A stretch of 64,000 bases of DNA, from positions 1-64,000 of the forward strand of contig JAGATN010000034.1 in the NCBI GenBank assembly GCA_017621225.1. Reading direction: 5' to 3'. The notes under the pieces are model-generated. The model saw nothing but the letters and a program-made list of their open reading frames with translations, was not told the origin of the DNA and searched no databases. The stretch comes from Muribaculaceae bacterium. Lineage in GTDB: Bacteria > Bacteroidota > Bacteroidia > Bacteroidales > Muribaculaceae. Position numbers and translations under genes: made by a program. Shown here piece by piece: positions 1 to 64,000 of the stretch (positions are counted from its first letter, which is position 1; each line of letters starts with the position of its first letter).

Positions 1-1
1 C

Positions 2-751
2 ATCAAGTGCGACGGTCTGTCATACGAAATACTCGAACGCGCCCTTCTTCAGGCTCGCGACGGACGCATGCACATATTGAACATAATCAACGAAACCATT
101 CCTCAGCCTCGTGAAGATTACAAGCCTCACGTGCCTCGCATCGTCACCATGCTCATACCGAAGGATCTCATCGGTGCAGTGATAGGCCCGGGCGGAAAGG
201 TGATCCAGGGCATTCAGGAAGAAAGCGGTGCCACCGTTTCAATCGACGAAATAGAGGATGGCGGTTACATCGAAGTGGCTGCTTCGAACAAGGATTCGAT
301 CGACAAGGCTTTGGCTATGATCAATGCCATCGTAGAACTCCCCGAAGAAGGCAAGGTGTACACCGGCAAGGTTCGTTCGATACTCGATTTCGGCGCATTC
401 GTAGAATTCATGCCTAACCGCGACGGATTGCTCCACATTTCCGAAATATCGTGGGAACGTCTTGACGACATGGCTGCATCGGGTCTGCACGAAGGCGATC
501 AGGTAGAAGTGAAGCTGATAGAAATAGACAAGAAGACCGGCAAGTATCGTCTGTCGATGCGCGCACTTCAGCCCAAGCCCGAAGGTTACGTAGAGCGCGA
601 GCGCGCTCCGCGCGGCGATCGCGGCCCGCGCCGCGAAGGCGGTGATCGTGGTCCTCGCGGTCCGCGTCGCGAAGGTGGCGACCGTGGCGATCGCGGCCCT
701 CGTCGCGAAGGCGGAAATCGTGGCCCTCGTCATGACAACAACCAGCAATAA
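2..751 (+). CDS. pnp: Polyribonucleotide nucleotidyltransferase (PNPase), C-terminal part; 5' end outside window
   Basis: PNPase degrades RNA 3' to 5' by phosphorolysis in the cytoplasm. The reading frame is open from base 2 and begins inside the end of the second RNase PH-like core ([18 protein letters not shown]). It continues into a KH domain with the GPGG loop ([10 protein letters not shown]) and an S1 domain ([28 protein letters not shown]). The protein ends in a glycine/arginine-rich tail of about 45 residues built from repeated [11 protein letters not shown]-like units. The first ATG in frame at 68 is internal, not the start. A strong intrinsic terminator follows at 838-880. Identity is very secure; only the extent is limited by the window edge. 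Confidence 0.96.
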
Positions 752-837
752 TTGAAATAAATTAGCGGTGGGGTAACGACCATTGTATTGGATAGGGTTC
801 GTTGAAAACGACCGTTACTCCAAAGCCATGAATACAG

Positions 838-880
838 ACCGATAGCCGTAACGAAAAAGCGGCTATCGGTTCTTTTTTTT
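838..880 (+). terminator. Intrinsic terminator after pnp
   Basis: An 11-bp perfect stem (838-848 with 860-870, accgatagccg / cggctatcggt) is followed by a run of eight T at 873-880. It lies 86 bases after the pnp stop and separates it from the alpha-galactosidase gene. Confidence 0.9.
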
Positions 881-932
881 AGATAAACGCATATTATCAC
901 ATTACACAACTACACTATAACCTATGTAACTT

Positions 933-2555
933 ATGAAAAGAATACGGTTTACCATGATTATGTCGGGTTTGATCCTGGCAACCTCGGTGGCGGCTCAATG
1001 CCCGGCCGAACGTGACACTCTGCCTAAAATCGACAATTCGAAGTACATCCTGACTCCTCCCGCGCCGGCTACGCCGCGCATAAATGGTGCAAAGGTGTTT
1101 GGAGCGCGTCCCGGTTCGAAGTTCCTGTATCGCATACCGTGTACGGGCAATCGTCCCATGACGTTCGCGGCCGAGGGATTGCCTCGCGGACTGAAGCTCG
1201 ACAAGTCGAAAGGACTAATCACCGGAACGGTCAAGAAGCCCGGAACCTATAAGGTGAAGCTTACGGCCACAAATTCGCTCGGCACCACGCAACGCGATTT
1301 CACCATAAAAATAGGCGATGAACTGGCTCTTACGCCGCCGCTCGGATGGAGCAGCTGGAATTGCTGGGGATTGCTGATTGACGAAGGCTTGGTTCGTGAA
1401 ACGGCAAAGTCGATGGTCGACAACGATCTGATAAACTACGGATGGAGTTACATAAACGTCGATGACGGATGGCAGGGCGTTCGCGGAGGAAAGCATTTTG
1501 CCATTCAGCCCAACCCCGAAAAATTTTCCGACATGAAAGGTCTGATCGACGAATTGCATGCCGAAGGACTGAGATTCGGCATATATTCGGCTCCGTGGGT
1601 GGGCACGTATGCCGGTTTCGTGGGCAGTTACGCCGATAATCCCGAAGGCCGTTACGAATGGACCGTTCGCGACAGTCTGCCTTCGTATGGCGAGTCATGG
1701 CCCGCGCGTTACTATAACTGGCACAATTCAAAATATTCGTTCGTTGAGAACGACGTGAAGCAATGGGCCGACTGGGGAGTGGATTATCTGAAATATGACT
1801 GGACCCCCAATCAGTTCTATTACGTCAAGGAGATGATAGATGCCTTGCGCAAAACCGACCGCGACATACTGTTCGGTATGTCGAATGCCGCACACTTCGG
1901 CGACGCTCCGCTGTGGGCACGTTATCCTAACTGTTATCGCACCACCGGCGACATCCGCGACACCTGGTCAAACATGAGCCGAATAGGGTTCAAGCTTCAG
2001 GACAAGTGGGCGCCGTATAACGTTCCGGGCCATTGGGCCGATGCCGACATGATGGTGATAGGCGTAGTGGGATGGGATGGTGAGCTGCATCATTCGCGAC
2101 TTACGCCCGATGAGCAGTACACGCACGTGTCGTTGTGGTCGATACTCGCCTCGCCGATGTTTTTGGGATGCGACATGACGCAACTCGACGACTTCACGCT
2201 CAGCCTGCTCCGCAACAACGAGATAATCGACGTGCATCAGGACGAACTCGGCTATCAGGCCATGCCGTTCTTCAAAGATGATTACAGCGTGGTTTATGTG
2301 AAGCCTCTCGTCGGCGGCAGTATGGCCGTGGGTCTGTTCAATTATAGCGAAAAGGAGCGCAATATGGTGATATCGCCTTCCGACTTCGGAATACGCGGGC
2401 AGCAGACCATACGCGACCTTTGGCGGCAGAAGGACATATGGCAGAAAGAGGCCAAAGAGAAATTCTCGGCAATGGTTCCGGCACATGGCGTTGTGATGAT
2501 CAAGATATATCCGGGCAACAATCGCGATGCCGAACCTGACGGAAAGATTTATTGA
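933..2555 (+). CDS. Secreted glycoside hydrolase family 27 alpha-galactosidase
   Basis: Predicted to hydrolyse terminal alpha-galactosyl residues outside the cytoplasm. A signal peptide (about residues 1-21, ending SVAA-Q) is followed by a putative Ig-like He_PIG domain (about 55-130, with GLPRGLKLDKSKGLITGTV). The GH27 TIM barrel then starts at TPPLGWSSWNCWG. GH27 landmarks are present: DDGW, the nucleophile Asp289 in YLKYDW, the acid/base Asp340 in RTTGDIRDTW by alignment to human alpha-galactosidase, and substrate-binding Asp372 in HWADADMM. The 540-residue length is normal for a bacterial GH27 with an accessory domain. It stands alone between terminator-like hairpins. Exact substrate (alpha-galactoside or a related alpha-linked sugar) cannot be decided from sequence. 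Confidence 0.88.
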   Translation: MKRIRFTMIMSGLILATSVAAQCPAERDTLPKIDNSKYILTPPAPATPRINGAKVFGARPGSKFLYRIPCTGNRPMTFAAEGLPRGLKLDKSKGLITGTVKKPGTYKVKLTATNSLGTTQRDFTIKIGDELALTPPLGWSSWNCWGLLIDEGLVRETAKSMVDNDLINYGWSYINVDDGWQGVRGGKHFAIQPNPEKFSDMKGLIDELHAEGLRFGIYSAPWVGTYAGFVGSYADNPEGRYEWTVRDSLPSYGESWPARYYNWHNSKYSFVENDVKQWADWGVDYLKYDWTPNQFYYVKEMIDALRKTDRDILFGMSNAAHFGDAPLWARYPNCYRTTGDIRDTWSNMSRIGFKLQDKWAPYNVPGHWADADMMVIGVVGWDGELHHSRLTPDEQYTHVSLWSILASPMFLGCDMTQLDDFTLSLLRNNEIIDVHQDELGYQAMPFFKDDYSVVYVKPLVGGSMAVGLFNYSEKERNMVISPSDFGIRGQQTIRDLWRQKDIWQKEAKEKFSAMVPAHGVVMIKIYPGNNRDAEPDGKIY

Positions 2556-2577
2556 TGCGTTAATCCGAAATAAGGCT

Positions 2578-2621
2578 AATTGCCTCGTATGGGTGTCGTC
2601 GACATACCGTGCGAGGCAATT
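2578..2621. terminator. Probable terminator hairpin after the GH27 gene
   Basis: A 10-bp inverted repeat (aattgcctcg 2578-2587 / cgaggcaatt 2612-2621) lies just after the alpha-galactosidase stop. There is no direct T-run; a T-rich stretch follows about 13 bases later, so the assignment is tentative. Confidence 0.5.
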
Positions 2622-2725
2622 TGCATAATGCGGCATTTTTTTGCGCTCCGACACAAAATACGATAAAAATTGGCTTCCGCACGGCTTTTTTGCTCGTTTG
2701 AACGTTTTAATAGAAGATAAATGAG

Positions 2726-2733
2726 TAAATTTG
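2726..2733 (+). promoter_or_regulatory. Bacteroidetes -7 element upstream of the DEAD-box helicase gene
   Basis: TAAATTTG fits the -7 consensus TAnnTTTG and lies 21 bases before the ATG at 2755. No TTTG sits at the standard 19-21 bp spacing; the nearest, at 2697-2700, is 25 bp away. Confidence 0.55.
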
Positions 2734-2754
2734 TAAGATTTAATAAAAATATAT

Positions 2755-4563
2755 ATGATTACATTTGAAGACCTTGGCGTAAGGGAAGATTTGCGCCGCG
2801 CAATCGAAGAACTAGGATTCGAAAACCCAATGCCCGTGCAGGAAAAGGTGATACCGCATCTGCTTAACGAAGAAGGCGACGTAGTTGCACTTGCGCAGAC
2901 CGGTACAGGCAAAACCGCTGCATTCGGGCTTCCGGTGCTTCAGCGCATCGACCCTGAAAAGAAGGTCCCTCAGGCATTGATATTGTCGCCCACGCGCGAG
3001 CTCTGCTTGCAGATAGGCAGCGATCTTGCCGATTTTTCAAAATACATACCGTCGGTCAACGTGCTTCCGGTGTATGGAGGCTCGAGCATAGAAAGTCAGA
3101 TCAGGTCGTTGCGCGCGGGCGTACAGATAATCGTGGCCACCCCGGGGCGTCTGATCGACCTGATAAAACGCGGAGTGGTCGATCTTGAAAACGTGCACAC
3201 CGTAGTGCTTGACGAGGCTGACGAGATGCTCAATATGGGCTTTCTCGACTCGATAGACGAAATATTGTCGTATGTGCCCGACGACCGCAAGATGCTCATG
3301 TTTTCGGCTACGATGCCCAACGAGATAGCCAAGATAGCCAAAAAGTATATGCATGACCCCGTGGAATTCGTGATAGGCAATCGCAACGAGGGTGCCGCCA
3401 ACGTAAAGCATGTGTACTATATGGTCAATGCCCGCGACAAATATCTTGCACTTAAACGAGTGGCCGATGACTCGCCGAACATATATGCCATAATATTCTG
3501 CCGCACACGTCGCGACACTCAGGAGGTGGCCGACAAACTGATACAGGACGGATATAATGCCGATGCGCTGCACGGCGACCTCTCGCAGCAGCAACGCGAC
3601 ATAGTGATGAAGAAATTTCGCGACAGGGTGATATCCATGCTCGTGGCAACCGATGTGGCCGCGCGCGGACTTGACGTTGACGACCTTACGCACGTGATAA
3701 ATTACGGTCTGCCCGACGATACGGCCGTATATACGCACCGCTCGGGACGTACCGGGCGCGCCGGAAAGACAGGCGTGTCGGTAGCCATAATACATTCACG
3801 CGAAAAAGGCAAATTGCGCGAGATTGAAAAGAAGCTCGGCAAGACGTTTGAGCGCAAAATGGTCCCCACGCCACAGCACATCATCGAAAAGCAGCTTTAC
3901 AATCTGGCCGACAGGATAGAGCGTGTGAAGGTCGACGACAACGAAATTGACAAATACATGTCGGGCGTAAGCCGAAAGCTCGGATGGCTTACGCAGGAAG
4001 ATTTGTTGAAAAGGGTGTTGTCGCTCGAATTCAACAGGTTGCTCGATTACTACAAGGATGCGCCTGAGATTGATAACATAGACGAAAAATCGAAGAAGGG
4101 CAAGGCCGACAAGGATGACGGCAGCTCGAAGCCGCGAACCGACAAGGAGAAGGATCGCCGAACGGCATCGAAAGGCATGGCCCGAATATACGTCAATGCC
4201 GGCAAGAGCGACGGATTCTATGCCGGAAACCTTATAGAGATGCTCAACCATGCCGTGCCGGGTAAGCGCGTCGACGTAGGACGCATTGACCTCCTGCCGG
4301 GATATTCGCTGTTTGACGTTCCCAAAGCCGATGCCCGCAGGGTAGTGGAGGGGCTTACCGGCAGCGACTTCATGGGCAAGCGCGTGTATTGTGAAGTGGC
4401 CGACCCCGACAAAAATTATGCGCGTGCGGCCGCCCGAAAAAAGCGCGAAGCGGTTAACGAGGCATTTCAACAGGCCACCGAAACGCAATATGAGTATTTC
4501 ATGAAGAAAAGTCGCGGCGGCTCAAAGAAGAAATCGACAAAACCGTCAAAAAAGAAACATTGA
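2755..4563 (+). CDS. deaD: DEAD-box ATP-dependent RNA helicase (CsdA/DbpA-like)
   Basis: Unwinds structured RNA with ATP; family members act in ribosome assembly, RNA decay and cold adaptation. All core motifs are readable: Q-motif region (ENPMPVQ), motif I AQTGTGKT at 47-54, motif II DEAD at 153-156, motif III SAT, and motif VI HRSGRTGRAG. A charged linker leads to a DbpA-type RNA-binding domain (about 468-545, starting MARIYVNAGKSDGFYAGNL). The protein ends in a lysine-rich tail. Length 602 is usual for this subgroup in Bacteroidetes. The ATG at 2755 follows an A-rich leader and a -7 element at 2726. The DUF3256 gene starts 26 bases after the stop and may be co-transcribed. Confidence 0.95.
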   Translation: MITFEDLGVREDLRRAIEELGFENPMPVQEKVIPHLLNEEGDVVALAQTGTGKTAAFGLPVLQRIDPEKKVPQALILSPTRELCLQIGSDLADFSKYIPSVNVLPVYGGSSIESQIRSLRAGVQIIVATPGRLIDLIKRGVVDLENVHTVVLDEADEMLNMGFLDSIDEILSYVPDDRKMLMFSATMPNEIAKIAKKYMHDPVEFVIGNRNEGAANVKHVYYMVNARDKYLALKRVADDSPNIYAIIFCRTRRDTQEVADKLIQDGYNADALHGDLSQQQRDIVMKKFRDRVISMLVATDVAARGLDVDDLTHVINYGLPDDTAVYTHRSGRTGRAGKTGVSVAIIHSREKGKLREIEKKLGKTFERKMVPTPQHIIEKQLYNLADRIERVKVDDNEIDKYMSGVSRKLGWLTQEDLLKRVLSLEFNRLLDYYKDAPEIDNIDEKSKKGKADKDDGSSKPRTDKEKDRRTASKGMARIYVNAGKSDGFYAGNLIEMLNHAVPGKRVDVGRIDLLPGYSLFDVPKADARRVVEGLTGSDFMGKRVYCEVADPDKNYARAAARKKREAVNEAFQQATETQYEYFMKKSRGGSKKKSTKPSKKKH

Positions 4564-4589
4564 GAAAAAACGCTTAATCCTCAAAAAAG

Positions 4590-5240
4590 ATGCATATGAA
4601 GTCAGTGAAAACATTATTGGTAACGATGGCATTGGCCGTATCGGGTAGCTTCGGCGCGTATGCCCAGCTCACGGCATCCGACGCTTTCGTATCGGCACCC
4701 GCCGCTGTGTTCCCATTGCTTAATAACAGTACCCGACTCGATATGATCGATTATTTCAACAGCGGTTCGTCGACAACGTCGACAAACGCCCTCAAAGGCA
4801 AGTCGCGCATCGTGTCGCTCGAAACGTCAAAACTGAGCATCGACATGACCGACGCATCATCGTATGAGCTCGTGATACTCCCTAAAAAGGGGGGAGGTTC
4901 GTTGATAGGCCTCATATCGACGGTTGCCACGCCGGCTCCAGACAGTAATCTCGGCGTTTATAGCGATGACTGGAAAAGCAATATCACCGAAACGGTGTTC
5001 AAGAAACCGGTGCTTGTCGACTGGCTGTCGGCCGAGGGCAAGAAGAATAAGGATGAAGTGGAAATGCTGGTGCCCTTCCTGCTCATAAGCTACGATTTCG
5101 ATCCGAAGTCGGGGGTGCTTACGCTTACCAACAACACCAAGCAATTTCTTTCGGAAGATGTGTATAGCATCGTGTCGCCTTACTTTTTGCCGTCGTTGAA
5201 ATACAAATGGGATGGCAAGGCGTTCAGTGCCTTAAAATGA
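4590..5240 (+). CDS. Secreted DUF3256-family protein
   Basis: A 216-residue exported protein of unknown function. It has a signal peptide (about residues 1-25, ending GAYA-Q) and then a single soluble domain matching my recollection of the Bacteroidetes-specific DUF3256 family in length and layout. Features are an N-terminal LTASDAF.SAP segment, a central SYELVILPKKGGG segment and C-terminal beta-rich repeats. No catalytic motif is evident. It lies 26 bases after the helicase gene and 12 bases before xseA, so the three may form one transcript. An alternative start at 4596 would shorten the protein by two residues only. Confidence 0.75.
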   Translation: MHMKSVKTLLVTMALAVSGSFGAYAQLTASDAFVSAPAAVFPLLNNSTRLDMIDYFNSGSSTTSTNALKGKSRIVSLETSKLSIDMTDASSYELVILPKKGGGSLIGLISTVATPAPDSNLGVYSDDWKSNITETVFKKPVLVDWLSAEGKKNKDEVEMLVPFLLISYDFDPKSGVLTLTNNTKQFLSEDVYSIVSPYFLPSLKYKWDGKAFSALK

Positions 5241-5252
5241 CGGAGAGCCGCA

Positions 5253-6560
5253 ATGCATAACGATGTTTTGACATTGCGTCAGCTCAACAGGCGCATCGCC
5301 GGATTGCTTTCGGTGCCCGAAACGCAAAATGTGTGGGTGACGGCCGAGTTGAGCGACATGCGCGTCAGCGGCGGTCACTGCTATATGGAGCTCGTAGACA
5401 AAAACGAATCTACGGGCGCCATCGAAGCGCGCCTGCGCGGCATAATCTGGGCCACGACCTATTCGCGACTGAGCGTGGACTTTTTTGCCGTGACCGGCCG
5501 TCCGCTTTCAACCGGGATGAAAGTTATGGTGCGAGGTGGAGTCAACTATCACGCCTCGTTTGGCATGTCGTTCGTAATAACGGCCATAAATCCCGAATTT
5601 ACCATGGGCGACGTGGAGCGTCGCCGGCGCGAGATACTCGACCGACTTACGCGCGAAGGCATTGCCGACGACAACCGAAAATTGGAATGGGCCGCCGTGG
5701 CCAACCGCATAGCCATAATATCGGCAAAAGGGGCTGCCGGGTATGGCGATTTTATGAATCAGCTGTATGGCAATGACTCGCATCTACGTTTCAGCACCCG
5801 CCTGTTTCAGGCCGTGATGCAGGGCGAACGGACGTCGCGCTCCGTAATCGATGCGCTCGAGGCTATAATGGCCGACGTGGACAGCTGGGATTGCGTGGTG
5901 ATAATACGCGGTGGCGGCGCCACGAGCGATCTTGCCGCTTTCGACGATTATGACCTCGCGGCAAGCATCGCCCAGTTTTCGCTCCCGGTAATAGTGGGCA
6001 TCGGGCATGAACGCGACGTGACGGTGCTCGACTATGTGGCAAATATGAGGGTGAAAACCCCGACTGCGGCAGCCGAGTGGCTTATCGGCAAGGGGGAGGC
6101 GGCCCTTGACGCAATACGTCGCATGGCCTCTGACATAGCCCACGCGCTGTCCGACAAAATCGGTGGGAGCCGTGCGCAATTGGCATATTACGAAGGTCTG
6201 ATACCGGTGGCTCCGGTAGGGGTGGTCGACAGGGCTAAAAACCGATTGGCCCAGTGCGCCATGAGCGTATCGGTGATAAACGGACGCCGGCTGAGCGCGG
6301 AGTTGGGGCGCCTTTCGCATTATGCCGATATGGTGAAAATGGCCGATGCCAACCGCATTAAGGGCGAATATGACCGCTTGTCGGCGCAAGCCAAACTGTT
6401 GGAAGTGCTGTCGCCGACGGCTACGCTCAAGCGCGGTTATACGATAACCTGCGTAAACGGGAAAGCGCTGAAAAGCGTGTCGGACATATCGGAGGGCGAC
6501 GTAATGGAAACCATATTGCCAGACGGTCGGATAACGTCGCGCGTGGCAGGCGAAAAGTAG
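5253..6560 (+). CDS. xseA: Exodeoxyribonuclease VII large subunit
   Basis: Catalytic subunit of exonuclease VII, which degrades single-stranded DNA in both directions in the cytoplasm and works in repair together with several XseB subunits. The N-terminal OB-fold (VWVTAELSDMRVSGGHCYMEL) is followed by the exonuclease domain with hallmark segments RGGGATSDLAAFDDYDLA and VGIGHERDVTVLDYVA..KTPTAAAE. A helical region and the C-terminal RGYTI motif complete it. Length 435 is typical. The small subunit gene lies 3.3 kb downstream at 9840, separated by two exported sugar-metabolism genes. Confidence 0.96.
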   Translation: MHNDVLTLRQLNRRIAGLLSVPETQNVWVTAELSDMRVSGGHCYMELVDKNESTGAIEARLRGIIWATTYSRLSVDFFAVTGRPLSTGMKVMVRGGVNYHASFGMSFVITAINPEFTMGDVERRRREILDRLTREGIADDNRKLEWAAVANRIAIISAKGAAGYGDFMNQLYGNDSHLRFSTRLFQAVMQGERTSRSVIDALEAIMADVDSWDCVVIIRGGGATSDLAAFDDYDLAASIAQFSLPVIVGIGHERDVTVLDYVANMRVKTPTAAAEWLIGKGEAALDAIRRMASDIAHALSDKIGGSRAQLAYYEGLIPVAPVGVVDRAKNRLAQCAMSVSVINGRRLSAELGRLSHYADMVKMADANRIKGEYDRLSAQAKLLEVLSPTATLKRGYTITCVNGKALKSVSDISEGDVMETILPDGRITSRVAGEK

Positions 6561-6662
6561 CATTGCACGGGGCTGCCGCATGGGTATGCGGCAGGATTTG
6601 TTATGAAATGTCATGAAAAACGGTACGTGCGTGAAAATGTGTTATCTTTTTGATTGTAGTTA

Positions 6663-6694
6663 TTTGCATGTGCGATGAATAATGCCTAACTTTG
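6663..6694 (+). promoter_or_regulatory. Promoter of the GH2 / mutarotase genes
   Basis: TTTG (6663-6666), a 20-bp spacer and TAACTTTG (6687-6694) match the Bacteroidetes housekeeping consensus fully. It lies 55 bases before the GH2 ATG and shows that the glycosidase genes have their own start between xseA and xseB. Confidence 0.85.
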
Positions 6695-6749
6695 ATGCGG
6701 TTAATGCCGTGAAAGAAATTCAATACAAACCAATAATTATTACGAGAAA

Positions 6750-8570
6750 ATGAAATTACGAATGATTTTCGGGGCCGCTATGCTTGCGGTTGTCGGGGCC
6801 GCATATGCATATTCGCCGGCCGGTGACAAAATTAAAACGCGATGGGCAGCTGACGTTACACCTGAAAATGTGTGGCAGGAGTATCCTCGCCCCATAATGG
6901 CGCGCGCCGACTGGAAAAATCTTAACGGATTGTGGAATTATGCCATAGTTCCGAAGGATGCCACCGCACCCAATGAGTATCAAGGCGAAATTTTGGTTCC
7001 GTTTGCCGTTGAATCGAGCCTTTCGGGCGTAGGCAAGACGGTGGGCGAGAATCAGGCATTGTGGTATAAACGTAATTTCACCGTTCCCTCGGCATGGAAG
7101 GGAAAGGAGATAAAGCTCAATTTCGATGCCGTCGACTGGCAGTGCGACGTTTGGGTCAACGACATAAAGGTAGGCAGTCATAAGGGCGGCTATACTCCGT
7201 TCAGCCTAAACGTGACTCCCGCGCTCAAGGCAAAGGGCGAAAATGAATTGGTGGTAAGGGTATGGGACCCCACCGACAAAGGATTTCAGCCGGTAGGCAA
7301 GCAGATGGAAAAGCCCAACGGCATATGGTATACTCCGGTGACCGGCATATGGCAGACCGTATGGCTCGAACCGGTAGCTAAAACTCACATCGCTTCGATA
7401 CGCACGTTGCCCGACATTGACCGCAACGTGGTAAGCGTTGACGTGAAGCCGTCGACCGCCGAAAACTCGAACGTGGTTGAGGTGAAAATAAAGGATGGCG
7501 ACAAGGTAGTGGCCGGCGGAAAGGGTCTGAGCGGTCAGCCTCTCGAAATAGCCATGCCCTCTGACGTTAAATTGTGGTCGCCCGACAGCCCCTCGCTGTA
7601 CGATATGGAAGTGACCCTCTATGCCGACGGCAAGCCGGTTGACAAAATCGACAGCTATATGGCCATGCGCAAAATATCGACCAAACGCGACTCGCAAGGC
7701 CGTGTGCGCATGCAGTTGAACAATAAGGATTTGTTCCAGTATGGCCCGCTCGACCAGGGATGGTGGCCCGACGGACTCTATACGGCACCGTCGTATAAGG
7801 CAATGATCTACGACATTGACAAGACCAAGGATTGGGGCTTCAACATGATACGCAAGCACATCAAGGTAGAGCCTCCGTTGTGGTACACGTATTGCGACAA
7901 GGCCGGCATTCTCGTATGGCAGGACATGCCCAGCGGCGATAACGGTAGAGGCAATCAGTGGCAAAATCATAACTATTTCGTGGGCAATGAATTCAACCGC
8001 TCGAAAGAGAGCGAGGACAACTATCGCAGAGAGTGGAAGGATATAATGGATCACCTGTACAATTATCCCTGCATAACTACGTGGGTTCCCTTCAACGAGG
8101 GTTGGGGCCAGTTTAAGACGGTGGAAATAACCGACTGGACGAAGGCATATGACCCCTCTCGCTTGGTCAACTCGGCCAGCGGCGGCAATTTCTTCCCCTG
8201 TGGCGACATACTCGACCTTCACAACTATCCCGCTCCCGCAATGTATCTTTATGACGGACAGCGCGCGAACGCCCTTGGCGAGTTCGGCGGCATAGGATTG
8301 GCCATCGAAGGACATCTCTGGGCTCCTGACCGCAACTGGGGCTACATTCAGTTCAAGAATGAAAAAGAGGTGACCGACGAGTATGTGAAGTATGTGAACC
8401 AACTCATCGATCTCGTGGAATCGGGATTCACTGCCGGCGTGTACACCCAGACCACCGACGTGGAGATAGAGGTGAACGGCCTTATGACATACGATCGCGA
8501 AAAGGTGAAGGTTGACGAAAACCGCGTTCGCGAAGTGAATAAAAAATTGGTGAAAAGTTTGGATAAATAA
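6750..8570 (+). CDS. Secreted glycoside hydrolase family 2 enzyme (beta-galactosidase-like)
   Basis: A retaining beta-glycosidase predicted to act in the periplasm or at the surface. It has a signal peptide (about 1-20, ending GAAYA). A sugar-binding jelly-roll domain follows (about 45-210, with WYKRNFTVP and GGYTPFSLNVT), then an Ig-like domain and a TIM barrel. The acid/base is Glu450 in the FNEGWGQ segment and the nucleophile is Glu511 in GEFGG. At 606 residues it lacks the extra C-terminal domains of LacZ, as many Bacteroidetes GH2 enzymes do. It is followed 22 bases later by a galactose mutarotase, which favours a galactoside substrate. Beta-glucuronidase or another GH2 activity is not excluded. 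Confidence 0.87.
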   Translation: MKLRMIFGAAMLAVVGAAYAYSPAGDKIKTRWAADVTPENVWQEYPRPIMARADWKNLNGLWNYAIVPKDATAPNEYQGEILVPFAVESSLSGVGKTVGENQALWYKRNFTVPSAWKGKEIKLNFDAVDWQCDVWVNDIKVGSHKGGYTPFSLNVTPALKAKGENELVVRVWDPTDKGFQPVGKQMEKPNGIWYTPVTGIWQTVWLEPVAKTHIASIRTLPDIDRNVVSVDVKPSTAENSNVVEVKIKDGDKVVAGGKGLSGQPLEIAMPSDVKLWSPDSPSLYDMEVTLYADGKPVDKIDSYMAMRKISTKRDSQGRVRMQLNNKDLFQYGPLDQGWWPDGLYTAPSYKAMIYDIDKTKDWGFNMIRKHIKVEPPLWYTYCDKAGILVWQDMPSGDNGRGNQWQNHNYFVGNEFNRSKESEDNYRREWKDIMDHLYNYPCITTWVPFNEGWGQFKTVEITDWTKAYDPSRLVNSASGGNFFPCGDILDLHNYPAPAMYLYDGQRANALGEFGGIGLAIEGHLWAPDRNWGYIQFKNEKEVTDEYVKYVNQLIDLVESGFTAGVYTQTTDVEIEVNGLMTYDREKVKVDENRVREVNKKLVKSLDK

Positions 8571-8591
8571 TCATTTAAATACTTAAACGAA

Positions 8592-9728
8592 ATGAAGCAA
8601 ATAGCATTGTCATTGGCTCTCGGCGCACTGCTGTGTGGATGTACGCCGACCGACGACACTCAAAAGACCCTTTCGGGCCTTGACCCCAAAAATTTTGAAG
8701 GTGAAGTTGATGGAAAGCCTACGGCTCTTTACGTGCTGAAAAATTCGGCCGGAATGGAAGCGTGCGTGACCAACTTCGGCGGACGCGTGGTATCGATAAT
8801 GGTTCCCGACAAAAACGGCAATATGACCGACGTTGTGCTTGGCCATGACTCGATAGCCGACTATGTAAACATCGACGGAAACTTCGGCGCATTGATAGGT
8901 CGCTACGGCAACCGCATCGGCAATGCGAAGTTCACGCTCGACGACGTAGAGTACAAGCTCCCCGAAAACAATTACGGCCACTGCCTGCATGGCGGAAACA
9001 CCGGATTCCATGCCGCAGTGTGGAACGCCGAACAGCTCAACGACTCAACCCTGAAGCTTACTCTTGAAACTCCCGACGGATATGAGGGCTTCCCCGGCAA
9101 AGTGGACGTAGCCGTAACCTATGCGCTTACGCCCGACAATGCTCTGAGCATAAACTACGAGGCTACTACCGACAAGCCCACCATACTTAACCTCACCAAC
9201 CACTCGTATTTCAACCTCAGTGGCGATGCTTCGAAGGACATATTGAACGAAGTGGTATGGTTTGATGCCGACAGCATTACGCCCGTCGACAGCACGTTCA
9301 TGACCACCGGCGAGTTCATGGCCGTCGAAGGCACTCCGTTCGACTTCCGCACTCCCAAGGCCGTTGGCCGCGACATCGAGGCCGATAACGAGCAGTTGCA
9401 CAATGGCAAGGGCTACGACCATAATTTCGTGCTCAATCACCCCGGCGACCTGTCGAACGTGGCAGCGCGCGTGGTTGACCCCGAAACCGGCATTTGCCTT
9501 GAAGTGCTCACCGACGAGCCCGGCATACAGTTCTATGTAGGCAACTTCCTCGACGGAACCGTGACCGGCAAGAAGGGCGTGGTCTATCCCCGTCGTTCGG
9601 CACTTTGCGTCGAAACTCAGCACTTCCCCGACTCGCCCAACAAGCCTCAATGGCCCAGCGTAGTGGTGCGCCCCGGCGAAAAGTATACGAGCAATTGCGT
9701 GTATAGATTCTCAACCGTAGCCGAATGA
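8592..9728 (+). CDS. galM: Lipoprotein galactose mutarotase (aldose 1-epimerase)
   Basis: Interconverts alpha and beta anomers of aldoses such as galactose. The N-terminus is a lipoprotein signal with lipobox LLCGC (Cys16), so the enzyme is predicted to be membrane-anchored outside the cytoplasm, unlike cytosolic GalM. Family signatures are visible: GRYGNRIGNAKF, the HCLHGG catalytic histidine region near residue 130, NHSYFNL, and ETQHFPDSPN with the catalytic glutamate region. Length 378 suits the family plus signal. It lies 22 bases after the GH2 gene, so sugar released by the hydrolase can be epimerised at the same site. A 15-bp hairpin follows at 9767. Confidence 0.93.
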   Translation: MKQIALSLALGALLCGCTPTDDTQKTLSGLDPKNFEGEVDGKPTALYVLKNSAGMEACVTNFGGRVVSIMVPDKNGNMTDVVLGHDSIADYVNIDGNFGALIGRYGNRIGNAKFTLDDVEYKLPENNYGHCLHGGNTGFHAAVWNAEQLNDSTLKLTLETPDGYEGFPGKVDVAVTYALTPDNALSINYEATTDKPTILNLTNHSYFNLSGDASKDILNEVVWFDADSITPVDSTFMTTGEFMAVEGTPFDFRTPKAVGRDIEADNEQLHNGKGYDHNFVLNHPGDLSNVAARVVDPETGICLEVLTDEPGIQFYVGNFLDGTVTGKKGVVYPRRSALCVETQHFPDSPNKPQWPSVVVRPGEKYTSNCVYRFSTVAE

Positions 9729-9766
9729 TGCGCCCGGTTGATAATTTGAACTGAAAAAAAAGTAAT

Positions 9767-9805
9767 CGAGGAATGCCGATGCCGTTAGTTCATCGGCATT
9801 CCTCG
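9767..9805. terminator. Strong hairpin between galM and xseB
   Basis: A perfect 15-bp stem (cgaggaatgccgatg 9767-9781 / catcggcattcctcg 9791-9805). An A8 run sits on its 5' side and no T-run on its 3' side. As a rho-independent terminator it would work better for the reverse strand; it may act as a transcript-end or stability element for galM. Confidence 0.6.
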
Positions 9806-9839
9806 CTGCTTATGGCAGTGGAATTATTCATACATACAT

Positions 9840-10067
9840 ATGGAAAATAACAAGAACATCGAATTCAAGCCGGTAGAGGAGCTTTCGTACAATCAGGCCG
9901 TGGCCGAGCTTGACGCGATATTGCGAAACATGCAGAGCGATAATTGCGACATCGACAAACTCGCGGCATACACCCGCCGAGCTACGGTGTTGATAAGCGA
10001 ATGCCGTAAAAGGCTGGTGGCAACCGAAGAAGAACTCAAAACCATACTTGCCGATCTTGACAACTGA
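9840..10067 (+). CDS. xseB: Exodeoxyribonuclease VII small subunit
   Basis: The small helical subunit of exonuclease VII, which binds the C-terminal coiled region of XseA. At 75 residues it shows the family core LSYNQAVAELDAILRNMQSD, then DIDKLAAYTRRATVLISECRKRL with the expected two-helix pattern. Its catalytic partner xseA ends 3.3 kb upstream. In many genomes the two are adjacent; here GH2 and galM lie between them. Confidence 0.93.
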   Translation: MENNKNIEFKPVEELSYNQAVAELDAILRNMQSDNCDIDKLAAYTRRATVLISECRKRLVATEEELKTILADLDN

Positions 10068-10161
10068 TGTGCCGAGAGCCGGCAGGGTAGTGCCGATATG
10101 GCACTTTTATCGGCAAAAGCGGCCGTCGAATCGTGACGTTTTGAAATTAATTTGATAATAT

Positions 10162-10193
10162 CTTGGCAAAATAGAAGATATTAGCTACCTTTG
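10162..10193 (+). promoter_or_regulatory. Promoter of the DUF177-rpmF operon
   Basis: CTTG (10162-10165), 20 bp, TACCTTTG (10186-10193). The -7 element is perfect and the -33 has one mismatch. The predicted start site leaves a leader of roughly 20 bases before the GTG at 10219. Confidence 0.7.
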
Positions 10194-10218
10194 CACAGTT
10201 TTTCCAAATTTATACGTT

Positions 10219-10815
10219 GTGGGAAAGTTTACAGAATATAAGCTACCGCTGAAAAGTATGCCTGTCGGGACTCATGAATTCGAGTACCACCTCGGCAAGC
10301 AATTTTTCATGAATATGGAGAGCGAAGACATTCACGACGCTGATTTGTCGGTGAATCTGGTAGTTGTGCATAAATCGGATATGTACGACATAGCCATCCA
10401 TATATCGGGTACGATAACGCTCATATGCGACAGATGTCTGGACGATTTGTTGTATCCCATTGATACCGACTATCACATAACTGTGAAGTATGGCGATGAA
10501 TACAATGACGACTCCGACGATTTGCTCGTGATACCCGAAAGCGACAATTACCTGAACGTGGCATATATGCTGTATGACACCGTAGCGTTGTCGATTCCAA
10601 TCAAGCACGTGCATCCGCTGGGAAAATGCAACCGTCAGATGAGCGCTATGCTCAAGAAGCACCGCGCGCGCCAGGTGGGCGACGAAGATGCCGAACTTGA
10701 AAACGAGCTCATCGACGAGATGGACAATATGGAAATGGACGAAAGCAGGGAAAGCAACGTCGACCCGCGTTGGAACGACTTGAAAAACCTTGCTCAAAAC
10801 GACGAAAACGAATAA
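10219..10815 (+). CDS. DUF177 (YceD-like) protein, 23S rRNA accumulation protein family
   Basis: YceD/DUF177 proteins bind nucleic acid and support large-subunit rRNA accumulation; the gene regularly precedes rpmF. The signature ITLICDRCLDDL lies near residue 70. The C-terminal part is acidic and ends in WNDLKNLAQNDENE, matching the family C-terminal W..LK.L pattern. The start is GTG at 10219 (MGKFTEYKL), chosen because no in-frame ATG precedes the conserved N-terminus and the promoter ends 25 bases upstream. rpmF follows after 37 bases, the classic order. Confidence 0.88.
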   Translation: MGKFTEYKLPLKSMPVGTHEFEYHLGKQFFMNMESEDIHDADLSVNLVVVHKSDMYDIAIHISGTITLICDRCLDDLLYPIDTDYHITVKYGDEYNDDSDDLLVIPESDNYLNVAYMLYDTVALSIPIKHVHPLGKCNRQMSAMLKKHRARQVGDEDAELENELIDEMDNMEMDESRESNVDPRWNDLKNLAQNDENE

Positions 10816-10852
10816 GTAATATAGATATAAAACTAAAAAACAATAAAAAGAA

Positions 10853-11038
10853 ATGGCACATCCTAAACGCAAACAATCGAAGACCCGTACAGCAAAACGT
10901 AGAACTCACGATAAGGCTGTAGCTCCTACTTTGGCACTTTGCCCCAATTGCGGCGCATGGCACGTATACCACACCGTATGCGGCGAATGTGGCTACTATC
11001 GCGGAAAGATCGCTATTGAAAAGGCAGAAGCTATCTAA
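10853..11038 (+). CDS. rpmF: 50S ribosomal protein L32
   Basis: A 61-residue ribosomal protein. It has the basic N-terminus MAHPKRKQSKTRTAKRR and a zinc ribbon with two Cys pairs (CPNCG and CGECGYY), i.e. the zinc-binding (C+) form of L32. It is in the standard DUF177-rpmF order, with fabH next downstream. No plsX lies between rpmF and fabH here. Confidence 0.97.
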   Translation: MAHPKRKQSKTRTAKRRTHDKAVAPTLALCPNCGAWHVYHTVCGECGYYRGKIAIEKAEAI

Positions 11039-11162
11039 GCCGGGACGGATCGTTAGAATATGCTTTGCCTAAAAGCGGGCATCTTATCCCATCAGCATCT
11101 CCTGAAAACGTGATAAAACAATTTTGGGAGATTTTTTTCATTCTTTTAATTCAAGAAAAATT

Positions 11163-12146
11163 ATGCTAAATGCGAGAATTTCCGGCATAGCCTCATATGT
11201 CCCCGACGATATCCTCGACAACGACATGCTGTCGAAGATGGTTGATACCAACGATGAGTGGATTACCACTCGTGTGGGCATCAAGGAGCGTCGAATATTG
11301 AAAAAGGAAGGTGCCGGCTCTTCTTATCTCGGCGTGCAGGCTGTAAATCGTCTGCTCGAATCAACCGGAACAAAGCCGGAGGAGGTGGAACTGCTCATTT
11401 GCGCTACGTCGAATCCCGATTACCGTTTCCCCTCGACAGGGTCGGTCATAGCTCATGACTGCGGACTAAAAAATGCATATGCCTATGATATTCAGGCAGC
11501 CTGCGCCGGCTTCCTCGTGGCTCTTGAGGATGGAGCCGCATACATAAAGTCGGGTTTGCGCAAGAAAATAATAATAGTGGCCGCCGAAAAAATGTCGTCG
11601 ATGGTCAACTATAAGGACCGCACCACCTGTCCGTTGTTTGGCGATGCTGCAGCAGCTGTGTTGCTCGAACCTACCGACCGCAATGTCGGCGTGATGGATG
11701 GCGTGTTCCACGTAGACGGCGAAGGCCGCGACCACCTCTTGATGAAGGCCGGCGGTTCGGTGCTTCCCGCAACTCAGGAAACCGTGGCCCGCGACGAACA
11801 CTACATATTCCAGGACGGACGCCATGTGTATAAGCATGCCGTTACCGACATGCTCGAATCGTCGCTGTGCGTGGCCGAGCGCAATGGCTTGACCATGGAA
11901 ACGGTCGACTGGCTCATACCGCATCAGGCCAATCTTCGCATCATCGAGGCTGTGTCGTCGAGAGCCGGCATAGCACCTGAAAAAGTATTGGTCAACATAG
12001 AGCACTACGGAAACACGAGCGCCGCTTCGATACCCTTGTGTCTCGACGAATACAAAAACCGCATAAAGAAAGGTGACAAGCTGATTCTTACCGCTTTCGG
12101 TGCCGGATTCACGTGGGGTGCCATGTATGTAATCTGGGATCTTTAA
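11163..12146 (+). CDS. fabH: Beta-ketoacyl-ACP synthase III
   Basis: Starts fatty acid synthesis by condensing acetyl-CoA (or a branched acyl-CoA) with malonyl-ACP. The catalytic triad is complete: Cys114 in QAACAGF, His254 in IPHQANLR, and Asn284 in HYGNTSAAS. The ATG at 11163 gives MLNARISGIASYVP, the usual FabH N-terminus; the frame extends upstream to a TTG at 11124, but those 13 residues are not family-like. Length 327 is normal. It lies 124 bases after rpmF, and a small stem-loop with T-rich tail follows at 12173. Confidence 0.95.
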   Translation: MLNARISGIASYVPDDILDNDMLSKMVDTNDEWITTRVGIKERRILKKEGAGSSYLGVQAVNRLLESTGTKPEEVELLICATSNPDYRFPSTGSVIAHDCGLKNAYAYDIQAACAGFLVALEDGAAYIKSGLRKKIIIVAAEKMSSMVNYKDRTTCPLFGDAAAAVLLEPTDRNVGVMDGVFHVDGEGRDHLLMKAGGSVLPATQETVARDEHYIFQDGRHVYKHAVTDMLESSLCVAERNGLTMETVDWLIPHQANLRIIEAVSSRAGIAPEKVLVNIEHYGNTSAASIPLCLDEYKNRIKKGDKLILTAFGAGFTWGAMYVIWDL

Positions 12147-12172
12147 TGCCGGGACATAGATTAAAAAGTTAT

Positions 12173-12201
12173 AAAATAGCATCTTTTCAGGTGCTATTTT
12201 T
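12173..12201 (+). terminator. Terminator after fabH
   Basis: A 9-bp stem (aaaatagca 12173-12181 / tgctatttt 12192-12200) runs directly into a T-rich stretch, between fabH and era. Confidence 0.65.
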
Positions 12202-12236
12202 GTTTTATTATAAAACTAAATAAAACATTGATTATT

Positions 12237-13130
12237 ATGGCAGAACAACAGCATAAAGCCGGATTCGTGAACATAGTGGGCAATCCTAATGTCGGCAAGT
12301 CGACACTTATGAACGATCTTGTGGGCGAACGCGTAAGCATCATTACGTCGAAATCGCAGACCACCCGTCATAGAATAATGGGAATAGTAAACACACCCGA
12401 ATATCAGATAGTGTTTTCTGACACTCCCGGGGTGTTGGTGCCCAAATATAAGCTTCAGGAAAGCATGCTCGGATTTTCGGAGGGCGCGCTTACCGATGCC
12501 GATATATTGCTTTACGTTACCGACGTGGTTGAGGATCCGACCAAAAATTCGGCTTTTCTCGAAAAAGTAGCCAAGGAGACCGTTCCGGTGCTATTGGTGA
12601 TAAACAAGATTGACCTGCTCAAGAGCCAGGATGAGCTTGAGGCAATAGTTAAGCGTTGGAAGGATCTTCTTCCCAATGCCGAGATATTCCCGACATCGGC
12701 AAAGGAGCATTTTAACGTGTCGAACCTCATGACGCGCATCGTGGAGCTGCTCCCCGTGTCGGCACCGTATTTCGGCAAGGATGCACTGACCGACAAGCCC
12801 GCGCGCTTTTTCGTGACCGAAATCATACGCGAGAAGATATTGCTCAACTATGATAAGGAAGTGCCTTATTCAACCGAGGTGATAGTGGAAAAATTCGACG
12901 AAAAAGAGGGCGCCATTCACATCATGGCCGTGATATACGTGGAGCGCGACAGCCAGAAGGGCATACTCATTGGCAAGGGTGGCGCAAAGCTTAAAAAGGT
13001 GGGCACCGATGCCCGAAAAGACATAGAAACCTTTTTCGGCAAGAAGGTATTTCTCGAACTGTTTGTGAAAGTGGAGCCTAATTGGCGTAATCGCGAAAAC
13101 AAGCTTCGCTCGTTTGGCTATATCGAATAA
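12237..13130 (+). CDS. era: GTPase Era
   Basis: A GTPase that binds the 3' end of 16S rRNA during 30S maturation. G1 is GNPNVGKST at residues 15-23, G3 is DTPG, G4 is NKID, and the SAKE segment marks G5. A C-terminal KH domain carries the GKGGAKLKKVGTDAR loop. The ATG at 12237 (MAEQQHKAGFVNIVG) is preferred over a TTG nine bases upstream. Length 297 is typical. der follows 59 bases downstream with its own -7 element. Confidence 0.97.
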   Translation: MAEQQHKAGFVNIVGNPNVGKSTLMNDLVGERVSIITSKSQTTRHRIMGIVNTPEYQIVFSDTPGVLVPKYKLQESMLGFSEGALTDADILLYVTDVVEDPTKNSAFLEKVAKETVPVLLVINKIDLLKSQDELEAIVKRWKDLLPNAEIFPTSAKEHFNVSNLMTRIVELLPVSAPYFGKDALTDKPARFFVTEIIREKILLNYDKEVPYSTEVIVEKFDEKEGAIHIMAVIYVERDSQKGILIGKGGAKLKKVGTDARKDIETFFGKKVFLELFVKVEPNWRNRENKLRSFGYIE

Positions 13131-13152
13131 GGAATGTTTCGTAAAAAATTCG

Positions 13153-13160
13153 TAATTTTG
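13153..13160 (+). promoter_or_regulatory. -7 element upstream of der
   Basis: TAATTTTG matches TAnnTTTG, 29 bases before the der ATG. No -33 TTTG at standard spacing. Confidence 0.5.
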
Positions 13161-13189
13161 CAATTCACGAATAAATTGAGACTATAATT

Positions 13190-14509
13190 ATGGGACAACT
13201 TGTAGCTATCGTAGGCCGACCTAACGTCGGAAAATCGACATTGTTCAATCGACTTACACAGAGCCGAACGGCAATCGTGGACGATACGGCCGGCACTACC
13301 CGCGACCGCCAATATGGCAAGGTGGACTGGAACGGCAAGGAATTTTCCATCGTCGACACCGGCGGCTGGGTGGTGAATAGCGAAGATGTGTTTGAGAGCG
13401 AGATAAACAAGCAGGTGCAAGTGGCCATCGAGCAAGCCGATGAAATATTGTTTGTGGTCGATGCCATGAACGGCGTGACCGATCTCGACGACCATGTGGC
13501 CGAAATATTGCGCAAGTCGCGCAAGCCGGTTATTTTAGTGGCAAATAAGGTCGATTCGAACGAATGGCTCTACAACGTTCCCGAATTTTATAGCCTCGGA
13601 CTCGGCGAACCTTACTCGGTGTCGGCCGTCAGCGGATTCGGAACCGGCGACCTTCTCGATGAAGTGGTGAAAAAACTTCCCGAACCGACCGACGACGGTG
13701 ACATGGAGCTTGACGACATACCCAAATTTGCCATCGTGGGCCGTCCGAATGCCGGCAAGTCGTCGATAGTAAACGCTTTCATAGGCGAGGACCGGCACAT
13801 CGTTACCGAAATAGCCGGAACCACGCGCGATAGCATATACACGCGATACAATAAGTTTGGATTCGACTTTTATCTGGTTGATACGGCAGGCATACGCAAG
13901 AAAGCCAAGGTGAACGAAGACATAGAGTATTATTCGGTGATACGAAGCATACGCGCCATCGAGGCATCTGACGTGTGCATACTCATGATCGACGCCACGC
14001 GCGGCATTGAAGGCCAGGATGCCAACATATTCTCGCTCATACAGCGCAATAAAAAAGGCTTGGTGGTGTGCGTGAACAAGTGGGATCTCGTGGAAAACAA
14101 GAGCCAGGATGCCATAGAGCATTTTGAGGCGGCAATACGTGCGCGCTTCGCTCCGTTTGTCGATTTCCCCATAATATTCACTTCGGCACTGACAAAGCAG
14201 CGCATCTACAAGGCGCTCGAAGTAGCGGTGGAGGTTTACAACAATCGCAAGCGCATGGTGCCTACTTCGCAGCTCAACACCGTGATGCTCGAGGCCATTG
14301 CCGCATATCCGCCGCCCGCCAACAAGGGAAAATACGTGAAGATAAAATATGTCACCATGCTCAAAGGCTCGGTTGTGCCCACGTTCATATTTTTCTGCAA
14401 TCTGCCGCAGTGGGTCAAGGAACCGTATCGTCGTTATCTCGAAAACAAGATACGCGAGAACTGGAATTTCACCGGTACGCCCATCAACGTGTTCATGCGC
14501 GAGAAATAA
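13190..14509 (+). CDS. der: Ribosome biogenesis GTPase Der (EngA)
   Basis: An essential double GTPase acting in 50S assembly. The first G domain has GRPNVGKST at about 9-17 with DTGG and NKVD. The second starts near residue 178 with [13 protein letters not shown] and NKWD. A C-terminal KH-like domain ends the protein ([24 protein letters not shown]). Length 439 fits. The gene follows era on the same strand and is closed by an 18-bp terminator hairpin at 14530. Confidence 0.97.
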
Positions 14510-14529
14510 TCATAGAATATAATATCAAT

Positions 14530-14580
14530 TAACCGAACGCGGGCTGCATACGATTTGTATGGCAGCCCGCGTTCGGTTAT
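14530..14580. terminator. Bidirectional terminator between der and the aminotransferase gene
   Basis: A perfect 18-bp stem (14530-14547 with 14562-14579) in the gap between convergent genes. T-rich sequence flanks both sides, so it can serve both strands. Confidence 0.85.
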
Positions 14581-14617
14581 TTTATCGTCGCATCGCCGTT
14601 GCCGGCGTGCGTGGGGA

Positions 14618-15810
14618 TTACTTCAAGCGTGCAAGAGCTTCGGCTATGCGTCGCATGGCTTCGCGAATGTTGTCGTCGGAAGTGGCGTAGCTCAGACGTA
14701 TGTATCCGGGCAGGCAGAATGCTCCACCGTCCACTGTGGCCACGTGGCCTTCTTCGAGCAGGTACATGGCGAGGTCGGCTGCATTGTTTATCACTCTGTC
14801 GCCGCAACGCTTGCCAAAGTAGCTCGACACTTCGGGGAACAGATAGAACGCGCCCTGCGGAACGTTGACTTTCAGTCCGGGTATTTCGCGCGCGAGCGAT
14901 ACCACGAGGTCGCGACGGCGTTGGAATGCCTTTCGCATTTCTTCGACGCACTCCTGTGAGCCGGTGTAGGCGGCTTCGGCGGCTTTCTGTGCTATCGACG
15001 ACGAGCCCGACGTGTATTGGCTCTGAAGCTTCGTAGTGGCTTTGGCCACCCAGAGCGGAGCGGCTATGAAACCGATGCGCCATCCGGTCATGGCGTATGC
15101 TTTCGAAACGCCGTTCACCACTATCACGCGGTCGGCTATTTCGGGGAATGCTCCGAGCGAGGTGAAGCTGCCGGTGAAGTTGATGTGCTGATATATCTCA
15201 TCGGCGAGAACCATTATGTCGGGATAGTCCTTTATCACGTCGACCAACGCCTGAAGCTCGGCGTGAGTGTAGACGCTGCCTGTGGGGTTTGACGGCGAAC
15301 ATATGAGTATCAGCTTGGTTTTGGGAGTGATGGCATCGCGCAACTGCTGGGGAGTGATTTTGAAATCCTGCTCGATTCCTGCCGGCACCAATACGTTTTT
15401 GCCTTCGGCAAGTTTTACCATCTCCACGTAGCTAACCCATGCGGGGGTGGGTATTATCACTTCGTCGCCGGGATTGACGAGCGATAGTATCACGTTGCAC
15501 AACGATTGCTTGGCACCGCCCGAAACCACGATCTGCTCAGGTGCGTAGTCCACGCCGTTGGTAGCTTTGAGGTTTGCGGCTATGGCTTTTCTGAGTACAT
15601 GTATCCCGGAACGGGAGTGTAGAAAGTGAAGTTCTCGTCGATGGCGCGTTTTGCGGCCTCTTTTATGTGGTCGGGCGTGTTGAAATCCGGTTCGCCCACC
15701 GAGAGGTTTATGACGTCGACACCCTGTGCCTTCAATTCGTTGCTCTTTTGCGACATTGCAAGAGTCTGAGAGGGAGACAATGATTCGATACGATTGGAAA
15801 TTTGGCCCAT
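14618..15810 (-). pseudogene. aspC: Aspartate aminotransferase (class I/II PLP enzyme) with a one-base frameshift
   Basis: Transfers an amino group between aspartate and 2-oxoglutarate using PLP. The reverse-strand frame starts [19 protein letters not shown] at 15810 and reads family sequence ([24 protein letters not shown]) to about 15598. It then continues one frame away ([10 protein letters not shown]) to the stop at 14618. The second part has all expected segments: CSPSNPTGS, ADEIYQHI, the PLP-lysine region NGVSKAYAMTGWRIGF and RLSYATS. One extra base near 15598 would give GYMVLRKAI. The total of 1193 nt, two over a multiple of three, agrees with a single deleted base. The rest is undamaged, so a sequencing error or very recent mutation is likely. 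A -7 element lies at 15838. Confidence 0.88.
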
Positions 15811-15837
15811 ATACTGTATGTTTTTTGAATATTTGCG

Positions 15838-15845
15838 CAAATATA
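15838..15845 (-). promoter_or_regulatory. -7 element upstream of the aminotransferase gene
   Basis: Reverse strand TATATTTG matches TAnnTTTG, 28 bases upstream of the ATG at 15810. It supports the MGQ start over more distal in-frame ATGs. Confidence 0.5.
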
Positions 15846-15951
15846 CGCCAAACGCGTGACATAATAAAATGAAAACCACTGAATATGCATTGCGGGGCAA
15901 TTGAAATGCATAGTTTTTCGACAAAAGGATTCCATTTATAAGAAAATATGC

Positions 15952-15959
15952 TACCTTTG
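15952..15959 (+). promoter_or_regulatory. -7 element upstream of the CDF transporter gene
   Basis: TACCTTTG ends 20 bases before the ATG at 15980. The position argues against a GTG start at 15959, which overlaps this element. Confidence 0.55.
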
Positions 15960-15979
15960 TGAATTATCGACAGCCATTG

Positions 15980-16933
15980 ATGGATAACGAATACAAGCGG
16001 GATTATTCTCCCGAGCAGGAAGTAAAGATAGGCCGCCGCGTTACGTGGGTGGGCTTTTGGACCAATGCGGTGCTTGCCGCATTGAAGATAGCTGCGGGCA
16101 TTGCGGGGCGTTCCGGCGCCATGGTGGCCGACGGCGTTCACTCGTTGTCCGATTTCGTGACCGACATAATAGTCATAGTGATGATAGGCATATCGCGCAA
16201 AAAGGCCGATGCCAAATACAGCTATGGCCACGGGAAGTACGAAACGTTTGCCACCATGCTCATATCGATGGCGTTGGCCGGGGTGGCCGTTGGCATATTT
16301 TGCGACGGCTGCTCGAAAATGATGTCGGCCATGAGGGGTGAATATCTTCCGCGCCCGGGAATGATAGCATTGGTAATGGCCGTGATATCCATATTGTCGA
16401 AAGAGGCATTGTTTCATTACACCATATTCTGGGGGCGCAAAATACATTCCAGTTCGGTAATGGCCAACGCATGGCATCATCGCAGCGACATGTTGTCGTC
16501 GATAGCTACGTTGGCGGGCATCTCGGGCGCGATGTTTCTCGGCGAGCATTGGCGCATACTCGACCCAATGGCGGCCGTGATAGTCAGCGTGTTCATATTC
16601 ATAGTGGCCGTGCGTCTCGGCATGCCGTCGGTCAAGGAGTTGCTTGAAATATCGTTGCCGTCTGAAATCACTGAACCGATGTTTGAAATAGTGCGCACCA
16701 CACCGGGCGTAATAACGTTTCATAACTTTCGTTCGCGTCGCAATGGCAACAAGCTGATACTCGACCTGCACATAAAGGTCGATCCCAATAAAAAGGTGGT
16801 CGAGGCACACGATATAGCATCGGACGTGGAGCGCAGGCTTAAGGAGCGTTTTGGCAAAGATATGATATGCAACATTCACATCGAACCGTATAAGGGCGAG
16901 GCCATTGGCAATGGTGGAATGTGTAACGACTGA
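15980..16933 (+). CDS. Cation diffusion facilitator (CDF) family metal transporter
   Basis: An inner-membrane divalent metal (Zn/Fe/Mn-type) exporter driven by proton exchange. The transmembrane metal-site motifs are present: HSLSDFVTD near residue 55 (HxxxD type) and HHRSDMLSS near 165. There are several hydrophobic helices and a C-terminal cytoplasmic domain (HNFRSRRNGNKLILDLHI..HDIASDVERRL). The ATG at 15980 (MDNEYKRDYSPEQEVKIGRR) gives 317 residues, normal for the family. It is divergent from the aminotransferase gene. Metal preference cannot be read with confidence. Confidence 0.9.
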   Translation: MDNEYKRDYSPEQEVKIGRRVTWVGFWTNAVLAALKIAAGIAGRSGAMVADGVHSLSDFVTDIIVIVMIGISRKKADAKYSYGHGKYETFATMLISMALAGVAVGIFCDGCSKMMSAMRGEYLPRPGMIALVMAVISILSKEALFHYTIFWGRKIHSSSVMANAWHHRSDMLSSIATLAGISGAMFLGEHWRILDPMAAVIVSVFIFIVAVRLGMPSVKELLEISLPSEITEPMFEIVRTTPGVITFHNFRSRRNGNKLILDLHIKVDPNKKVVEAHDIASDVERRLKERFGKDMICNIHIEPYKGEAIGNGGMCND

Positions 16934-16965
16934 TAACTGAAAAACCAATTAAAAACGGATATATT

Positions 16966-18414
16966 ATGAGAAAATTTAGTGTGAAATGTTTGTTGAAGTT
17001 ATTGTCGGCCTTTGCTTTGATAATGTCGTCATGTACGGAAACGAATGATTTGTTGTCGACCATTCCCGTTGACAACGTGAAGGGCGTGGCGCACGTCAAA
17101 GTCGAAAAGCTGTTCAAGGCGTTGGATTGCAAAATAGAGAACGGCAAGATTGTACTGCCGCCTGCGCTTGGGAAGTACGCCAACCGCATTGACGGCGAGC
17201 AGTTGGCTGAGATAGCGGAACTTTCAAAGGCACTTGATTATAAGGATGTATTGGCGTTTAACTACGATAATGCTCAGTTTTTTACCGCCGGCGTTTCGGA
17301 TAAGGCGAAGTTAGATGACTTCATGTCGAGTCATAACTACGTTGCTACGTCGGAGAATGGTTACGAGTTGTATAAGCTTAAGAAATGTATCTTGATTACG
17401 AACGGTACCCAAGTGTGGATAACAATTGACGGTTTGGAGACTAACGTGCCGGGATTGGCCGACGGTTTGAATGCCGGAAATTGTGGTTCTCATGAAATAG
17501 CCAAAACGGATGTGTCCGGAAATCAAGAGAGTGTAACGGAAGACGGCACGGTGGCAAAAGTGGCTGAATTGACCGAAAAGGCAAAGACTGAAAACTGGGG
17601 CTCTCTTGAAATAGCCAAAACGGTATTGTCGGGAAATGAAATGCTTTCGTTTGTTGCGAAGAAAATGGTCGACGATCAGCTTCTTTGCGGTTCTGCCGAG
17701 GCAGAGGACGAAACACTTGCCATAAGCGTCAAAAGCGTGAATTACGAGGGCGAGGATATCGAGGTGGCTGACATAAAGGAGATCGACACCGATTTTCTGA
17801 GATATGTTCCCGGCTCATTTAATCTGGTAGCTGCTGCCGGCGTTAAGGACGTGGATTGGAATGCTCTTGCCGGATATGCCGGCGGCGTACTTGACAGGTC
17901 GACCCTTATGATTGTGAAAATGGTGTCGGAAGACTTGTCGAAGATAGACGGTACGCTGGCCATAGCCGTTAAGGTTGACGAGAATGCCAACTTTAATAAC
18001 GTCGAAGGTATCGACGCACTCGTCATGGCGCATATGTCGCAAGCCAATATCGACGATGTGCTGAAAAAGGTGAAGGGCTTTAGATTGCCTTATACCGAAG
18101 ATAAAAAGGGCGTGATTGCATTCAATCTTGGTTTGGGTAATAAAAAAATATATGTTGGAAACGTCGACGGATATCTGGGCATTTCGACGATACCGTTCGA
18201 TGCCGACCAAAACAACTCGTATGCCACTACGTTCCTCGGCAAGAAATTTGCATGCGCTCTTGATTTGCCGAAAGAATTGGGGTTGATGAAAGATATTCCT
18301 TTTGGAGTTGACATGACCGTCGACGTGGAATCAAATCAGTTTAACGTGAAAATGAAGCTTACCGATACCGACACTCCCGTGCTGGTGGCTCTGATGCAAT
18401 TAATGATAATGTAA
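16966..18414 (+). CDS. Lipoprotein of unknown function with an internal repeat (DUF4836-like)
   Basis: An exported 482-residue lipoprotein (lipobox IMSSC near residue 23) with no enzymatic motif. It resembles Bacteroidetes DUF4836-type lipoproteins in length and alternating alpha/beta pattern, but that match is by impression. Residues about 173-186 (CGSHEIAKTDVSGN) and 211-224 (WGSLEIAKTVLSGN) form a diverged internal repeat. The stop overlaps the start of the ABC ATPase gene by one base (TAATG). Lipoprotein, ATPase and permease therefore look like one operon and may act in one envelope system. Confidence 0.7.
   Translation: MRKFSVKCLLKLLSAFALIMSSCTETNDLLSTIPVDNVKGVAHVKVEKLFKALDCKIENGKIVLPPALGKYANRIDGEQLAEIAELSKALDYKDVLAFNYDNAQFFTAGVSDKAKLDDFMSSHNYVATSENGYELYKLKKCILITNGTQVWITIDGLETNVPGLADGLNAGNCGSHEIAKTDVSGNQESVTEDGTVAKVAELTEKAKTENWGSLEIAKTVLSGNEMLSFVAKKMVDDQLLCGSAEAEDETLAISVKSVNYEGEDIEVADIKEIDTDFLRYVPGSFNLVAAAGVKDVDWNALAGYAGGVLDRSTLMIVKMVSEDLSKIDGTLAIAVKVDENANFNNVEGIDALVMAHMSQANIDDVLKKVKGFRLPYTEDKKGVIAFNLGLGNKKIYVGNVDGYLGISTIPFDADQNNSYATTFLGKKFACALDLPKELGLMKDIPFGVDMTVDVESNQFNVKMKLTDTDTPVLVALMQLMIM
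17482..17637 (+). repeat. Imperfect 14-codon repeat inside the lipoprotein gene
   Basis: Copies at 17482-17523 and 17596-17637 are 114 bases (38 codons) apart and share a core of 15 identical bases (gaaatagccaaaacg). Both encode a G-S-x-E-I-A-K-T-x-x-S-G-N pattern. The spacing suggests an old in-frame tandem duplication of 38 codons. Confidence 0.75.
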
Positions 18415-19073
18415 TGATATCGAAAATACATCTTTCGAAAGTGCGCCCATATGCGTTTAAGGGCTCGGAATATGATTCGCGGCTTGAGTCATCGCATGTG
18501 TGGATGTCGGATTTGACGTTTCGCAAAGGCTGCTACTACATGGTAGCTGCCGAATCGGGGGCGGGTAAGTCGTCGTTGTGCAGCTTTTTGTACGGCCTGC
18601 GACGCGACTACGACGGTAGCATTACGATAGATGGTGTCGAAGCCGGACAAATGACCATTGCGCAATGGTGTGAGTTGCGCAATGGTCATCTCGCATATCT
18701 GCCACAAGAGATGCACCTGTTTCCCGAACTTACGGTGATGGAGAACATCCGGATCAAGAATCGTCTGACGGGGTATAAGTCGGAGGATTGGATTAAGGAT
18801 GCGCTCTCTCGTCTCGGCGTGTCCGACAAGGCCGACGTGGTGGCCGGTAAGCTTTCGGTGGGGCAGCAGCAGAGAGTGGCGATAATACGTTCGCTGTGTC
18901 AGCCCTTCGATTTTGTTCTCGTCGACGAGCCCGTGAGCCATCTCGACGAGCGCAACAATGAGCTCGTTGCGGCGATGATAAGCGAAGAAGCCTCAAAGCA
19001 GGGGGCCGGGATAATAGCCACGTCGGTTGGCAACGACATTAAAATGGAGTTTAACAGCATCATTGAATTATGA
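18414..19073 (+). CDS. ABC transporter ATP-binding protein
   Basis: The ATPase subunit of an ABC system. The Walker A segment is AESGAGKSSL (about residues 45-54), the Q-loop lies near LPQEMHLFPELTV, the ABC signature is LSVGQQQRVAI, and Walker B is FVLVDEPVSHLDE. The MacB/LolD-like size of 219 residues suits an export or lipoprotein-release type complex, not an importer. The start overlaps the upstream lipoprotein stop by one base. The stop overlaps the permease start by four bases (ATGA), so translation is probably coupled. Confidence 0.92.
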   Translation: MISKIHLSKVRPYAFKGSEYDSRLESSHVWMSDLTFRKGCYYMVAAESGAGKSSLCSFLYGLRRDYDGSITIDGVEAGQMTIAQWCELRNGHLAYLPQEMHLFPELTVMENIRIKNRLTGYKSEDWIKDALSRLGVSDKADVVAGKLSVGQQQRVAIIRSLCQPFDFVLVDEPVSHLDERNNELVAAMISEEASKQGAGIIATSVGNDIKMEFNSIIEL

Positions 19074-20266
19074 CTACCGGTGTGGTATGGCGATTGCTTC
19101 GCCAAAATATGAGCGTCGGACAGTTGGCCGGATATGCCGTATCTAATCTTGTCGGACTTGCTATTGTGTTGATGGCGTTGCAGTTTTATTGCGACGTCAC
19201 GGAGGTGTGGGAGCGCGAAGATTCGTTCATGAAGCGCGATTTTATCGTGTTGTCGAAGAAGGTTGGCGGCCTCGGCTCGATATTGGGCTCGAAGGTCGAT
19301 TTTTCGAAGGAGGAGATAGCCAATCTCGAATCGCAGCCTTGGGTGAAGCGCGTGGGCGTTTTTACGGCTTCCGACTTTAACGTTTCGGCATCGGTCGACA
19401 TGGGCGGACGGGGAATGTCGACGGCTCTGTTTCTCGAATCGGTGCCCGATGATTTTTTTGACGTAAAGCCCGGCGATTGGACGTATGATCCGAATCGGTC
19501 GGAGTACGTTCCGATAATTATAAGCAAGGATTATCTGACGCTGTATAATTTCGGTTTCGCTTCGTCGCGCGGACTGCCGCAGATAAGCGAGGAGATGATA
19601 GGGCTTCTGCCCATCGACCTGTCGTTAAGCGGCAATGGGAAGCAGCGTTGGGTAAAAGCCCACATCACGGGCTTCTCGTCGCGTCTGAATACGATAGCGG
19701 TGCCGACGGAATTCATGACATGGGCAAACGCCGAATTCGGCGAAAATAACGATGCCAATCCTTCGCGATTGATAGTGGAGGTGAACTCGCCCGGCGATCC
19801 GGCAATAAGCGAATATATAAAATCGCACGGATACGAGAGCGCGGGCGACAAGGTCGACAATGGCAAGGCTTCTTATTTCTTGTCGGTGGCAACGAGCGTA
19901 GTACTGGCCGTAGGACTCGTAATAAGCCTTTTGTCGTTCGTCATATTGCTGTTGAGCATCAACTTGCTGTTGCAGCGAAACAAGGAGCGATTGATCGAAC
20001 TGATGCAGTTGGGCTACTCGCCGTCGCAAGTGTCGCGATATTATTACGCTACGGTAGGATTCATAAATGCATTTGTGCTCATCGGAGCCATCGTGGCATT
20101 GGTTATAGTCGCTTCCATATGGCGCGGGTCGCTTGCCTTGCTTGGCGTAGAGTCGGTAAGCATGCTCCCGGTTATTTGCATCGGCATTGCCATCATGGCC
20201 TCCATAACGTTGATAAACGTATATGTGATAAGCTCCACGGTGCGCCGTAATTTCTTCAGGAGCTGA
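19070..20266 (+). CDS. ABC transporter permease, FtsX/MacB-type
   Basis: A 398-residue membrane protein. One transmembrane helix lies near the N-terminus (about 20-42), then a large extracytoplasmic domain (about 45-270), and three C-terminal helices starting near 280 (SVVLAVGLVISLLSFVILLLSINLL). The RNKERLIELMQLGYSP segment after the second helix is typical of FtsX-domain permeases. With the preceding ATPase it forms a two-subunit complex; the upstream lipoprotein is a possible partner. Its last 11 bases overlap, on the opposite strand, the end of the LytTR regulator gene. Confidence 0.85.
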   Translation: MTTGVVWRLLRQNMSVGQLAGYAVSNLVGLAIVLMALQFYCDVTEVWEREDSFMKRDFIVLSKKVGGLGSILGSKVDFSKEEIANLESQPWVKRVGVFTASDFNVSASVDMGGRGMSTALFLESVPDDFFDVKPGDWTYDPNRSEYVPIIISKDYLTLYNFGFASSRGLPQISEEMIGLLPIDLSLSGNGKQRWVKAHITGFSSRLNTIAVPTEFMTWANAEFGENNDANPSRLIVEVNSPGDPAISEYIKSHGYESAGDKVDNGKASYFLSVATSVVLAVGLVISLLSFVILLLSINLLLQRNKERLIELMQLGYSPSQVSRYYYATVGFINAFVLIGAIVALVIVASIWRGSLALLGVESVSMLPVICIGIAIMASITLINVYVISSTVRRNFFRS

Positions 20267-20990
20267 AGCCTACGGTAGGGGCGTTGCCCTCGGTGTCGAT
20301 TTTCGAAGAAAGGTTTCTGACATACGATCGTCCTATCGGCAACAATGTGTCGTCGCTGAGAATGAGGCATTGCCTGTTGAAGCGTGCTATGTGTTTTATG
20401 GCTACGACAAACGATCGGTGCGTGCGTATGAACCCGTAAGGCGCCAGCGATGATAAGATGTTTTTCAGGCTGTTGTGCGCCAACGTATATGTGCCGTCGA
20501 GTTTATGTATCTTGGCGTAATTTTCCATCGCCTCGACATACAGAATGTCGTTGACGGCTATTGATATGTTGGCATAGCTTTGCTTTACGATGATGTTTTT
20601 CTTCTCCAAGCCACCTGTTGAGGCGTTGAGACGTCTGAACGCCTTGTCGATTGCGTTTTTGAATCGTTCGAACGAGAATGGCTTGTGGAGAAAGTCGACG
20701 GCATCGAGCTCAAATCCGTCGAGCGCGTATTGCGGATAAGCCGTAGTGAATATGAACAGCGTGTGCGGACTTATGTGCTTGGCTATGCTCAGGCCGCTGA
20801 TGTCGTTCATCTCGATGTCGAGAAACACAATGTCGGGTGCGCCGGCATTTATGGCTTCGAGTCCGGCGTGCGGGTCGGAATAGACGGTAAGTTCAAGGCC
20901 GCCTATTCTGTTGCAGAAATTCGATATCACCGATAGTGCTATCGGTTCGTCGTCGATGGCTATGCACCGTATTGCTCTTCTCTCGGTCAT
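20256..20990 (-). CDS. LytTR-family response regulator
   Basis: A two-component DNA-binding regulator. The receiver domain (about 7-125) contains the acidic pair IDDEP and the phospho-acceptor Asp58 in VFLDIEM. The C-terminal LytTR domain (about 140-240) has NDILYVEAMENYAKIH and RTHRSFVVAIKHI, typical of the family. Its start overlaps the histidine kinase stop by four bases (20987-20990), so the two are translated together. Its end overlaps the convergent permease gene by 11 bases. Targets are unknown; the divergent RND operon and the convergent ABC operon are the nearest candidates. Confidence 0.93.
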   Translation of the reverse strand: MTERRAIRCIAIDDEPIALSVISNFCNRIGGLELTVYSDPHAGLEAINAGAPDIVFLDIEMNDISGLSIAKHISPHTLFIFTTAYPQYALDGFELDAVDFLHKPFSFERFKNAIDKAFRRLNASTGGLEKKNIIVKQSYANISIAVNDILYVEAMENYAKIHKLDGTYTLAHNSLKNILSSLAPYGFIRTHRSFVVAIKHIARFNRQCLILSDDTLLPIGRSYVRNLSSKIDTEGNAPTVGFSS

Positions 20991-21991
20991 AGGTCGATGT
21001 TTAGTGTTACGGAAAAAACGTCGTTATCTTTGCTTATCGATAGTGTGTGGCGGTTGGGATATAGCAATTCGAGTCGCGCCTTGCAATTTTCGAGCCCTAC
21101 GGGGCGTTCGTTGTCGTCGTTTGTGCGCATTATCGAATTCGATACCTCAAATTTAAATTTCCGATGCACCAACGATGCTCGGATGTCGATTATTGAATTT
21201 TTGCTCGATGACGTTCCGTATTTGAAGGCGTTTTCCACGAAAGTGATGAGCAGCATCGGGGGGATGGTTACGTTGTTGTCGTCGATGGAATGGTGCCATT
21301 TCACCGTAGTATGGTCGTTTAGCCTGAGCGATTGCAATGAAATGTAATCGTTTATGTATCTTATTTCGTAGCCCATCGACACTTTTTCGAGCTTTACCTG
21401 CGAGTAGGTGTATCTCATTATGTCTATGAACTTTACGAAGGCATCTTCGGCATTGTCGGCCTTGCATATGGTGAGCCCGTAAAGCGTATTGAGCGTGTTG
21501 AATAGAAAATGCGGATTTATCTGAGCCTTATACATCGATAATTCGGCTTTGTTTTTCTGTGCTTCGATCTCTTTTTTCACTATCAGTTGTCGTATCAGCT
21601 CGATCAGCAACGAGGTCGACAGACTGAATCCGCTTACCACGAGAAACAATAGCCAGACCGTCTGCGCCCTTCGTATCTTGTGCAGATTTGGTATGCTGTC
21701 GTACATCGGAACGTAATCTTTCGGAAATGGAAATTTCGACACGGCATATGCCGTTACGGCAAGCACCGTTATGGCAAGCGCCAGTTTCAGGTATCGCTGC
21801 TTCATGACCATTTGCGGTATGTTTATGCCGCGAATGAAAAAATACACGCAATACAGAAACAATATCAGGGTGATTGCGAAAAAGGGGTATTTCACAATCC
21901 ATCGTTCTACCGGAACAAGCGCGATTATCAGCGGTAGGAAAACAAGGCAAAATGGCAGGTCGATGTATAGTTTTATCTTTCTCGGTTCCAT
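20987..21991 (-). CDS. LytS/YehU-type membrane sensor histidine kinase
   Basis: The sensor partner of the LytTR regulator. It has four predicted transmembrane helices in the first 135 residues (e.g. LVFLPLIIALVPV and VWLLFLVVSGFSLS). The His_kinase domain follows, with phospho-accepting His161 in QINPHFLFNTLN, and an HATPase region (PPMLLITFVENAFKYG, GLENCKARLELLYP). The ATG at 21991 (MEPRKIKLY) is preferred over the far upstream ATG at 22072 because a full promoter lies between them at 22031-22063. Length 334 fits the class. Confidence 0.92.
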   Translation of the reverse strand: MEPRKIKLYIDLPFCLVFLPLIIALVPVERWIVKYPFFAITLILFLYCVYFFIRGINIPQMVMKQRYLKLALAITVLAVTAYAVSKFPFPKDYVPMYDSIPNLHKIRRAQTVWLLFLVVSGFSLSTSLLIELIRQLIVKKEIEAQKNKAELSMYKAQINPHFLFNTLNTLYGLTICKADNAEDAFVKFIDIMRYTYSQVKLEKVSMGYEIRYINDYISLQSLRLNDHTTVKWHHSIDDNNVTIPPMLLITFVENAFKYGTSSSKNSIIDIRASLVHRKFKFEVSNSIMRTNDDNERPVGLENCKARLELLYPNRHTLSISKDNDVFSVTLNIDL

Positions 21992-22030
21992 ATTCTTCCG
22001 GTTTGTGCAAGTGGTCGGTTTTTGTAATTG

Positions 22031-22063
22031 CAAAATTAAGATATTTAATCGGGTTATGCCAAA
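22031..22063 (-). promoter_or_regulatory. Promoter of the histidine kinase/regulator operon
   Basis: On the reverse strand, TTTG (22060-22063), 21 bp, TAATTTTG (22031-22038): a full consensus match, with the kinase ATG 40 bases downstream. Confidence 0.8.
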
Positions 22064-22123
22064 CCTATTCATGACATATGGTTACGGTTTATCAACACAT
22101 TTCGGTCATTCGTCACTTGGCGG

Positions 22124-22154
22124 TTTGACAGCTGTGGATAAAAGGTTATATTTG
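22124..22154 (+). promoter_or_regulatory. Promoter of the RND efflux operon
   Basis: TTTG (22124-22127), 19 bp, TATATTTG (22147-22154), 20 bases before the adaptor ATG. It faces away from the kinase promoter, about 60 bases apart. Confidence 0.85.
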
Positions 22155-22174
22155 CATAAAAATGATATATAGGA

Positions 22175-23284
22175 ATGAAGTCAAATTATGTTGTCGCGGT
22201 AATGGGATTGTCGGTTCTCATTATGTCATGCAATTCTAAAAAAGCAATGGAAAAATCGGATGTGGTATATCCGACGCAGGAAATAACACTCGTTGACAGG
22301 ACGCTTATGAGCGATTTTGCCGCTTCGATAACGGGGTGTCAGACGGTCGAGATACGTCCGCAGGTTAACGGAATGCTTACGAAAATAAACATTCGCGATG
22401 GAGCGTCGGTACACAAAGATCAGGTGCTTTTCGAAATTGATCCGGCGCAATTTCAGGCTGCCTACGACGTGGCGCAAGCCAACGTTCATAGCGCGGAGGC
22501 CACCGTCTCGACGGCACAATTGGTGCTTGACAGCAATATGGATTTGTATAAGGAGCAGGTGATATCGGAATTTGAGCTGAATACGGCAAAAAATGATCTC
22601 GCCGAGGCGAAAGCAAAGCTCAACCTTGCCAAGGCCGAACTCGATAGGGCCACCACCAATCTATCGTATACTCAGGTGAAGTCGCCCGTAAACGGCGTTA
22701 CGAGCATGATACCTTATCGCGTGGGGGCGTTGGTGGGCACCAACATTGTCCAACCTTTAGTGACGGTGAGCGACGACGGTAACGTGTACTGCTATTTTTC
22801 CATGTCTGAAACGCAGATGCTTAATTTCATTCAGAAATACGGATCGATGGCCAATGCCATGGCCGAATTTCCCGAAGTGGAATTGCGTATGAGCAATGGT
22901 GAGATGTATCAGCATAAAGGACGAATAGATGCCGTGAGCGGTACGGTGAACAGCACTACCGGTGCCGTGAGCCTGCGGGCCGTTTTCCCCAATCCCGACA
23001 GGCTGTTGCGCGACGGAGGCACCGGCAGCGTCATAATACCGTCGGAATACAAAGGCTGCGTGGTGATACCGAAAGTGGCTACATATGAACTTCAGGACAA
23101 AATATTTGCATATAAAGTAATCGACGGCAAGGCCACGTCGACCGAGATAAAGGTATTGCCGCAGAGCAGCGGAACGGAATATGTGGTTACCGACGGCCTT
23201 GAAGTTGGCGATGTGATAGTGTCAGACGGAGCCGGACTTATGAAGGAAGGCACCATCATTAATGCTAAAAGTGAAAATAAATGA
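22175..23284 (+). CDS. RND efflux periplasmic adaptor (membrane fusion protein), lipoprotein
   Basis: Links the inner-membrane pump to the outer-membrane channel. A lipoprotein signal ends in lipobox LIMSC (Cys19). Family order is visible: a beta-barrel/lipoyl half (QTVEIRPQVNGMLTKINIRDGASV), an alpha-hairpin (about 90-150), the second lipoyl half (YTQVKSPVNGVTSMI), and a C-terminal membrane-proximal domain (EYVVTDGLEVGDVIVSDG). Length 369 is typical of the AcrA/MexA group. Its stop overlaps the pump gene start by four bases. Confidence 0.94.
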   Translation: MKSNYVVAVMGLSVLIMSCNSKKAMEKSDVVYPTQEITLVDRTLMSDFAASITGCQTVEIRPQVNGMLTKINIRDGASVHKDQVLFEIDPAQFQAAYDVAQANVHSAEATVSTAQLVLDSNMDLYKEQVISEFELNTAKNDLAEAKAKLNLAKAELDRATTNLSYTQVKSPVNGVTSMIPYRVGALVGTNIVQPLVTVSDDGNVYCYFSMSETQMLNFIQKYGSMANAMAEFPEVELRMSNGEMYQHKGRIDAVSGTVNSTTGAVSLRAVFPNPDRLLRDGGTGSVIIPSEYKGCVVIPKVATYELQDKIFAYKVIDGKATSTEIKVLPQSSGTEYVVTDGLEVGDVIVSDGAGLMKEGTIINAKSENK

Positions 23285-26200
23285 CAATAAAGACATTCAT
23301 TGATCGTCCGATACTGTCGTGTGTCATTTCGATTGCGATAGTATTGCTCGGACTCATATCGTTGCTCGGACTGCCTGTCGAGCAATTTCCCGAAATAGCT
23401 CCTCCGACCGTGAGCGTGAGTGCAAACTATGCCGGCGCCAATGCCGAAACGGTGCAAAAAAGCGTGATAGTGCCGATAGAGGAGGCCATAAACGGCGTGG
23501 AGGACATGATATATATGGTGTCGTCGGCCACCAACAGCGGATCGGCAAACGTTCAGGTTTACTTCAAGCAGGGTACCGATGGCGACATGGCTATGGTAAA
23601 CGTACAAAACCGTCTGGCTTCGGCGCAGGGATTGCTGCCGGCCGAAGTGACGCGAAGCGGCGTGAATGTCAGAAAGCGACAGACCTCGCGCATAAAGACC
23701 CTCGCGTTGTATAGTCCGGATGGAACTTTCGACCAGAAGTTTTTGGCAAATTACATGAAAATAAACATCGAGCCAAGGTTGTCGCGCGTGGCCGGAGTTG
23801 GCGAAGTCGACATACGAGGCGCCGACTATTCGCTACGCATATGGCTCGATCCGGGTAAGATGGCCCAATACAACCTTATGCCGAGCGACATACGCAATGT
23901 TCTCGACGGACAGAATCTCGAAGCGCCGACAGGCACTTTGGGTGCGGAGTCGGAAAATTCGTTCCGCTACACGTTGAAGTATCGCGGACGGTATGAGTCG
24001 GAAACCGATTTTGAAAACATGGTGATACGCGCCGAACCCGACGGCTCGGTATTGAGGCTCAAGGATGTTGCAAAAATAGAATTGGGCTCAAGGTCATACG
24101 AATATCTCGGGTCGGTAAACGGCAAGCCCGGAACCACCTGTATGATTTCACAGACCTCCGGCTCGAATGCAAACGAAATAATAAAGGCCATCGACAAGGA
24201 GGTGGAGCAGATAAAGCTGACGCTTCCAAAGGGCATGGAGCTCGTGGATCTGATGAGCACCAAGGACTTTCTCGATGCGTCGATAAAGAATGTGATAAAG
24301 ACGCTCTTTGAGGCTATATTGCTGGTGGTGTTGGTGGTTTACGTATTTTTGCAGAGCTTCCGCGCCACGATAATACCAACGCTGTCGATCATAGTTTCGT
24401 TGATAGGTACTTTCGTATTTCTGAAGCTGGCCGGATTCAGTCTGAACCTCATAACGCTTTTTGCCCTCGTGCTCGTAATTGGTACGGTGGTCGACGATGC
24501 CATAGTGGTGGTAGAAGCGGTTCAGGCCAAGTTCGACGAGGGGGTTAAGTCGTCGTACGAAGCCACCGTTGAGGGTATGAAAGGGATTACGGCGGCATTG
24601 CTCACCACCACCATCGTATTCATGGCCGTGTTCATTCCGGTAAGCTTTATGGGCGGTACCACCGGTGTGTTTTATACGCAGTTCGGTCTCACCATGGCTG
24701 TGGCGGTAGGCATCTCGCTGCTGAGTGCCATGACGCTTAGTCCGGCATTGTGCGCGCTCATAATGACTCCGCATAACGATGACGGTGACCGAAAGAGCTT
24801 CTCGACGCGATTTCATTTGGCGTTCGATTCGTCATTCAATCGACTGGTTAATAAATATTCGTCGGGCGTCAAATTCATGTCGTCGCATAAATGGCTGACG
24901 GGGCTGCTTCTGGTGGTGGCTTGCGGCAGCTTGTATTATATGATGATGGTTACGAAGACCGGACTCGTGCCGCAAGAAGACATGGGGTCGATAAACATCG
25001 ATGTCATGACCTCGCCCGGCACCAACCTCGATGAAACCATGAAGATAATGGATGCCATAGACAGCCGAATAGCCGACATTCCTCAGATAAAGGCGTATTC
25101 GCGCACGGCGGGCTTCGGCATGATGAGCGGCGTGGGTTCGTCGAGCGGGATGTTCAATGTGCGACTTAAGGATTGGAGCCAGCGTAAGGAGGCCGGCGAC
25201 GACATAAATTCGGTGATCGATGAGATTTATCGTCGCACGTCGGACATAACGGGCGCGCGAATCATAGTGTTTACCCAAGGCATGATACCGGGGTATGGCG
25301 TCAGCAATGGCTTTGAGATACATGTTCAGGATCAGAAGGGTGGTAAGATTGACGATCTCCACGCCATAACCAAACGCATAATTGCCGAGCTTAACGACCG
25401 TCCGGAGATAGCTCGCGCCACTACTTCGTTCGACACCAAATATCCGCAATATCTCGTGGAAGTGGATGCCGCTACGGCGCTGCGCAACGGCGTGCAACCA
25501 AACGACGTGCTTTCGGCGCTCTCGGGATATGTGGGTGGCTCGTATGCTTCAAACATCAATCGATTTTCAAAACTGTACAGGGTGATGGTGCAGGCTTCGC
25601 CGGAATTTCGTCTTGATACCAAAGCGTTGTCAAACATCTTTGTGCGAAACTCGTCGGGCGAAATGTCGCCCATAAGTCAGTATCTGAAACTTAAGAGGGT
25701 ATATGGCTCTCAGTCGCTCGACCGATTCAATCTGTTTTCGTCGATAAAGGTGAACGGCACTCCGGCCAGCGGTTACAGCTCGGGCGAGGCCATCGAAGCT
25801 GTCCGCGAGGTGTGTGCCGCCAATCTCCCGGCCGGTTACAGTTACGAATTCGGAGGCATGAGCCGCGAGGAGGCTTCGTCGGCCAATTCCACCGTGTTCA
25901 TATTCATTGTGTGCGTGGTGTTCATATATCTTATTCTTTGCGCGCTGTATGAGAGCCTGTTCATACCACTGGCGGTGATACTGTCGGTGCCTTTTGGCTT
26001 GGCCGGAAGCTTCTTGTTTGCCTATCTTCTCGGACTCGAAAACAACATATATCTGCAAATCGGACTGCTCATGCTGATAGGGTTGCTTGGTAAAACGGCC
26101 ATACTCATGACCGAATACGCATCGGAGCGACGGCGTAACGGCATGTCGATAGTCGATGCCGTGATGTCGGCGGCCCGTGCAAGGTTGCGACCGATACTGA

Positions 26201-26403
26201 TGACCTCGCTGTCCATGATATTCGGTATGATACCGCTTGTGTTTGCAACCGGCGTGGGTGCCAACGGCAACATTTCGATTGGCGTGGGTACGGTAGGCGG
26301 AATGTTGATAGGTACCATCGCGTTGCTGTTTGTAGTGCCGGTGTTGTTCATCGTATTCCAGAAAATTGAAGAACGTGTAATGCCTAAACGACAAAGAAGA
26401 TGA
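23281..26403 (+). CDS. RND multidrug efflux pump, HAE1 (AcrB/MexB) family
   Basis: A proton-driven inner-membrane exporter of hydrophobic compounds. At 1040 residues it has the HAE1 architecture: the N-terminal helix (FIDRPILSCVISIAIVLLG), a porter domain, helices with the proton-relay acidic pair in GTVVDDAIVVVEAV, a second porter domain and C-terminal helices (GKTAILMTEYA, ARLRPILMTSLSMIFGMIPL). Start and stop both overlap neighbours by four bases, giving a tightly coupled adaptor-pump-channel operon. The substrate is not predictable; bile salts or antibiotics are common for gut Bacteroidales. Confidence 0.96.
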   Translation: MTIKTFIDRPILSCVISIAIVLLGLISLLGLPVEQFPEIAPPTVSVSANYAGANAETVQKSVIVPIEEAINGVEDMIYMVSSATNSGSANVQVYFKQGTDGDMAMVNVQNRLASAQGLLPAEVTRSGVNVRKRQTSRIKTLALYSPDGTFDQKFLANYMKINIEPRLSRVAGVGEVDIRGADYSLRIWLDPGKMAQYNLMPSDIRNVLDGQNLEAPTGTLGAESENSFRYTLKYRGRYESETDFENMVIRAEPDGSVLRLKDVAKIELGSRSYEYLGSVNGKPGTTCMISQTSGSNANEIIKAIDKEVEQIKLTLPKGMELVDLMSTKDFLDASIKNVIKTLFEAILLVVLVVYVFLQSFRATIIPTLSIIVSLIGTFVFLKLAGFSLNLITLFALVLVIGTVVDDAIVVVEAVQAKFDEGVKSSYEATVEGMKGITAALLTTTIVFMAVFIPVSFMGGTTGVFYTQFGLTMAVAVGISLLSAMTLSPALCALIMTPHNDDGDRKSFSTRFHLAFDSSFNRLVNKYSSGVKFMSSHKWLTGLLLVVACGSLYYMMMVTKTGLVPQEDMGSINIDVMTSPGTNLDETMKIMDAIDSRIADIPQIKAYSRTAGFGMMSGVGSSSGMFNVRLKDWSQRKEAGDDINSVIDEIYRRTSDITGARIIVFTQGMIPGYGVSNGFEIHVQDQKGGKIDDLHAITKRIIAELNDRPEIARATTSFDTKYPQYLVEVDAATALRNGVQPNDVLSALSGYVGGSYASNINRFSKLYRVMVQASPEFRLDTKALSNIFVRNSSGEMSPISQYLKLKRVYGSQSLDRFNLFSSIKVNGTPASGYSSGEAIEAVREVCAANLPAGYSYEFGGMSREEASSANSTVFIFIVCVVFIYLILCALYESLFIPLAVILSVPFGLAGSFLFAYLLGLENNIYLQIGLLMLIGLLGKTAILMTEYASERRRNGMSIVDAVMSAARARLRPILMTSLSMIFGMIPLVFATGVGANGNISIGVGTVGGMLIGTIALLFVVPVLFIVFQKIEERVMPKRQRR

Positions 26404-27752
26404 AGTGTAAAACGTTATATATTGTTCTTGCCTGTATGCCCGTAGTGCTTGGCGGATGCGGCATTTACGGCAAATATGAGCGCAAACCGCTTGAGTTTGA
26501 CGCTGAATGCTATGCGAAGGGCGATACGTCGATGGCGCCGTTGTCGGCGATGCCGTGGCGCGAATTGTTTACCGACAGGTGCCTTTCGGATTGGATAGAA
26601 CGCGGCCTGAAGGCAAATACCGATCTGCGCATAGCCCAATTTCGCGTAGAGGAGGCTTCGGCTACTTTGACGGCCTCGCGCCTCGCATTTTTGCCGTCGT
26701 TAAACGCTTCGGCCGACGGATCGGTCAGCAATTCGTCGTCAAACCGTTTTCAGATAGGGCCGTCGGCTTCGTGGGAGCTGGATGTGTTTGGCAAGCAGCG
26801 AAACCTTAAAAAGGGTGCCGAGGCTTCGTACAATGCATCGCAAGCCTACAAGCAGGCCGTAACGACCTCGCTGATTGCCACGATAGCCAATGGATACTAT
26901 ACGTTGGTGATGCTCGACGAGCAGCTGAGCATCAGTGAGCGCACCCTGAAAACGTGGGATGAAAACATACGTACCCTGCAGGCTTTCAAGCGCGCCGGCC
27001 GATCGAATGAAGCTGCAGTGCTCCAGGCGCGCGCCAACCGCATGAAGGTGGAGTCGTCGACGCTTACATTGCGCAAACGCATTTCGGAGCAGGAAAACTC
27101 GATACGTTCGTTGCTGCTTGAGCCGGATGCCGATCTGGCTCGAGGCGAATATTCAAAGCAATCGTTTCCCGACACCTTGTCGGCCGGCGTGTCGCTCGAA
27201 TTGCTCTCGAATCGCCCGGACGTGCGTCAGGCCGAATTTGAGTTGCAAAAGGCGTTTTACAATGTAAATGTGTCGCGGTCGGCATTCTATCCCTCCATCA
27301 CGTTGTCGGGAAATGCCGGATGGGTAAGCTCGTCGGGAGCAGTGGCAAATCCGTCGTCGTGGATTGCCAACGCGCTCGGATCGATAACGGCACCATTGTT
27401 CAACCGAGGCACCAATCAGGCCAATCTGAAAATATCGAAAGCTGAATATGAGATAGCCGCCCTTGAATTTCAGCAGAAAATACTTGATGCCGGAATAGAG
27501 GTGAACGATGCTTTGTCGGCTTGGCAAACCGCTCGCAACAAGTTGGTGATAGACAAAAAGCAGATAGTGGCGCTGCGCGGAGCGGTTCACAACACCCGTT
27601 TGCTCATGCGCAATACGCCCACCAGTTATCTGGAGGTGTTGACGGCCCAACAACGCTTGCTCGAGGCCGAGCTGACCGAAGTTGAGGATCGTTACGATGT
27701 AATTCAGTCAGTGATAAGGCTATACAGAGCCCTTGGCGGTGGAGTGGAGTAG
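26400..27752 (+). CDS. RND efflux outer-membrane channel (TolC/OprM/NodT family lipoprotein)
   Basis: The outer-membrane exit duct of the tripartite pump. The lipoprotein signal has lipobox VLGGCG. Two OEP repeats follow: an N-terminal half (TDLRIAQFRVEEASATLTASR..LPSLNASA) and a C-terminal half (NRPDVRQAEFELQKAFYNVNVSRSAFYPSITLSG). Further family segments are TAPLFNRGTNQANLKISKAEYE and SYLEVLTAQQRLLEAEL. Length 450 is typical. It is the last gene of the operon; no clear terminator follows. Confidence 0.94.
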   Translation: MKCKTLYIVLACMPVVLGGCGIYGKYERKPLEFDAECYAKGDTSMAPLSAMPWRELFTDRCLSDWIERGLKANTDLRIAQFRVEEASATLTASRLAFLPSLNASADGSVSNSSSNRFQIGPSASWELDVFGKQRNLKKGAEASYNASQAYKQAVTTSLIATIANGYYTLVMLDEQLSISERTLKTWDENIRTLQAFKRAGRSNEAAVLQARANRMKVESSTLTLRKRISEQENSIRSLLLEPDADLARGEYSKQSFPDTLSAGVSLELLSNRPDVRQAEFELQKAFYNVNVSRSAFYPSITLSGNAGWVSSSGAVANPSSWIANALGSITAPLFNRGTNQANLKISKAEYEIAALEFQQKILDAGIEVNDALSAWQTARNKLVIDKKQIVALRGAVHNTRLLMRNTPTSYLEVLTAQQRLLEAELTEVEDRYDVIQSVIRLYRALGGGVE

Positions 27753-28033
27753 GTGTCCTGTAGGTTAAGGGCATCGTGACGCGGGTGCATTAACATAATA
27801 AAGCCAATTTTACTCTTTTTTGGTTTTGTGTGCATCGTAATTTCACCTATCTTTGCGGTGGAATTATGAAAAATGCACACATACCCCCCCTTTCGTAAAT
27901 ATTCCAAACAGTGAGTCTGTAATATGGCGTTTGACGCGGTATGCCGGTTATGTTTTTCACCGGACGCATACGTGCTGCCGTGCATTTTGGCAAATTCCCG
28001 ATAATAGGATATTCATAATCTAATCCCTTCATA
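27753..28033 (+). other. Gap with promoter, C7 tract and only very short ORFs
   Basis: No established gene is visible. A good promoter (27825-27855) leads into an 11-codon frame including stop at 27866-27898 that contains seven C in a row (27884-27890). One more C would extend the frame to 52 codons; one fewer would give a 15-residue peptide. A small RNA, a leader peptide or a decayed gene are all possible. Confidence 0.4.
27825..27855 (+). promoter_or_regulatory. Orphan consensus promoter in the channel-purB gap
   Basis: TTTG (27825-27828), 19 bp, TATCTTTG (27848-27855). An imperfect inverted repeat (aatttcacc / ggtggaatt) flanks the -7 element. It points into the gap with no long ORF behind it. 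Confidence 0.65.
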
Positions 28034-28074
28034 AAAACGCTTCGAGGCTGCGCTGTGATTAGCGCGGCCTCGAA
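28034..28074 (-). terminator. Terminator of purB
   Basis: A 14-bp stem with one G-T pair (28041-28054 / 28061-28074). On the reverse strand it is followed shortly by five T at 28034-28038. It lies 34 bases past the purB stop. Confidence 0.75.
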
Positions 28075-28107
28075 ATATGTTGGTACGGTTATGTACTTGC
28101 GTCGTTA

Positions 28108-29451
28108 TCAATATCCGGTGTAGCTGTGTGGCGACAGCTTGTGAAGCTCGGCCTTTACCTCGTCCGATACGTTTAGCGTTTCGATGAACTCGGCTATGCT
28201 CTCGGCCGTCACGGTCGAGTTGACACGCGTGAGTTCTTTGAGCGTTTCGTAGGGATGCGGATAGCCTTCGCGGCGCAGTATGGTTTGTATGCCCTCGGCC
28301 ACTACGTTCCACATGTTGTCGAGATCGGCGTTGATGGCGCTTTCGTTCAATATCAGCTTATTGAGACCTTTCAATGTGCTGTGGAGCGCTATGAGCATGT
28401 GCGAGAGGGGCACGCCGATGTTGCGCAGCACGGTCGAGTCGGTAAGGTCGCGTTGCAGTCGTGATATGGGGAGCTTGTTTGACAGATGGCCCAAAACGGC
28501 GTTGGCTATGCCGAGGTTGCCTTCGGAATTTTCGAAGTCGATGGGATTCACCTTGTGAGGCATAGCTGACGAGCCAACTTCGCCGGCTTTGATTTTTTGT
28601 TTGAAATACTCCATCGAGATGTATTGCCATATGTCTCTGTCGAGGTCGATCAATATGGTGTTTATGCGACGCATGGCATCGAAAAGCGCGGCGAGATTGT
28701 CGTAATTGGATATCTGGGTGGTGAACGCCTCTCGTTCTATTCCGAGCTTTTCAGACAGGAACGAGGCTGCAAATTCGCGCCAGTTTATCGACGGATAAGC
28801 GGTGAGATGCGCGTTGAAATTGCCCGTGGCACCGCCGAATTTTCCGCTTACGGGAACGGCTTCGAGCGTTTTCAGCTGAGTGCTCAAACGGTAGGCGAAT
28901 ACTTTTATTTCCTTGCCGAGGCGAGTGGGCGATGCCGGCTGTCCGTGCGTTTTTGCCAGCATGGGCACATTGTACCATTCATCGGCTTTTGCGTCGAGAA
29001 ATGCTATGACCTCCTTCAGCAACGGTATGTAGGCATTTTGTATGGCTTCGCGCACCGACATTGGCACCGACGTGTTGTTGATGTCCTGCGATGTGAGGCC
29101 GAAATGTATGAACTCCTTGTACTGTGACAGTTGCATGGCGTCGAACTTTTCCTTTAGGAAATATTCCACGGCCTTTACGTCATGGTTTGTTACTGATTCT
29201 ATCTCTTTGATGCGTTCGGCATCGGCCAATGTGAAGTTGCGGTATATGTTGCGCAGCGACTCGAATTTGGCGGCATCTACGCCGGCCAGTTGCGGCAGAG
29301 GCAGCTCGCACAAAGCTATGAAATACTCTATCTCGACTCTTACGCGATAGCGTATTAATGCAAATTCTGAAAAATACTGATCGAGCGATTCGCACTTGCT
29401 ACGGTAGCGTCCGTCGACGGGCGAAATTGCGGTAAGGGGGGTCAATTGCAT
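28108..29451 (-). CDS. purB: Adenylosuccinate lyase
   Basis: Cleaves SAICAR and adenylosuccinate to fumarate plus AICAR or AMP in purine synthesis. Superfamily signatures are present: the N-terminal TAISPVDGRYRSKCESL, HFGLTSQDINNTSVP (conserved region 1), KTHGQPASPTRLGKEI with the catalytic histidine, and the mobile-loop signature GSSAMPHKVNPIDFE. Length 447 matches the longer PurB subgroup found in E. coli and Bacteroidetes. It is transcribed alone with a -7 element at 29480 and a terminator at 28034. Confidence 0.96.
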   Translation of the reverse strand: MQLTPLTAISPVDGRYRSKCESLDQYFSEFALIRYRVRVEIEYFIALCELPLPQLAGVDAAKFESLRNIYRNFTLADAERIKEIESVTNHDVKAVEYFLKEKFDAMQLSQYKEFIHFGLTSQDINNTSVPMSVREAIQNAYIPLLKEVIAFLDAKADEWYNVPMLAKTHGQPASPTRLGKEIKVFAYRLSTQLKTLEAVPVSGKFGGATGNFNAHLTAYPSINWREFAASFLSEKLGIEREAFTTQISNYDNLAALFDAMRRINTILIDLDRDIWQYISMEYFKQKIKAGEVGSSAMPHKVNPIDFENSEGNLGIANAVLGHLSNKLPISRLQRDLTDSTVLRNIGVPLSHMLIALHSTLKGLNKLILNESAINADLDNMWNVVAEGIQTILRREGYPHPYETLKELTRVNSTVTAESIAEFIETLNVSDEVKAELHKLSPHSYTGY

Positions 29452-29479
29452 GTTATGATTGATTTTTTTGATTGGAATG

Positions 29480-29487
29480 CAAAATTA
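29480..29487 (-). promoter_or_regulatory. -7 element upstream of purB
   Basis: Reverse strand TAATTTTG, 28 bases before the purB ATG. Confidence 0.5.
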
Positions 29488-29540
29488 CAAATCTTTTTCT
29501 ATATATGAGGGGTTTACGGAGCGCGATTTTTCGAGCTCCG

Positions 29541-29558
29541 CCGGCTCAAGCGAGCCGG
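29541..29558. repeat. GC-rich palindrome between the HAD gene and purB
   Basis: ccggctc / gagccgg around a 4-base loop, 8 bases after the stop of the HAD phosphatase gene. It lacks a T-run, so it is a possible transcript-end structure, not a canonical terminator. Confidence 0.45.
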
Positions 29559-29565
29559 GCGCGGC

Positions 29566-30231
29566 TCATAAAACCAACGGATGCTCGATTATTTCGGTCA
29601 ATTCGTCGACCGTCGACACTATGTGGTCGGCATGGTAGTCGCGCAGTTCCTTGGCCGATCTGAAACCCCACGTCACGCCCACCGACTCGATGCAGGCGCG
29701 TCGGGCCGTCTCCATGTCTACTCCCGAATCGCCCACGTAAAGCGTAGCGGCTTTGGGCGTAGGTATTTTCGACAATATGTCGAACACTATCGACGGGTCG
29801 GGTTTTCGAGGATAGTCGCTCTTTTCGCCTTCGATGGCACCCCACTTCACGTTCGGGAAATAGTGGTGCATAAGCTTTTCGACGGCCGATTGGTATTTGT
29901 TTGAGGCCACGGCTATTTTTACGTCATTGTCGTTCAGGCGCTGAAGCAATTCCGGAATGCCGGGATACGGTTTGGTGCAGTCGGTGTTGTGTTCGTCGTA
30001 ATATTCCTTGAAATATCGACGCAGTATGTCGACGTTTGATGCCGAGCGTTCGTCTTCGGGCAAAACGCGTTCGAGCAGTCGGGTTATTCCATTGCCTACG
30101 AAGAATGGATACGAAGAAAGAGCGTGTAACGGATATCCGCATTTTTCGAGTGCGTAGTTTGCGGCATTGCCCAGATCGTCGATCGTGTTGAGCAAAGTTC
30201 CGTCTAAATCGAATATTACTAATTGTTTCAT
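29566..30231 (-). CDS. HAD-superfamily phosphatase, phosphoglycolate phosphatase-like
   Basis: A cytoplasmic phosphohydrolase of HAD subfamily I. Motif I is DLDGTLLNT near residues 8-16 with the nucleophile Asp. A helical cap follows (GNAANYALEKCGYP..GNGITRLLERVLP), then motif II in VASNKYQ and motifs III/IV in KPDPSIVFDI and YVGDSGVDMETARRA. The ATG at 30231 (MKQLVIFDLDGTL) is preferred over an upstream in-frame ATG at 30270. At 221 residues it looks like Gph, but the substrate could be another small phosphate ester. It lies 49 bases after the TamL gene on the same strand. Confidence 0.87.
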   Translation of the reverse strand: MKQLVIFDLDGTLLNTIDDLGNAANYALEKCGYPLHALSSYPFFVGNGITRLLERVLPEDERSASNVDILRRYFKEYYDEHNTDCTKPYPGIPELLQRLNDNDVKIAVASNKYQSAVEKLMHHYFPNVKWGAIEGEKSDYPRKPDPSIVFDILSKIPTPKAATLYVGDSGVDMETARRACIESVGVTWGFRSAKELRDYHADHIVSTVDELTEIIEHPLVL

Positions 30232-30279
30232 TGCGTTGAGTTTTGTGTCGCTATGAATTATAACAAACAAGAACGAAAA

Positions 30280-32622
30280 TCAGAATGGATATCCGACAGA
30301 AAAATGCAATGTGGTGTCGCGTTTCCATCGCGGATGTATTATGGGCCACGGTTCCTGATTCATTGCTGGGTTGTGCGCTTTGATGCCGAGGTCGAAGCGC
30401 AACAGGAAGTATTCGAAGTCGAGGCGAAGCCCGATGCCGTATGATGCAGCCAGCTGCTTCCAGAATTTAGAGAAGCGGAACAGGCCCCCCGGTTGGTTTT
30501 CGTAGTTATGAATGGTCCATATGTTGCCCGCATCGGCAAAAAAAGCACCTTCAAACACCCAGAACAGCTTCATACGATATTCGGCACTGAGTATGAGCGA
30601 TATGTCGCCGCACTGGTTGATGAAGTCGGTAACGTAATTGCGCGAGTCGTACGATCCGGGGCCGAGCGTGCGCACTCCCCAGCCTCTTACGCCGTTGGCG
30701 CCGCCGGCATAAAATCTTTTTTCGAAAGGAAGCACGCGCGAGTTACCGTAAGGAACGCCGATGCCACCTCCTACGCGGAATGCCACGGAGTGACGGTTGT
30801 CGAAATTTCGTGTCAGGCTGTATTCTATCTCCGCTTTGACGTATTGCGAATACTGTATGCCGAGAAATTTGTAAACGTCGTCGCTTCGTTTCTGCTTGGT
30901 GAGGTGCGAGAGCATGTACAGCGTGTTGCCGGCCGTTTCGCCTCCGGCGCGGAAAGTGTATATCCACGGTTGTATCGAATGCCGTTTCAGCGATGCCGAC
31001 GATATACGCTTGTTGGTGCGGTAATACGAATATCCCATGCGCATGATGAAGTGATCCTCGTAGCTGTAACGGAGCAGCGGATTCGAGGGAGCTATCTGAT
31101 TAATGAAGTCGATGGTGCTTTCCGGCAGATACACATAATTTATGTCTATCAGGTCGAGCGTGCGTCGTTCGCGATTGTTAGGGTTGGCCCATTTATATTT
31201 CCACGCTGCGCCGGCTATTATGCGCGTGTATTCCGGTCGCTCCTGATAGTTGAACGACAGGGCAAATTCGGTGGATGCCTTTATGCGCCGTTTGAAATTG
31301 CGCGACACGAATGGAAATTCAAATTTTGGGAACGTGATGCCCACTTCGGCCCCGTGCTCGGTGTAACGGTCGTTTATGAGCCCGGAGAAATTTCCCGAAA
31401 GGCTTTCGTAGTTGGTGCGCAGTTTTGCCGTAAACAGATTCGACATCTTGGCCAGATTGCGGTGCAGGTATGTAAGCCCGACGCCGAAACCGAGGTCGCC
31501 TTCCGAGTTCGTGCCACCCAGTTCCAACGTCACCCCTTGCTTCTTGTTTCGCGATAGATACACGAAGGCATCGAGCCATTCGTCCGAGCCTATTCGTCCG
31601 GCAGGCTTCATCTCTATGTTTATCGATTTCAGGATGCCCAGTTGGCTCAGCGCTTCGTAAGTGCGATCCACTTCAAACGACCTATACAGCTTACCGGGCG
31701 TTATGAAGTTTTTTTCCTCGAGAGCTTCGGGCTTTATGTATCTGTCGCCCACGTATATCACGTTGATGTCCTTGTACGTAACGGTGTCGGTGGCCATCTT
31801 CCGCAATTCGTCGGCCGGAATGCCTTGGTCGGATGCCGTTACGAAATAAACGTTGCGTATGTAATATTTGGTGTGCGATGCCGTGTCGGCCACGGCTATC
31901 GTTGCCTGATTCGGGCGGCGCGGATGGCGCACGTTTATCGAAATGTCAACGTCGTATGAATTTTCGGCCGTGTCGGCATAAAAAGTGATGTACTCCTTGG
32001 TGAAGGCGTAATACCCTCTGTTGCGAAGGCGTTCGGTGATTCGCGTTCGCTCGGCATCGAGGTTGTTTCGGTCAAACAGCGTTCCCGGCTTTATGGTCGA
32101 TGCTATGGTGTCGCTCATCACCAAGCGCGATATTGCCGTGTCGGGTATGTTATATGCCACCGACGTTATGCGGTGAGGCGTGCCGGTGGTCACGTTGTAG
32201 GTCACGTCGATTTTCTTCTTGTCGGGACGCATGGTGGTGTCCACTTCGACCTCTGCGTCCATGTAGCCCTTGTTGATGAGTGCCTTTGTCAGTTGCGAAC
32301 GCGAAGCTTCGGTGAGTTCTTGACTGTATATTGCTGGCGGCTGTCCGAGGCGTCTGAACCATTTGTTGTACCATTTTGCCGTGTCGGCACCCGAAAGATT
32401 GTACGTGGCGAGTTGCAGTTTGGCGAATCCCAACACCTTATGGTTGGGTGTTTGGCGAAGATAATTGGTCAGGTCGGTCGATTTCACATCCTTGTTGTCA
32501 TTTATGCTTATCGACACGTTGTTCAGTAGGTATTCGCCCTCGGGCACATGCTTCGTCGAGCTGCATCCGATCAGTAATGCAGCAGACAATATGGCAAGTA
32601 TGTAGAGGCTTACGCGACTCAT
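30280..32622 (-). CDS. tamL: TamL-type outer-membrane assembly lipoprotein (BamA/TamA superfamily)
   Basis: An Omp85-family outer-membrane protein that helps export or insert envelope proteins; in Bacteroidetes the TamA homologue carries a lipid anchor and is called TamL. The lipobox is LLIGC (Cys20). Periplasmic POTRA-like domains follow (e.g. YLLNNVSISINDNKD and the FAKLQLATYNLSG region). A long C-terminal 16-strand barrel runs to the terminal SVGYPF. The barrel contains the family motif VRGWG in GGANGVRGWGVRTLGPG. The 780-residue length fits. A -7 element lies at 32640. No TamB gene is in the adjacent sequence. Confidence 0.85.
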   Translation of the reverse strand: MSRVSLYILAILSAALLIGCSSTKHVPEGEYLLNNVSISINDNKDVKSTDLTNYLRQTPNHKVLGFAKLQLATYNLSGADTAKWYNKWFRRLGQPPAIYSQELTEASRSQLTKALINKGYMDAEVEVDTTMRPDKKKIDVTYNVTTGTPHRITSVAYNIPDTAISRLVMSDTIASTIKPGTLFDRNNLDAERTRITERLRNRGYYAFTKEYITFYADTAENSYDVDISINVRHPRRPNQATIAVADTASHTKYYIRNVYFVTASDQGIPADELRKMATDTVTYKDINVIYVGDRYIKPEALEEKNFITPGKLYRSFEVDRTYEALSQLGILKSINIEMKPAGRIGSDEWLDAFVYLSRNKKQGVTLELGGTNSEGDLGFGVGLTYLHRNLAKMSNLFTAKLRTNYESLSGNFSGLINDRYTEHGAEVGITFPKFEFPFVSRNFKRRIKASTEFALSFNYQERPEYTRIIAGAAWKYKWANPNNRERRTLDLIDINYVYLPESTIDFINQIAPSNPLLRYSYEDHFIMRMGYSYYRTNKRISSASLKRHSIQPWIYTFRAGGETAGNTLYMLSHLTKQKRSDDVYKFLGIQYSQYVKAEIEYSLTRNFDNRHSVAFRVGGGIGVPYGNSRVLPFEKRFYAGGANGVRGWGVRTLGPGSYDSRNYVTDFINQCGDISLILSAEYRMKLFWVFEGAFFADAGNIWTIHNYENQPGGLFRFSKFWKQLAASYGIGLRLDFEYFLLRFDLGIKAHNPAMNQEPWPIIHPRWKRDTTLHFSVGYPF

Positions 32623-32639
32623 CGTTATTAATGGAACTG

Positions 32640-32647
32640 CAAAGTTA
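32640..32647 (-). promoter_or_regulatory. -7 element upstream of the TamL gene
   Basis: Reverse strand TAACTTTG, 17 bases before the ATG at 32622; no clear TTTG at -33. Confidence 0.5.
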
Positions 32648-32786
32648 GCTTTCGCAGCCCAATAATAAAAATCGAATGTCTAAAAAAGCATGAAAATAAC
32701 CGCTCGAAGCTACTTCTTTGACGAACTCGACCAATAAATCGGGGTGTCGGCGCATTGTGTGGCATATGGCTTGCCGGGGGGCAGAA

Positions 32787-34280
32787 TCATAGTTTGTAGG
32801 TGAGTATCACCGACTCGCTTATGGCCGATGACTTCACGTCGGGAAAGTCGCGATAGCGAGTCGAGCGGTAATAATGTGATATGCCGAGGCTTATGTATAG
32901 CTTTCGCCAAAGCTTCAGGTCGACACGTAATTCCGTTACCCCGAATGCCGCCGACGATTTGTCGCCTTGCACGTTCAGCGTATGATAGTCGACGGTGCGT
33001 AGATTGGTGCCGCGCTTATATCCCTTCCACGTAAACAGTCGGTAATATTCATGCGATATGGATGCCGAGAAGCGGTCATGGTCAAACACCAGATGTGCGC
33101 CTCCCTTCAGCGAAAAGCCGCTGGCCAGATTGTAGTTGCGTTCATCTACCTGATAGTGGTCCGACAATATCGCGCCGAGAAACACTCCGTTGGCGTGTGC
33201 ATAGGCATCGAATACCCATCCGCGTCGCTCGATGTCGCGAAACATCACTCCTACTCCCGCCGACGCGGGCACTCCCAATTTGTAAGGGCATTTCCCGACG
33301 TGCTCCGATATGGTGTCGGAATCGTAGAAGTCGAAATGCTGATACATGCCCACGCTTAAAAATTGGTCGCGCGTTTCGAGCAGTTCTCTCGACAATAAGC
33401 GCCCTTTTATGTTGAGCTGCGACAGCACCGGCTGAGTGTTGATGATGTTCAGCACTGACCGAAATGTGAAGTAATCGTACGGCTGCCGGCTCGTGCCTTC
33501 GAAGCGGTCGCCATACTCCATGTTAAGCTCCATGGTAAATCCCGACTTCGACGTTCCGGCGTGTCGATTCTTGAACGACAGTATTCTGAATCCCGACGAT
33601 ATTTCCACTCCTATCGGGGGGATGCCGAACTGACGGCCGGTAGTGGAGCGGTGTCGCCACGCGTCGCCGTTTATTATTCTCGTAAGCCCGCGCATCGGAG
33701 ATATGACGAATGCGGCTGCCTCGCGAAGCCCGCGCTCCGATCCGGTGGCTCGGTCGTCGAGCACTATGTCCGACATGCGGTAGCACACTTCGCCTATCGC
33801 CATGCCCCCTATGGGGGTGGCTATGATGTCGTTGGTCGAAGGGTATTCCCTCTCCATGAACAGCTCCCACATTGCGCTTCCACCCAAGGCAAAGAGGCCC
33901 GATTTCCAATAATTGAATCCGTTTGAGCGGGCCGCGTTGAAAAACAGGCTTCCGTTATACGGATGCAGAAACATGTTGGTGCCCATGTGGTCGTTATCCC
34001 ATATAAATCCGTGCTTGAAGTTCTCTTTTATGGAGTGCAGCGATATGTATGCGTAATCGCCGCGCTGTATGAAGCGGTCGTATCCCCACAACGCTATGTT
34101 CGAGCCTGCCACCATTGCCGTGGCCTGCCAGAATCGCGGCTTGCCGTAATGCATTAAGTCGGCCGTGTCGGGGTCGACCTGTGGCCTGATGTTTAGCTTT
34201 ATGGGCATTTGTGCGTTGATGTGCGGAATGGATAGGATCCATACTGCGCATATCAATAACATATAGCTGAAACGTGGCAT
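32787..34280 (-). CDS. DUF3943 outer-membrane protein
   Basis: An exported 497-residue protein with a signal peptide (about 1-23, ending HINA-Q) and a family-typical core: the SNGFNYWKSGLFALGGSAMWE segment region and NDIIATPIGGMAIGEV. The second half has alternating amphipathic strands ending in SAISESVILTYKL, consistent with a beta-barrel in the outer membrane. Function is unknown. It lies 164 bases upstream of the TamL gene on the same strand, but the TamL gene has its own -7 element. The DUF3943 assignment rests on recognition of the SINDL/IATPIGG motif. Confidence 0.78.
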   Translation of the reverse strand: MPRFSYMLLICAVWILSIPHINAQMPIKLNIRPQVDPDTADLMHYGKPRFWQATAMVAGSNIALWGYDRFIQRGDYAYISLHSIKENFKHGFIWDNDHMGTNMFLHPYNGSLFFNAARSNGFNYWKSGLFALGGSAMWELFMEREYPSTNDIIATPIGGMAIGEVCYRMSDIVLDDRATGSERGLREAAAFVISPMRGLTRIINGDAWRHRSTTGRQFGIPPIGVEISSGFRILSFKNRHAGTSKSGFTMELNMEYGDRFEGTSRQPYDYFTFRSVLNIINTQPVLSQLNIKGRLLSRELLETRDQFLSVGMYQHFDFYDSDTISEHVGKCPYKLGVPASAGVGVMFRDIERRGWVFDAYAHANGVFLGAILSDHYQVDERNYNLASGFSLKGGAHLVFDHDRFSASISHEYYRLFTWKGYKRGTNLRTVDYHTLNVQGDKSSAAFGVTELRVDLKLWRKLYISLGISHYYRSTRYRDFPDVKSSAISESVILTYKL

Positions 34281-34435
34281 AATTCATAATATCGTATAAT
34301 TGATAAACAAAATAGCGTGTGAATATTTCGTTTGCATATGTTTAAAAATATTATCGGGGCTTGTCGGAATCTGTCCGAACCATTAAAATATCTTGGCATT
34401 GATGAAAAAGTGGCAACAAAATAGTGTCTGTAACG

Positions 34436-34467
34436 ATTGTCAGAAACTGAGAAAAGTAGTAACTTTG
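34436..34467 (+). promoter_or_regulatory. Promoter of the AspT/YidE-type transporter gene
   Basis: ATTG (34436-34439), 20 bp, TAACTTTG (34460-34467). One mismatch at -33; leader about 50 bases. Confidence 0.65.
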
Positions 34468-34523
34468 TGCCTTGAATTTAAGCAATCTGCGTAACTTGCA
34501 ACGTAACAGCTAATTAATATATT

Positions 34524-36182
34524 ATGGACTTTTCGTGGTTGATAAATCTACTGAGCCCCGGTCACATGGAGTTGGCAAGCACCATAGTGCTATATTCCTT
34601 TGTGATAGCCCTTGGTGTCTTTCTTGGTAAAATTAAGGTGGCAGGGGTATCGCTCGGAGTTACATTCGTGTTGTTTGTGGGCATCATAATGGGCCATTTT
34701 GGCTATGTGGTCAATGCCGAGGTATTGAAATTCATCCGAGAATTCGGTTTGATACTTTTCATATTCTCGATAGGCATACAGGTGGGCCCCGGCTTTTTCT
34801 CGTCGTTCAAGAAAGGCGGCATGAGGCTTAACGGACTTGCCGTGTTGGGCATAGCGCTAAACGTGTTGATCGTGTTGATAATATATTATGCCGACGGGCA
34901 TACGAGCATCGAGGCTCTTGTGGGTGTGATGTCGGGGGCTGTTACCAATACTCCCGGTTTGGCTGCCGCTCAGCAGACAGCCGGAACCACCGAAGCCATC
35001 AACACTATGGCGATGGGCTACGCAGCCGCTTATCCGCTTGGCGTGATAGGCATAATTGGCGCGATGTTTCTCGTTAAGGCCATATTCGGCATAAAGGCCG
35101 AGAACGAAATAAAGGCCATCGAGGACGAGCAGGCAAATGCGCAGCTGAAACCTAACATAATAACGGTTGAGGTGCGCAATCCGCAGATAGAGGGTAAGTC
35201 GTTGCGTCAGCTTCATGACATAATACAATGCGATTTCGTGATTTCGCGAATGACGAGCGACGGTGGCGACATAATAATACCCACGTCGGCCACTCAGGTG
35301 CACATAGGCGAAAAGTTGTACGTTGTGATTTCGGCACAGGATGTCGACAGATTTCTCTCCATCATAGGCCCGACTGCCGAAATGGACTGGGAGGCCGCTA
35401 CGCCGAGCCGAGTGGTGTCGCGTCGCATCGTCATAACCAAGAGCGAGTACAACGGTGTGGCTCTCGGCTCTCTGCGACTGCATACCGCTTATCAGCTTAA
35501 CGCCACGCGCGTCAACCGTGCCGGCGTCGACCTGCTTGCTTCGCCGAGCTTGCGTTTGCAAATGGGCGACCGCATAACGGTGGTGGGCGACATAAACGAC
35601 ATTGATCGTTTGGCCGAAAAGCTGGGCAACTCGATGAAACGTCTTAACGAACCGAATATGATAACCATATTCGTCGGCATATTATTCGGTATAATAGTAG
35701 GGTCGATAAATGTGGGCTTCGGTATGAAGCTTGGTTTGGCCGGCGGTCCTCTCGTAGTGGCCATCTTGCTTAGCCGTTTCGGCTATAAATTCAAGCTCGT
35801 CACATATACCTCGTCGTCGGCTTCGTTGCTTATGCGAGAGCTTGGCATATGTCTGTTCCTCGCATCGGTGGGCATATCTTCGGGAGCCGGATTCGCTGAA
35901 ACGGTGTTTAACTCCACCGGTATGTGGTGGGTGATATGGGGCTTCATAATCACGTTCGTGCCATTGGTAATAGTGGGCCTTATAGCTCGAGGCGTTTATA
36001 AGATCAATTTCCTTACCATAATGGGTCTGTTCTCGGGCGGCTATACCGATCCCCCGGCACTTGCATATGCAGGCGGCAGCACTTCGAGCGATGCACCGGC
36101 AGTGGCTTATTCTACGGTTTATCCGTTGACCATGTTTTTGCGCGTGGTGGCAGCCCAGGGATTGATACTGGCTTTTATGTAA
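34524..36182 (+). CDS. AspT/YidE/YbjL-family transporter with two TrkA-C (RCK-C) domains
   Basis: A polytopic inner-membrane protein with two copies of the AspT/YidE/YbjL duplication domain. The first (about 15-190) includes FSIGIQVGPGFFSSF and GAVTNTPGLAAAQQ. The second (about 375-552) includes ASVGISSGAGFAETVF and GGYTDPPALAYA. Between them are two RCK-C-like domains (about 205-290 and 293-375) that probably bind a regulatory ligand. Length 552 matches YidE/YbjL relatives. AspT exchanges aspartate for alanine, but the substrate of this branch is not established, so only the family is called. Confidence 0.87.
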   Translation: MDFSWLINLLSPGHMELASTIVLYSFVIALGVFLGKIKVAGVSLGVTFVLFVGIIMGHFGYVVNAEVLKFIREFGLILFIFSIGIQVGPGFFSSFKKGGMRLNGLAVLGIALNVLIVLIIYYADGHTSIEALVGVMSGAVTNTPGLAAAQQTAGTTEAINTMAMGYAAAYPLGVIGIIGAMFLVKAIFGIKAENEIKAIEDEQANAQLKPNIITVEVRNPQIEGKSLRQLHDIIQCDFVISRMTSDGGDIIIPTSATQVHIGEKLYVVISAQDVDRFLSIIGPTAEMDWEAATPSRVVSRRIVITKSEYNGVALGSLRLHTAYQLNATRVNRAGVDLLASPSLRLQMGDRITVVGDINDIDRLAEKLGNSMKRLNEPNMITIFVGILFGIIVGSINVGFGMKLGLAGGPLVVAILLSRFGYKFKLVTYTSSSASLLMRELGICLFLASVGISSGAGFAETVFNSTGMWWVIWGFIITFVPLVIVGLIARGVYKINFLTIMGLFSGGYTDPPALAYAGGSTSSDAPAVAYSTVYPLTMFLRVVAAQGLILAFM

Positions 36183-36213
36183 CATGCACTATAACCAAAA
36201 ATAAAACTCTATT

Positions 36214-36756
36214 ATGAAAGAATTAAAAGGAACAAAAACGGAGCGCAACCTGAAGGAGGCTTTTGCCGGTGAATCGGAGGCGCGTAATAAATATACATAT
36301 TTTGCTTCGAAGGCTCGTAAGGACGGATATGAACAGATAGCCGCCATTTTCGAAGAAACGGCTCAGAACGAAAAGGAGCACGCCAAACTTTGGTTTAAGC
36401 TGCTTCAGGGCGGCGACATTGCCGATACTATGACCAATCTTCGTGAAGCTGCTGCCGGCGAAAATTACGAATGGACCAATATGTACGACCGAATGGCTCG
36501 TGAAGCCGAAGAAGAAGGCTTCACCGAAATAGCGTTTCGTTTCCGCGCCGTGGCTGCGATAGAGCGTCATCATGAAGAACGCTATCGTCGATTGTTGCAA
36601 AACATCGAAGAAGGCATCGTGTTCTCTCGCGAAGGCGATACGGTATGGATTTGCCGCAATTGTGGCCATGTGGTTATCGGTAAAAATGCTCCCGGTGTAT
36701 GCCCTGTGTGTCTGCATCCTCAGAGCTTCTTCGAGATCAAGGCCGAAAATTATTGA
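36214..36756 (+). CDS. rbr: Rubrerythrin
   Basis: A non-haem diiron peroxidase protecting anaerobes from hydrogen peroxide in the cytoplasm. The four-helix diiron domain shows the glutamate motifs [27 protein letters not shown] and [11 protein letters not shown]. The C-terminal rubredoxin-like Fe(Cys)4 site is CRNCG..CPVC. It starts 31 bases after the transporter gene and is closed by a terminator at 36779. A thioredoxin gene is convergent just downstream. Length 180 is normal. Confidence 0.96.
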
Positions 36757-36778
36757 TTATAAATAGCATAAAAAATCA

Positions 36779-36827
36779 AACGAACCGCGTGACGACGATT
36801 ATGCTGCACGGTTCGTTCGTTTTTTTA
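36779..36827. terminator. Bidirectional terminator between rubrerythrin and thioredoxin genes
   Basis: An inverted repeat (aacgaacc..gtg / cac ggttcgtt, 36779-36817) is followed by T7 at 36821-36827. An A-run on the other side can serve the reverse-strand thioredoxin gene. Confidence 0.85.
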
Positions 36828-36843
36828 TATGTCGGCGCGGTTG

Positions 36844-37146
36844 CTACCGGTCGATATGTTCCGATAGCTTGCTTTCAAGAATGGGGGCCTGCTGAACTCC
36901 ATAGGCACGCCATATTGCTTCGCCCTCTTTGAAAAGGATGAGAGTGGGTATCGATTGTATGGAGTACTGTTCGGCCAATTGAGGATTTCGGTCAACGTCT
37001 ATTTTCAGAATGTTAACCTTGTCGCCAAGTTTGTTTTTTACTTGTTCGAGAATGGGAGCCTGAACCTTGCAGGGGCCGCACCAGGTGGCGAAAAAGTCTA
37101 CGAGCGTAGGCTTCTTGTCGTTGATTATGTCAGTGAATTCACTCAT
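36844..37146 (-). CDS. trxA: Thioredoxin
   Basis: A cytoplasmic dithiol-disulfide oxidoreductase. The active site is WCGPCK (Cys23, Cys26), followed by the family cis-proline region SIPTLILFKEGE. The ATG at 37146 (MSEFTDIINDKKPTLVDF) gives 100 residues, the usual size; a longer frame to 37188 adds non-family sequence. It is convergent with the rubrerythrin gene, a plausible redox partner group. Confidence 0.95.
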   Translation of the reverse strand: MSEFTDIINDKKPTLVDFFATWCGPCKVQAPILEQVKNKLGDKVNILKIDVDRNPQLAEQYSIQSIPTLILFKEGEAIWRAYGVQQAPILESKLSEHIDR

Positions 37147-37329
37147 GATATTTCTGTTTTTTAGTTTTGTTCGTCGATGTGATAACAAATTAGCCGTGCC
37201 GAAAGTTTGGTGTGCCGTTTCGCATTGTAATGCGTGGCCGTTTCACCTACACATTTTCCTTTAAACGCAAGCCTTGAATTTTATTGTGAAAATAAGGTTA
37301 AAAATTCGGGCTGATTATGAAAAAATGTG

Positions 37330-37337
37330 TAAATTTG
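37330..37337 (+). promoter_or_regulatory. -7 element upstream of the C10 protease gene
   Basis: TAAATTTG, 46 bases before the ATG at 37384. A weak TTCG sits 21 bp upstream in the -33 position. Confidence 0.55.
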
Positions 37338-37383
37338 TCACAATACCATTTTAATCACTAATACCTAAATAATTCATTTGGTT

Positions 37384-39582
37384 ATGACTCTATTTAAAGC
37401 GCTAAGACTTAGATGCATATGTCTGCTGCTTGCCATGGTTGCAATGTCAGTTTCGGCAGAGCATTTGCATCCCGATGCAGCATTGGAGCGAGTGCTTGGA
37501 ACGCAACAGGTTAAAACACTCGGTTTGTCGTCGTCGACGGCTGCAAGGCCCACCCTTGTTTATTCGGCAAAATCGGCTGAAGCGGTTGACCCCGGATGTT
37601 ACGTGTTTTCCAAAGGCGAAAATTCCGGATTCATCATCGTTTCGGCTGAGGATGAGCTTCCGGCTTTGCTGGGTTACAGCGATACCGGAACGTTCGATTA
37701 TGAAAGCTCGTCGCCCGCATTCAAATGGTGGATAAGCGAGTATGCGCGTCAAATAGAATATTACCGTGCAAATTCAAGCGGCACGGCTCCTAAGTCGGTT
37801 TACGAGCGCCATCCGCGTCAGCCCATAGCTCCATTGCTCGGTAAAACGCAATGGAATCAGGGCTGGCCTTACAACGAGCAGTGCCCTAAGGATGCCGGCG
37901 GCAGAAGCGTGACCGGTTGCGTGGCTACGGCCATGGCTCAGGTGGCTCGTCGTTGGGAGTTCCCCGAAGAAACGGGCATAGGACGTTACACATACGATAC
38001 CGACAAGTACGACAGCAACGGTAAATTGACGGAAAAGAAGTTTGGTAAATTGACGTTCGATTATGCGTCGACCGTTTTCAGATGGGATAAGATGCTCGAC
38101 AATTATGAAAAAGCAGGCTTGAATCCCGGCGCTCAGACCGAAGCCACGAGGGCTGTCGGAAAGCTTATGCTTGCTTGCGGCATTGGAGCACGAATGGGCT
38201 ACTCGTCGAGCTCGAGCGGAGCATATTCAAATGCGGTGTCGCGTGTCTACGTAGAGCATTTCGGCTATGATCAGGGCATACGCCTTAAATATAAGGATCA
38301 TTTTTCGCGCATATCATGGGAAAACCTCATATATCTTGAAATGGAAGCTGGTCGACCGGTGTTGTTGAGCGGTGCTACTCAAGATGGAAAGAGCGCTCAT
38401 GAATTTGTGTGCGACGGTGCCGACGGTGAAGGTTGCTTCCACATCAACTGGGGTTGGGGTGGCAGTAGCGACGGTTATTTCGTGCTCACGGCTCTCGATC
38501 CCGGGCAGCAGGGCATTGGCGGCGCTGAGTCGGGTGACGGATTCAGCAATGGCGGCGATGCGTTGACTCGCATACAGCCTCCCACAGGGCGTTCGCCGCG
38601 ATTGTATCTTCCTGTTTCCATAGGAAAATCGTTCATATATGTAGGGCCTACTCAGGTAGGTAGCAGTGATATCATATTCAAGTTCAGCGGATTCCTTACG
38701 GTAAATACTCAGGTAGGTAACATTGATGCTAACGAAGGCGCTTCATTTTCACTTGGCGTAAGAGTTTGTGATGCCAATGGCGATTCAAAACACATTAAAT
38801 CGAGCTGGATCGTCGACAACCTTAAATGCGGTTGGGGCTGGGGTGAAGGCGACATAAAGGTGAATATGCCCAAAGGCACGTTGGCCGAAGGTGAATATAA
38901 GGTATTCCCGGCATTTTGCTATACCGATGGTACGTGGCAGGATATTTCGATGCCTTATGGTTCGTCGAACTACTGCGTGATAAAGGTTTATGCCGATGGC
39001 TCCATGCGCTCGTTGAGTGGCATTTGCGAAAAGCCCGCCGACCTGTTGTTCCTTTCCTTTGATCCGGCATCGACCATAGTCGAAAACAAGACTTCCGACT
39101 CAAACATCAACGTAACCATCGAAAACAGTGGCGTTGCTCCCTACGAAGGAGTGGTGAAATTCTGGCTTTCCGACTCGGAGGGCAAAAATCTTGGCAGCAT
39201 TGGCGAAAAACAGATGTTGTCGATAGAAGGGGAGTCGGTTTATTCCGCTTCGATTCCATTCCCGGTTAAACTGAAGGCCGGCAAGTATTATGTGACCCTG
39301 ACCGATAAGTTCGGACGCGAAATTCTCGGCGAACGCGAGTTTGAGGTCAAGACTTCAAGTGGCATCGACGACGTAAATCTCGACGACGTTACGGTTGAAG
39401 CCGACGGCGAATGCATTGTCGTTGTCGGCGCTCCCGCCGACGTTGCTATAAGCGTGTATGACATTAAGGGCGTTATGGTAAAGGCTGTAAAGTCGACCGG
39501 CGCCGAAGTTCGCATACCGTTGGCTCGTAATAACGCTTATGTGGTTAAGGTTGGCGAAAAATCGTATAAGATAGCTCTTTGA
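37384..39582 (+). CDS. Secreted C10-family cysteine protease (streptopain-like) with T9SS-like C-terminal tail
   Basis: A secreted papain-fold protease related to streptococcal SpeB and Bacteroides/Prevotella C10 enzymes. A signal peptide (about 1-24, ending VSA-E) precedes a Spi/propeptide-like domain (about 25-130). The catalytic domain has Cys179 in VTGCVATAMAQ and His339 in SAHEFVCDG, followed by FHINWGWGG. Ig-like segments follow. The last 70 residues end in a beta-rich domain (AISVYDIKGVMVKAV..NAYVVKVGEKSYKIAL) that looks like a type A T9SS sorting signal. The start is the ATG at 37384; a TTG two codons upstream is less likely. It may be host- or competitor-directed. Confidence 0.9.
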   Translation: MTLFKALRLRCICLLLAMVAMSVSAEHLHPDAALERVLGTQQVKTLGLSSSTAARPTLVYSAKSAEAVDPGCYVFSKGENSGFIIVSAEDELPALLGYSDTGTFDYESSSPAFKWWISEYARQIEYYRANSSGTAPKSVYERHPRQPIAPLLGKTQWNQGWPYNEQCPKDAGGRSVTGCVATAMAQVARRWEFPEETGIGRYTYDTDKYDSNGKLTEKKFGKLTFDYASTVFRWDKMLDNYEKAGLNPGAQTEATRAVGKLMLACGIGARMGYSSSSSGAYSNAVSRVYVEHFGYDQGIRLKYKDHFSRISWENLIYLEMEAGRPVLLSGATQDGKSAHEFVCDGADGEGCFHINWGWGGSSDGYFVLTALDPGQQGIGGAESGDGFSNGGDALTRIQPPTGRSPRLYLPVSIGKSFIYVGPTQVGSSDIIFKFSGFLTVNTQVGNIDANEGASFSLGVRVCDANGDSKHIKSSWIVDNLKCGWGWGEGDIKVNMPKGTLAEGEYKVFPAFCYTDGTWQDISMPYGSSNYCVIKVYADGSMRSLSGICEKPADLLFLSFDPASTIVENKTSDSNINVTIENSGVAPYEGVVKFWLSDSEGKNLGSIGEKQMLSIEGESVYSASIPFPVKLKAGKYYVTLTDKFGREILGEREFEVKTSSGIDDVNLDDVTVEADGECIVVVGAPADVAISVYDIKGVMVKAVKSTGAEVRIPLARNNAYVVKVGEKSYKIAL

Positions 39583-39602
39583 TGATGACTTTATGAATAT
39601 CG

Positions 39603-39639
39603 GCGGGTGCCGAGCGCTTGATTTGCGCGCGGTACCCGC
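39603..39639. terminator. Long nested hairpin after the C10 protease gene
   Basis: gcgggtgccg (39603-39612) pairs with cggtacccgc (39630-39639), with an inner gcgc/gcgc stem. It lies 20 bases after the stop. There is no clean T-run. Confidence 0.55.
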
Positions 39640-39660
39640 ATGCTATATGTATGAATACAG

Positions 39661-39691
39661 CGAACGCCGTCGGCTATGGCGGCGGCGTTCG
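39661..39691. terminator. Second hairpin after the C10 protease gene
   Basis: A 9-bp stem, cgaacgccg (39661-39669) with cggcgttcg (39683-39691); T-rich sequence appears about 10 bases later. Confidence 0.5.
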
Positions 39692-40067
39692 TGTGAGTTC
39701 ATAATATTTTATTAAGATAAGAGTTTAAAAAAAATAACTAAGCTTTAGATCATTGGGTAAAGTTGAATGAAATCATAAATTAAACGCTAAGTAATGGCAT
39801 AAGTTCGATGCACTATGGTTAAAAAATTTGTCGCACCAAATGTAAATTGGCAATAAAATGCTAAATTTGCAGATGTCTTAGAAATTGTTTAAATTTATTT
39901 GTCGAAGGAATTGAGAGGATTTGTCAAGTAGATTTTTGATATTTATGAATGAGTTATGGGGTTCCATAATGACTGAATAAATATCAACAAGATGCTGACA
40001 AAGACCTCAATGACAAGACTAAATAAATTTTTAAACAGTTTCTTACTCTTGACGGCAAAAAAAAATT
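39692..40067 (+). other. AT-rich gap upstream of ksgA
   Basis: No credible gene is seen. A -7 element (TAAATTTG) lies at 39862-39869, giving a predicted ksgA leader of about 190 bases. The leader contains only short frames, such as 11 codons plus stop at 39945-39980. Confidence 0.5.
39862..39869 (+). promoter_or_regulatory. -7 element in the ksgA upstream region
   Basis: TAAATTTG; no TTTG at 19-21 bp upstream. If used, it implies a long untranslated leader for ksgA-mgtE. Confidence 0.45.
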
Positions 40068-40859
40068 ATGCAAAAAGTAAAGCCAAAGAAAGCACTGGGC
40101 CAACATTTCTTGACCGACATGACGGTAGCGGAACGCATTGCCGACACCCTCGACGGTTATAAGGGGTTGCCGGTAATAGAGGTAGGCCCCGGAATGGGTA
40201 TGCTCACTCAATTTCTGTTGTCGGCCGGACATGACGTGAAGGTGGTGGAAATAGATGGCGAAAGCGTGGAGTATCTGAAGTCCAACTATCCCGAATTGAA
40301 GGGCCGCATTCTCGATTGCGATTTTTTGAAGACCGATTTGGCTGAAATATATCCCGACGGATCTAAATTTTGCGTGATAGGCAATTATCCGTACAACATA
40401 TCGTCACAGATATTTTTTCATGTATTGGACTATAAGGATCGCGTGGTTTGCTGCTCGGGAATGCTTCAGCGCGAAGTGGCCGAACGGCTTGCCGCTGCAC
40501 CGGGCACGAAGGCGCGTGGCATATTGAGCGTGCTGTTGCAGGCTTGGTATGATGTGGAATACCTGTTTACGGTCAATGAGAATGTGTTTAATCCGCCGCC
40601 AAAGGTGAAAAGCGGAGTTATACGTATGACTCGTAATGACGTTACCGATCTGGGATGCGACGAGCGCTTGTTTAAGACGGTGGTGAAAACGTCGTTTGGA
40701 CAGCGACGCAAGACGTTGCGCAATTCCGTGCGTGGATTGTTTGCCGCCGGGACCGAAATGCCTGACGATCCGTTGATGTCGAAACGTCCCGAACAACTTA
40801 GCGTTGATGACTTCGTGAGGCTTACCAATATCATATCAGAATCAAGAAATAACGCTTAA
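40068..40859 (+). CDS. ksgA: 16S rRNA adenine dimethyltransferase
   Basis: Dimethylates two adjacent adenines in the 3' hairpin of 16S rRNA with SAM, late in 30S assembly. It begins KPKKALGQHFLTD, followed by the SAM-binding loop VIEVGPGMGMLTQFL, the catalytic motif IGNYPYNISSQI, and QRRKTLRNSVR near the C-terminus. Length 263 is typical. mgtE starts two bases after the stop, so the two are almost certainly co-transcribed. Confidence 0.96.
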   Translation: MQKVKPKKALGQHFLTDMTVAERIADTLDGYKGLPVIEVGPGMGMLTQFLLSAGHDVKVVEIDGESVEYLKSNYPELKGRILDCDFLKTDLAEIYPDGSKFCVIGNYPYNISSQIFFHVLDYKDRVVCCSGMLQREVAERLAAAPGTKARGILSVLLQAWYDVEYLFTVNENVFNPPPKVKSGVIRMTRNDVTDLGCDERLFKTVVKTSFGQRRKTLRNSVRGLFAAGTEMPDDPLMSKRPEQLSVDDFVRLTNIISESRNNA

Positions 40860-40861
40860 CG

Positions 40862-42229
40862 ATGAAAGAATTTACGCCTGAATACCTTGATCGCATACGT
40901 TCGATCATCGATGCTCGAAACGATGCCGAAGCCATTAAGGAGCTTGACGACCTGCATCCGGCCGACATTGCCGAGCTTTATCAGGAACTCGACCTTGACG
41001 AGGCTGAGTATCTGTATAAGTTGCTCGATGACGACGTGGCGGCCGACGTGCTCATGGAGCTTGACGAGGACGATCGCCGCAAGCTGTTGAGTTCCATGCC
41101 GGCCGAGGAGATTGCAAAGCAATTTATCGATCACCTCGACACCGACGATGCCGTCGACATAATTCAGGAGCTCGATGAGGAGGATCGCGACAAGATTCTT
41201 TCGCACATCGACGATGTGGAGCAGGCAGGCGACATCATCGACCTTCTGAAATATGACGAGGACACGGCCGGCGGTTTGATGGGTACCGAAATGATCGTGG
41301 TGAACGAGAATTGGAGTATGCCCGAATGCATAAAGCAGATGCGTCTGCAGGCCGAGGACATGGATGAGATATATTACGTGTATGTGGTCGATAACGACTA
41401 TAAGCTGCGGGGCATATTGCCGCTTAAAAAGCTGATAACGCATCCGTCGGTCTCGAAGATAAAGCATGTCATGGAGGAGGATCCGGCATCGGTAAAGGCC
41501 GATACGCCCATTGACGAGGTGGCTCTCGATTTCGAAAAATATAATCTCGTGGCAATGCCCGTGGTGGACTCCATAGGGCGCTTGGTGGGGCGAATTACCG
41601 TCGACGACGTGATGGATCAGGTGCGCGAATCGACCGAGCGCGACTATCAGTTGGCATCAGGTCTCTCGAGCGACGTGGAGACTGACGACACGTTGTTTAC
41701 CCAGACGAAGGCTCGTTTGCCGTGGCTTCTCATCGGAATGGTGGGCGGACTGAGCAACTCGGTTATCCTCGGCAACTTTGAGGCGGGGCTCATGACCGAT
41801 CCTACTTTGGCATTGTTCATCCCGTTGATTGGCGGCACGGGCGGTAACGTCGGTACGCAATCGTCGGCCATAGTGGTGCAGGGCCTTGCCAACGGTTCGC
41901 TCGACATAAAGAATTCGGCTCGGCAGCTTTTGAAGGAAATGGGCGTAGGATTGATAAACGGCAGCATAATATCGCTGCTCGTATTCGTCTATAATTTCTT
42001 CAAGCTCGGGGCTGCACATCAGGTCACCACCATTGCGGTGTCGCTGTCGTTGCTGTCGGTGGTGCTGTTTGCGTCGGTGTTCGGCACGTTTGTGCCCTTG
42101 ACGCTCGAACGTCTTAAAATCGATCCGGCTCTTGCCACAGGCCCGTTCATATCCATTACCAACGACATAATAGGCATGGTGATATACATGCTTATAAGCA
42201 CTTCGCTTATGGGCGCTTTTGCCGGTTGA
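40862..42229 (+). CDS. mgtE: Magnesium transporter MgtE
   Basis: An Mg2+-gated Mg2+ channel in the inner membrane. It has an N-terminal superhelical MgtE_N domain rich in acidic residues (DLHPADIAELYQEL..LDTDDAVDIIQELDEEDR) and two CBS domains (about 135-255). A C-terminal five-helix channel domain carries the signature GGTGGNVGTQSSAIVVQGLA. The 455-residue length is typical. It follows ksgA by two bases. The acidic N-domain is where Mg2+ closes the channel in characterised homologues. Confidence 0.94.
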   Translation: MKEFTPEYLDRIRSIIDARNDAEAIKELDDLHPADIAELYQELDLDEAEYLYKLLDDDVAADVLMELDEDDRRKLLSSMPAEEIAKQFIDHLDTDDAVDIIQELDEEDRDKILSHIDDVEQAGDIIDLLKYDEDTAGGLMGTEMIVVNENWSMPECIKQMRLQAEDMDEIYYVYVVDNDYKLRGILPLKKLITHPSVSKIKHVMEEDPASVKADTPIDEVALDFEKYNLVAMPVVDSIGRLVGRITVDDVMDQVRESTERDYQLASGLSSDVETDDTLFTQTKARLPWLLIGMVGGLSNSVILGNFEAGLMTDPTLALFIPLIGGTGGNVGTQSSAIVVQGLANGSLDIKNSARQLLKEMGVGLINGSIISLLVFVYNFFKLGAAHQVTTIAVSLSLLSVVLFASVFGTFVPLTLERLKIDPALATGPFISITNDIIGMVIYMLISTSLMGAFAG

Positions 42230-42247
42230 CGCTTCGGGGCGTGACGC

Positions 42248-42709
42248 TCATACCAACGGTTTTGTGACGCATATGCCCGGCTTGTTTCTGAAATATGAAG
42301 TCGCTATCAGTCCGGATGTGTCGGCGCGATACGTCATATGGTAGCGTTCGCATCCCAGCGCGCCTATCATCATGGTGGCTTCGTCGGCCGGATTGCCCGA
42401 GAGGGAGGGCGCGCAGCGCTCCTCGATGGTGATGTCGAACCCTATTATCGTAATGAAGAAATTTATGCGGCTTTCGTCGGACATGCCTTGAAGCCCTCGG
42501 CGCGTCACCGATACGCGGCCGTCGTCGAGGCACATTATCTCGACCGATGGCGCGGCCGGCGTGGCGGATGCCGATAGCGTGCCTTCGGCTACGTAAGTCT
42601 TGGCGGCTCCCTTTTGCGAGGGCTTGACGCATAGCCCCACTATGGCGGCCGCGATCACCACAGCTATCACGTAGAACTCTACCGAACTGAAAAAACTTGA
42701 AATGATCAT
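42248..42709 (-). CDS. Small membrane-anchored protein of unknown function
   Basis: A 153-residue protein with one N-terminal transmembrane helix (about 8-27, FYVIAVVIAAAIVGLCV) and a soluble C-terminal domain. No catalytic motif is recognised. It is convergent with mgtE (19 bases between stops) and divergent from dut. Reality is supported by a perfect -7 element (TAATTTTG, 42714-42721) placed directly before the ATG and by the clean fit of the frame between neighbours. The function is unknown. Confidence 0.7.
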   Translation of the reverse strand: MIISSFFSSVEFYVIAVVIAAAIVGLCVKPSQKGAAKTYVAEGTLSASATPAAPSVEIMCLDDGRVSVTRRGLQGMSDESRINFFITIIGFDITIEERCAPSLSGNPADEATMMIGALGCERYHMTYRADTSGLIATSYFRNKPGICVTKPLV

Positions 42710-42713
42710 GCTG

Positions 42714-42721
42714 CAAAATTA
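42714..42721 (-). promoter_or_regulatory. -7 element immediately before the small membrane protein gene
   Basis: Reverse strand TAATTTTG ends only four bases before the ATG at 42709, so the mRNA would have little or no leader. Confidence 0.5.
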
Positions 42722-42798
42722 ATTTTTTTCTGAAGAAAATGCTATGGGTGTGGAAGATTTTCGTTACTTTCGTTGTTTGAATGAAAAAGACTATTGTT

Positions 42799-43242
42799 AT
42801 GGATCGCATAAAAGTAAAAATCATAAATAAATCGCGCCACGAATTGCCATCATACGAAACGCCGTCGTCGGCGGGAATGGATGTGAGGGCTTCGCTCGAT
42901 GCGCCGGTGACGCTCAATCCGCTTGAGCGCGCGCTCATACCAACGGGGCTGCATATACAGTTGCCGCAAGGTTACGAATGTCAGATAAGGCCGCGTAGCG
43001 GGCTCGCGCTGAAACATGGCATATCGCTTGTCAACACTCCCGGCACCGTCGATGCCGACTATCGCGGCGAGATAGGCGTAATAGTAATCAACCTTTCTAA
43101 CGAGCCCTTTGTTATTAATGACGGAGAGCGCATCTGCCAGATGGTAATAACCAACTATACCCACGTACACTGGGAGCTGGTAGAACGCCTCGATGAAACG
43201 GTGAGGGGTGATGGCGGTTTCGGCCACACCGGAGTTGATTAA
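42799..43242 (+). CDS. dut: dUTP pyrophosphatase
   Basis: Hydrolyses dUTP to dUMP, keeping uracil out of DNA and supplying thymidylate synthesis. The trimeric dUTPase motifs are present: motif 1 SAGMDVRAS, motif 2 [11 protein letters not shown], motif 3 [17 protein letters not shown], and the C-terminal motif 5 [10 protein letters not shown]. The ATG at 42799 ([17 protein letters not shown]) matches the family N-terminus; an in-frame ATG at 42781 adds six residues and is the alternative. It begins a five-gene run through the flippase at 48589. Confidence 0.95.
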
Positions 43243-43254
43243 CGAATACTACAA

Positions 43255-45018
43255 ATGAAAGTAAAGAATTTTTATCTGCACGTTTCGGCTATTCTGATGC
43301 TCGTTGTCGGAATAGGACTGAATGCGGTGGCTGCGGGCGAAAAATCGTCGCAATGGAATCGCGATGCCGATGTGCGTAAGGCCGACTATATTTTTCTCGA
43401 AGGGTTGCGTCAGCATGAATTGGGGAAAAACGATGCTTACCATGAGCTGTTGAGCCATTCGTACAGCCTTAACGATACCGACCGCTACGTGGGGTTTGAG
43501 TACGGCATTTTGATGATGACGCTTCTGCAGGACGACAGCACATACTTGGAGAAGGGTTACAATCTATTGAAGGATTACGTCGTGAACAATCCGTCTGACT
43601 TTTATAACAACGTGATGTTTGTTTCGGTGGCCAACAGCATTGGCAAGGTCGACGATGCCATTTCGGTGTTGGATCGCCTGCACCGCAACAATCCCGGCCG
43701 CAGCGAGGTGTCGGCACGATATGCCGGGGTGCTCGCGCAGACCGGCAAGAGCGAAAACATCGATAAGGCGATAGCTCTTTTCGATGCGATAGAGGTGGCC
43801 GAAGGGCGAAGCATTCCGCTGTCGTCGCAAAAAATACAGCTGTATCTCATGCGCGAGGACACCGCCTCGATTCTAAAGGAAGCTTACGGGCTGTTGGCTT
43901 CGTCGCCCCGCAGGGTGGACTACAATGTGTTCGTGGGCGACATGCAGATGCTTTTCGGGTCGCGCGACTCCGCGCTGCGCTATTACGACAAGGCCGTTGA
44001 AATAGATCCTACCAATGGCGTGGCATATTATTCGCGCGCCAATTACTATCGCGCCATAGGCGACAGCGTGGCCTACGACAAGGAGGTGTTTCAGGCCCTG
44101 CGTCAGGAAAATCTCGAACTTGAGCCCAAACTTGAAATATTGAAGGATTACGTTTCGGCCCTGTACACCGACTCGTTGCAGCAGCCCCGCATAAGCAGCT
44201 TGTTCCGTGAACTGATCGAGCAGCATCCGCACGAGGTGGCAATACACAATCTGTATCGCGACTATCTGATTGCGATAAACGATTATGCCGGCGCGGCCGA
44301 GCAATCGAGCTATTCGCTCGACATCGATCCGTCGGACGTGCGGCAGTGGATAGCCTTGTCGAGCCTGTACATGCAGATACGCGATTTCGACAAGTCGCTC
44401 GACGCGGCCAATCGCGGATTACACTATTTCGAATCGAATCCCGATTTATACATGCTTGCGGCTACCGGCTTGACGCAGCTCGACAGGCATGACGAGGCCA
44501 TGGACTATCTGAAGCGCGGACTACAATATGTCGATTCGACCAATGCCGAAGTGATGTCGGAATTCGATACGGCCATAGGCGATACATACTACTCGGCCGG
44601 GGAGCTCGACAGCGCATTCGTGTATTACGACAGGGCCATTGAGCTTAATCCGCTTAACCTGACGGCCCTGAACAACTGTGCCTACTATCTGGCTTGCGAG
44701 GACAAGGATCTCGACAGAGCCGAAAAGCTGATAACGGTGGTGGTCGACGAGCGCCCCGATGACTCAACCTCGCTCGACACCTATGCGTGGGTACTGTTTA
44801 AGAAAAAGAATTATGAGAAGGCCAAAGAGATGATAGAGAAAGCGATTGAAAACGACGATGACCCGTCGAGCGAACTCTACGACCATGCCGGCGACATAAT
44901 GTTCATGAATCGCCAGCCCGATGAGGCTCTTGACTATTGGAAGGCGGCATTGGATTTGGACCCTGACAATGATTTGTTGCAAAGGAAAGTAAAACATAAA
45001 ACCTACTTTTATAAATGA
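43255..45018 (+). CDS. Exported tetratricopeptide-repeat protein
   Basis: A 587-residue protein with a signal sequence (about 1-27, ending VAA) and many TPR-like helical pairs. Clear units are RDSALRYYDKAVEIDPTNGVAYYSRA and DSAFVYYDRAIELNPLNLTALNN. TPR arrays are protein-protein scaffolds; no enzymatic motif is seen. It starts 12 bases after dut, and its stop overlaps the next gene by four bases. With the DUF4292 lipoprotein and EnvC-like gene this suggests an envelope assembly role. The order dut-TPR-DUF4292-LytM is, as I recall, common in Bacteroidales. Confidence 0.86.
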   Translation: MKVKNFYLHVSAILMLVVGIGLNAVAAGEKSSQWNRDADVRKADYIFLEGLRQHELGKNDAYHELLSHSYSLNDTDRYVGFEYGILMMTLLQDDSTYLEKGYNLLKDYVVNNPSDFYNNVMFVSVANSIGKVDDAISVLDRLHRNNPGRSEVSARYAGVLAQTGKSENIDKAIALFDAIEVAEGRSIPLSSQKIQLYLMREDTASILKEAYGLLASSPRRVDYNVFVGDMQMLFGSRDSALRYYDKAVEIDPTNGVAYYSRANYYRAIGDSVAYDKEVFQALRQENLELEPKLEILKDYVSALYTDSLQQPRISSLFRELIEQHPHEVAIHNLYRDYLIAINDYAGAAEQSSYSLDIDPSDVRQWIALSSLYMQIRDFDKSLDAANRGLHYFESNPDLYMLAATGLTQLDRHDEAMDYLKRGLQYVDSTNAEVMSEFDTAIGDTYYSAGELDSAFVYYDRAIELNPLNLTALNNCAYYLACEDKDLDRAEKLITVVVDERPDDSTSLDTYAWVLFKKKNYEKAKEMIEKAIENDDDPSSELYDHAGDIMFMNRQPDEALDYWKAALDLDPDNDLLQRKVKHKTYFYK

Positions 45019-45881
45019 ACAAAGTAAGTAGAGAAATAACGGGTTGGCTGTTGCGCGTATTTGTCGTGGCAGCCTTCGTTGCAGCTATGCATTCGTGTAG
45101 AGGCAATCGTTCGGCTGTTAACGTTAACGAGCCGGCGGAGGTGGTTACGGTAAGCTCCAATCTCGACGAGGCGTTCCGCTCCATGACCGCCGAATATGGA
45201 AAGTGGGAGCGCGTGCGCATTCCGGTTTCGGTGAAGCTCACCTCGCCCAAAAATTTCTCGCTGTCGGGCACGGCTACTTTCGTGCGCGGCAAGAGCATCC
45301 AATTTTCCATGCGCGTGCTCGGCATGGAGGTGGCCACGCTTTTCGTGACGCCCGATTCGGTGATAGCCATCGAGAAGTTTCACAAGTATTATGTGGCGGA
45401 GAGCCTGAGAAGCTTTTTGGACGGCTTTCCGGTGTCGATCGACAATGTGTCTGACTTGCTGACCGGACGTGCTTTCATCCTGGGCCAAAATTCGCTGTCG
45501 GCCTCCGACGTGAGCAAAGTGAAGCTCTCGTCAGACCCCGCGAGGCGAGGATGGACAATGACGCCTCCGCAAGTGTCGTCGAGCGGCGATTACAGTTTCT
45601 CGTTTTCGCCCTACAACATATTGCAAACGCTCAAGATAGCGCTCGACGGCAGCAATGCCACCGTCGATTATGCCGGGGTGGAGAGCACCGCGTATGGCCC
45701 TATGGCTGCCGGCGTGATTCTCTCGGCGCATTCCGGACGTCTCGCGGTGGAGGCCACGATAGAGTGGAATCTGAAGCGCGCGCGCTGGGACAGCGAAGTG
45801 GAGGAGCGCCCGGTGAGCATACCGCGAGGATATACGCGCGTGAAATCGTCGGATCTGTCGAAACTCATTAAGAACATGTGA
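45015..45881 (+). CDS. DUF4292 lipoprotein
   Basis: A 288-residue periplasmic lipoprotein (lipobox MHSC, Cys near 28). The soluble part is beta-rich (SVKLTSPKNFSLSGTATFVRGKSIQFSMRVLG split over adjacent strands) and looks like the LolA/LolB-type half-barrel proposed for DUF4292, so lipid or lipoprotein binding is a reasonable inference. It overlaps the TPR gene by four bases and the LytM gene start by one base (TGATG), indicating translational coupling in an envelope operon. Confidence 0.8.
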   Translation: MNKVSREITGWLLRVFVVAAFVAAMHSCRGNRSAVNVNEPAEVVTVSSNLDEAFRSMTAEYGKWERVRIPVSVKLTSPKNFSLSGTATFVRGKSIQFSMRVLGMEVATLFVTPDSVIAIEKFHKYYVAESLRSFLDGFPVSIDNVSDLLTGRAFILGQNSLSASDVSKVKLSSDPARRGWTMTPPQVSSSGDYSFSFSPYNILQTLKIALDGSNATVDYAGVESTAYGPMAAGVILSAHSGRLAVEATIEWNLKRARWDSEVEERPVSIPRGYTRVKSSDLSKLIKNM

Positions 45882-47116
45882 TGGCTATGATGCGACGACT
45901 GTCTGTGGCCTTGCTCTGCGTGATGATTTGCTCTATGCTGACATCGGCGCAGCAACGTGACATCAATAAGCTTAAACAGGAGCGCGAGGCTACCAAACGT
46001 GAAATAAAGGAGACCTCGCGAAAAATCACTACCAACGAGCGCGAAACGCAGCGCAATCTCAGCCGACTTAATTCGCTTCGGGCCGAAATTACGGAAAAAA
46101 ACGTGGAAATCGGGGCCATTCAGCTCGATGTCGACTCGATTGACATGCGCGTGAAGGCAATGGCCGACTCAATAAGCGGCCTTGAGGCGCAGAGGGCAAA
46201 ACTGCGCAATGCCTATGCCGCGTCGCTCCGCAAAACTCAGCCGAGCCTCTCGTCGGTCAATCTCATGTCGTTCGTGTTCTCGTCAGAGTCGTTCGGGCAG
46301 GCATATCAGCGCATGCGATACATAAAGGAATTCTCAAATTGGCGCAAGCGAAAGACGGCCGAGATAAACGAAATAACCGACAGGCTCGCTCTGCGCAAAC
46401 AGTCGTACGATTCGCTTCAGCAACAGCGCCTCGCCGTGCTGTCGCAACTTAGCAACGCCCGAAATCGCCTGCAAGCCACCCACAACGAAACCAATCAGCT
46501 TGTGGCCAAACTCAAAAAGGAGGGTGGGGCATTGCGCAAGCTGCTTAAGCAGAAAGAGCAGAGAGCCAGGGCGCTCGATCGTGAAGTGGATCGCCTGATA
46601 GCGGCCGAGCAACAGAAATCGTCGGCATCGGGCTCGAAGAAATCGTCGGGCAAGAAAGCCGGAACCGGCGTTGCCGGCACAGCTGCCGACAGGGCGCTCA
46701 CGGGAAGCTTCGAGAGCAACAAGGGGCGGCTGCTGTTCCCCGTCAGCGGATCGTATCGCATAGTGCGACCATTTGGCCGTCACAAGCATCCCGACCTTGA
46801 GCATGTGGAGACCGAAAACAGCGGCATCGACATCGAAGTGGGGCCGGGGAGCATGGCGCGCGCCATTTTCAAAGGCAAGGTGTCGGCCATATTCCAGCAG
46901 CCCGGATTCAACACCATAGTCATGGTAAGGCACGGCAACTATCTGTCGATATATGCCAACCTCGCGTCGATAAACGTGAAGATGGGCGACGTAGTCAACA
47001 CCGGCCAGTCGATAGGCACCATATTCGCCGACCCCGACGAGGGTAACAGCGCCATACTGCACTTCGAGCTCCGCAAGGAGCGCACGAAGCTCAATCCCAC
47101 CTTATGGGTAAAATGA
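45881..47116 (+). CDS. EnvC-like murein hydrolase activator (degenerate LytM/M23 domain)
   Basis: A periplasmic protein with a signal peptide (ending LTSA-QQ), a long coiled coil (about 25-235, rich in K/E/R) and a C-terminal LytM domain (about 285-411). In active M23 peptidases zinc is held by HxxxD and HxH. Here the first site reads NSGID (His replaced by Asn) and the second ILHFEL (first His replaced by Ile). Two of the ligands are thus missing, as in E. coli EnvC, which activates amidases instead of cutting murein. The ATG at 45881 overlaps the upstream stop; GTG 45878 or ATG 45887 are alternatives. Confidence 0.87.
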   Translation: MAMMRRLSVALLCVMICSMLTSAQQRDINKLKQEREATKREIKETSRKITTNERETQRNLSRLNSLRAEITEKNVEIGAIQLDVDSIDMRVKAMADSISGLEAQRAKLRNAYAASLRKTQPSLSSVNLMSFVFSSESFGQAYQRMRYIKEFSNWRKRKTAEINEITDRLALRKQSYDSLQQQRLAVLSQLSNARNRLQATHNETNQLVAKLKKEGGALRKLLKQKEQRARALDREVDRLIAAEQQKSSASGSKKSSGKKAGTGVAGTAADRALTGSFESNKGRLLFPVSGSYRIVRPFGRHKHPDLEHVETENSGIDIEVGPGSMARAIFKGKVSAIFQQPGFNTIVMVRHGNYLSIYANLASINVKMGDVVNTGQSIGTIFADPDEGNSAILHFELRKERTKLNPTLWVK

Positions 47117-47122
47117 TGCCTG

Positions 47123-48589
47123 ATGCAGCGCGTAGCCGATAAAACCGATTCGTATCGATCGATATTGCGCGCCACGTCGGCTTTTGGCGGCATCGAGATT
47201 GTGAAGCTGCTCGTCAATCTCGTGCGCGGAAAGTTCCTGGCACTGATTCTCGGCCCCGAAGGGATGGGACTGGCGGCCATGTTCAACTCGTTGGCCGACA
47301 CCTTCAAGCAATTCTCAAAAGCCGGCACCGATGCGGCCATAGTGAAAGCCGTGGCCGGAGCCGACGCGTCGCGCTCCGACCTGGCCGATGTGGTTGCGGC
47401 GGTGCGCCGTATGTCGGCGGTGCTTGCCGCCGTCGGGGCTGTTGCGTGCGCGGCATTGTCGGGATGGCTCAGCTACGTGTCGTTTGGCCGATACGACATG
47501 TGGCCGTGGTTCGTGTTGCTCGGCGTGGCCGTGGCGGCGGGCGTCGTGGCTTCGGCCGATGCGTCGCTTCTTCAGGGGCTGCATGACGTCAGGCGGCTGT
47601 CGCGCAGCTCGCTTGTCGGAGCCGTCAGCGGTCTGTGCGTCGGCGTTCCGCTATATTGGTTCATGGGCACCGATGGCATAGTGCCGGCCATAATTGCGGC
47701 ATCGTTGGCCTCGCTCCTGTTTTTCAGGCTGTCGTTGCGGTCGGCCATGAAGGGATGCCGCAGCCGCTTCGACAGGGCCGTCCATATGCCTTTGGTCAGG
47801 CGCATTCTCGCCTCGGGGGGCGTGATGATGCTCTCTGGCGCAATGACGGCAGCGGTGGCGTTTGCGCTCAACGCTTTGGTGCGATACGCGGGCTCGATGG
47901 GCGACGTGGGTCTGTATCAGTCGGCCAACTCCGTTGCCAATCAATACGTTGGCATGGCGTTCACGGCTATGTCGCTCGACTTTTTCCCTCGGCTTGTGCG
48001 CGCGGTGGGCGACAAGCTCCGCATGCGCGAGCTCATCAGCCGTCAGACAGAGATAGTGTCGCTTGTCATCACGCCGTTGTCGCTGCTGCTCATGCTCACG
48101 GCTCCGCTGGTCATCGAGCTGCTTTTTTCCGACGACTTCGCTCCGGCAGTGCCGCTGATGCGGCTCATGGCGTTCGGAATGATAATGAAGGGGATAGGCT
48201 ATCCGCTCGGCTATGTGGCGTTTGCCTGCGACAATAAGCGCGTGTTTGTTTTGATGGAGTGCTTGGGGGCCAATCTGCTCGACTTTGCCTGCATGGCCGG
48301 CGGATATGCGTTGGCGGGCCTCCACGGGCTCGGAATGGGGTTTTGCGCGTCGTGTGCGCTCACGTTGGTGATGTATTATGTGGTCAATCGCCGTCTGTAT
48401 GGCTTGCGATATTCAGCCGGTGCGCGTCGTGCCGTCGTGGCCGCATTGGGGTTTGGCTTACCGTCGTTTGCGGTATGCGTGGCGGCGTTGTATGTGCCTC
48501 AGTGGCAATGCGTGGCCGTGTGGGTGACGGCGATTGTTTTCGTAGTGTCGGTGGGGTGGAGCGTGTTGCGCGTTGCGCGTCGTGGTTAG
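47123..48589 (+). CDS. Polysaccharide flippase (oligosaccharide translocase, Wzx/MurJ-like)
   Basis: An inner-membrane protein of 488 residues with about 12-14 predicted helices and the N-terminal pattern of Wzx-type O-antigen/lipid-linked sugar flippases (RATSAFGGIEIVKLLVNLVRGKFLALILGP split by charged residues, then GMGLAAMFNSL). It probably flips an undecaprenyl-linked glycan from the cytoplasmic to the periplasmic side. It starts six bases after the EnvC-like gene, making it the last gene of the dut operon. No glycosyltransferases lie nearby, so the glycan is unknown. Confidence 0.85.
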   Translation: MQRVADKTDSYRSILRATSAFGGIEIVKLLVNLVRGKFLALILGPEGMGLAAMFNSLADTFKQFSKAGTDAAIVKAVAGADASRSDLADVVAAVRRMSAVLAAVGAVACAALSGWLSYVSFGRYDMWPWFVLLGVAVAAGVVASADASLLQGLHDVRRLSRSSLVGAVSGLCVGVPLYWFMGTDGIVPAIIAASLASLLFFRLSLRSAMKGCRSRFDRAVHMPLVRRILASGGVMMLSGAMTAAVAFALNALVRYAGSMGDVGLYQSANSVANQYVGMAFTAMSLDFFPRLVRAVGDKLRMRELISRQTEIVSLVITPLSLLLMLTAPLVIELLFSDDFAPAVPLMRLMAFGMIMKGIGYPLGYVAFACDNKRVFVLMECLGANLLDFACMAGGYALAGLHGLGMGFCASCALTLVMYYVVNRRLYGLRYSAGARRAVVAALGFGLPSFAVCVAALYVPQWQCVAVWVTAIVFVVSVGWSVLRVARRG

Positions 48590-48819
48590 TCGTTGGTTTT
48601 TTAGTCGTTGGTCGGTTAGTTTTTTTGTGTCAAGTTTGGAAATTGTATGGGTTAGTCGGTTGGTCATAAGTGTTTTAGATGCTTTTTTTGACTCGTTTTT
48701 ATGAGGCTGTATAAAAAGTTTTATATATAAAAAGTTTTATATATGACGATTTTTATGGATGGTTTGCTCCGGGTGGGGAAAATATTGCGGGGAATGGGCG
48801 ATTTGTAGCGAGAATGTGC
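48590..48819 (+). other. AT-rich non-coding stretch with short repeats at the island edge
   Basis: No gene is seen. Variants of ttagtcgttggt recur near 48586, 48601 and 48650, and a 16-bp tandem pair lies at 48711-48742. Base composition drops to AT-rich compared with the flippase gene, marking the left edge of the accessory island. Confidence 0.55.
48711..48742. repeat. Two perfect tandem copies of a 16-bp unit
   Basis: ataaaaagttttatat at 48711-48726 and again at 48727-48742. Each unit is itself an inverted repeat (ataaaa-ag-ttttat core). Confidence 0.85.
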
Positions 48820-48827
48820 TACATTTG
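48820..48827 (+). promoter_or_regulatory. -7 element of the fic pseudogene
   Basis: TACATTTG four bases before the original ATG at 48832; a nearly leaderless arrangement. Confidence 0.5.
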
Positions 48828-48831
48828 CATT

Positions 48832-49613
48832 ATGGAAAGCGAGTTGCATTAATTAGTAGGCCGATACCGTGCGTTGGGCATTGACAGGCAGATAGACTAC
48901 GATAAGTTCTATCTGTATTCAATCATAACCCATTCCACGGCCATCGAGGGCTCCACGATTACGGAGCTTGAAAATCAGATAATGTTTGACAATGGCATTG
49001 CCTTCAAGGGCAAGACACTTGTTGAGCAGAATATGAATCTTGATCTGAAGGCTGCCTACGAGCGCGTTTTGACATATGCACGGGGCCCCATGTGGATGTC
49101 ACCGTCGACCGTCTCAAGGAGCTGTCGGCGCTGACTATGAAAAACACCGGCTCGGAATATCACACCGCATTGGGCGACTTTTCGTCGGCCAATGGCGACA
49201 TTCGCCTGCTCAACGTCACGGCGGGCATTGGCAGACGGTCGTACATGGCTTTCAACAAGGTGCCGCAGAAGCTTAAGGAGTTTTGCGACGCGCTCAACGC
49301 TTCACGTCGCGAGGCTGCATTGATGACCATTGAGCAGCTCTACGAAAAGAGTTTTGACGCTCACTATCATCTCGTTACCATACATCCGTGGGCCGACGGA
49401 AACGGACGGATGGCGCGCCTGCTGATGAACTGGCTGCAATTTGAATTCGGCCTGATACCGTCGCGAATATTCAGCTGCGACAAGGAGGAATACATAAAGG
49501 CTCTCGTAGCCACTCGCGAGTGTGGCGACCTGAACATATTTCGCCGCTTCATGACCCAATCCACCATCGGCCATCTGTCGAGCGACATAGCAGCTTACGA
49601 AGCATCCATCTAA
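48832..49613 (+). pseudogene. Class II Fic-domain (AMP transferase) gene, disrupted by a stop codon and a frameshift
   Basis: Fic proteins transfer AMP or related groups to target proteins. The original frame starts MESELH at 48832 and meets TAA at 48850-48852. It then reads on as LVGRYRALGIDRQIDYDKFYLYS and includes the N-terminal inhibitory motif STAIEG. Near 49082-49089, in a GGGGCCCC run, it shifts frame (one base missing) and continues PHVDVTVDRLKELSALTMKN. The full catalytic motif HPWADGNGRMARLLMN lies in the second part. Two separate lesions argue for a true pseudogene, though the frameshift alone could be a homopolymer error. A TTG at 48874 could in theory restart translation. Confidence 0.86.
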
Positions 49614-49618
49614 TTCCC

Positions 49619-49681
49619 TTACAGGCAGTGGGCAAGCGTGTCGGCTTCTATCTGCTGGAAGGTGAATTTGCCAAAGTCCAT
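49619..49681 (-). pseudogene. Truncated start of a GNAT-like acetyltransferase gene fused to a foreign 3' end
   Basis: An ATG at 49681, two bases after the stop of the 54-residue gene, opens MDFGKFTFQQIEADTL. This resembles the first residues of Bacteroidetes GNAT-type proteins that follow such small genes. After about 15 codons it runs into AHCL-stop. The last 15 bases (49619-49633) are identical to the 3' end of the ATPase gene at 51207-51221, so the frame looks like a recombination junction. The GNAT identity is inferred from a very short stretch and context. Confidence 0.5.
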
Positions 49682-49683
49682 AA

Positions 49684-49848
49684 TTACAAAGGGAATGTGC
49701 TTATGGCTTTGAACGCCTCATACGCTTTTCTTGCCGCTTCCTTTTCCGACTTGCTGACAGGAGCGGGATTTGCCATTCTTTTGGCAAATTTTACTGCGTC
49801 CTTGCCCCTTAACACCGGGGTTTCTTTGATGAGTCGTGCCTTAAACAT
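49684..49848 (-). CDS. Small antitoxin-like protein (54 residues) with KETPVLRGKDA motif
   Basis: A reverse-strand frame starting MFKARLIKETPVLRGKDA and ending AYEAFKAISTFPL. Its ATG overlaps the stop of the upstream Panacea-partner gene by eight bases, which indicates co-translation. The TPVL-x-GKDA-x-x-F motif resembles small Bacteroidetes proteins that I recall preceding GNAT acetyltransferase or RelE-like genes in toxin-antitoxin-like pairs; its downstream partner here is cut off. The protein is basic and helical in its second half. Function is inferred only. Confidence 0.65.
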   Translation of the reverse strand: MFKARLIKETPVLRGKDAVKFAKRMANPAPVSKSEKEAARKAYEAFKAISTFPL

Positions 49849-50597
49849 TATCCATACTTGCTAAGATTCCTTTCTCCATAATCTCTTGCAATGGAATTTT
49901 CTTTAAAATGTCTTGATAAGTAGTGTAAAAATCATTATCGAGTCCAAGATAAACAATATTATCATGAAGTTCCTCTATGGCACTTATATGTGAATGCAAT
50001 TTGCATTCCTTATCAGAGCAATCTGATGTTATCTTTTTTATTCGCTCCAACTTATTCAGCAATTCATCATACTGGAATAAACCTTTTGTAGTTGGTTGGA
50101 TTTGATAATTTGTTTTCTTTGAAGGTTGTATGTTATGTTCAGGATCTAACAATACAATGTGGAATATTGAAGAATCTCTGTCGAAATAACCTACAATACG
50201 ACCGGTGCCTTTTGTTATAGAAAATTGCATTATCGGAAATTCAGCTTCATTGTCTAATATTTCTTTTGGCAGCCATTCCAAGTCTTTTCGCTGAATAGGA
50301 ATATTTTTAGCTCCCCAATCTATCGGGTGACATCGTAATGCTTCACTTCCTTTATTTTCTTCTAATACTTCTTGCGGTGACATCTTACCTAAAGCCCCCA
50401 ATCTTTCAAGAAGCCCTATATGCCATCCTTTTGAACATGCCCCAACCTGAAAATTGGGTATTTGTTTAAAGTGAGAGAAGGAAAAAGGTAATCTTCCTTC
50501 TCTTTAGTTCGTTTTCTTGTTCCCTGGTAACTAATGATTTATTCCCGTATTTAGGCGAATCGAGTTTAAGATTTAATAGTTTCCCATTTTTTTCCAT
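49841..50597 (-). pseudogene. Panacea-linked partner gene, about 251 codons, interrupted by a +1 frameshift
   Basis: The intact part (from about 50480 to the stop at 49841) reads FSHFKQIPNFQVGACSKGW, CHPIDWGAKNIPIQRKDL, and TGRIVGYFDRDSSIFHIVLL. The N-terminus lies in another frame from ATG 50597 (MEKNGKLLNLKLDSPKYGN, then EQENELKRRKIT). The two join perfectly if one base is removed from the five-base A-run at 50482-50486 (T-run on the coding strand). The start overlaps the Panacea gene end by 32 bases, giving coupled translation. The position suggests the toxin or effector of the pair. I do not recognise the fold; the segment IFHIVLLDPEHN resembles a motif seen in other small nuclease-like toxins. 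The frameshift may be real decay or a homopolymer error. Confidence 0.72.
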
Positions 50598-51054
50598 AAT
50601 ACTCTATCATTAGTTTGGAGGCAATAACTTTGTCGCAATGTACATTTACATTTAAATCTCCTCGTGTTTTTATCCAAGGCATTTCGTTATGTGACAATCG
50701 TTCTAATTCTGCGCCACTATATTTAAGATAGTTCTCTAATATAAAGTCAACAAATTCAGCGTCTTCTGACGATAAATTCACATTATGATTCAGGCAATCA
50801 TCAATGTTAATTTCAGAATATAGATATTTTGTAGGATTAAACCGATTATAGATCTCTCTATTTACCGGACCATGAACCCATGCTTCAAACTCGCCGTCAA
50901 ACATAGGTTTTTTATAGATCCCATACGACCATGCTTGAACATAATACAATAATTTCTGCAACTTTAAATTAATTAAAGAAGCAAATTTATCTTCCGATTT
51001 TACTCGTAAGATAATATAATCTGTTATATCATGGATTGAGTTTATCTGAATTAT
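50566..51054 (-). CDS. Panacea/SocA-domain (DUF4065) antitoxin-like protein
   Basis: Panacea-domain proteins are antitoxins that pair with many unrelated toxins. The domain core is unmistakable: NLKLQKLLYYVQAWSYGI, then MFDGEFEAWVHGPVNREIYNRF, and a C-terminal EFVDFILENYLKYSGAELERL. A TTG at 50961 would remove the conserved first helix. The coding frame extends upstream through IHDITDYIILRV to about 51054, just after a -7 element at 51074, but no ATG exists there; an ATA codon stands where ATG is expected. The protein may start at ATT/ATA or have lost its start. About 162 residues, AT-rich codons, likely horizontally acquired. Confidence 0.8.
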   Translation of the reverse strand: MIQINSIHDITDYIILRVKSEDKFASLINLKLQKLLYYVQAWSYGIYKKPMFDGEFEAWVHGPVNREIYNRFNPTKYLYSEINIDDCLNHNVNLSSEDAEFVDFILENYLKYSGAELERLSHNEMPWIKTRGDLNVNVHCDKVIASKLMIEYYGKKWETIKS

Positions 51055-51073
51055 AACTATATCAGTTTCAATG

Positions 51074-51081
51074 CAAAGTTA
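51074..51081 (-). promoter_or_regulatory. -7 element of the Panacea operon
   Basis: Reverse strand TAACTTTG, about 20 bases before the inferred translation start at 51054. It would drive Panacea, its partner, the 54-residue gene and the GNAT remnant. Confidence 0.55.
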
Positions 51082-51169
51082 ATATCTTTTTATAAGATAA
51101 CAAAATAATGAATTGAATTGATGTTGCGGCTTGCCTATCTTATCCTATAAAGCACGGAAGGATTATCCG

Positions 51170-51198
51170 GATTTGCCCTGCAATGCGCAGGCAGTGGG
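51170..51198. repeat. Direct repeat with internal palindrome, ATPase gene 3' side
   Basis: gatttgccctgcaatgcgca (51170-51189) continuing with ggcagtggg. It contains the palindromic core cctgc-aatgc-gcagg (51177-51191). Near-identical copies lie on the other side of the ATPase gene at 52629-52659 and 52672-52700. Confidence 0.8.
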
Positions 51199-51206
51199 GT
51201 GGGGCT

Positions 51207-52565
51207 TTACAGGCAGTGGGCCATGTAGGCGGGGATGTAGAGGGTGTTGGCTTCTTTGTGCAGGTTTTTGGGGTGTATCACGATGGAATGGCCTATGCGG
51301 TCATGGAACGATTCCGAAAAGCGCGATAGCGATATGGTGGTGTAGCGGTCGGCCGACTTCACCTCGATGGGATATATCTTATAGTTGAGCTTGCTGTTGT
51401 TCGACAGTATGAAGTCAATCTCTATGTCGTTGCGATGCTTTTCGGCATTATATCGCGTATAGAAATAGAGCTTATGCCCCGACGCCACGAGCATCTGAGC
51501 TATTACGTTTTCGTAAAACATGCCCTCGTTTATCGACAGCTTGCCGAACAGAAGCTTTCGGTACAGCTCGTTGTCGGTTATCTCGTTTTCGTCGAACGTG
51601 TGGCTTATCAGCAGCCCCGTATCGCCCATGTAACACTTCACGAACGTGCGATCTTCGTTTAGCGACAGGCCAACGTTGGGGTTCGAGCAATTGAAGCACT
51701 CATTCACTATCATTGAGTCAGACAGCCAGAAAAACGTGTCGTGATATTTGGGAAACGTGGCACCCTTTTCCACTTGCGACAGCATGACCCTACGCTCCGA
51801 CTTCGACAGGAAGGCCGGAATTTGGTCGAATATCGAGAGCACGCTCGACCGATAGCCCGAGTTTATTTTCATTATGTCGTTGCGATACAGTGCCAGTATG
51901 TCGCGCTTTTCTATGTCGGCCTTCTCGAAATTGCGGTCGTTTTCCACGTAGGCCGACACGCTTTTGGGCATTCCTCCCACTATCATATACTGCCTGAACA
52001 GCAGCATGGCTTTGGAGTGCAGATTTTGCTCCACGGCCTTTCTATCGTCGAAACACTGCCGTATGTACGCCATCATTTGCGTTTCGCCCAAGGCCCACCC
52101 GAACTCCTCGAAGTCCATAGGGTACATCGACAGCCTTCTTTCTTCCGACGGGAGCGTTATGTGCCTAACGTTCTCTTTTATCGATATCAGCGAACCGGTT
52201 TCGATGTAGTCATAGCGTCCGTCCGACACAAGATATTTTATGGCCTGACGCGCTTTGGGAAACTGCTGTATCTCGTCGAATATTATTATCGACTCTCGCC
52301 TGTGGAGGCTCACGTTATATTCCGACGTTATGATCATAAAAAAGGTGTCGAGGTCGGTCATATAGTTGTTGAACGCCGACTTCACCACGTCGCTTGCCGT
52401 ATTGAAGTCGATGAGTATGTAGCTTTTGTATTCGTTTTTGGCGAATTCTGTTACTATTGTCGACTTTCCTATTCGTCGAGCGCCCTCAATCAGGAGCGCT
52501 TTTTCGCCCCGGCAGTTCTCTTTCCAGTCGAGGAGTTTTCGGTATATTTTGCGTTTAAACACCAT
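51207..52565 (-). CDS. AAA-family ATP-binding protein (AAA_14 plus DUF4143)
   Basis: A 452-residue predicted ATPase common in mobile and accessory regions of Bacteroidetes. Walker A is GARRIGKST (28-36) and Walker B/adjacent is SIIIFDEIQQFPKARQAI. The C-terminal DUF4143 domain follows (YLVSDGRYDYIETGSL, and near the end an endonuclease-like KIYPIEVKSADRYTT segment resembling a PD-(D/E)xK core). The role is unknown; proposals include defence or stress functions. It is intact, unlike its neighbours, with a good promoter at 52594-52625 and repeats on both sides. Its last 15 bases are duplicated at 49619. Confidence 0.88.
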   Translation of the reverse strand: MVFKRKIYRKLLDWKENCRGEKALLIEGARRIGKSTIVTEFAKNEYKSYILIDFNTASDVVKSAFNNYMTDLDTFFMIITSEYNVSLHRRESIIIFDEIQQFPKARQAIKYLVSDGRYDYIETGSLISIKENVRHITLPSEERRLSMYPMDFEEFGWALGETQMMAYIRQCFDDRKAVEQNLHSKAMLLFRQYMIVGGMPKSVSAYVENDRNFEKADIEKRDILALYRNDIMKINSGYRSSVLSIFDQIPAFLSKSERRVMLSQVEKGATFPKYHDTFFWLSDSMIVNECFNCSNPNVGLSLNEDRTFVKCYMGDTGLLISHTFDENEITDNELYRKLLFGKLSINEGMFYENVIAQMLVASGHKLYFYTRYNAEKHRNDIEIDFILSNNSKLNYKIYPIEVKSADRYTTISLSRFSESFHDRIGHSIVIHPKNLHKEANTLYIPAYMAHCL

Positions 52566-52593
52566 AAGTTGGATAATCTATTGTAGTACAACG

Positions 52594-52625
52594 CAAAATT
52601 AAGCATAATGTTTATAATGCGCAAG
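52594..52625 (-). promoter_or_regulatory. Promoter of the ATPase gene
   Basis: Reverse strand CTTG (52622-52625), 20 bp, TAATTTTG (52594-52601). One mismatch at -33; leader about 20 bases. Confidence 0.7.
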
Positions 52626-52628
52626 TAT

Positions 52629-52659
52629 CATTGTCCCGAATTACCCTACAATGCGCAGG
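52629..52659. repeat. Direct repeat, ATPase gene 5' side, copy 1
   Basis: Aligns with 51161-51191 over 31 bases with six mismatches by eye; core cctacaatgcgcagg at 52645-52659. Confidence 0.7.
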
Positions 52660-52671
52660 TATGGAAGTGGC

Positions 52672-52700
52672 GATTTGCCCTGCGATGCGCAGGAGTGGGG
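52672..52700. repeat. Direct repeat, ATPase gene 5' side, copy 2
   Basis: gatttgccctgcgatgcgca (52672-52691) then ggagtgggg. Differs from the 51170 copy by one substitution and one single-base gap. Confidence 0.8.
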
Positions 52701-52740
52701 GGGATGGGCGTTGGGTGCGTCGGGGCGTGTGTTGCGGCAT

Positions 52741-52770
52741 AAAAAAGAGGCGGCCATTGAGCCGCCTCTT
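52741..52770 (-). terminator. Terminator of the fimbrial operon
   Basis: A 10-bp stem (aagaggcggc 52745-52754 / gccgcctctt 52761-52770). On the reverse strand it is followed by six T (52741-52746), 30 bases past the last fimbrial gene. Confidence 0.85.
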
Positions 52771-52800
52771 GTCTGTTATGTCGGTGGGTTATGTCGATTA

Positions 52801-55800
52801 TTATTGGGTGCTGATGCAACGTATAAAGCAGGCATCTGCTCCACCGCTACTATATACATTGACATGCGATATTGAAATGAAATCGAATGTCTCGTAGTTT
52901 ATGTCCCATGCCGGATAACCTACATCATTAACGGAATATTCCTTGTCAAACCAATAAATGGCTCCCGGCGATCTAAATACATCAAGGAATAGAGGTGCTT
53001 CATATATGCCATATTTGTATAGACCGTAAGGGGTCTTGCCATCATTATTTTTTGTGGAAGTGGCATCAAAATAGCCCCAACGACTACTGCATGAATAACG
53101 GAGTAAACCATTAATGCCATTCACTAGGTGTTTTCTATGCCCATATCCTGATGACCCTATCGGGAAAAACAGATTTTTACCGGTCTTGGTGTTGTAAACG
53201 AAGCATCCTCTCATTCCTTTGGGGGATTGACCGTTACCTGACGTATACTTATATCCATAAGCCTCATCCATGGTTGTTGCCGTTTCGGTGGCGCCATCTC
53301 CATAGCATACGCCATATCCGTTTTTGATATGCCATGTGTTATCGTTGTCTTTATTAGGAGATAAGAATTCATTATAATCCGCTAACGTAGCAATTCGTCG
53401 GCCGCCACCCGGTGCGGGAAATGAACTCTTGGACGGATCAGAATTAGTGATTTTATCCCAATTCTGAGTTTTCTCAGTTGTTAATTTTAAATTCGTACCT
53501 CCATTATATAGGAAGTCATTAGGCGCAATTTTTACCCAGTTGGTTTTGCCTTTATTGACGTTGCTTTCCGATTTAATGCCAGTCCAGTTGCCAAAACGGA
53601 AAAGTGAGCCTTCGTCAAGTGGGTTATTTGCCAAATTGTTTTGGTCGTAGTTGTTGATCGTACACCATTTGCGTCCATTACCCACTATGTCGTCGGCAGC
53701 ATATCCTTGTCGTACAAATATTAGATGATGGCAAGAACAGTAGTTGTATTCCACTCTTATTATGGCATATCGTGGCTTGCTTGGTGTCGTTTTGTCAAAC
53801 TTGATGTAAAAATCAATAGGAGTATTGTCGATGCCCTCTATCGAATTTCGAGTCAATACCTCACCTGAATATTGGAAAGTATATTCTGCTTTTGTTGACT
53901 TGCTATCTTTGGGGATGTCTAATGTAACGAAGGGGGCACCTCCATTGTCGGCCTCTGTATCGCGAATCACGTAAGCACGCCACGGGCCGTCGCTTATAAG
54001 ATTCGTAAAATTGGTGGTATTATCATCCTTCAGAATTTTCATCTCTACATGGAAGTCTTCGTGATAAGAATCGCTATGAAATATGCCTTTGGGATTTACT
54101 ATTCGTCTGACTTGCTGTATTTCAATGTCCTGTGTCTTATTGCCGGTAAAGTCAACGTTATTGCTATCGAGAGTCTTTATTTCATTGGTCTCGCCATCGC
54201 GATATTTTATCACAACGTTGACTTTGGCCATGCGCTTGTATGTTGTGTATGGGTTGTTGCCCGTGTACGCCGTTTCTTTTATCATCTGACGCGCACGAGT
54301 CCATATCGGTATTTTAACAAAAAAAGTACCGTCGGCCCAACTTACGTGTGCCTTGTCTTCGTCTAATGCCTTGTATAAAGGCTCTTTGCTTATGCCAATA
54401 TTGGTATAAGAGCGATGCCCTAAATCATTGTTGTTATAATGGGGCTCGTTAAATACCGATGGCTCGTTATGTATTAATTCATTTCCCGTCGGGGTGGGTA
54501 TTCTCAATATGTTAGTAGGCTTTTTTAAACTGAGAAATCCATTCCAAGGTTTTCCGTTCACTATGTCAGGGGTGCTGAGAAATTTATAGTAATTTCCATA
54601 CATATTTTTGTCTGGTTGTGATGCTTTAATGGTAGTAAGGTCCGTTTGGTTTAACGTTCCGTTCCAACCACTCGTGCATTCATATGGAGCCCAATTATTC
54701 TCTATGATATTAGCATCAATGCTAATAATTTCGGAATTTTCAGGAGCATCGAATTCTATGGGAATCATAGTCGATTGTCCATAGAGATATGATATATAGA
54801 AAGGATGCGGGAAGCGAAGTTTGGGGTCGGTGTGCTTCTTATATTCTATGTGCCAGTCCACGTCGTTCGCCCATTTGTTGAACTTTAGCGTCAGCTTATA
54901 GTGATAGTTACGCTGCGTGTTATAGTCGAGACGGGTGTCTTTTCCGAGCATGAAGCGGTAGGTTATAGGCCCTTCGCCCTCTTTTTCGTTAAGGGATCCG
55001 TCGGTATTTTGTGCGCGGTAATAGGCTTGCACTTCGATGTACGAGCCATATTTTTTAGCATCTTTCCATGCTATGTTGGTTGGGTCGTAGCCGTCGGGAT
55101 ACGATACCACTTTATCGTCTATGTGCTTCTGATTTACCTGCTGGCGTTTGTCGGACGGGGTGTTTTCCTTTCCCTTGCCCTGCATGTTTTCAAACAGAAA
55201 CAGCGCATTGGTCTGCTCGGAGTGAAGTTGGGCAAGCTTTTGCTCCGAGGTAAGCTTATCGTCAGCCACTACCGCTTGGTCGAAGCCGTTGATGGGGTGG
55301 TCTTTCGACACATATCCGAGCCAGTCGGTGGTGTAGTTTTCGCCTGTGCCATATGTTATCATCTGGCCGGAGTTCTCTATCAGCTCGGTCGCCGGATCGT
55401 CGGCTTGGTTGGGATTGTCGGCACCGAGATAGCACTTAGCGGGGATGTCCTTTATGGTCACTGACTTAATGAATATCTGAACGCCATTATTTAGGTTAGT
55501 GCCATCGAACGCCACGGTGACTTTCGACACGGCACGTTTTATCCACGAGTGAACGTTTGACTGAACTTTGTCGATGAGTATTGTGGGGGCATTGAATCCC
55601 GCACTATCCAAACCCTTCTTGTTGCCATTCATTAGGGTGAAATACCCAAACATCTGATTGTTTGAGGCTATGTTGCCCTTATTCCACGTAAGCAGTTGGG
55701 TTTTCAATGCTTCTTCGCCCTGTTGGCATATCTCGTCGGATATCTGCCCCATGTTGGCTATGGCATACATCTTATATTCGCCATAGCGCAGACGGTCTTT

Positions 55801-56235
55801 TATGTTTTTCGTTCCGATGGAGAATTGTGCTTCGCCCGTGGTCGTTTCAGCCTGATGCTCGTTATTGCCGACGGCATCGTTGGGCGTCTCGGAGTTGCTT
55901 TTCGGGGTGTATTTATAATTTTCGAGTTGGTCGAGATTATTGTCCGGGTCATGAGTGTATGTGCGAATGAAATTGCCCTGTTTGTCATACACCACCACGC
56001 AGAGCGACTCGATGTTGCCTATGGCAGTGCCGGGCGTTCCGCCTGTGGGATTGGTGGCATTTTCGCCGGCGCGCGACGAGAGGTCGACGGGCATTTCGAA
56101 GAAGCTCACATTGGCATTGATCATTGCATAGCCGTCGCCTACTTTCGCGTTTTCGTACAATTCGTCGTCGACGCATGACGTGGCAGTGAGCAATAAGCTT
56201 AAAAGCAATAATATATTTAAAGGCTTAAATCTCAT
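52801..56235 (-). CDS. Large fimbria-associated lipoprotein (DUF4906-like, probable tip component)
   Basis: An 1144-residue exported lipoprotein (lipobox TATSC, Cys21, followed by acidic residues). The N-terminal region (about 35-230) has fimbrillin-like strands (YAMINANVSFFEMPV, NIESLCVVVYDKQGNFIRTY). Long Ig-like repeats follow, with a C-terminal domain containing RRIATLADYNEFL, GMRGCFVYN and NLFFPIGSSGYG. Last in the six-gene operon, 60 bases after its neighbour, it fits the tip or accessory protein of Mfa-type fimbriae. The DUF4906 label is by resemblance. Confidence 0.75.
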   Translation of the reverse strand: MRFKPLNILLLLSLLLTATSCVDDELYENAKVGDGYAMINANVSFFEMPVDLSSRAGENATNPTGGTPGTAIGNIESLCVVVYDKQGNFIRTYTHDPDNNLDQLENYKYTPKSNSETPNDAVGNNEHQAETTTGEAQFSIGTKNIKDRLRYGEYKMYAIANMGQISDEICQQGEEALKTQLLTWNKGNIASNNQMFGYFTLMNGNKKGLDSAGFNAPTILIDKVQSNVHSWIKRAVSKVTVAFDGTNLNNGVQIFIKSVTIKDIPAKCYLGADNPNQADDPATELIENSGQMITYGTGENYTTDWLGYVSKDHPINGFDQAVVADDKLTSEQKLAQLHSEQTNALFLFENMQGKGKENTPSDKRQQVNQKHIDDKVVSYPDGYDPTNIAWKDAKKYGSYIEVQAYYRAQNTDGSLNEKEGEGPITYRFMLGKDTRLDYNTQRNYHYKLTLKFNKWANDVDWHIEYKKHTDPKLRFPHPFYISYLYGQSTMIPIEFDAPENSEIISIDANIIENNWAPYECTSGWNGTLNQTDLTTIKASQPDKNMYGNYYKFLSTPDIVNGKPWNGFLSLKKPTNILRIPTPTGNELIHNEPSVFNEPHYNNNDLGHRSYTNIGISKEPLYKALDEDKAHVSWADGTFFVKIPIWTRARQMIKETAYTGNNPYTTYKRMAKVNVVIKYRDGETNEIKTLDSNNVDFTGNKTQDIEIQQVRRIVNPKGIFHSDSYHEDFHVEMKILKDDNTTNFTNLISDGPWRAYVIRDTEADNGGAPFVTLDIPKDSKSTKAEYTFQYSGEVLTRNSIEGIDNTPIDFYIKFDKTTPSKPRYAIIRVEYNYCSCHHLIFVRQGYAADDIVGNGRKWCTINNYDQNNLANNPLDEGSLFRFGNWTGIKSESNVNKGKTNWVKIAPNDFLYNGGTNLKLTTEKTQNWDKITNSDPSKSSFPAPGGGRRIATLADYNEFLSPNKDNDNTWHIKNGYGVCYGDGATETATTMDEAYGYKYTSGNGQSPKGMRGCFVYNTKTGKNLFFPIGSSGYGHRKHLVNGINGLLRYSCSSRWGYFDATSTKNNDGKTPYGLYKYGIYEAPLFLDVFRSPGAIYWFDKEYSVNDVGYPAWDINYETFDFISISHVNVYSSGGADACFIRCISTQ

Positions 56236-56295
56236 TGTTGTGATATGATATATATATATTAGCTTTGTAGTCTGTTTTCTGTTGAAAAATTTTGA

Positions 56296-57423
56296 TTAGC
56301 GGTCTATGCCGAAATTGGGATTTAACCATACTCCGGTGTAGGGAATCACCGTAACGCTTAAGTCGATTCGTTGTTGCTTGATAGCGATGTAGACTATCAC
56401 GTGGGTGTTTCGGGGCAGGGCAGGTAGGTTGTTGAATGCGCCATCCCATAATGTCGATCCGTCAGATAGCGTTATCGATGTGGTGTAGGGCGACTTACCT
56501 GTCTGCTCGTCGGGCACCGTGAATGGCATCGACGTTACGCCCCATATCGGAGCTTCGTTGCAATAATATGGTCCGAACGATTTAGTTTCGTTCGTGGCTA
56601 TTGTGCCGTTTTCCTCGGTGATGTTGGCCAATATCTTTATGCCCTTTTCAAGGTCGGTGGGGGTGGAATATTGGGTGATATATTGTTTATCGTTGATGAT
56701 ATCGTTGATGTCGGTGGGCAGCAGGTATTCTTTCTTTGTCAGCCCGTTGACCATTATCTGCGAGATGGTTACCGGTGCGAGTAATTCGTTGGTTATCGTG
56801 TAGGTAAACTTTACCGAGGCGCGTATTATGAATATGGTGTGGTAGACGGGGAGTGGATTGCCCGAATCGTCCGTTGATATGTTGTCGAGCGTGAGTCGGC
56901 TTTTTTCGACGATGGTTTTGCGGCTCATGAACAGCGGCGTCTTCACTTCGCCCACCGTTATGGTCAGTTGGTCGAAGTCGTTGCGCAACTTTTCGCCTAT
57001 TTTTACTGAGCGCACTGCGTAGCCTCCATCGGGCAGGCTTTCTTCGTTGGCAAATGCGTATACTGTTTTTTGTTCGTTAGCTTTTACTATAAATGTCTCG
57101 TAATCCGTTAGTTTAAGACCTTCGGACGGGGCATTGAGGTTGATGCTTCGGTTGTGTTCCACGGTGCCGTCCTCGCGCACTATGATGATGCGCAGCGAGT
57201 GCATCAGTTCGCCTTTCAGAGCTTCGTGGTCGATGTAATAGATATCCGATCGGCTTCCCGACTGAGGGTCGGGGGCGGCTACGCGGATGCGTAGTTGGGC
57301 AGTCGTTTCGCTACCGGGCGTGTCGGGACAATCGGGATAATTGTCGGTGACACAGCCGGTAATCGAAAACGTTACTGCTACGAGTAATATGATTTGTGAT
57401 AAAAGTATCGTTATGCGGTTCAT
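56296..57423 (-). CDS. Fimbrial lipoprotein subunit, FimB/Mfa2-like
   Basis: A 375-residue lipoprotein (lipobox SITGC) with the two-domain beta layout of Bacteroidales fimbrial anchor and accessory subunits. The N-terminal domain has QLRIRVAAP and LRIIIVREDGTVEHNRSIN, and a conserved YVF-type strand reads KTVYAFANEESL. The ATG at 57423 (MNRITILLSQIILLV) overlaps the upstream subunit stop by four bases; the longer frame to 57519 lies inside that gene and is not used. It is probably an accessory fimbrillin placed between anchor and tip genes. Confidence 0.78.
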   Translation of the reverse strand: MNRITILLSQIILLVAVTFSITGCVTDNYPDCPDTPGSETTAQLRIRVAAPDPQSGSRSDIYYIDHEALKGELMHSLRIIIVREDGTVEHNRSINLNAPSEGLKLTDYETFIVKANEQKTVYAFANEESLPDGGYAVRSVKIGEKLRNDFDQLTITVGEVKTPLFMSRKTIVEKSRLTLDNISTDDSGNPLPVYHTIFIIRASVKFTYTITNELLAPVTISQIMVNGLTKKEYLLPTDINDIINDKQYITQYSTPTDLEKGIKILANITEENGTIATNETKSFGPYYCNEAPIWGVTSMPFTVPDEQTGKSPYTTSITLSDGSTLWDGAFNNLPALPRNTHVIVYIAIKQQRIDLSVTVIPYTGVWLNPNFGIDR

Positions 57424-58484
57424 AGTTCGGCGTTGTTGATGCGTACCACCCAGTCGTTTATGACGATGTGGGTCGATACCCAATGATTTGCCTTGTCGAG
57501 GAAGAATATCATCGACCATCGGCTTTCGCGGTCGAGAAATTCTTGTGCTCCCATTGATTTGTATCGGTCGCTTTTGAGCAGCAGCAGATAGTCGATCAGA
57601 GGAATGTCGACCACTTTGGCCCCGTCGGCGGCACGAGTAATGATGAGCCTTGGCGAGACGCGGAGGCCCGTCGAGGGATCTTTCTGCGGCACTACGAGAC
57701 GCGAAAGGCCGAATTCGGCGTATGCGAGCGTCACGCCCGGTTCGCTCTGATGGTCGCCACCGTCGCTATCGGGGTCGTATTCGCCTGTCGTTATCTGTCC
57801 GGTCACCCACGGGTCGAAGTCGATCATCGGGGCTGGGAGCAGGGCGTTGTCGTAGTTGAACAGGGTGTTGTTTTCGGTCACGGTAAACTTGAAGTCGTCG
57901 ACGTTTACCGGCTTTCCGCTGAGGTGCTGAAGCAGGATGCGCAGATTGTTTGTGTCCTTCATCATGGGAAGCGTGGCCTCGGTGTAGTCGGTGGCGCCGT
58001 TGGGCACCTCGACGGTAGTTGAGCCGTAAAACATCTGGTGGAGGTCGGTGCCCGGAGCATCGGGCTTCATTTCCACGCGAAGGTCGGTCAGCAACGCGCC
58101 CTTTTCGGGGGCGGGCTTGAATGAGAAGGAGCTTTCAGCGCATTCCATGCCGCCATAGGCCACGCAGGTGTATTTGCCGGCAGGCAGGTCGAGCGTCATG
58201 CGATAGTTTTCGTCGGAGAGCACGTCGGCGGCGTTTTCGGTGCGCTGTGCCATGCAGCGGCCCTGCTCGTCGTACACGAAAAGGGTCAGGCAGTGCACTT
58301 GCGAGTGAAACGCGTTGGCAAACTCCATGTTGTAGTCGTAGACAAACCGCAGCTTGAGCCCTTCGGGGCACGGCGCGAGGTTGTCGTAAATGGCGCCGTC
58401 GCATGACGACAAGCCTGCCATCGGGGCGGCCATGAGGGCCGCTCCGATGATGGCTTTGGATATTTTGCGTCTGAAAATGTTCAT
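57420..58484 (-). CDS. FimB/Mfa2-family fimbrial anchor subunit
   Basis: A 354-residue lipoprotein (lipobox LSSC) with family segments CPEGLKLRFVYDYNMEF, HCLTLFVYDEQGRCM and LDLPAGKYTCVAYGGME. It ends INDWVVRINNAEL. In Porphyromonas Mfa2 anchors the shaft and limits its length. The neighbouring Mfa1-like shaft gene is ten bases upstream and the next subunit overlaps by four bases, so the order is shaft, anchor, accessory, tip. Confidence 0.87.
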   Translation of the reverse strand: MNIFRRKISKAIIGAALMAAPMAGLSSCDGAIYDNLAPCPEGLKLRFVYDYNMEFANAFHSQVHCLTLFVYDEQGRCMAQRTENAADVLSDENYRMTLDLPAGKYTCVAYGGMECAESSFSFKPAPEKGALLTDLRVEMKPDAPGTDLHQMFYGSTTVEVPNGATDYTEATLPMMKDTNNLRILLQHLSGKPVNVDDFKFTVTENNTLFNYDNALLPAPMIDFDPWVTGQITTGEYDPDSDGGDHQSEPGVTLAYAEFGLSRLVVPQKDPSTGLRVSPRLIITRAADGAKVVDIPLIDYLLLLKSDRYKSMGAQEFLDRESRWSMIFFLDKANHWVSTHIVINDWVVRINNAEL

Positions 58485-58493
58485 TAGTCAGAG

Positions 58494-60596
58494 TTAGAAT
58501 TCAATGTTGTTTACGCGAACCACCCAGGGAAGCACTTCTACGCGTACCTTGAAGTATACGTTCGATTCTTCATCGGGATCGTCGGGCTTTTCAGGATCGG
58601 GGTCGTTTTCGGTTTTGCGCGGGTGGCCGAGCTTGCTGATTTCGGTTACGGCAAGTTTGTAAACGTTGTTGCGCACTACCTGGAATTCCATCGGGCCCAT
58701 GATACCGTTGCGGTCGTTGCTGTTGTGGCGGTTCCAGTAGTAATAGTAGCAGAAGTATCCGCCTTTGCCGTTTTCAGAGTCTATTACATCGTATTCATCT
58801 TCTCCACTATACTGATAGATGGCAATCTTTTCGCTAACTACCTTTTTGCGGAAGGCTTCGAATGCTACACCTGAGGGCTTCGGGGTGATGTGGTTGTTTT
58901 TAACCCATGCTCCATATAATGAATCAGCGCATTCGGGATCTTTCCATGTTATAGAGTCATTGGCTCCCATTGTAGAGTTGCCATAAACGGCATTAAAGAG
59001 GGGTGAACCGGCTTTCTGTTTGAGAGCTTCGGCGCGAATTTGAGTCCACTTCACGTAAATAACGTTGTCGAATACGTAGAGTATGGGGTTGTCTTCAATG
59101 GCACCGTTAGGGTCATATTCACCTTTGTCGTTCATCTTGAAAGTACCGTTGAGTGCGGCAGCAAGATCCTTGGGCGAATCTTCCATGGGAAGAATCTGGG
59201 CCTTGAATACAACGCCTGTCGATACGCCGTTTTCCTGTCCTTTAATAGAGGGTATGGCATTTTCGGTAACGTAGCGCCATACTTTATAGTTAAGAGGATT
59301 CGTCTTATCGCTGTTCCAGTCATTGTCTATGTCGTCATGGCCGCCAAGCACTTCTTCAAGCGTCTGATTATACCACCATTTGCGTGCCGTTGGGTCGATG
59401 CTCCAATCAGAACCTTCGCCGCTGCCGAGCGCAAAGTTGAAATGTTCGTTGAGCATGGCTTTGTTGAATTTGTAGGCAGAATCGCCTGCGGCGTATTCGT
59501 TTTTCCATTTTGCATCGCTGCCAATCACCCAGTTGCCAAGTAGGTTACCGCGATTCCAGGGTTGCTCGGGTTTGCATATTATTGTCGTATCGCTGAGATC
59601 TGCGGCATCGCCTGCTTTATTCGACGGGGCAACGTGGCGCAAGTAATAGAACTGATTGTTCATGTTTACGAGAGCCATACGCACGAGCTTAACCTTCAAT
59701 GTCTTTTTGATTATAGGTTCAGAAGGGTTGTCGGGATTGTTCACTTTGATAGTGCCTATTACATATTCCTGATTCTTTTCTTTCGATCCATCGGCAAAGT
59801 CGAAACGAGCTACGCCACGCTCTACGAGGATGGAGCCGCTGTTGTCGAGGTTGTCGTCATCACCATTTGTGCCTGAAAGGTCGAAAGGAGTCTTTTCGGT
59901 TGTGTAGGCATCCCATTCTTCAGCAGTCATAGGGAACGACTTTTCTGCTATTTTGGCATTAGCCATATAGAGACCGCCTGCGGTCGAAAGAATCGACACG
60001 CCGGTGTTTGTCTTACCGCTTGTGGGTGAATATTCCACTACTTTTTGCGATAATCCAATCCAGTTGCTTGTATTAGGTGCGGTTTTTTTAATTTCGTTCA
60101 GCATATCCTGTGTGTAGTTACACAATGCAAATACATGAACTGTAGGATTTTTTGTGAATTCGTTGGCTGCGTAAAAATCATCAATGTCCTGACGGTTGAA
60201 CGAAGCCGTTAAGGTTACGCTGTTGTTGTTTGTAACCGGGGGTTGGCCGGGAAGGTTGTTGTTGTTGTCTTTTAGACCGCCTACGAGAGCATAAGATATG
60301 AAATTGTTCTGTTTGTCGGCAAGAATGAGCATTACGTTGTAGATGCGGTTTTCAGCTTCGCTACCTACTTCGATGCTGTCAGTACTTGCTGAATAATCAT
60401 CGTTGGGATCATCTGTTTGGCTACGTGAACCACCGGGAGAAGCCGTGATTTTTTTCACGGTCACTTGCATGTAGACGGCATCTTCGGGATGAGAAGTCGA
60501 GTTGTTCTTGTCATCGGGAGCGAGGTTGTCGTCCGAGCAGCCTACGAGTAGCGAGGCTGCCAAAATACCTGTAAAGTATTTACTTAGATTCCTCAT
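58494..60596 (-). CDS. Mfa1-family major fimbrial subunit
   Basis: A 700-residue precursor with lipoprotein signal (lipobox LLVGC, then SDDN). It shows the fimbrillin N-terminal domain (VYMQVTVKKITASPGGSRSQ, IYNVMLILADKQNNF) and a C-terminal polymerisation strand ending LPWVVRVNNIEF. In related pili the precursor is cut by an Arg-specific protease and the exposed groove takes the next subunit's C-terminal strand; GSRSQ is a possible site, by inference. Tyr/Asn/Asp-rich loops suggest a surface-exposed shaft. Confidence 0.85.
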   Translation of the reverse strand: MRNLSKYFTGILAASLLVGCSDDNLAPDDKNNSTSHPEDAVYMQVTVKKITASPGGSRSQTDDPNDDYSASTDSIEVGSEAENRIYNVMLILADKQNNFISYALVGGLKDNNNNLPGQPPVTNNNSVTLTASFNRQDIDDFYAANEFTKNPTVHVFALCNYTQDMLNEIKKTAPNTSNWIGLSQKVVEYSPTSGKTNTGVSILSTAGGLYMANAKIAEKSFPMTAEEWDAYTTEKTPFDLSGTNGDDDNLDNSGSILVERGVARFDFADGSKEKNQEYVIGTIKVNNPDNPSEPIIKKTLKVKLVRMALVNMNNQFYYLRHVAPSNKAGDAADLSDTTIICKPEQPWNRGNLLGNWVIGSDAKWKNEYAAGDSAYKFNKAMLNEHFNFALGSGEGSDWSIDPTARKWWYNQTLEEVLGGHDDIDNDWNSDKTNPLNYKVWRYVTENAIPSIKGQENGVSTGVVFKAQILPMEDSPKDLAAALNGTFKMNDKGEYDPNGAIEDNPILYVFDNVIYVKWTQIRAEALKQKAGSPLFNAVYGNSTMGANDSITWKDPECADSLYGAWVKNNHITPKPSGVAFEAFRKKVVSEKIAIYQYSGEDEYDVIDSENGKGGYFCYYYYWNRHNSNDRNGIMGPMEFQVVRNNVYKLAVTEISKLGHPRKTENDPDPEKPDDPDEESNVYFKVRVEVLPWVVRVNNIEF

Positions 60597-60668
60597 AAAA
60601 TAAATGAAAATTTAGATTGATATTATGAATTATATTTTTGCACGTCTTGGGTTGGCATTTTCGGGGTG

Positions 60669-62075
60669 TCACAGACGTTCCATTATGTCGTTTATCTGCT
60701 TTATGGCATCGGCGGCTTGCTCCACTCCGGCATTGGCGGCTTGCTTCATGAGGGTGAGCGCTGCGCGGTAGTCGCCATCCTTTGCGGCCACTATGCCACG
60801 GGCGTATACGGCCTGCGGATTGTTGCCGGCCTTTTCGAGGTAGCGGCGGGCCGAGTTGAGGTCGTTGCGCATTATGGCCGACGAGGCGGCGTTGAGGTTG
60901 GCCGTTGCGTCGTTGGGATACATGCGCACTGCCGTTTCAAACACTTCGTTGTATTCGTCGGAGCCTTCGGGGAGGCTGCGGGCAAGTACGTAAAGCTCTT
61001 GCAGCGAGAGATTTTGCGGCGCCGTGCGAAGCACTTGGGCTATCTCGGCGGGGTCGCTGTATGAGCGCACCACATACTCTACGGCGTAGTCGGAGTGACG
61101 CAGCGCGGGGTAGAGGTTGCGCAACATGTAGTCGTACTGCTCGGGGAAGTTTTTCTTTATGGCCCAGTTCTTTGCGTCGGGGTCGCGATCGCCGTTCACT
61201 ATGTCGAGTATGGCCTGGCGGTTGGCAAAGTCGGGGTTGTCGTTGAGAAATGCGAGTACGCCGTCCCAATCCTCAGGCACCGACGAGGTGTGGAGTATCG
61301 ACTTGTCGAAGCTGTAAAGCTTCTGCACGTAGTCGCACAGCGCCTTGGTGCGGCCGTCGGCGAGGCGCACGTTGTTGTCGTAAGGGCCTTCGGGCGATGC
61401 GTAGCCGGTGATGGTGAGCGAGGTGATTCGGGTGTCCTTGTTGTCGCGCACCACGTCGATCGACTTGCGTATCTTGGCCAGTTCTTCGGGGTTGCGACGA
61501 TATTCGGGCAGTATGACGGTTTGGTTGACCTTGAAGTCGATGAATGCCGAGCCTTTTACTTCGCGTGTCTTGACGGCTTCGGCGGCAGGGGTGACGAACA
61601 CGAACTGCGGGGCAAACACTCTCGGCGCGAAGTCGATGTCGGCGAGCTGTGCCACGTCGTGGCCGAGGTTGTTGCAGCATCCCGAGGCGTCTTCGAGGAG
61701 CACGAGTTGCGACGTCTCCATCCATTGAGCGTAGGGCGTCACGGTCGAGTAGTCGATGGTGAGATTGTCGGCGTAGCGATACATGGGCACGCTTTCAAAC
61801 GCTCCGAGGCGTTGATTTTGGATGTAGCGTGCGCGTCCGGCTATCACTACGGGGTCGAGACGGAGCGAGTCGACTCCGTTGGTTATCACGGGGGTTAGCA
61901 CTATCTGGTTGTTAGAGCCTACTTTTTGCTGAGGGGCGTCGACTTTCATCGCCACGATCAGGTTGCTGTTTGACCGCTCCACCTTCACGTTGCTAACGGG
62001 AACGTTGGCCGATGCATCGATCGGAGCCAAGAGGGCGGCCGTAGCCATGCATATTGTAAAGAATGCTTTCTTCAT
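60669..62075 (-). CDS. DUF3868 fimbrial-locus protein with OmpA-like and TPR-like parts
   Basis: A 468-residue exported protein with signal peptide (ending ASA-N). The N-terminal DUF3868 region (about 25-190, VSNVKVERSNSNLIVAMKV) is beta-rich. The middle has an OmpA-like stretch (LTITGYASPEGPYDNNVRLADGR) and the end TPR-like helices (AVRMYPNDATANLNAASSAIMR, NDLNSARRYLEKAGNNP). Such genes regularly sit second in Bacteroidales fimbrial operons after a DUF3575 gene and may form part of an outer-membrane assembly or cell-wall link. The role is inferred from position. Confidence 0.82.
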   Translation of the reverse strand: MKKAFFTICMATAALLAPIDASANVPVSNVKVERSNSNLIVAMKVDAPQQKVGSNNQIVLTPVITNGVDSLRLDPVVIAGRARYIQNQRLGAFESVPMYRYADNLTIDYSTVTPYAQWMETSQLVLLEDASGCCNNLGHDVAQLADIDFAPRVFAPQFVFVTPAAEAVKTREVKGSAFIDFKVNQTVILPEYRRNPEELAKIRKSIDVVRDNKDTRITSLTITGYASPEGPYDNNVRLADGRTKALCDYVQKLYSFDKSILHTSSVPEDWDGVLAFLNDNPDFANRQAILDIVNGDRDPDAKNWAIKKNFPEQYDYMLRNLYPALRHSDYAVEYVVRSYSDPAEIAQVLRTAPQNLSLQELYVLARSLPEGSDEYNEVFETAVRMYPNDATANLNAASSAIMRNDLNSARRYLEKAGNNPQAVYARGIVAAKDGDYRAALTLMKQAANAGVEQAADAIKQINDIMERL

Positions 62076-62109
62076 TTTTGATTTCTTGTCGAGTTGAGTG
62101 GATGGGGTG

Positions 62110-62706
62110 TTAGAATACGTAAACCAAATTGAGCGCGGCTTTCGTCGGGCCGACGTAATGGTGCGTCTTGTCCGACTCGAGCTTGGTGCCGCAGTTGGCG
62201 CACGGGTAGCGGTCGAATCGGGTGTAGGAGTACCCGAAGCCTATTTCAGCCTCGAGGTTCCAGTGGCGACCGAGCATCCAGGTGTAGCCGTAGGTCACGC
62301 CCGCGCCAATGAACCATCCCTGATAGCGCGAGTGTTTCAGCTTGCCGAAGTCGGTGCCGAGAATGGTGAAGTCGGCGTTGGTGCCCCCGATGTTGTATTG
62401 TCCGCCGTGGGCTTCGATGCCGAAGAAATGTCCGTGAAGTGCTTCGCAGAGCCAGTAGCGGGCTTCGGGTTGCGCCATCCAGTGCTTCCAGCGCTTGCCG
62501 TCGTTGAGGGTCCAGGCGTTGAAGTTTCCGGAAAGATCAAGCGACCATTTCGGTGCAATCGATGTTTCTATTCCTGCGTTTACGGTGAGTGTGGCATCGT
62601 AGAGCAGGTTCGTTTTAACACCCACCTGATTGTCTCGAGCCCCTATGGGCAGCACGCATGCTAAGCCCGACAGCGCTGCGAGTGTTAATGTCAGCTTTAA
62701 TTTCAT
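62110..62706 (-). CDS. DUF3575 outer-membrane protein, first gene of the fimbrial operon
   Basis: A 198-residue exported protein with a signal peptide (about 1-23) and a small beta-barrel pattern: VGVKTNLLYDATLTVNAGIE, KWSLDLSGNFNAW, FFGIEAHGGQYN, YGYTWMLGRHWNLEAEIGFG, and C-terminal LNLVYVF. DUF3575 proteins accompany DUF3868 and Mfa-type genes. It starts the six-gene transcript; the promoter lies about 150 bases upstream and an 11-C tract further up. Confidence 0.83.
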   Translation of the reverse strand: MKLKLTLTLAALSGLACVLPIGARDNQVGVKTNLLYDATLTVNAGIETSIAPKWSLDLSGNFNAWTLNDGKRWKHWMAQPEARYWLCEALHGHFFGIEAHGGQYNIGGTNADFTILGTDFGKLKHSRYQGWFIGAGVTYGYTWMLGRHWNLEAEIGFGYSYTRFDRYPCANCGTKLESDKTHHYVGPTKAALNLVYVF

Positions 62707-62854
62707 GTTGTTGAAATGTCTATGTTACAATGTCTTGAGTTTGCTTGTCAACTTTAAGTTATGTGATAAAGGACACTGTGTTATGCAGTAGTGAGTAGTT
62801 AGCCCCTTTTCTACCACGTTTACTCTTTTTAAGGAAATAAACTTTAACAACGCG

Positions 62855-62885
62855 CAAAATTAGTGATTGGATTCTAAACATGAAA
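62855..62885 (-). promoter_or_regulatory. Promoter of the fimbrial operon
   Basis: Reverse strand TTTC (62882-62885), 19 bp, TAATTTTG (62855-62862). One mismatch at -33; predicted leader about 140 bases before the DUF3575 ATG at 62706. Confidence 0.6.
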
Positions 62886-62903
62886 ACGCTCGGAGTGTTA
62901 AAA

Positions 62904-62931
62904 ACGCCGTTTTTCGCTCGAAAAACGGCGT
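62904..62931. repeat. Perfect 11-bp hairpin upstream of the fimbrial promoter
   Basis: acgccgttttt (62904-62914) pairs with aaaaacggcgt (62921-62931) around six bases. It could isolate the fimbrial promoter from transcription arriving from the tRNA side. Confidence 0.7.
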
Positions 62932-62961
62932 AATGCATTGATAGGTAAGTTGATAAAAATA

Positions 62962-62972
62962 CCCCCCCCCCC
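62962..62972. repeat. 11-base C tract (G tract on the fimbrial strand)
   Basis: Eleven consecutive C, the longest G/C homopolymer seen in the window, about 255 bases upstream of the first fimbrial gene. It is prone to slipped-strand length change. It also lies inside a 78-codon reverse frame (62759-62995) that does not look like protein. Confidence 0.85.
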
Positions 62973-63052
62973 ATTGCGTTAAATAATGTTAACACGATTT
63001 GGAATTTCTTTGAATGGGGTGGGTACGAAGTTGTATTATGTTATTGCGAATT

Positions 63053-63093
63053 AAAAAAGCTCCGAGCTTGTGTTTGTCTACAGTCTCGAAGCT
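63053..63093 (-). terminator. Terminator of tRNA-Cys
   Basis: A 9-bp stem with one G-T pair (63058-63066 / 63085-63093). On the reverse strand it ends in six T (63053-63058), just past the tRNA 3' end. Confidence 0.8.
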
Positions 63094-63098
63094 TGTTG

Positions 63099-63169
63099 AG
63101 GTTCCTAGCAGAATCGAACTGCTGTAAACGGTTTTGCAGACCGGTGCCTAACCACTCGGCCAAGGAACC
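63099..63169 (-). tRNA. tRNA-Cys (GCA)
   Basis: The reverse-strand sequence folds as a cloverleaf: acceptor ggttcct/aggaacc, D-arm ggccgagtggttaggc, anticodon loop ctgcaaa giving anticodon GCA, T-arm gcagttcgattctgc. The discriminator base is U73, as expected for Cys. CCA is not encoded. Length 71 without CCA. Confidence 0.96.
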
Positions 63170-63304
63170 TTGTTTGTGGTTTGCGACTGCAAAGTTACGA
63201 AAAGTTTTTCAAACCGCCAAGAGCGCGCCGCGTATTTTTGCAAAAAAATCGCGCGCCCACCCATCACCGTGTGCTTAACACCTGTTCGCGAACTTTTTGA
63301 TGAA

Positions 63305-63312
63305 TAAATTTG
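63305..63312 (+). promoter_or_regulatory. -7 element upstream of the small antitoxin-like genes
   Basis: TAAATTTG, about 46 bases before the ATG at 63359; no standard -33 element seen. Confidence 0.4.
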
Positions 63313-63358
63313 TATATATCGTATATATGGTATGTATTTGCAAAAAAATATAATTCAA

Positions 63359-63631
63359 ATGAATACAACATCATCCGTGAGAAATTTCTCACACCGTAAA
63401 TTGATTGACATCCCCGAAGATGTGTTCCGTACTCTTACGGTAAAGGCCGCCACTATGGGTACAAGTCTCAAAAAACTCATAGAGGAAATTCTTGTGCGTG
63501 AGGCCGAAGACATGGACGACGCCGAACTTTATAAATATCTCGTCGCAACCCGACGTGATGGTAAAGAGATGCTTTCTGACACCGAGCAAGATGCGTTTGA
63601 GCGTAAAATGGGCCTCGGCAAATACAGATAA
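63359..63631 (+). CDS. Antitoxin-like small protein (ribbon-helix-helix-type N-terminus)
   Basis: A 90-residue protein with HRKLIDIPEDVFRTLTVKAATMGTSLKKLIEEIL, given here in two parts (the DIPEDVFRTL strand-helix and the SLKKLIEEIL helix). This is a beta-strand followed by two helices as in RHH/Arc-type antitoxins, then an acidic C-terminal tail ending AFERKMGLGKYR. Similar Bacteroidetes proteins precede small toxin genes. The ATG at 63359 is preferred over an upstream TTG. The next small gene follows after 35 bases. No toxin partner is recognised inside the window. Confidence 0.65.
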   Translation: MNTTSSVRNFSHRKLIDIPEDVFRTLTVKAATMGTSLKKLIEEILVREAEDMDDAELYKYLVATRRDGKEMLSDTEQDAFERKMGLGKYR

Positions 63632-63666
63632 GAATCAAATTCACAAATTAGTTTTCCAAACGTAAT

Positions 63667-63876
63667 ATGGCAAAGATGAATTTAACCCCTGCAAGCGAGT
63701 TGGTTGATGAAGTTTGGGGTAAAGTCGGAACCCCGGAGCGTGACGAAATGGAAGCGCAGCTAAAGGAGGCGCTTAACGCCCACTCCGTCAGAGTGTCAAC
63801 AAATAAATCTAAGGAACTTACCCAAGGGATGTCAGTGGCTTATAACGCAAGTGTTGAGCCGACTTATGGCGCCTGA
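63667..63876 (+). CDS. Short protein resembling the N-terminal part of a HigA-type antitoxin, possibly truncated
   Basis: 69 residues, MAKMNLTPASELVDEVWGKVGTPERDEME. This pattern (helix then GTPERDEMEAQL) typically precedes an XRE helix-turn-helix in HigA-like antitoxins of Bacteroidetes. A KELTQ segment appears where the HTH would start, but the following residues (GMSVAYN..) do not continue the HTH. The gene may be a remnant or carry an old frameshift. It lies 35 bases after the RHH-like gene and may share its transcript. Confidence 0.5.
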   Translation: MAKMNLTPASELVDEVWGKVGTPERDEMEAQLKEALNAHSVRVSTNKSKELTQGMSVAYNASVEPTYGA

Positions 63877-63901
63877 TGTCAAAATTCAGCAATAGCGGGC
63901 T

Positions 63902-64000
63902 TTATCTCTTATTTTTCAGTATCTCATCTGTCAGTAGGTGAACGGTTGAAGATGGATTAACGTAGGCTTCTTTCGCTTTTGCTCTGGTGGCAGCAGCGTC
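63902..64000 (-). CDS. C-terminal end of an unidentified gene running off the window
   Basis: The reverse frame is open from the window edge to a TAA at 63902-63904, giving 32 residues rich in A/K/T that end LLTDEILKNKR. The composition looks like a real C-terminus but it is too short to assign. It is convergent with the small antitoxin-like gene, 25 bases apart. Confidence 0.35.
   Translation of the reverse strand, partial: DAAATRAKAKEAYVNPSSTVHLLTDEILKNKR

Follow-up and report, generated by a model that had tools for sequence, protein, structure and literature searches.

The described systems closest to the locus studied here are the PanAT pairs, AarT and AbiL. In PanAT (Kurata et al. 2022, PMC8832971), as in our locus, a Panacea antitoxin gene comes first and overlaps its partner, and the pairs are described as mobile and patchily distributed. 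The partner found here could not be recognised as any toxin type in Table 1 of PMC8832971, which has ten PanAT pairs; the comparison was confined to that table, with the 88 T clusters outside it. AarT, from Acinetobacter guerrae (NetFlax node D3), is described by Ernits et al. 2023 (PMC10440598) as having an mRNA-interferase fold and no HHpred hit. It is reported there as toxic, stopping translation, and as paired with the AAA ATPase D29. Finally, AbiL is composed of AbiLi and AbiLii, the latter given as an RloB/TOPRIM-type protein (PMC10440598). In the literature searched, from 2019 on, we found no work joining Panacea antitoxins, Bacteroides and integrative conjugative elements.

We analysed a stretch of 64,000 nucleotides (the window) from a Muribaculaceae bacterium, contig JAGATN010000034.1, which contains a pair of this type on the minus strand. 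The pair is likely to be a type II toxin-antitoxin module of the PanAT (Panacea) kind, with a RelE/HigB-like PanT, that was acquired horizontally and has decayed recently. The antitoxin gene, panA (50569-51045, minus strand), encodes a standalone Panacea (SocA-like) protein, matched by Pfam SocA_Panacea (PF13274) with E 5.1e-24 and 85.8 bits against a cut-off of 25.7. Its open frame runs from 51078 to 50569, followed by a stop codon at 50566-50568. The start codon is an observation additional to the first-pass annotation of this DNA. The window has ATA at 51045-51043, the equivalent codon is ATG in 11 of 11 relatives checked (several of these being copies of one element), and no ATG, GTG or TTG is found upstream in the same frame. 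Since ATA can serve as a rare start codon, weak translation of panA from it may occur. Upstream of panA, at 51074-51104 (minus strand), there is an intact, exact match to the promoter-like box TTTG-N19-TAnnTTTG, which we take to be the Bacteroidales promoter consensus. Five such boxes are present in the window, against 0.66 expected, and the box can also be seen in the relative L005.

The partner gene, panT, is split between two frames of the minus strand. It was called as an ORF of 186 codons (49841-50401), within an open frame of 220 codons (50503-49844). This second frame, 49841-50503 with its stop codon at 49841-49843, holds the remainder of the protein, and the first frame (50478-50597) holds the N-terminal 40 residues or so. 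The latter is open from 50603 to 50469, with an ATG at 50597, inside the end of panA. We built a family profile from three intact relatives. Its positions 1-40 are matched by the upstream frame (50597-50478, E 3.0e-11) and its positions 27-250 by a downstream stretch with one internal stop (50518-49847, E 8.2e-122). Both frames match in register, and thus the N-terminus of PanT is hidden by a frame break. Relative to the intact relatives, the frame changes within 50478-50518 (minus strand), where the two profile matches overlap, and a run of five A on the plus strand (50482-50486) falls within this stretch. The two genes overlap by 32 bases (50566-50597, minus strand), which would couple the translation of panA and panT.

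In a scan of a collection of 84,980 species genomes, we found 10 loci encoding relatives of the downstream frame, eight at 85%, one at 71% (L012) and one interrupted (L013). Seven of the eight share one identical protein, with L008 differing at the start. The plasmid collection has two records with relatives, from Parabacteroides (85%) and Vibrio (29%). Intact PanT has 251 residues from the equivalent ATG in L005 and L012, both with a 32-base overlap (ATG 3908 and panA end 3939 in L005). The annotation of the Parabacteroides record also shows a partner of 251 residues, WP_004293874.1, and the same overlap. In L004 the protein has 241 residues, and the overlap, judged from coordinates, is again 32 bases. 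The PanAT layout, a partner within 100 nt of the Panacea gene in two or more species, is found in L005 and L012, and the pair is present in L004 as well. The first-pass annotation had proposed a split partner starting at this ATG, its restored length of 251 residues and a coupled 32-base overlap, and had advised looking for intact homologues beside DUF4065 genes. Its coordinates were right, adjacency to Panacea does recur, and intact pairs were found in Bacteroidales. The contrary outcome that it named was homologues starting at the downstream frame alone. The intact relatives do not bear this out, although L008 and the Vibrio sequences lean that way. In L008, panT is open over its full length, has no standard in-frame start codon until further down, and its overlap with panA is altered. 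The Vibrio partner (L016) is split, and its start lies a little ahead of the conserved domain. Long forms are infrequent, occurring in 3 of 295 genomes in the order and 2 of 395 in the phylum, the genome of the window being counted in both. Scans of viral contigs with the long PanT (A1; P0001) and with a shorter relative (L021) gave no relative, nor did tblastn and blastn searches of phages with the long PanT.

In terms of domains, PanT has two parts. The first, at 50108-50501 (minus strand; about residues 33-163 of an intact relative), is a predicted RelE/HigB-like domain, delimited by hhalign of A1 against A3. Residues 33-163 of the long PanT align with six short proteins at a probability of 96.2% (E 2.4e-9). 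With other subsets the probability was 89.6% (35 columns) and 30% (17 columns); for the negative control, long PanT against PanA, it was 0.2%. With an HMM of the short family, 4 of 6 real long-form sequences, including the downstream frame of the window, scored above all 3,000 shuffled sequences, two Vibrio pieces not being among the matches listed. In P0001, a long PanT, residues 24-157 also match phrog_8366 (E 4.7e-7); for L012 the value is 0.0012, and L004 is without a match. For a short relative, structure modelling and a fold comparison predict a RelE/HigB-like fold. By homology to this modelled protein, we infer the same fold for the long form, in agreement with an earlier guess of a nuclease-type fold; AF2 on the long form, from an alignment of three rows, reached a pLDDT of 40.5.

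The second part is a C-terminal extension of about 90 residues (49844-50107, minus strand), which the 24 short rows in alignment A6 lack. It is present in all three long forms aligned and has no convincing PDB sequence match (best E 0.91). This extension could be the active part, as another enzyme or a target-binding part, leaving the N-terminal domain only as a scaffold or for antitoxin docking. Such a role is unlikely, even if the N-terminal domain has no obvious canonical RelE catalytic residues. It contains a D..H motif (50146-50144 and 50137-50135, minus strand, downstream frame) whose two residues are invariant in an alignment of 26 rows, two long forms included. Located near the C-terminal strand, this motif differs from the textbook RelE catalytic set, and identity to the RelE, HigB, YoeB and YafQ ribonuclease toxins is 5-15% among the matches listed. 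Moreover, members of the short family consist of the N-terminal domain alone and are still found beside Panacea or ATPases. AarT, thought to belong to the same family as this domain, is described as toxic in its publication (PMC10440598).

As for the possible mode of action, in the intact form the standalone PanA would bind PanT directly and silence it. Loss or alteration of PanA, for example through loss of the mobile element or phage infection, would free PanT. Its RelE/HigB-like domain would then cut mRNA, probably at the ribosome, and translation would stop.

The pair is contained in an AT-rich cassette (49840-51124) shared with conjugative elements, with 87% DNA identity to L005, L003 and L015. 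Its GC content is about 0.32-0.36, against 0.40-0.65 in the other windows of 45000-56000. Beyond the cassette there is no DNA match to conjugative elements at E <= 1e-5. Intact relatives mostly adjoin rteC- and mobC-like genes of CTnDOT-like elements. In the Parabacteroides record the gene order is tet(Q), ATP-binding protein, sigma-54-type regulator, DHFR-family gene, rteC, panA, panT, mobC, mobB and mobA, which we take to be a CTnDOT-like element. A remnant of 203 bases (49638-49840, minus strand) abuts the panT stop. It contains a short antitoxin-like protein and the beginning of a gene that we presume, from its sequence, to be GNAT-like. Complete pairs in L076 and L077, with an antitoxin-like protein of 52 residues and a GNAT-like toxin of 176-177 residues, show 93% and 89% identity to this toxin-antitoxin remnant, and in both the homology stops at 49840. 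The cassette and the remnant are flanked by a 15-base direct repeat, TTACAGGCAGTGGGC (plus strand, 49619-49633 and 51207-51221), a possible insertion or recombination scar. The copy on the right forms the 3' end of the next gene upstream of panA (51207-52565), assigned AAA_14 and DUF4143 by Pfam. A Fic gene at 48804-49613 consists of two overlapping frames with a shortened 3' end; an intact relative in L078 has 336 residues and 75% DNA identity.

With the toxin out of frame and the antitoxin start codon changed, the window copy would give no working toxin, because both genes are damaged. In the window, panT is split and the ATG of panA is replaced; with damage to the antitoxin too, the copy resembles a remnant in decay more than a working pair. 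Compared with L005, PanA has 92% amino acid identity (dN 0.035, dS 0.60, dN/dS about 0.06). The first panT frame has dN 0.062 and dS 0.61 (dN/dS about 0.10), and the second has 88% identity, dN 0.065 and dS 0.97 (dN/dS about 0.07). Judging from these low dN/dS values, purifying selection acted on both genes during most of their divergence, and the damage is probably recent. The low values in both panT frames would also suit a sequencing or assembly error, with the window partner in fact intact, and the break, read from the assembly sequence alone, sits at a short homopolymer. We find this improbable, since five A is short for homopolymer errors, the panA start codon is also changed, by substitution, and damage extends to the neighbouring GNAT gene, which is cut short, and to the Fic gene, which is broken.

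Other copies of the pair also carry damage, namely those of L008, L013 and Vibrio (L016). L021, a relative found through phrog_8366, led to proteins of about 120-175 residues in plasmids, phages and genomes. In total, 38 distinct protein sequences were considered, with L005-L007, L009-L011, L014, L015 and L003/L017 forming one sequence and each of the three damaged copies (window, L008, L013) counted separately. The Vibrio locus L016 is outside the 38, as it was missed by the threshold of the short-family HMM and found by tblastn. The upstream gene on the same strand is an AAA ATPase in 22, a Panacea gene in 13, and in 3 the contig ends. All 35 with upstream sequence adjoin one of these two proteins, as counted with Panacea and AAA HMMs built from six and four of the same loci. 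Pfam confirms Panacea in two proteins (window, L022) and AAA_21 in three (L021, L023, L026). When starts were called mechanically, the overlap with the upstream gene was 4 to 41 bases in 26 of the 35 and longer in three; one gene abuts its neighbour and three are separated from it by 3-4 bases, and the damaged-start copies of the window and L008 are at 164 and 179. Two unrelated regulators that alternate over a single small protein are what one would expect to see with a toxin.

The partner ATPases of the short family have AbiLi as best PADLOC match in 4 of 4 tested (E 1.7e-56 to 1.5e-88). Unlike AbiLii, described as RloB/TOPRIM-type (PMC10440598), the toxin-like domain of the short family is another domain. 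In the window, Panacea is found directly beside the partner, instead of an AbiLi-type ATPase. Short relatives are paired with AAA ATPases, a modelled one has a predicted mRNA-interferase-like fold, and the Acinetobacter plasmid pair L023 has the layout described for AarT/D29 (PMC10440598). By published description, the family of the PanT N-terminal domain fits AarT/D3 (PMC10440598). The window partner differs from AarT, as described there, in its pairing with Panacea and its C-terminal extension of about 90 residues.

The first-pass annotation had suggested an undescribed toxin class for this partner. Several results would agree with such a class, acting otherwise than RelE: the window panT frames and P0001 have no Pfam match better than chance (for P0001 none at E <= 1) and no PADLOC match, and the plasmid record names the partner a "hypothetical protein". 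PDB sequence searches with the partner proteins gave nothing or chance-level matches, and Foldseek found no viral model at E <= 0.001. Of 11 partner proteins or pieces scanned, nine match NCBIfam MAG6450_fam weakly, below its cut-off (E 0.0009-0.014), the other two being the short first window frame and L022; the one paper naming MAG6450 presents it as a conserved hypothetical. Against an undescribed class, the family link, the recurrent partners beside Panacea or AAA ATPases and the RelE-like predicted fold of the short relative are in line with AarT/D3 as described (PMC10440598), and the suggested class has little probability. PanT is probably not a wholly new toxin class, because it looks like a known RNA-cutting toxin type. 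The best reading is that of a translation inhibitor with a RelE fold, of the AarT kind, which conjugative elements carry in an extended form. A programmed frameshift yielding the full-length partner in the window strain is scarcely credible: the frame does change at a homopolymer inside a short overlap of frames, but intact relatives encode PanT in a single frame and the PanA start is changed too.

More tentatively, and with some doubt, one RelE-fold effector family may be swapped between Panacea antitoxins and AbiLi-like ATPases. In this scheme the C-terminal part of the long form would give a distinct target or sensor, and the module between rteC and mobC would serve presumed CTnDOT-like elements for addiction or anti-phage functions. 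If true, PanAT and AbiL-like defence would be two control circuits for one toxin, and the shared family would tie Panacea toxin-antitoxin systems to AbiL-like phage defence. For a gene annotated "hypothetical" in what we regard as a CTnDOT-like element, the comparison offers a probable fold, together with a probable mode of action and range of partners. The window copy illustrates the decay of such a module, with the toxin broken, the antitoxin start changed and other broken toxin genes adjacent.

Lastly, some individual loci deserve mention. In the induced Bacteroides phage BI-TP1 (L022, 2490-3420), gp23-gp24 are a Panacea gene overlapping a short RelE-like-domain gene, with gp24 annotated only as hypothetical. 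The small plasmids L023, L024, L025 and L026 have an AAA ATPase and then the short toxin-like domain, and the ATPase is AbiLi-like in both plasmids tested among them. The short domain of L021 has matches in 69 plasmid records. The PADLOC NsnC profile, at about positions 183-280, has weak matches in 2 of 4 toxin proteins tested (E 0.0013 and 0.0095), which suggests that NsnC may have this domain as its C-terminal part. Vibrio plasmid pL29 (L016, 235-1434 and 2571-4832) carries a Panacea gene with a split long-form partner, next to which a retron Eco8 family effector and a reverse transcriptase are annotated. In Bacteroides faecis (L013, 3890-5281), panT is interrupted beside a gene that is presumably IstB-like, and its remainder is found about 2.5 kb further on.
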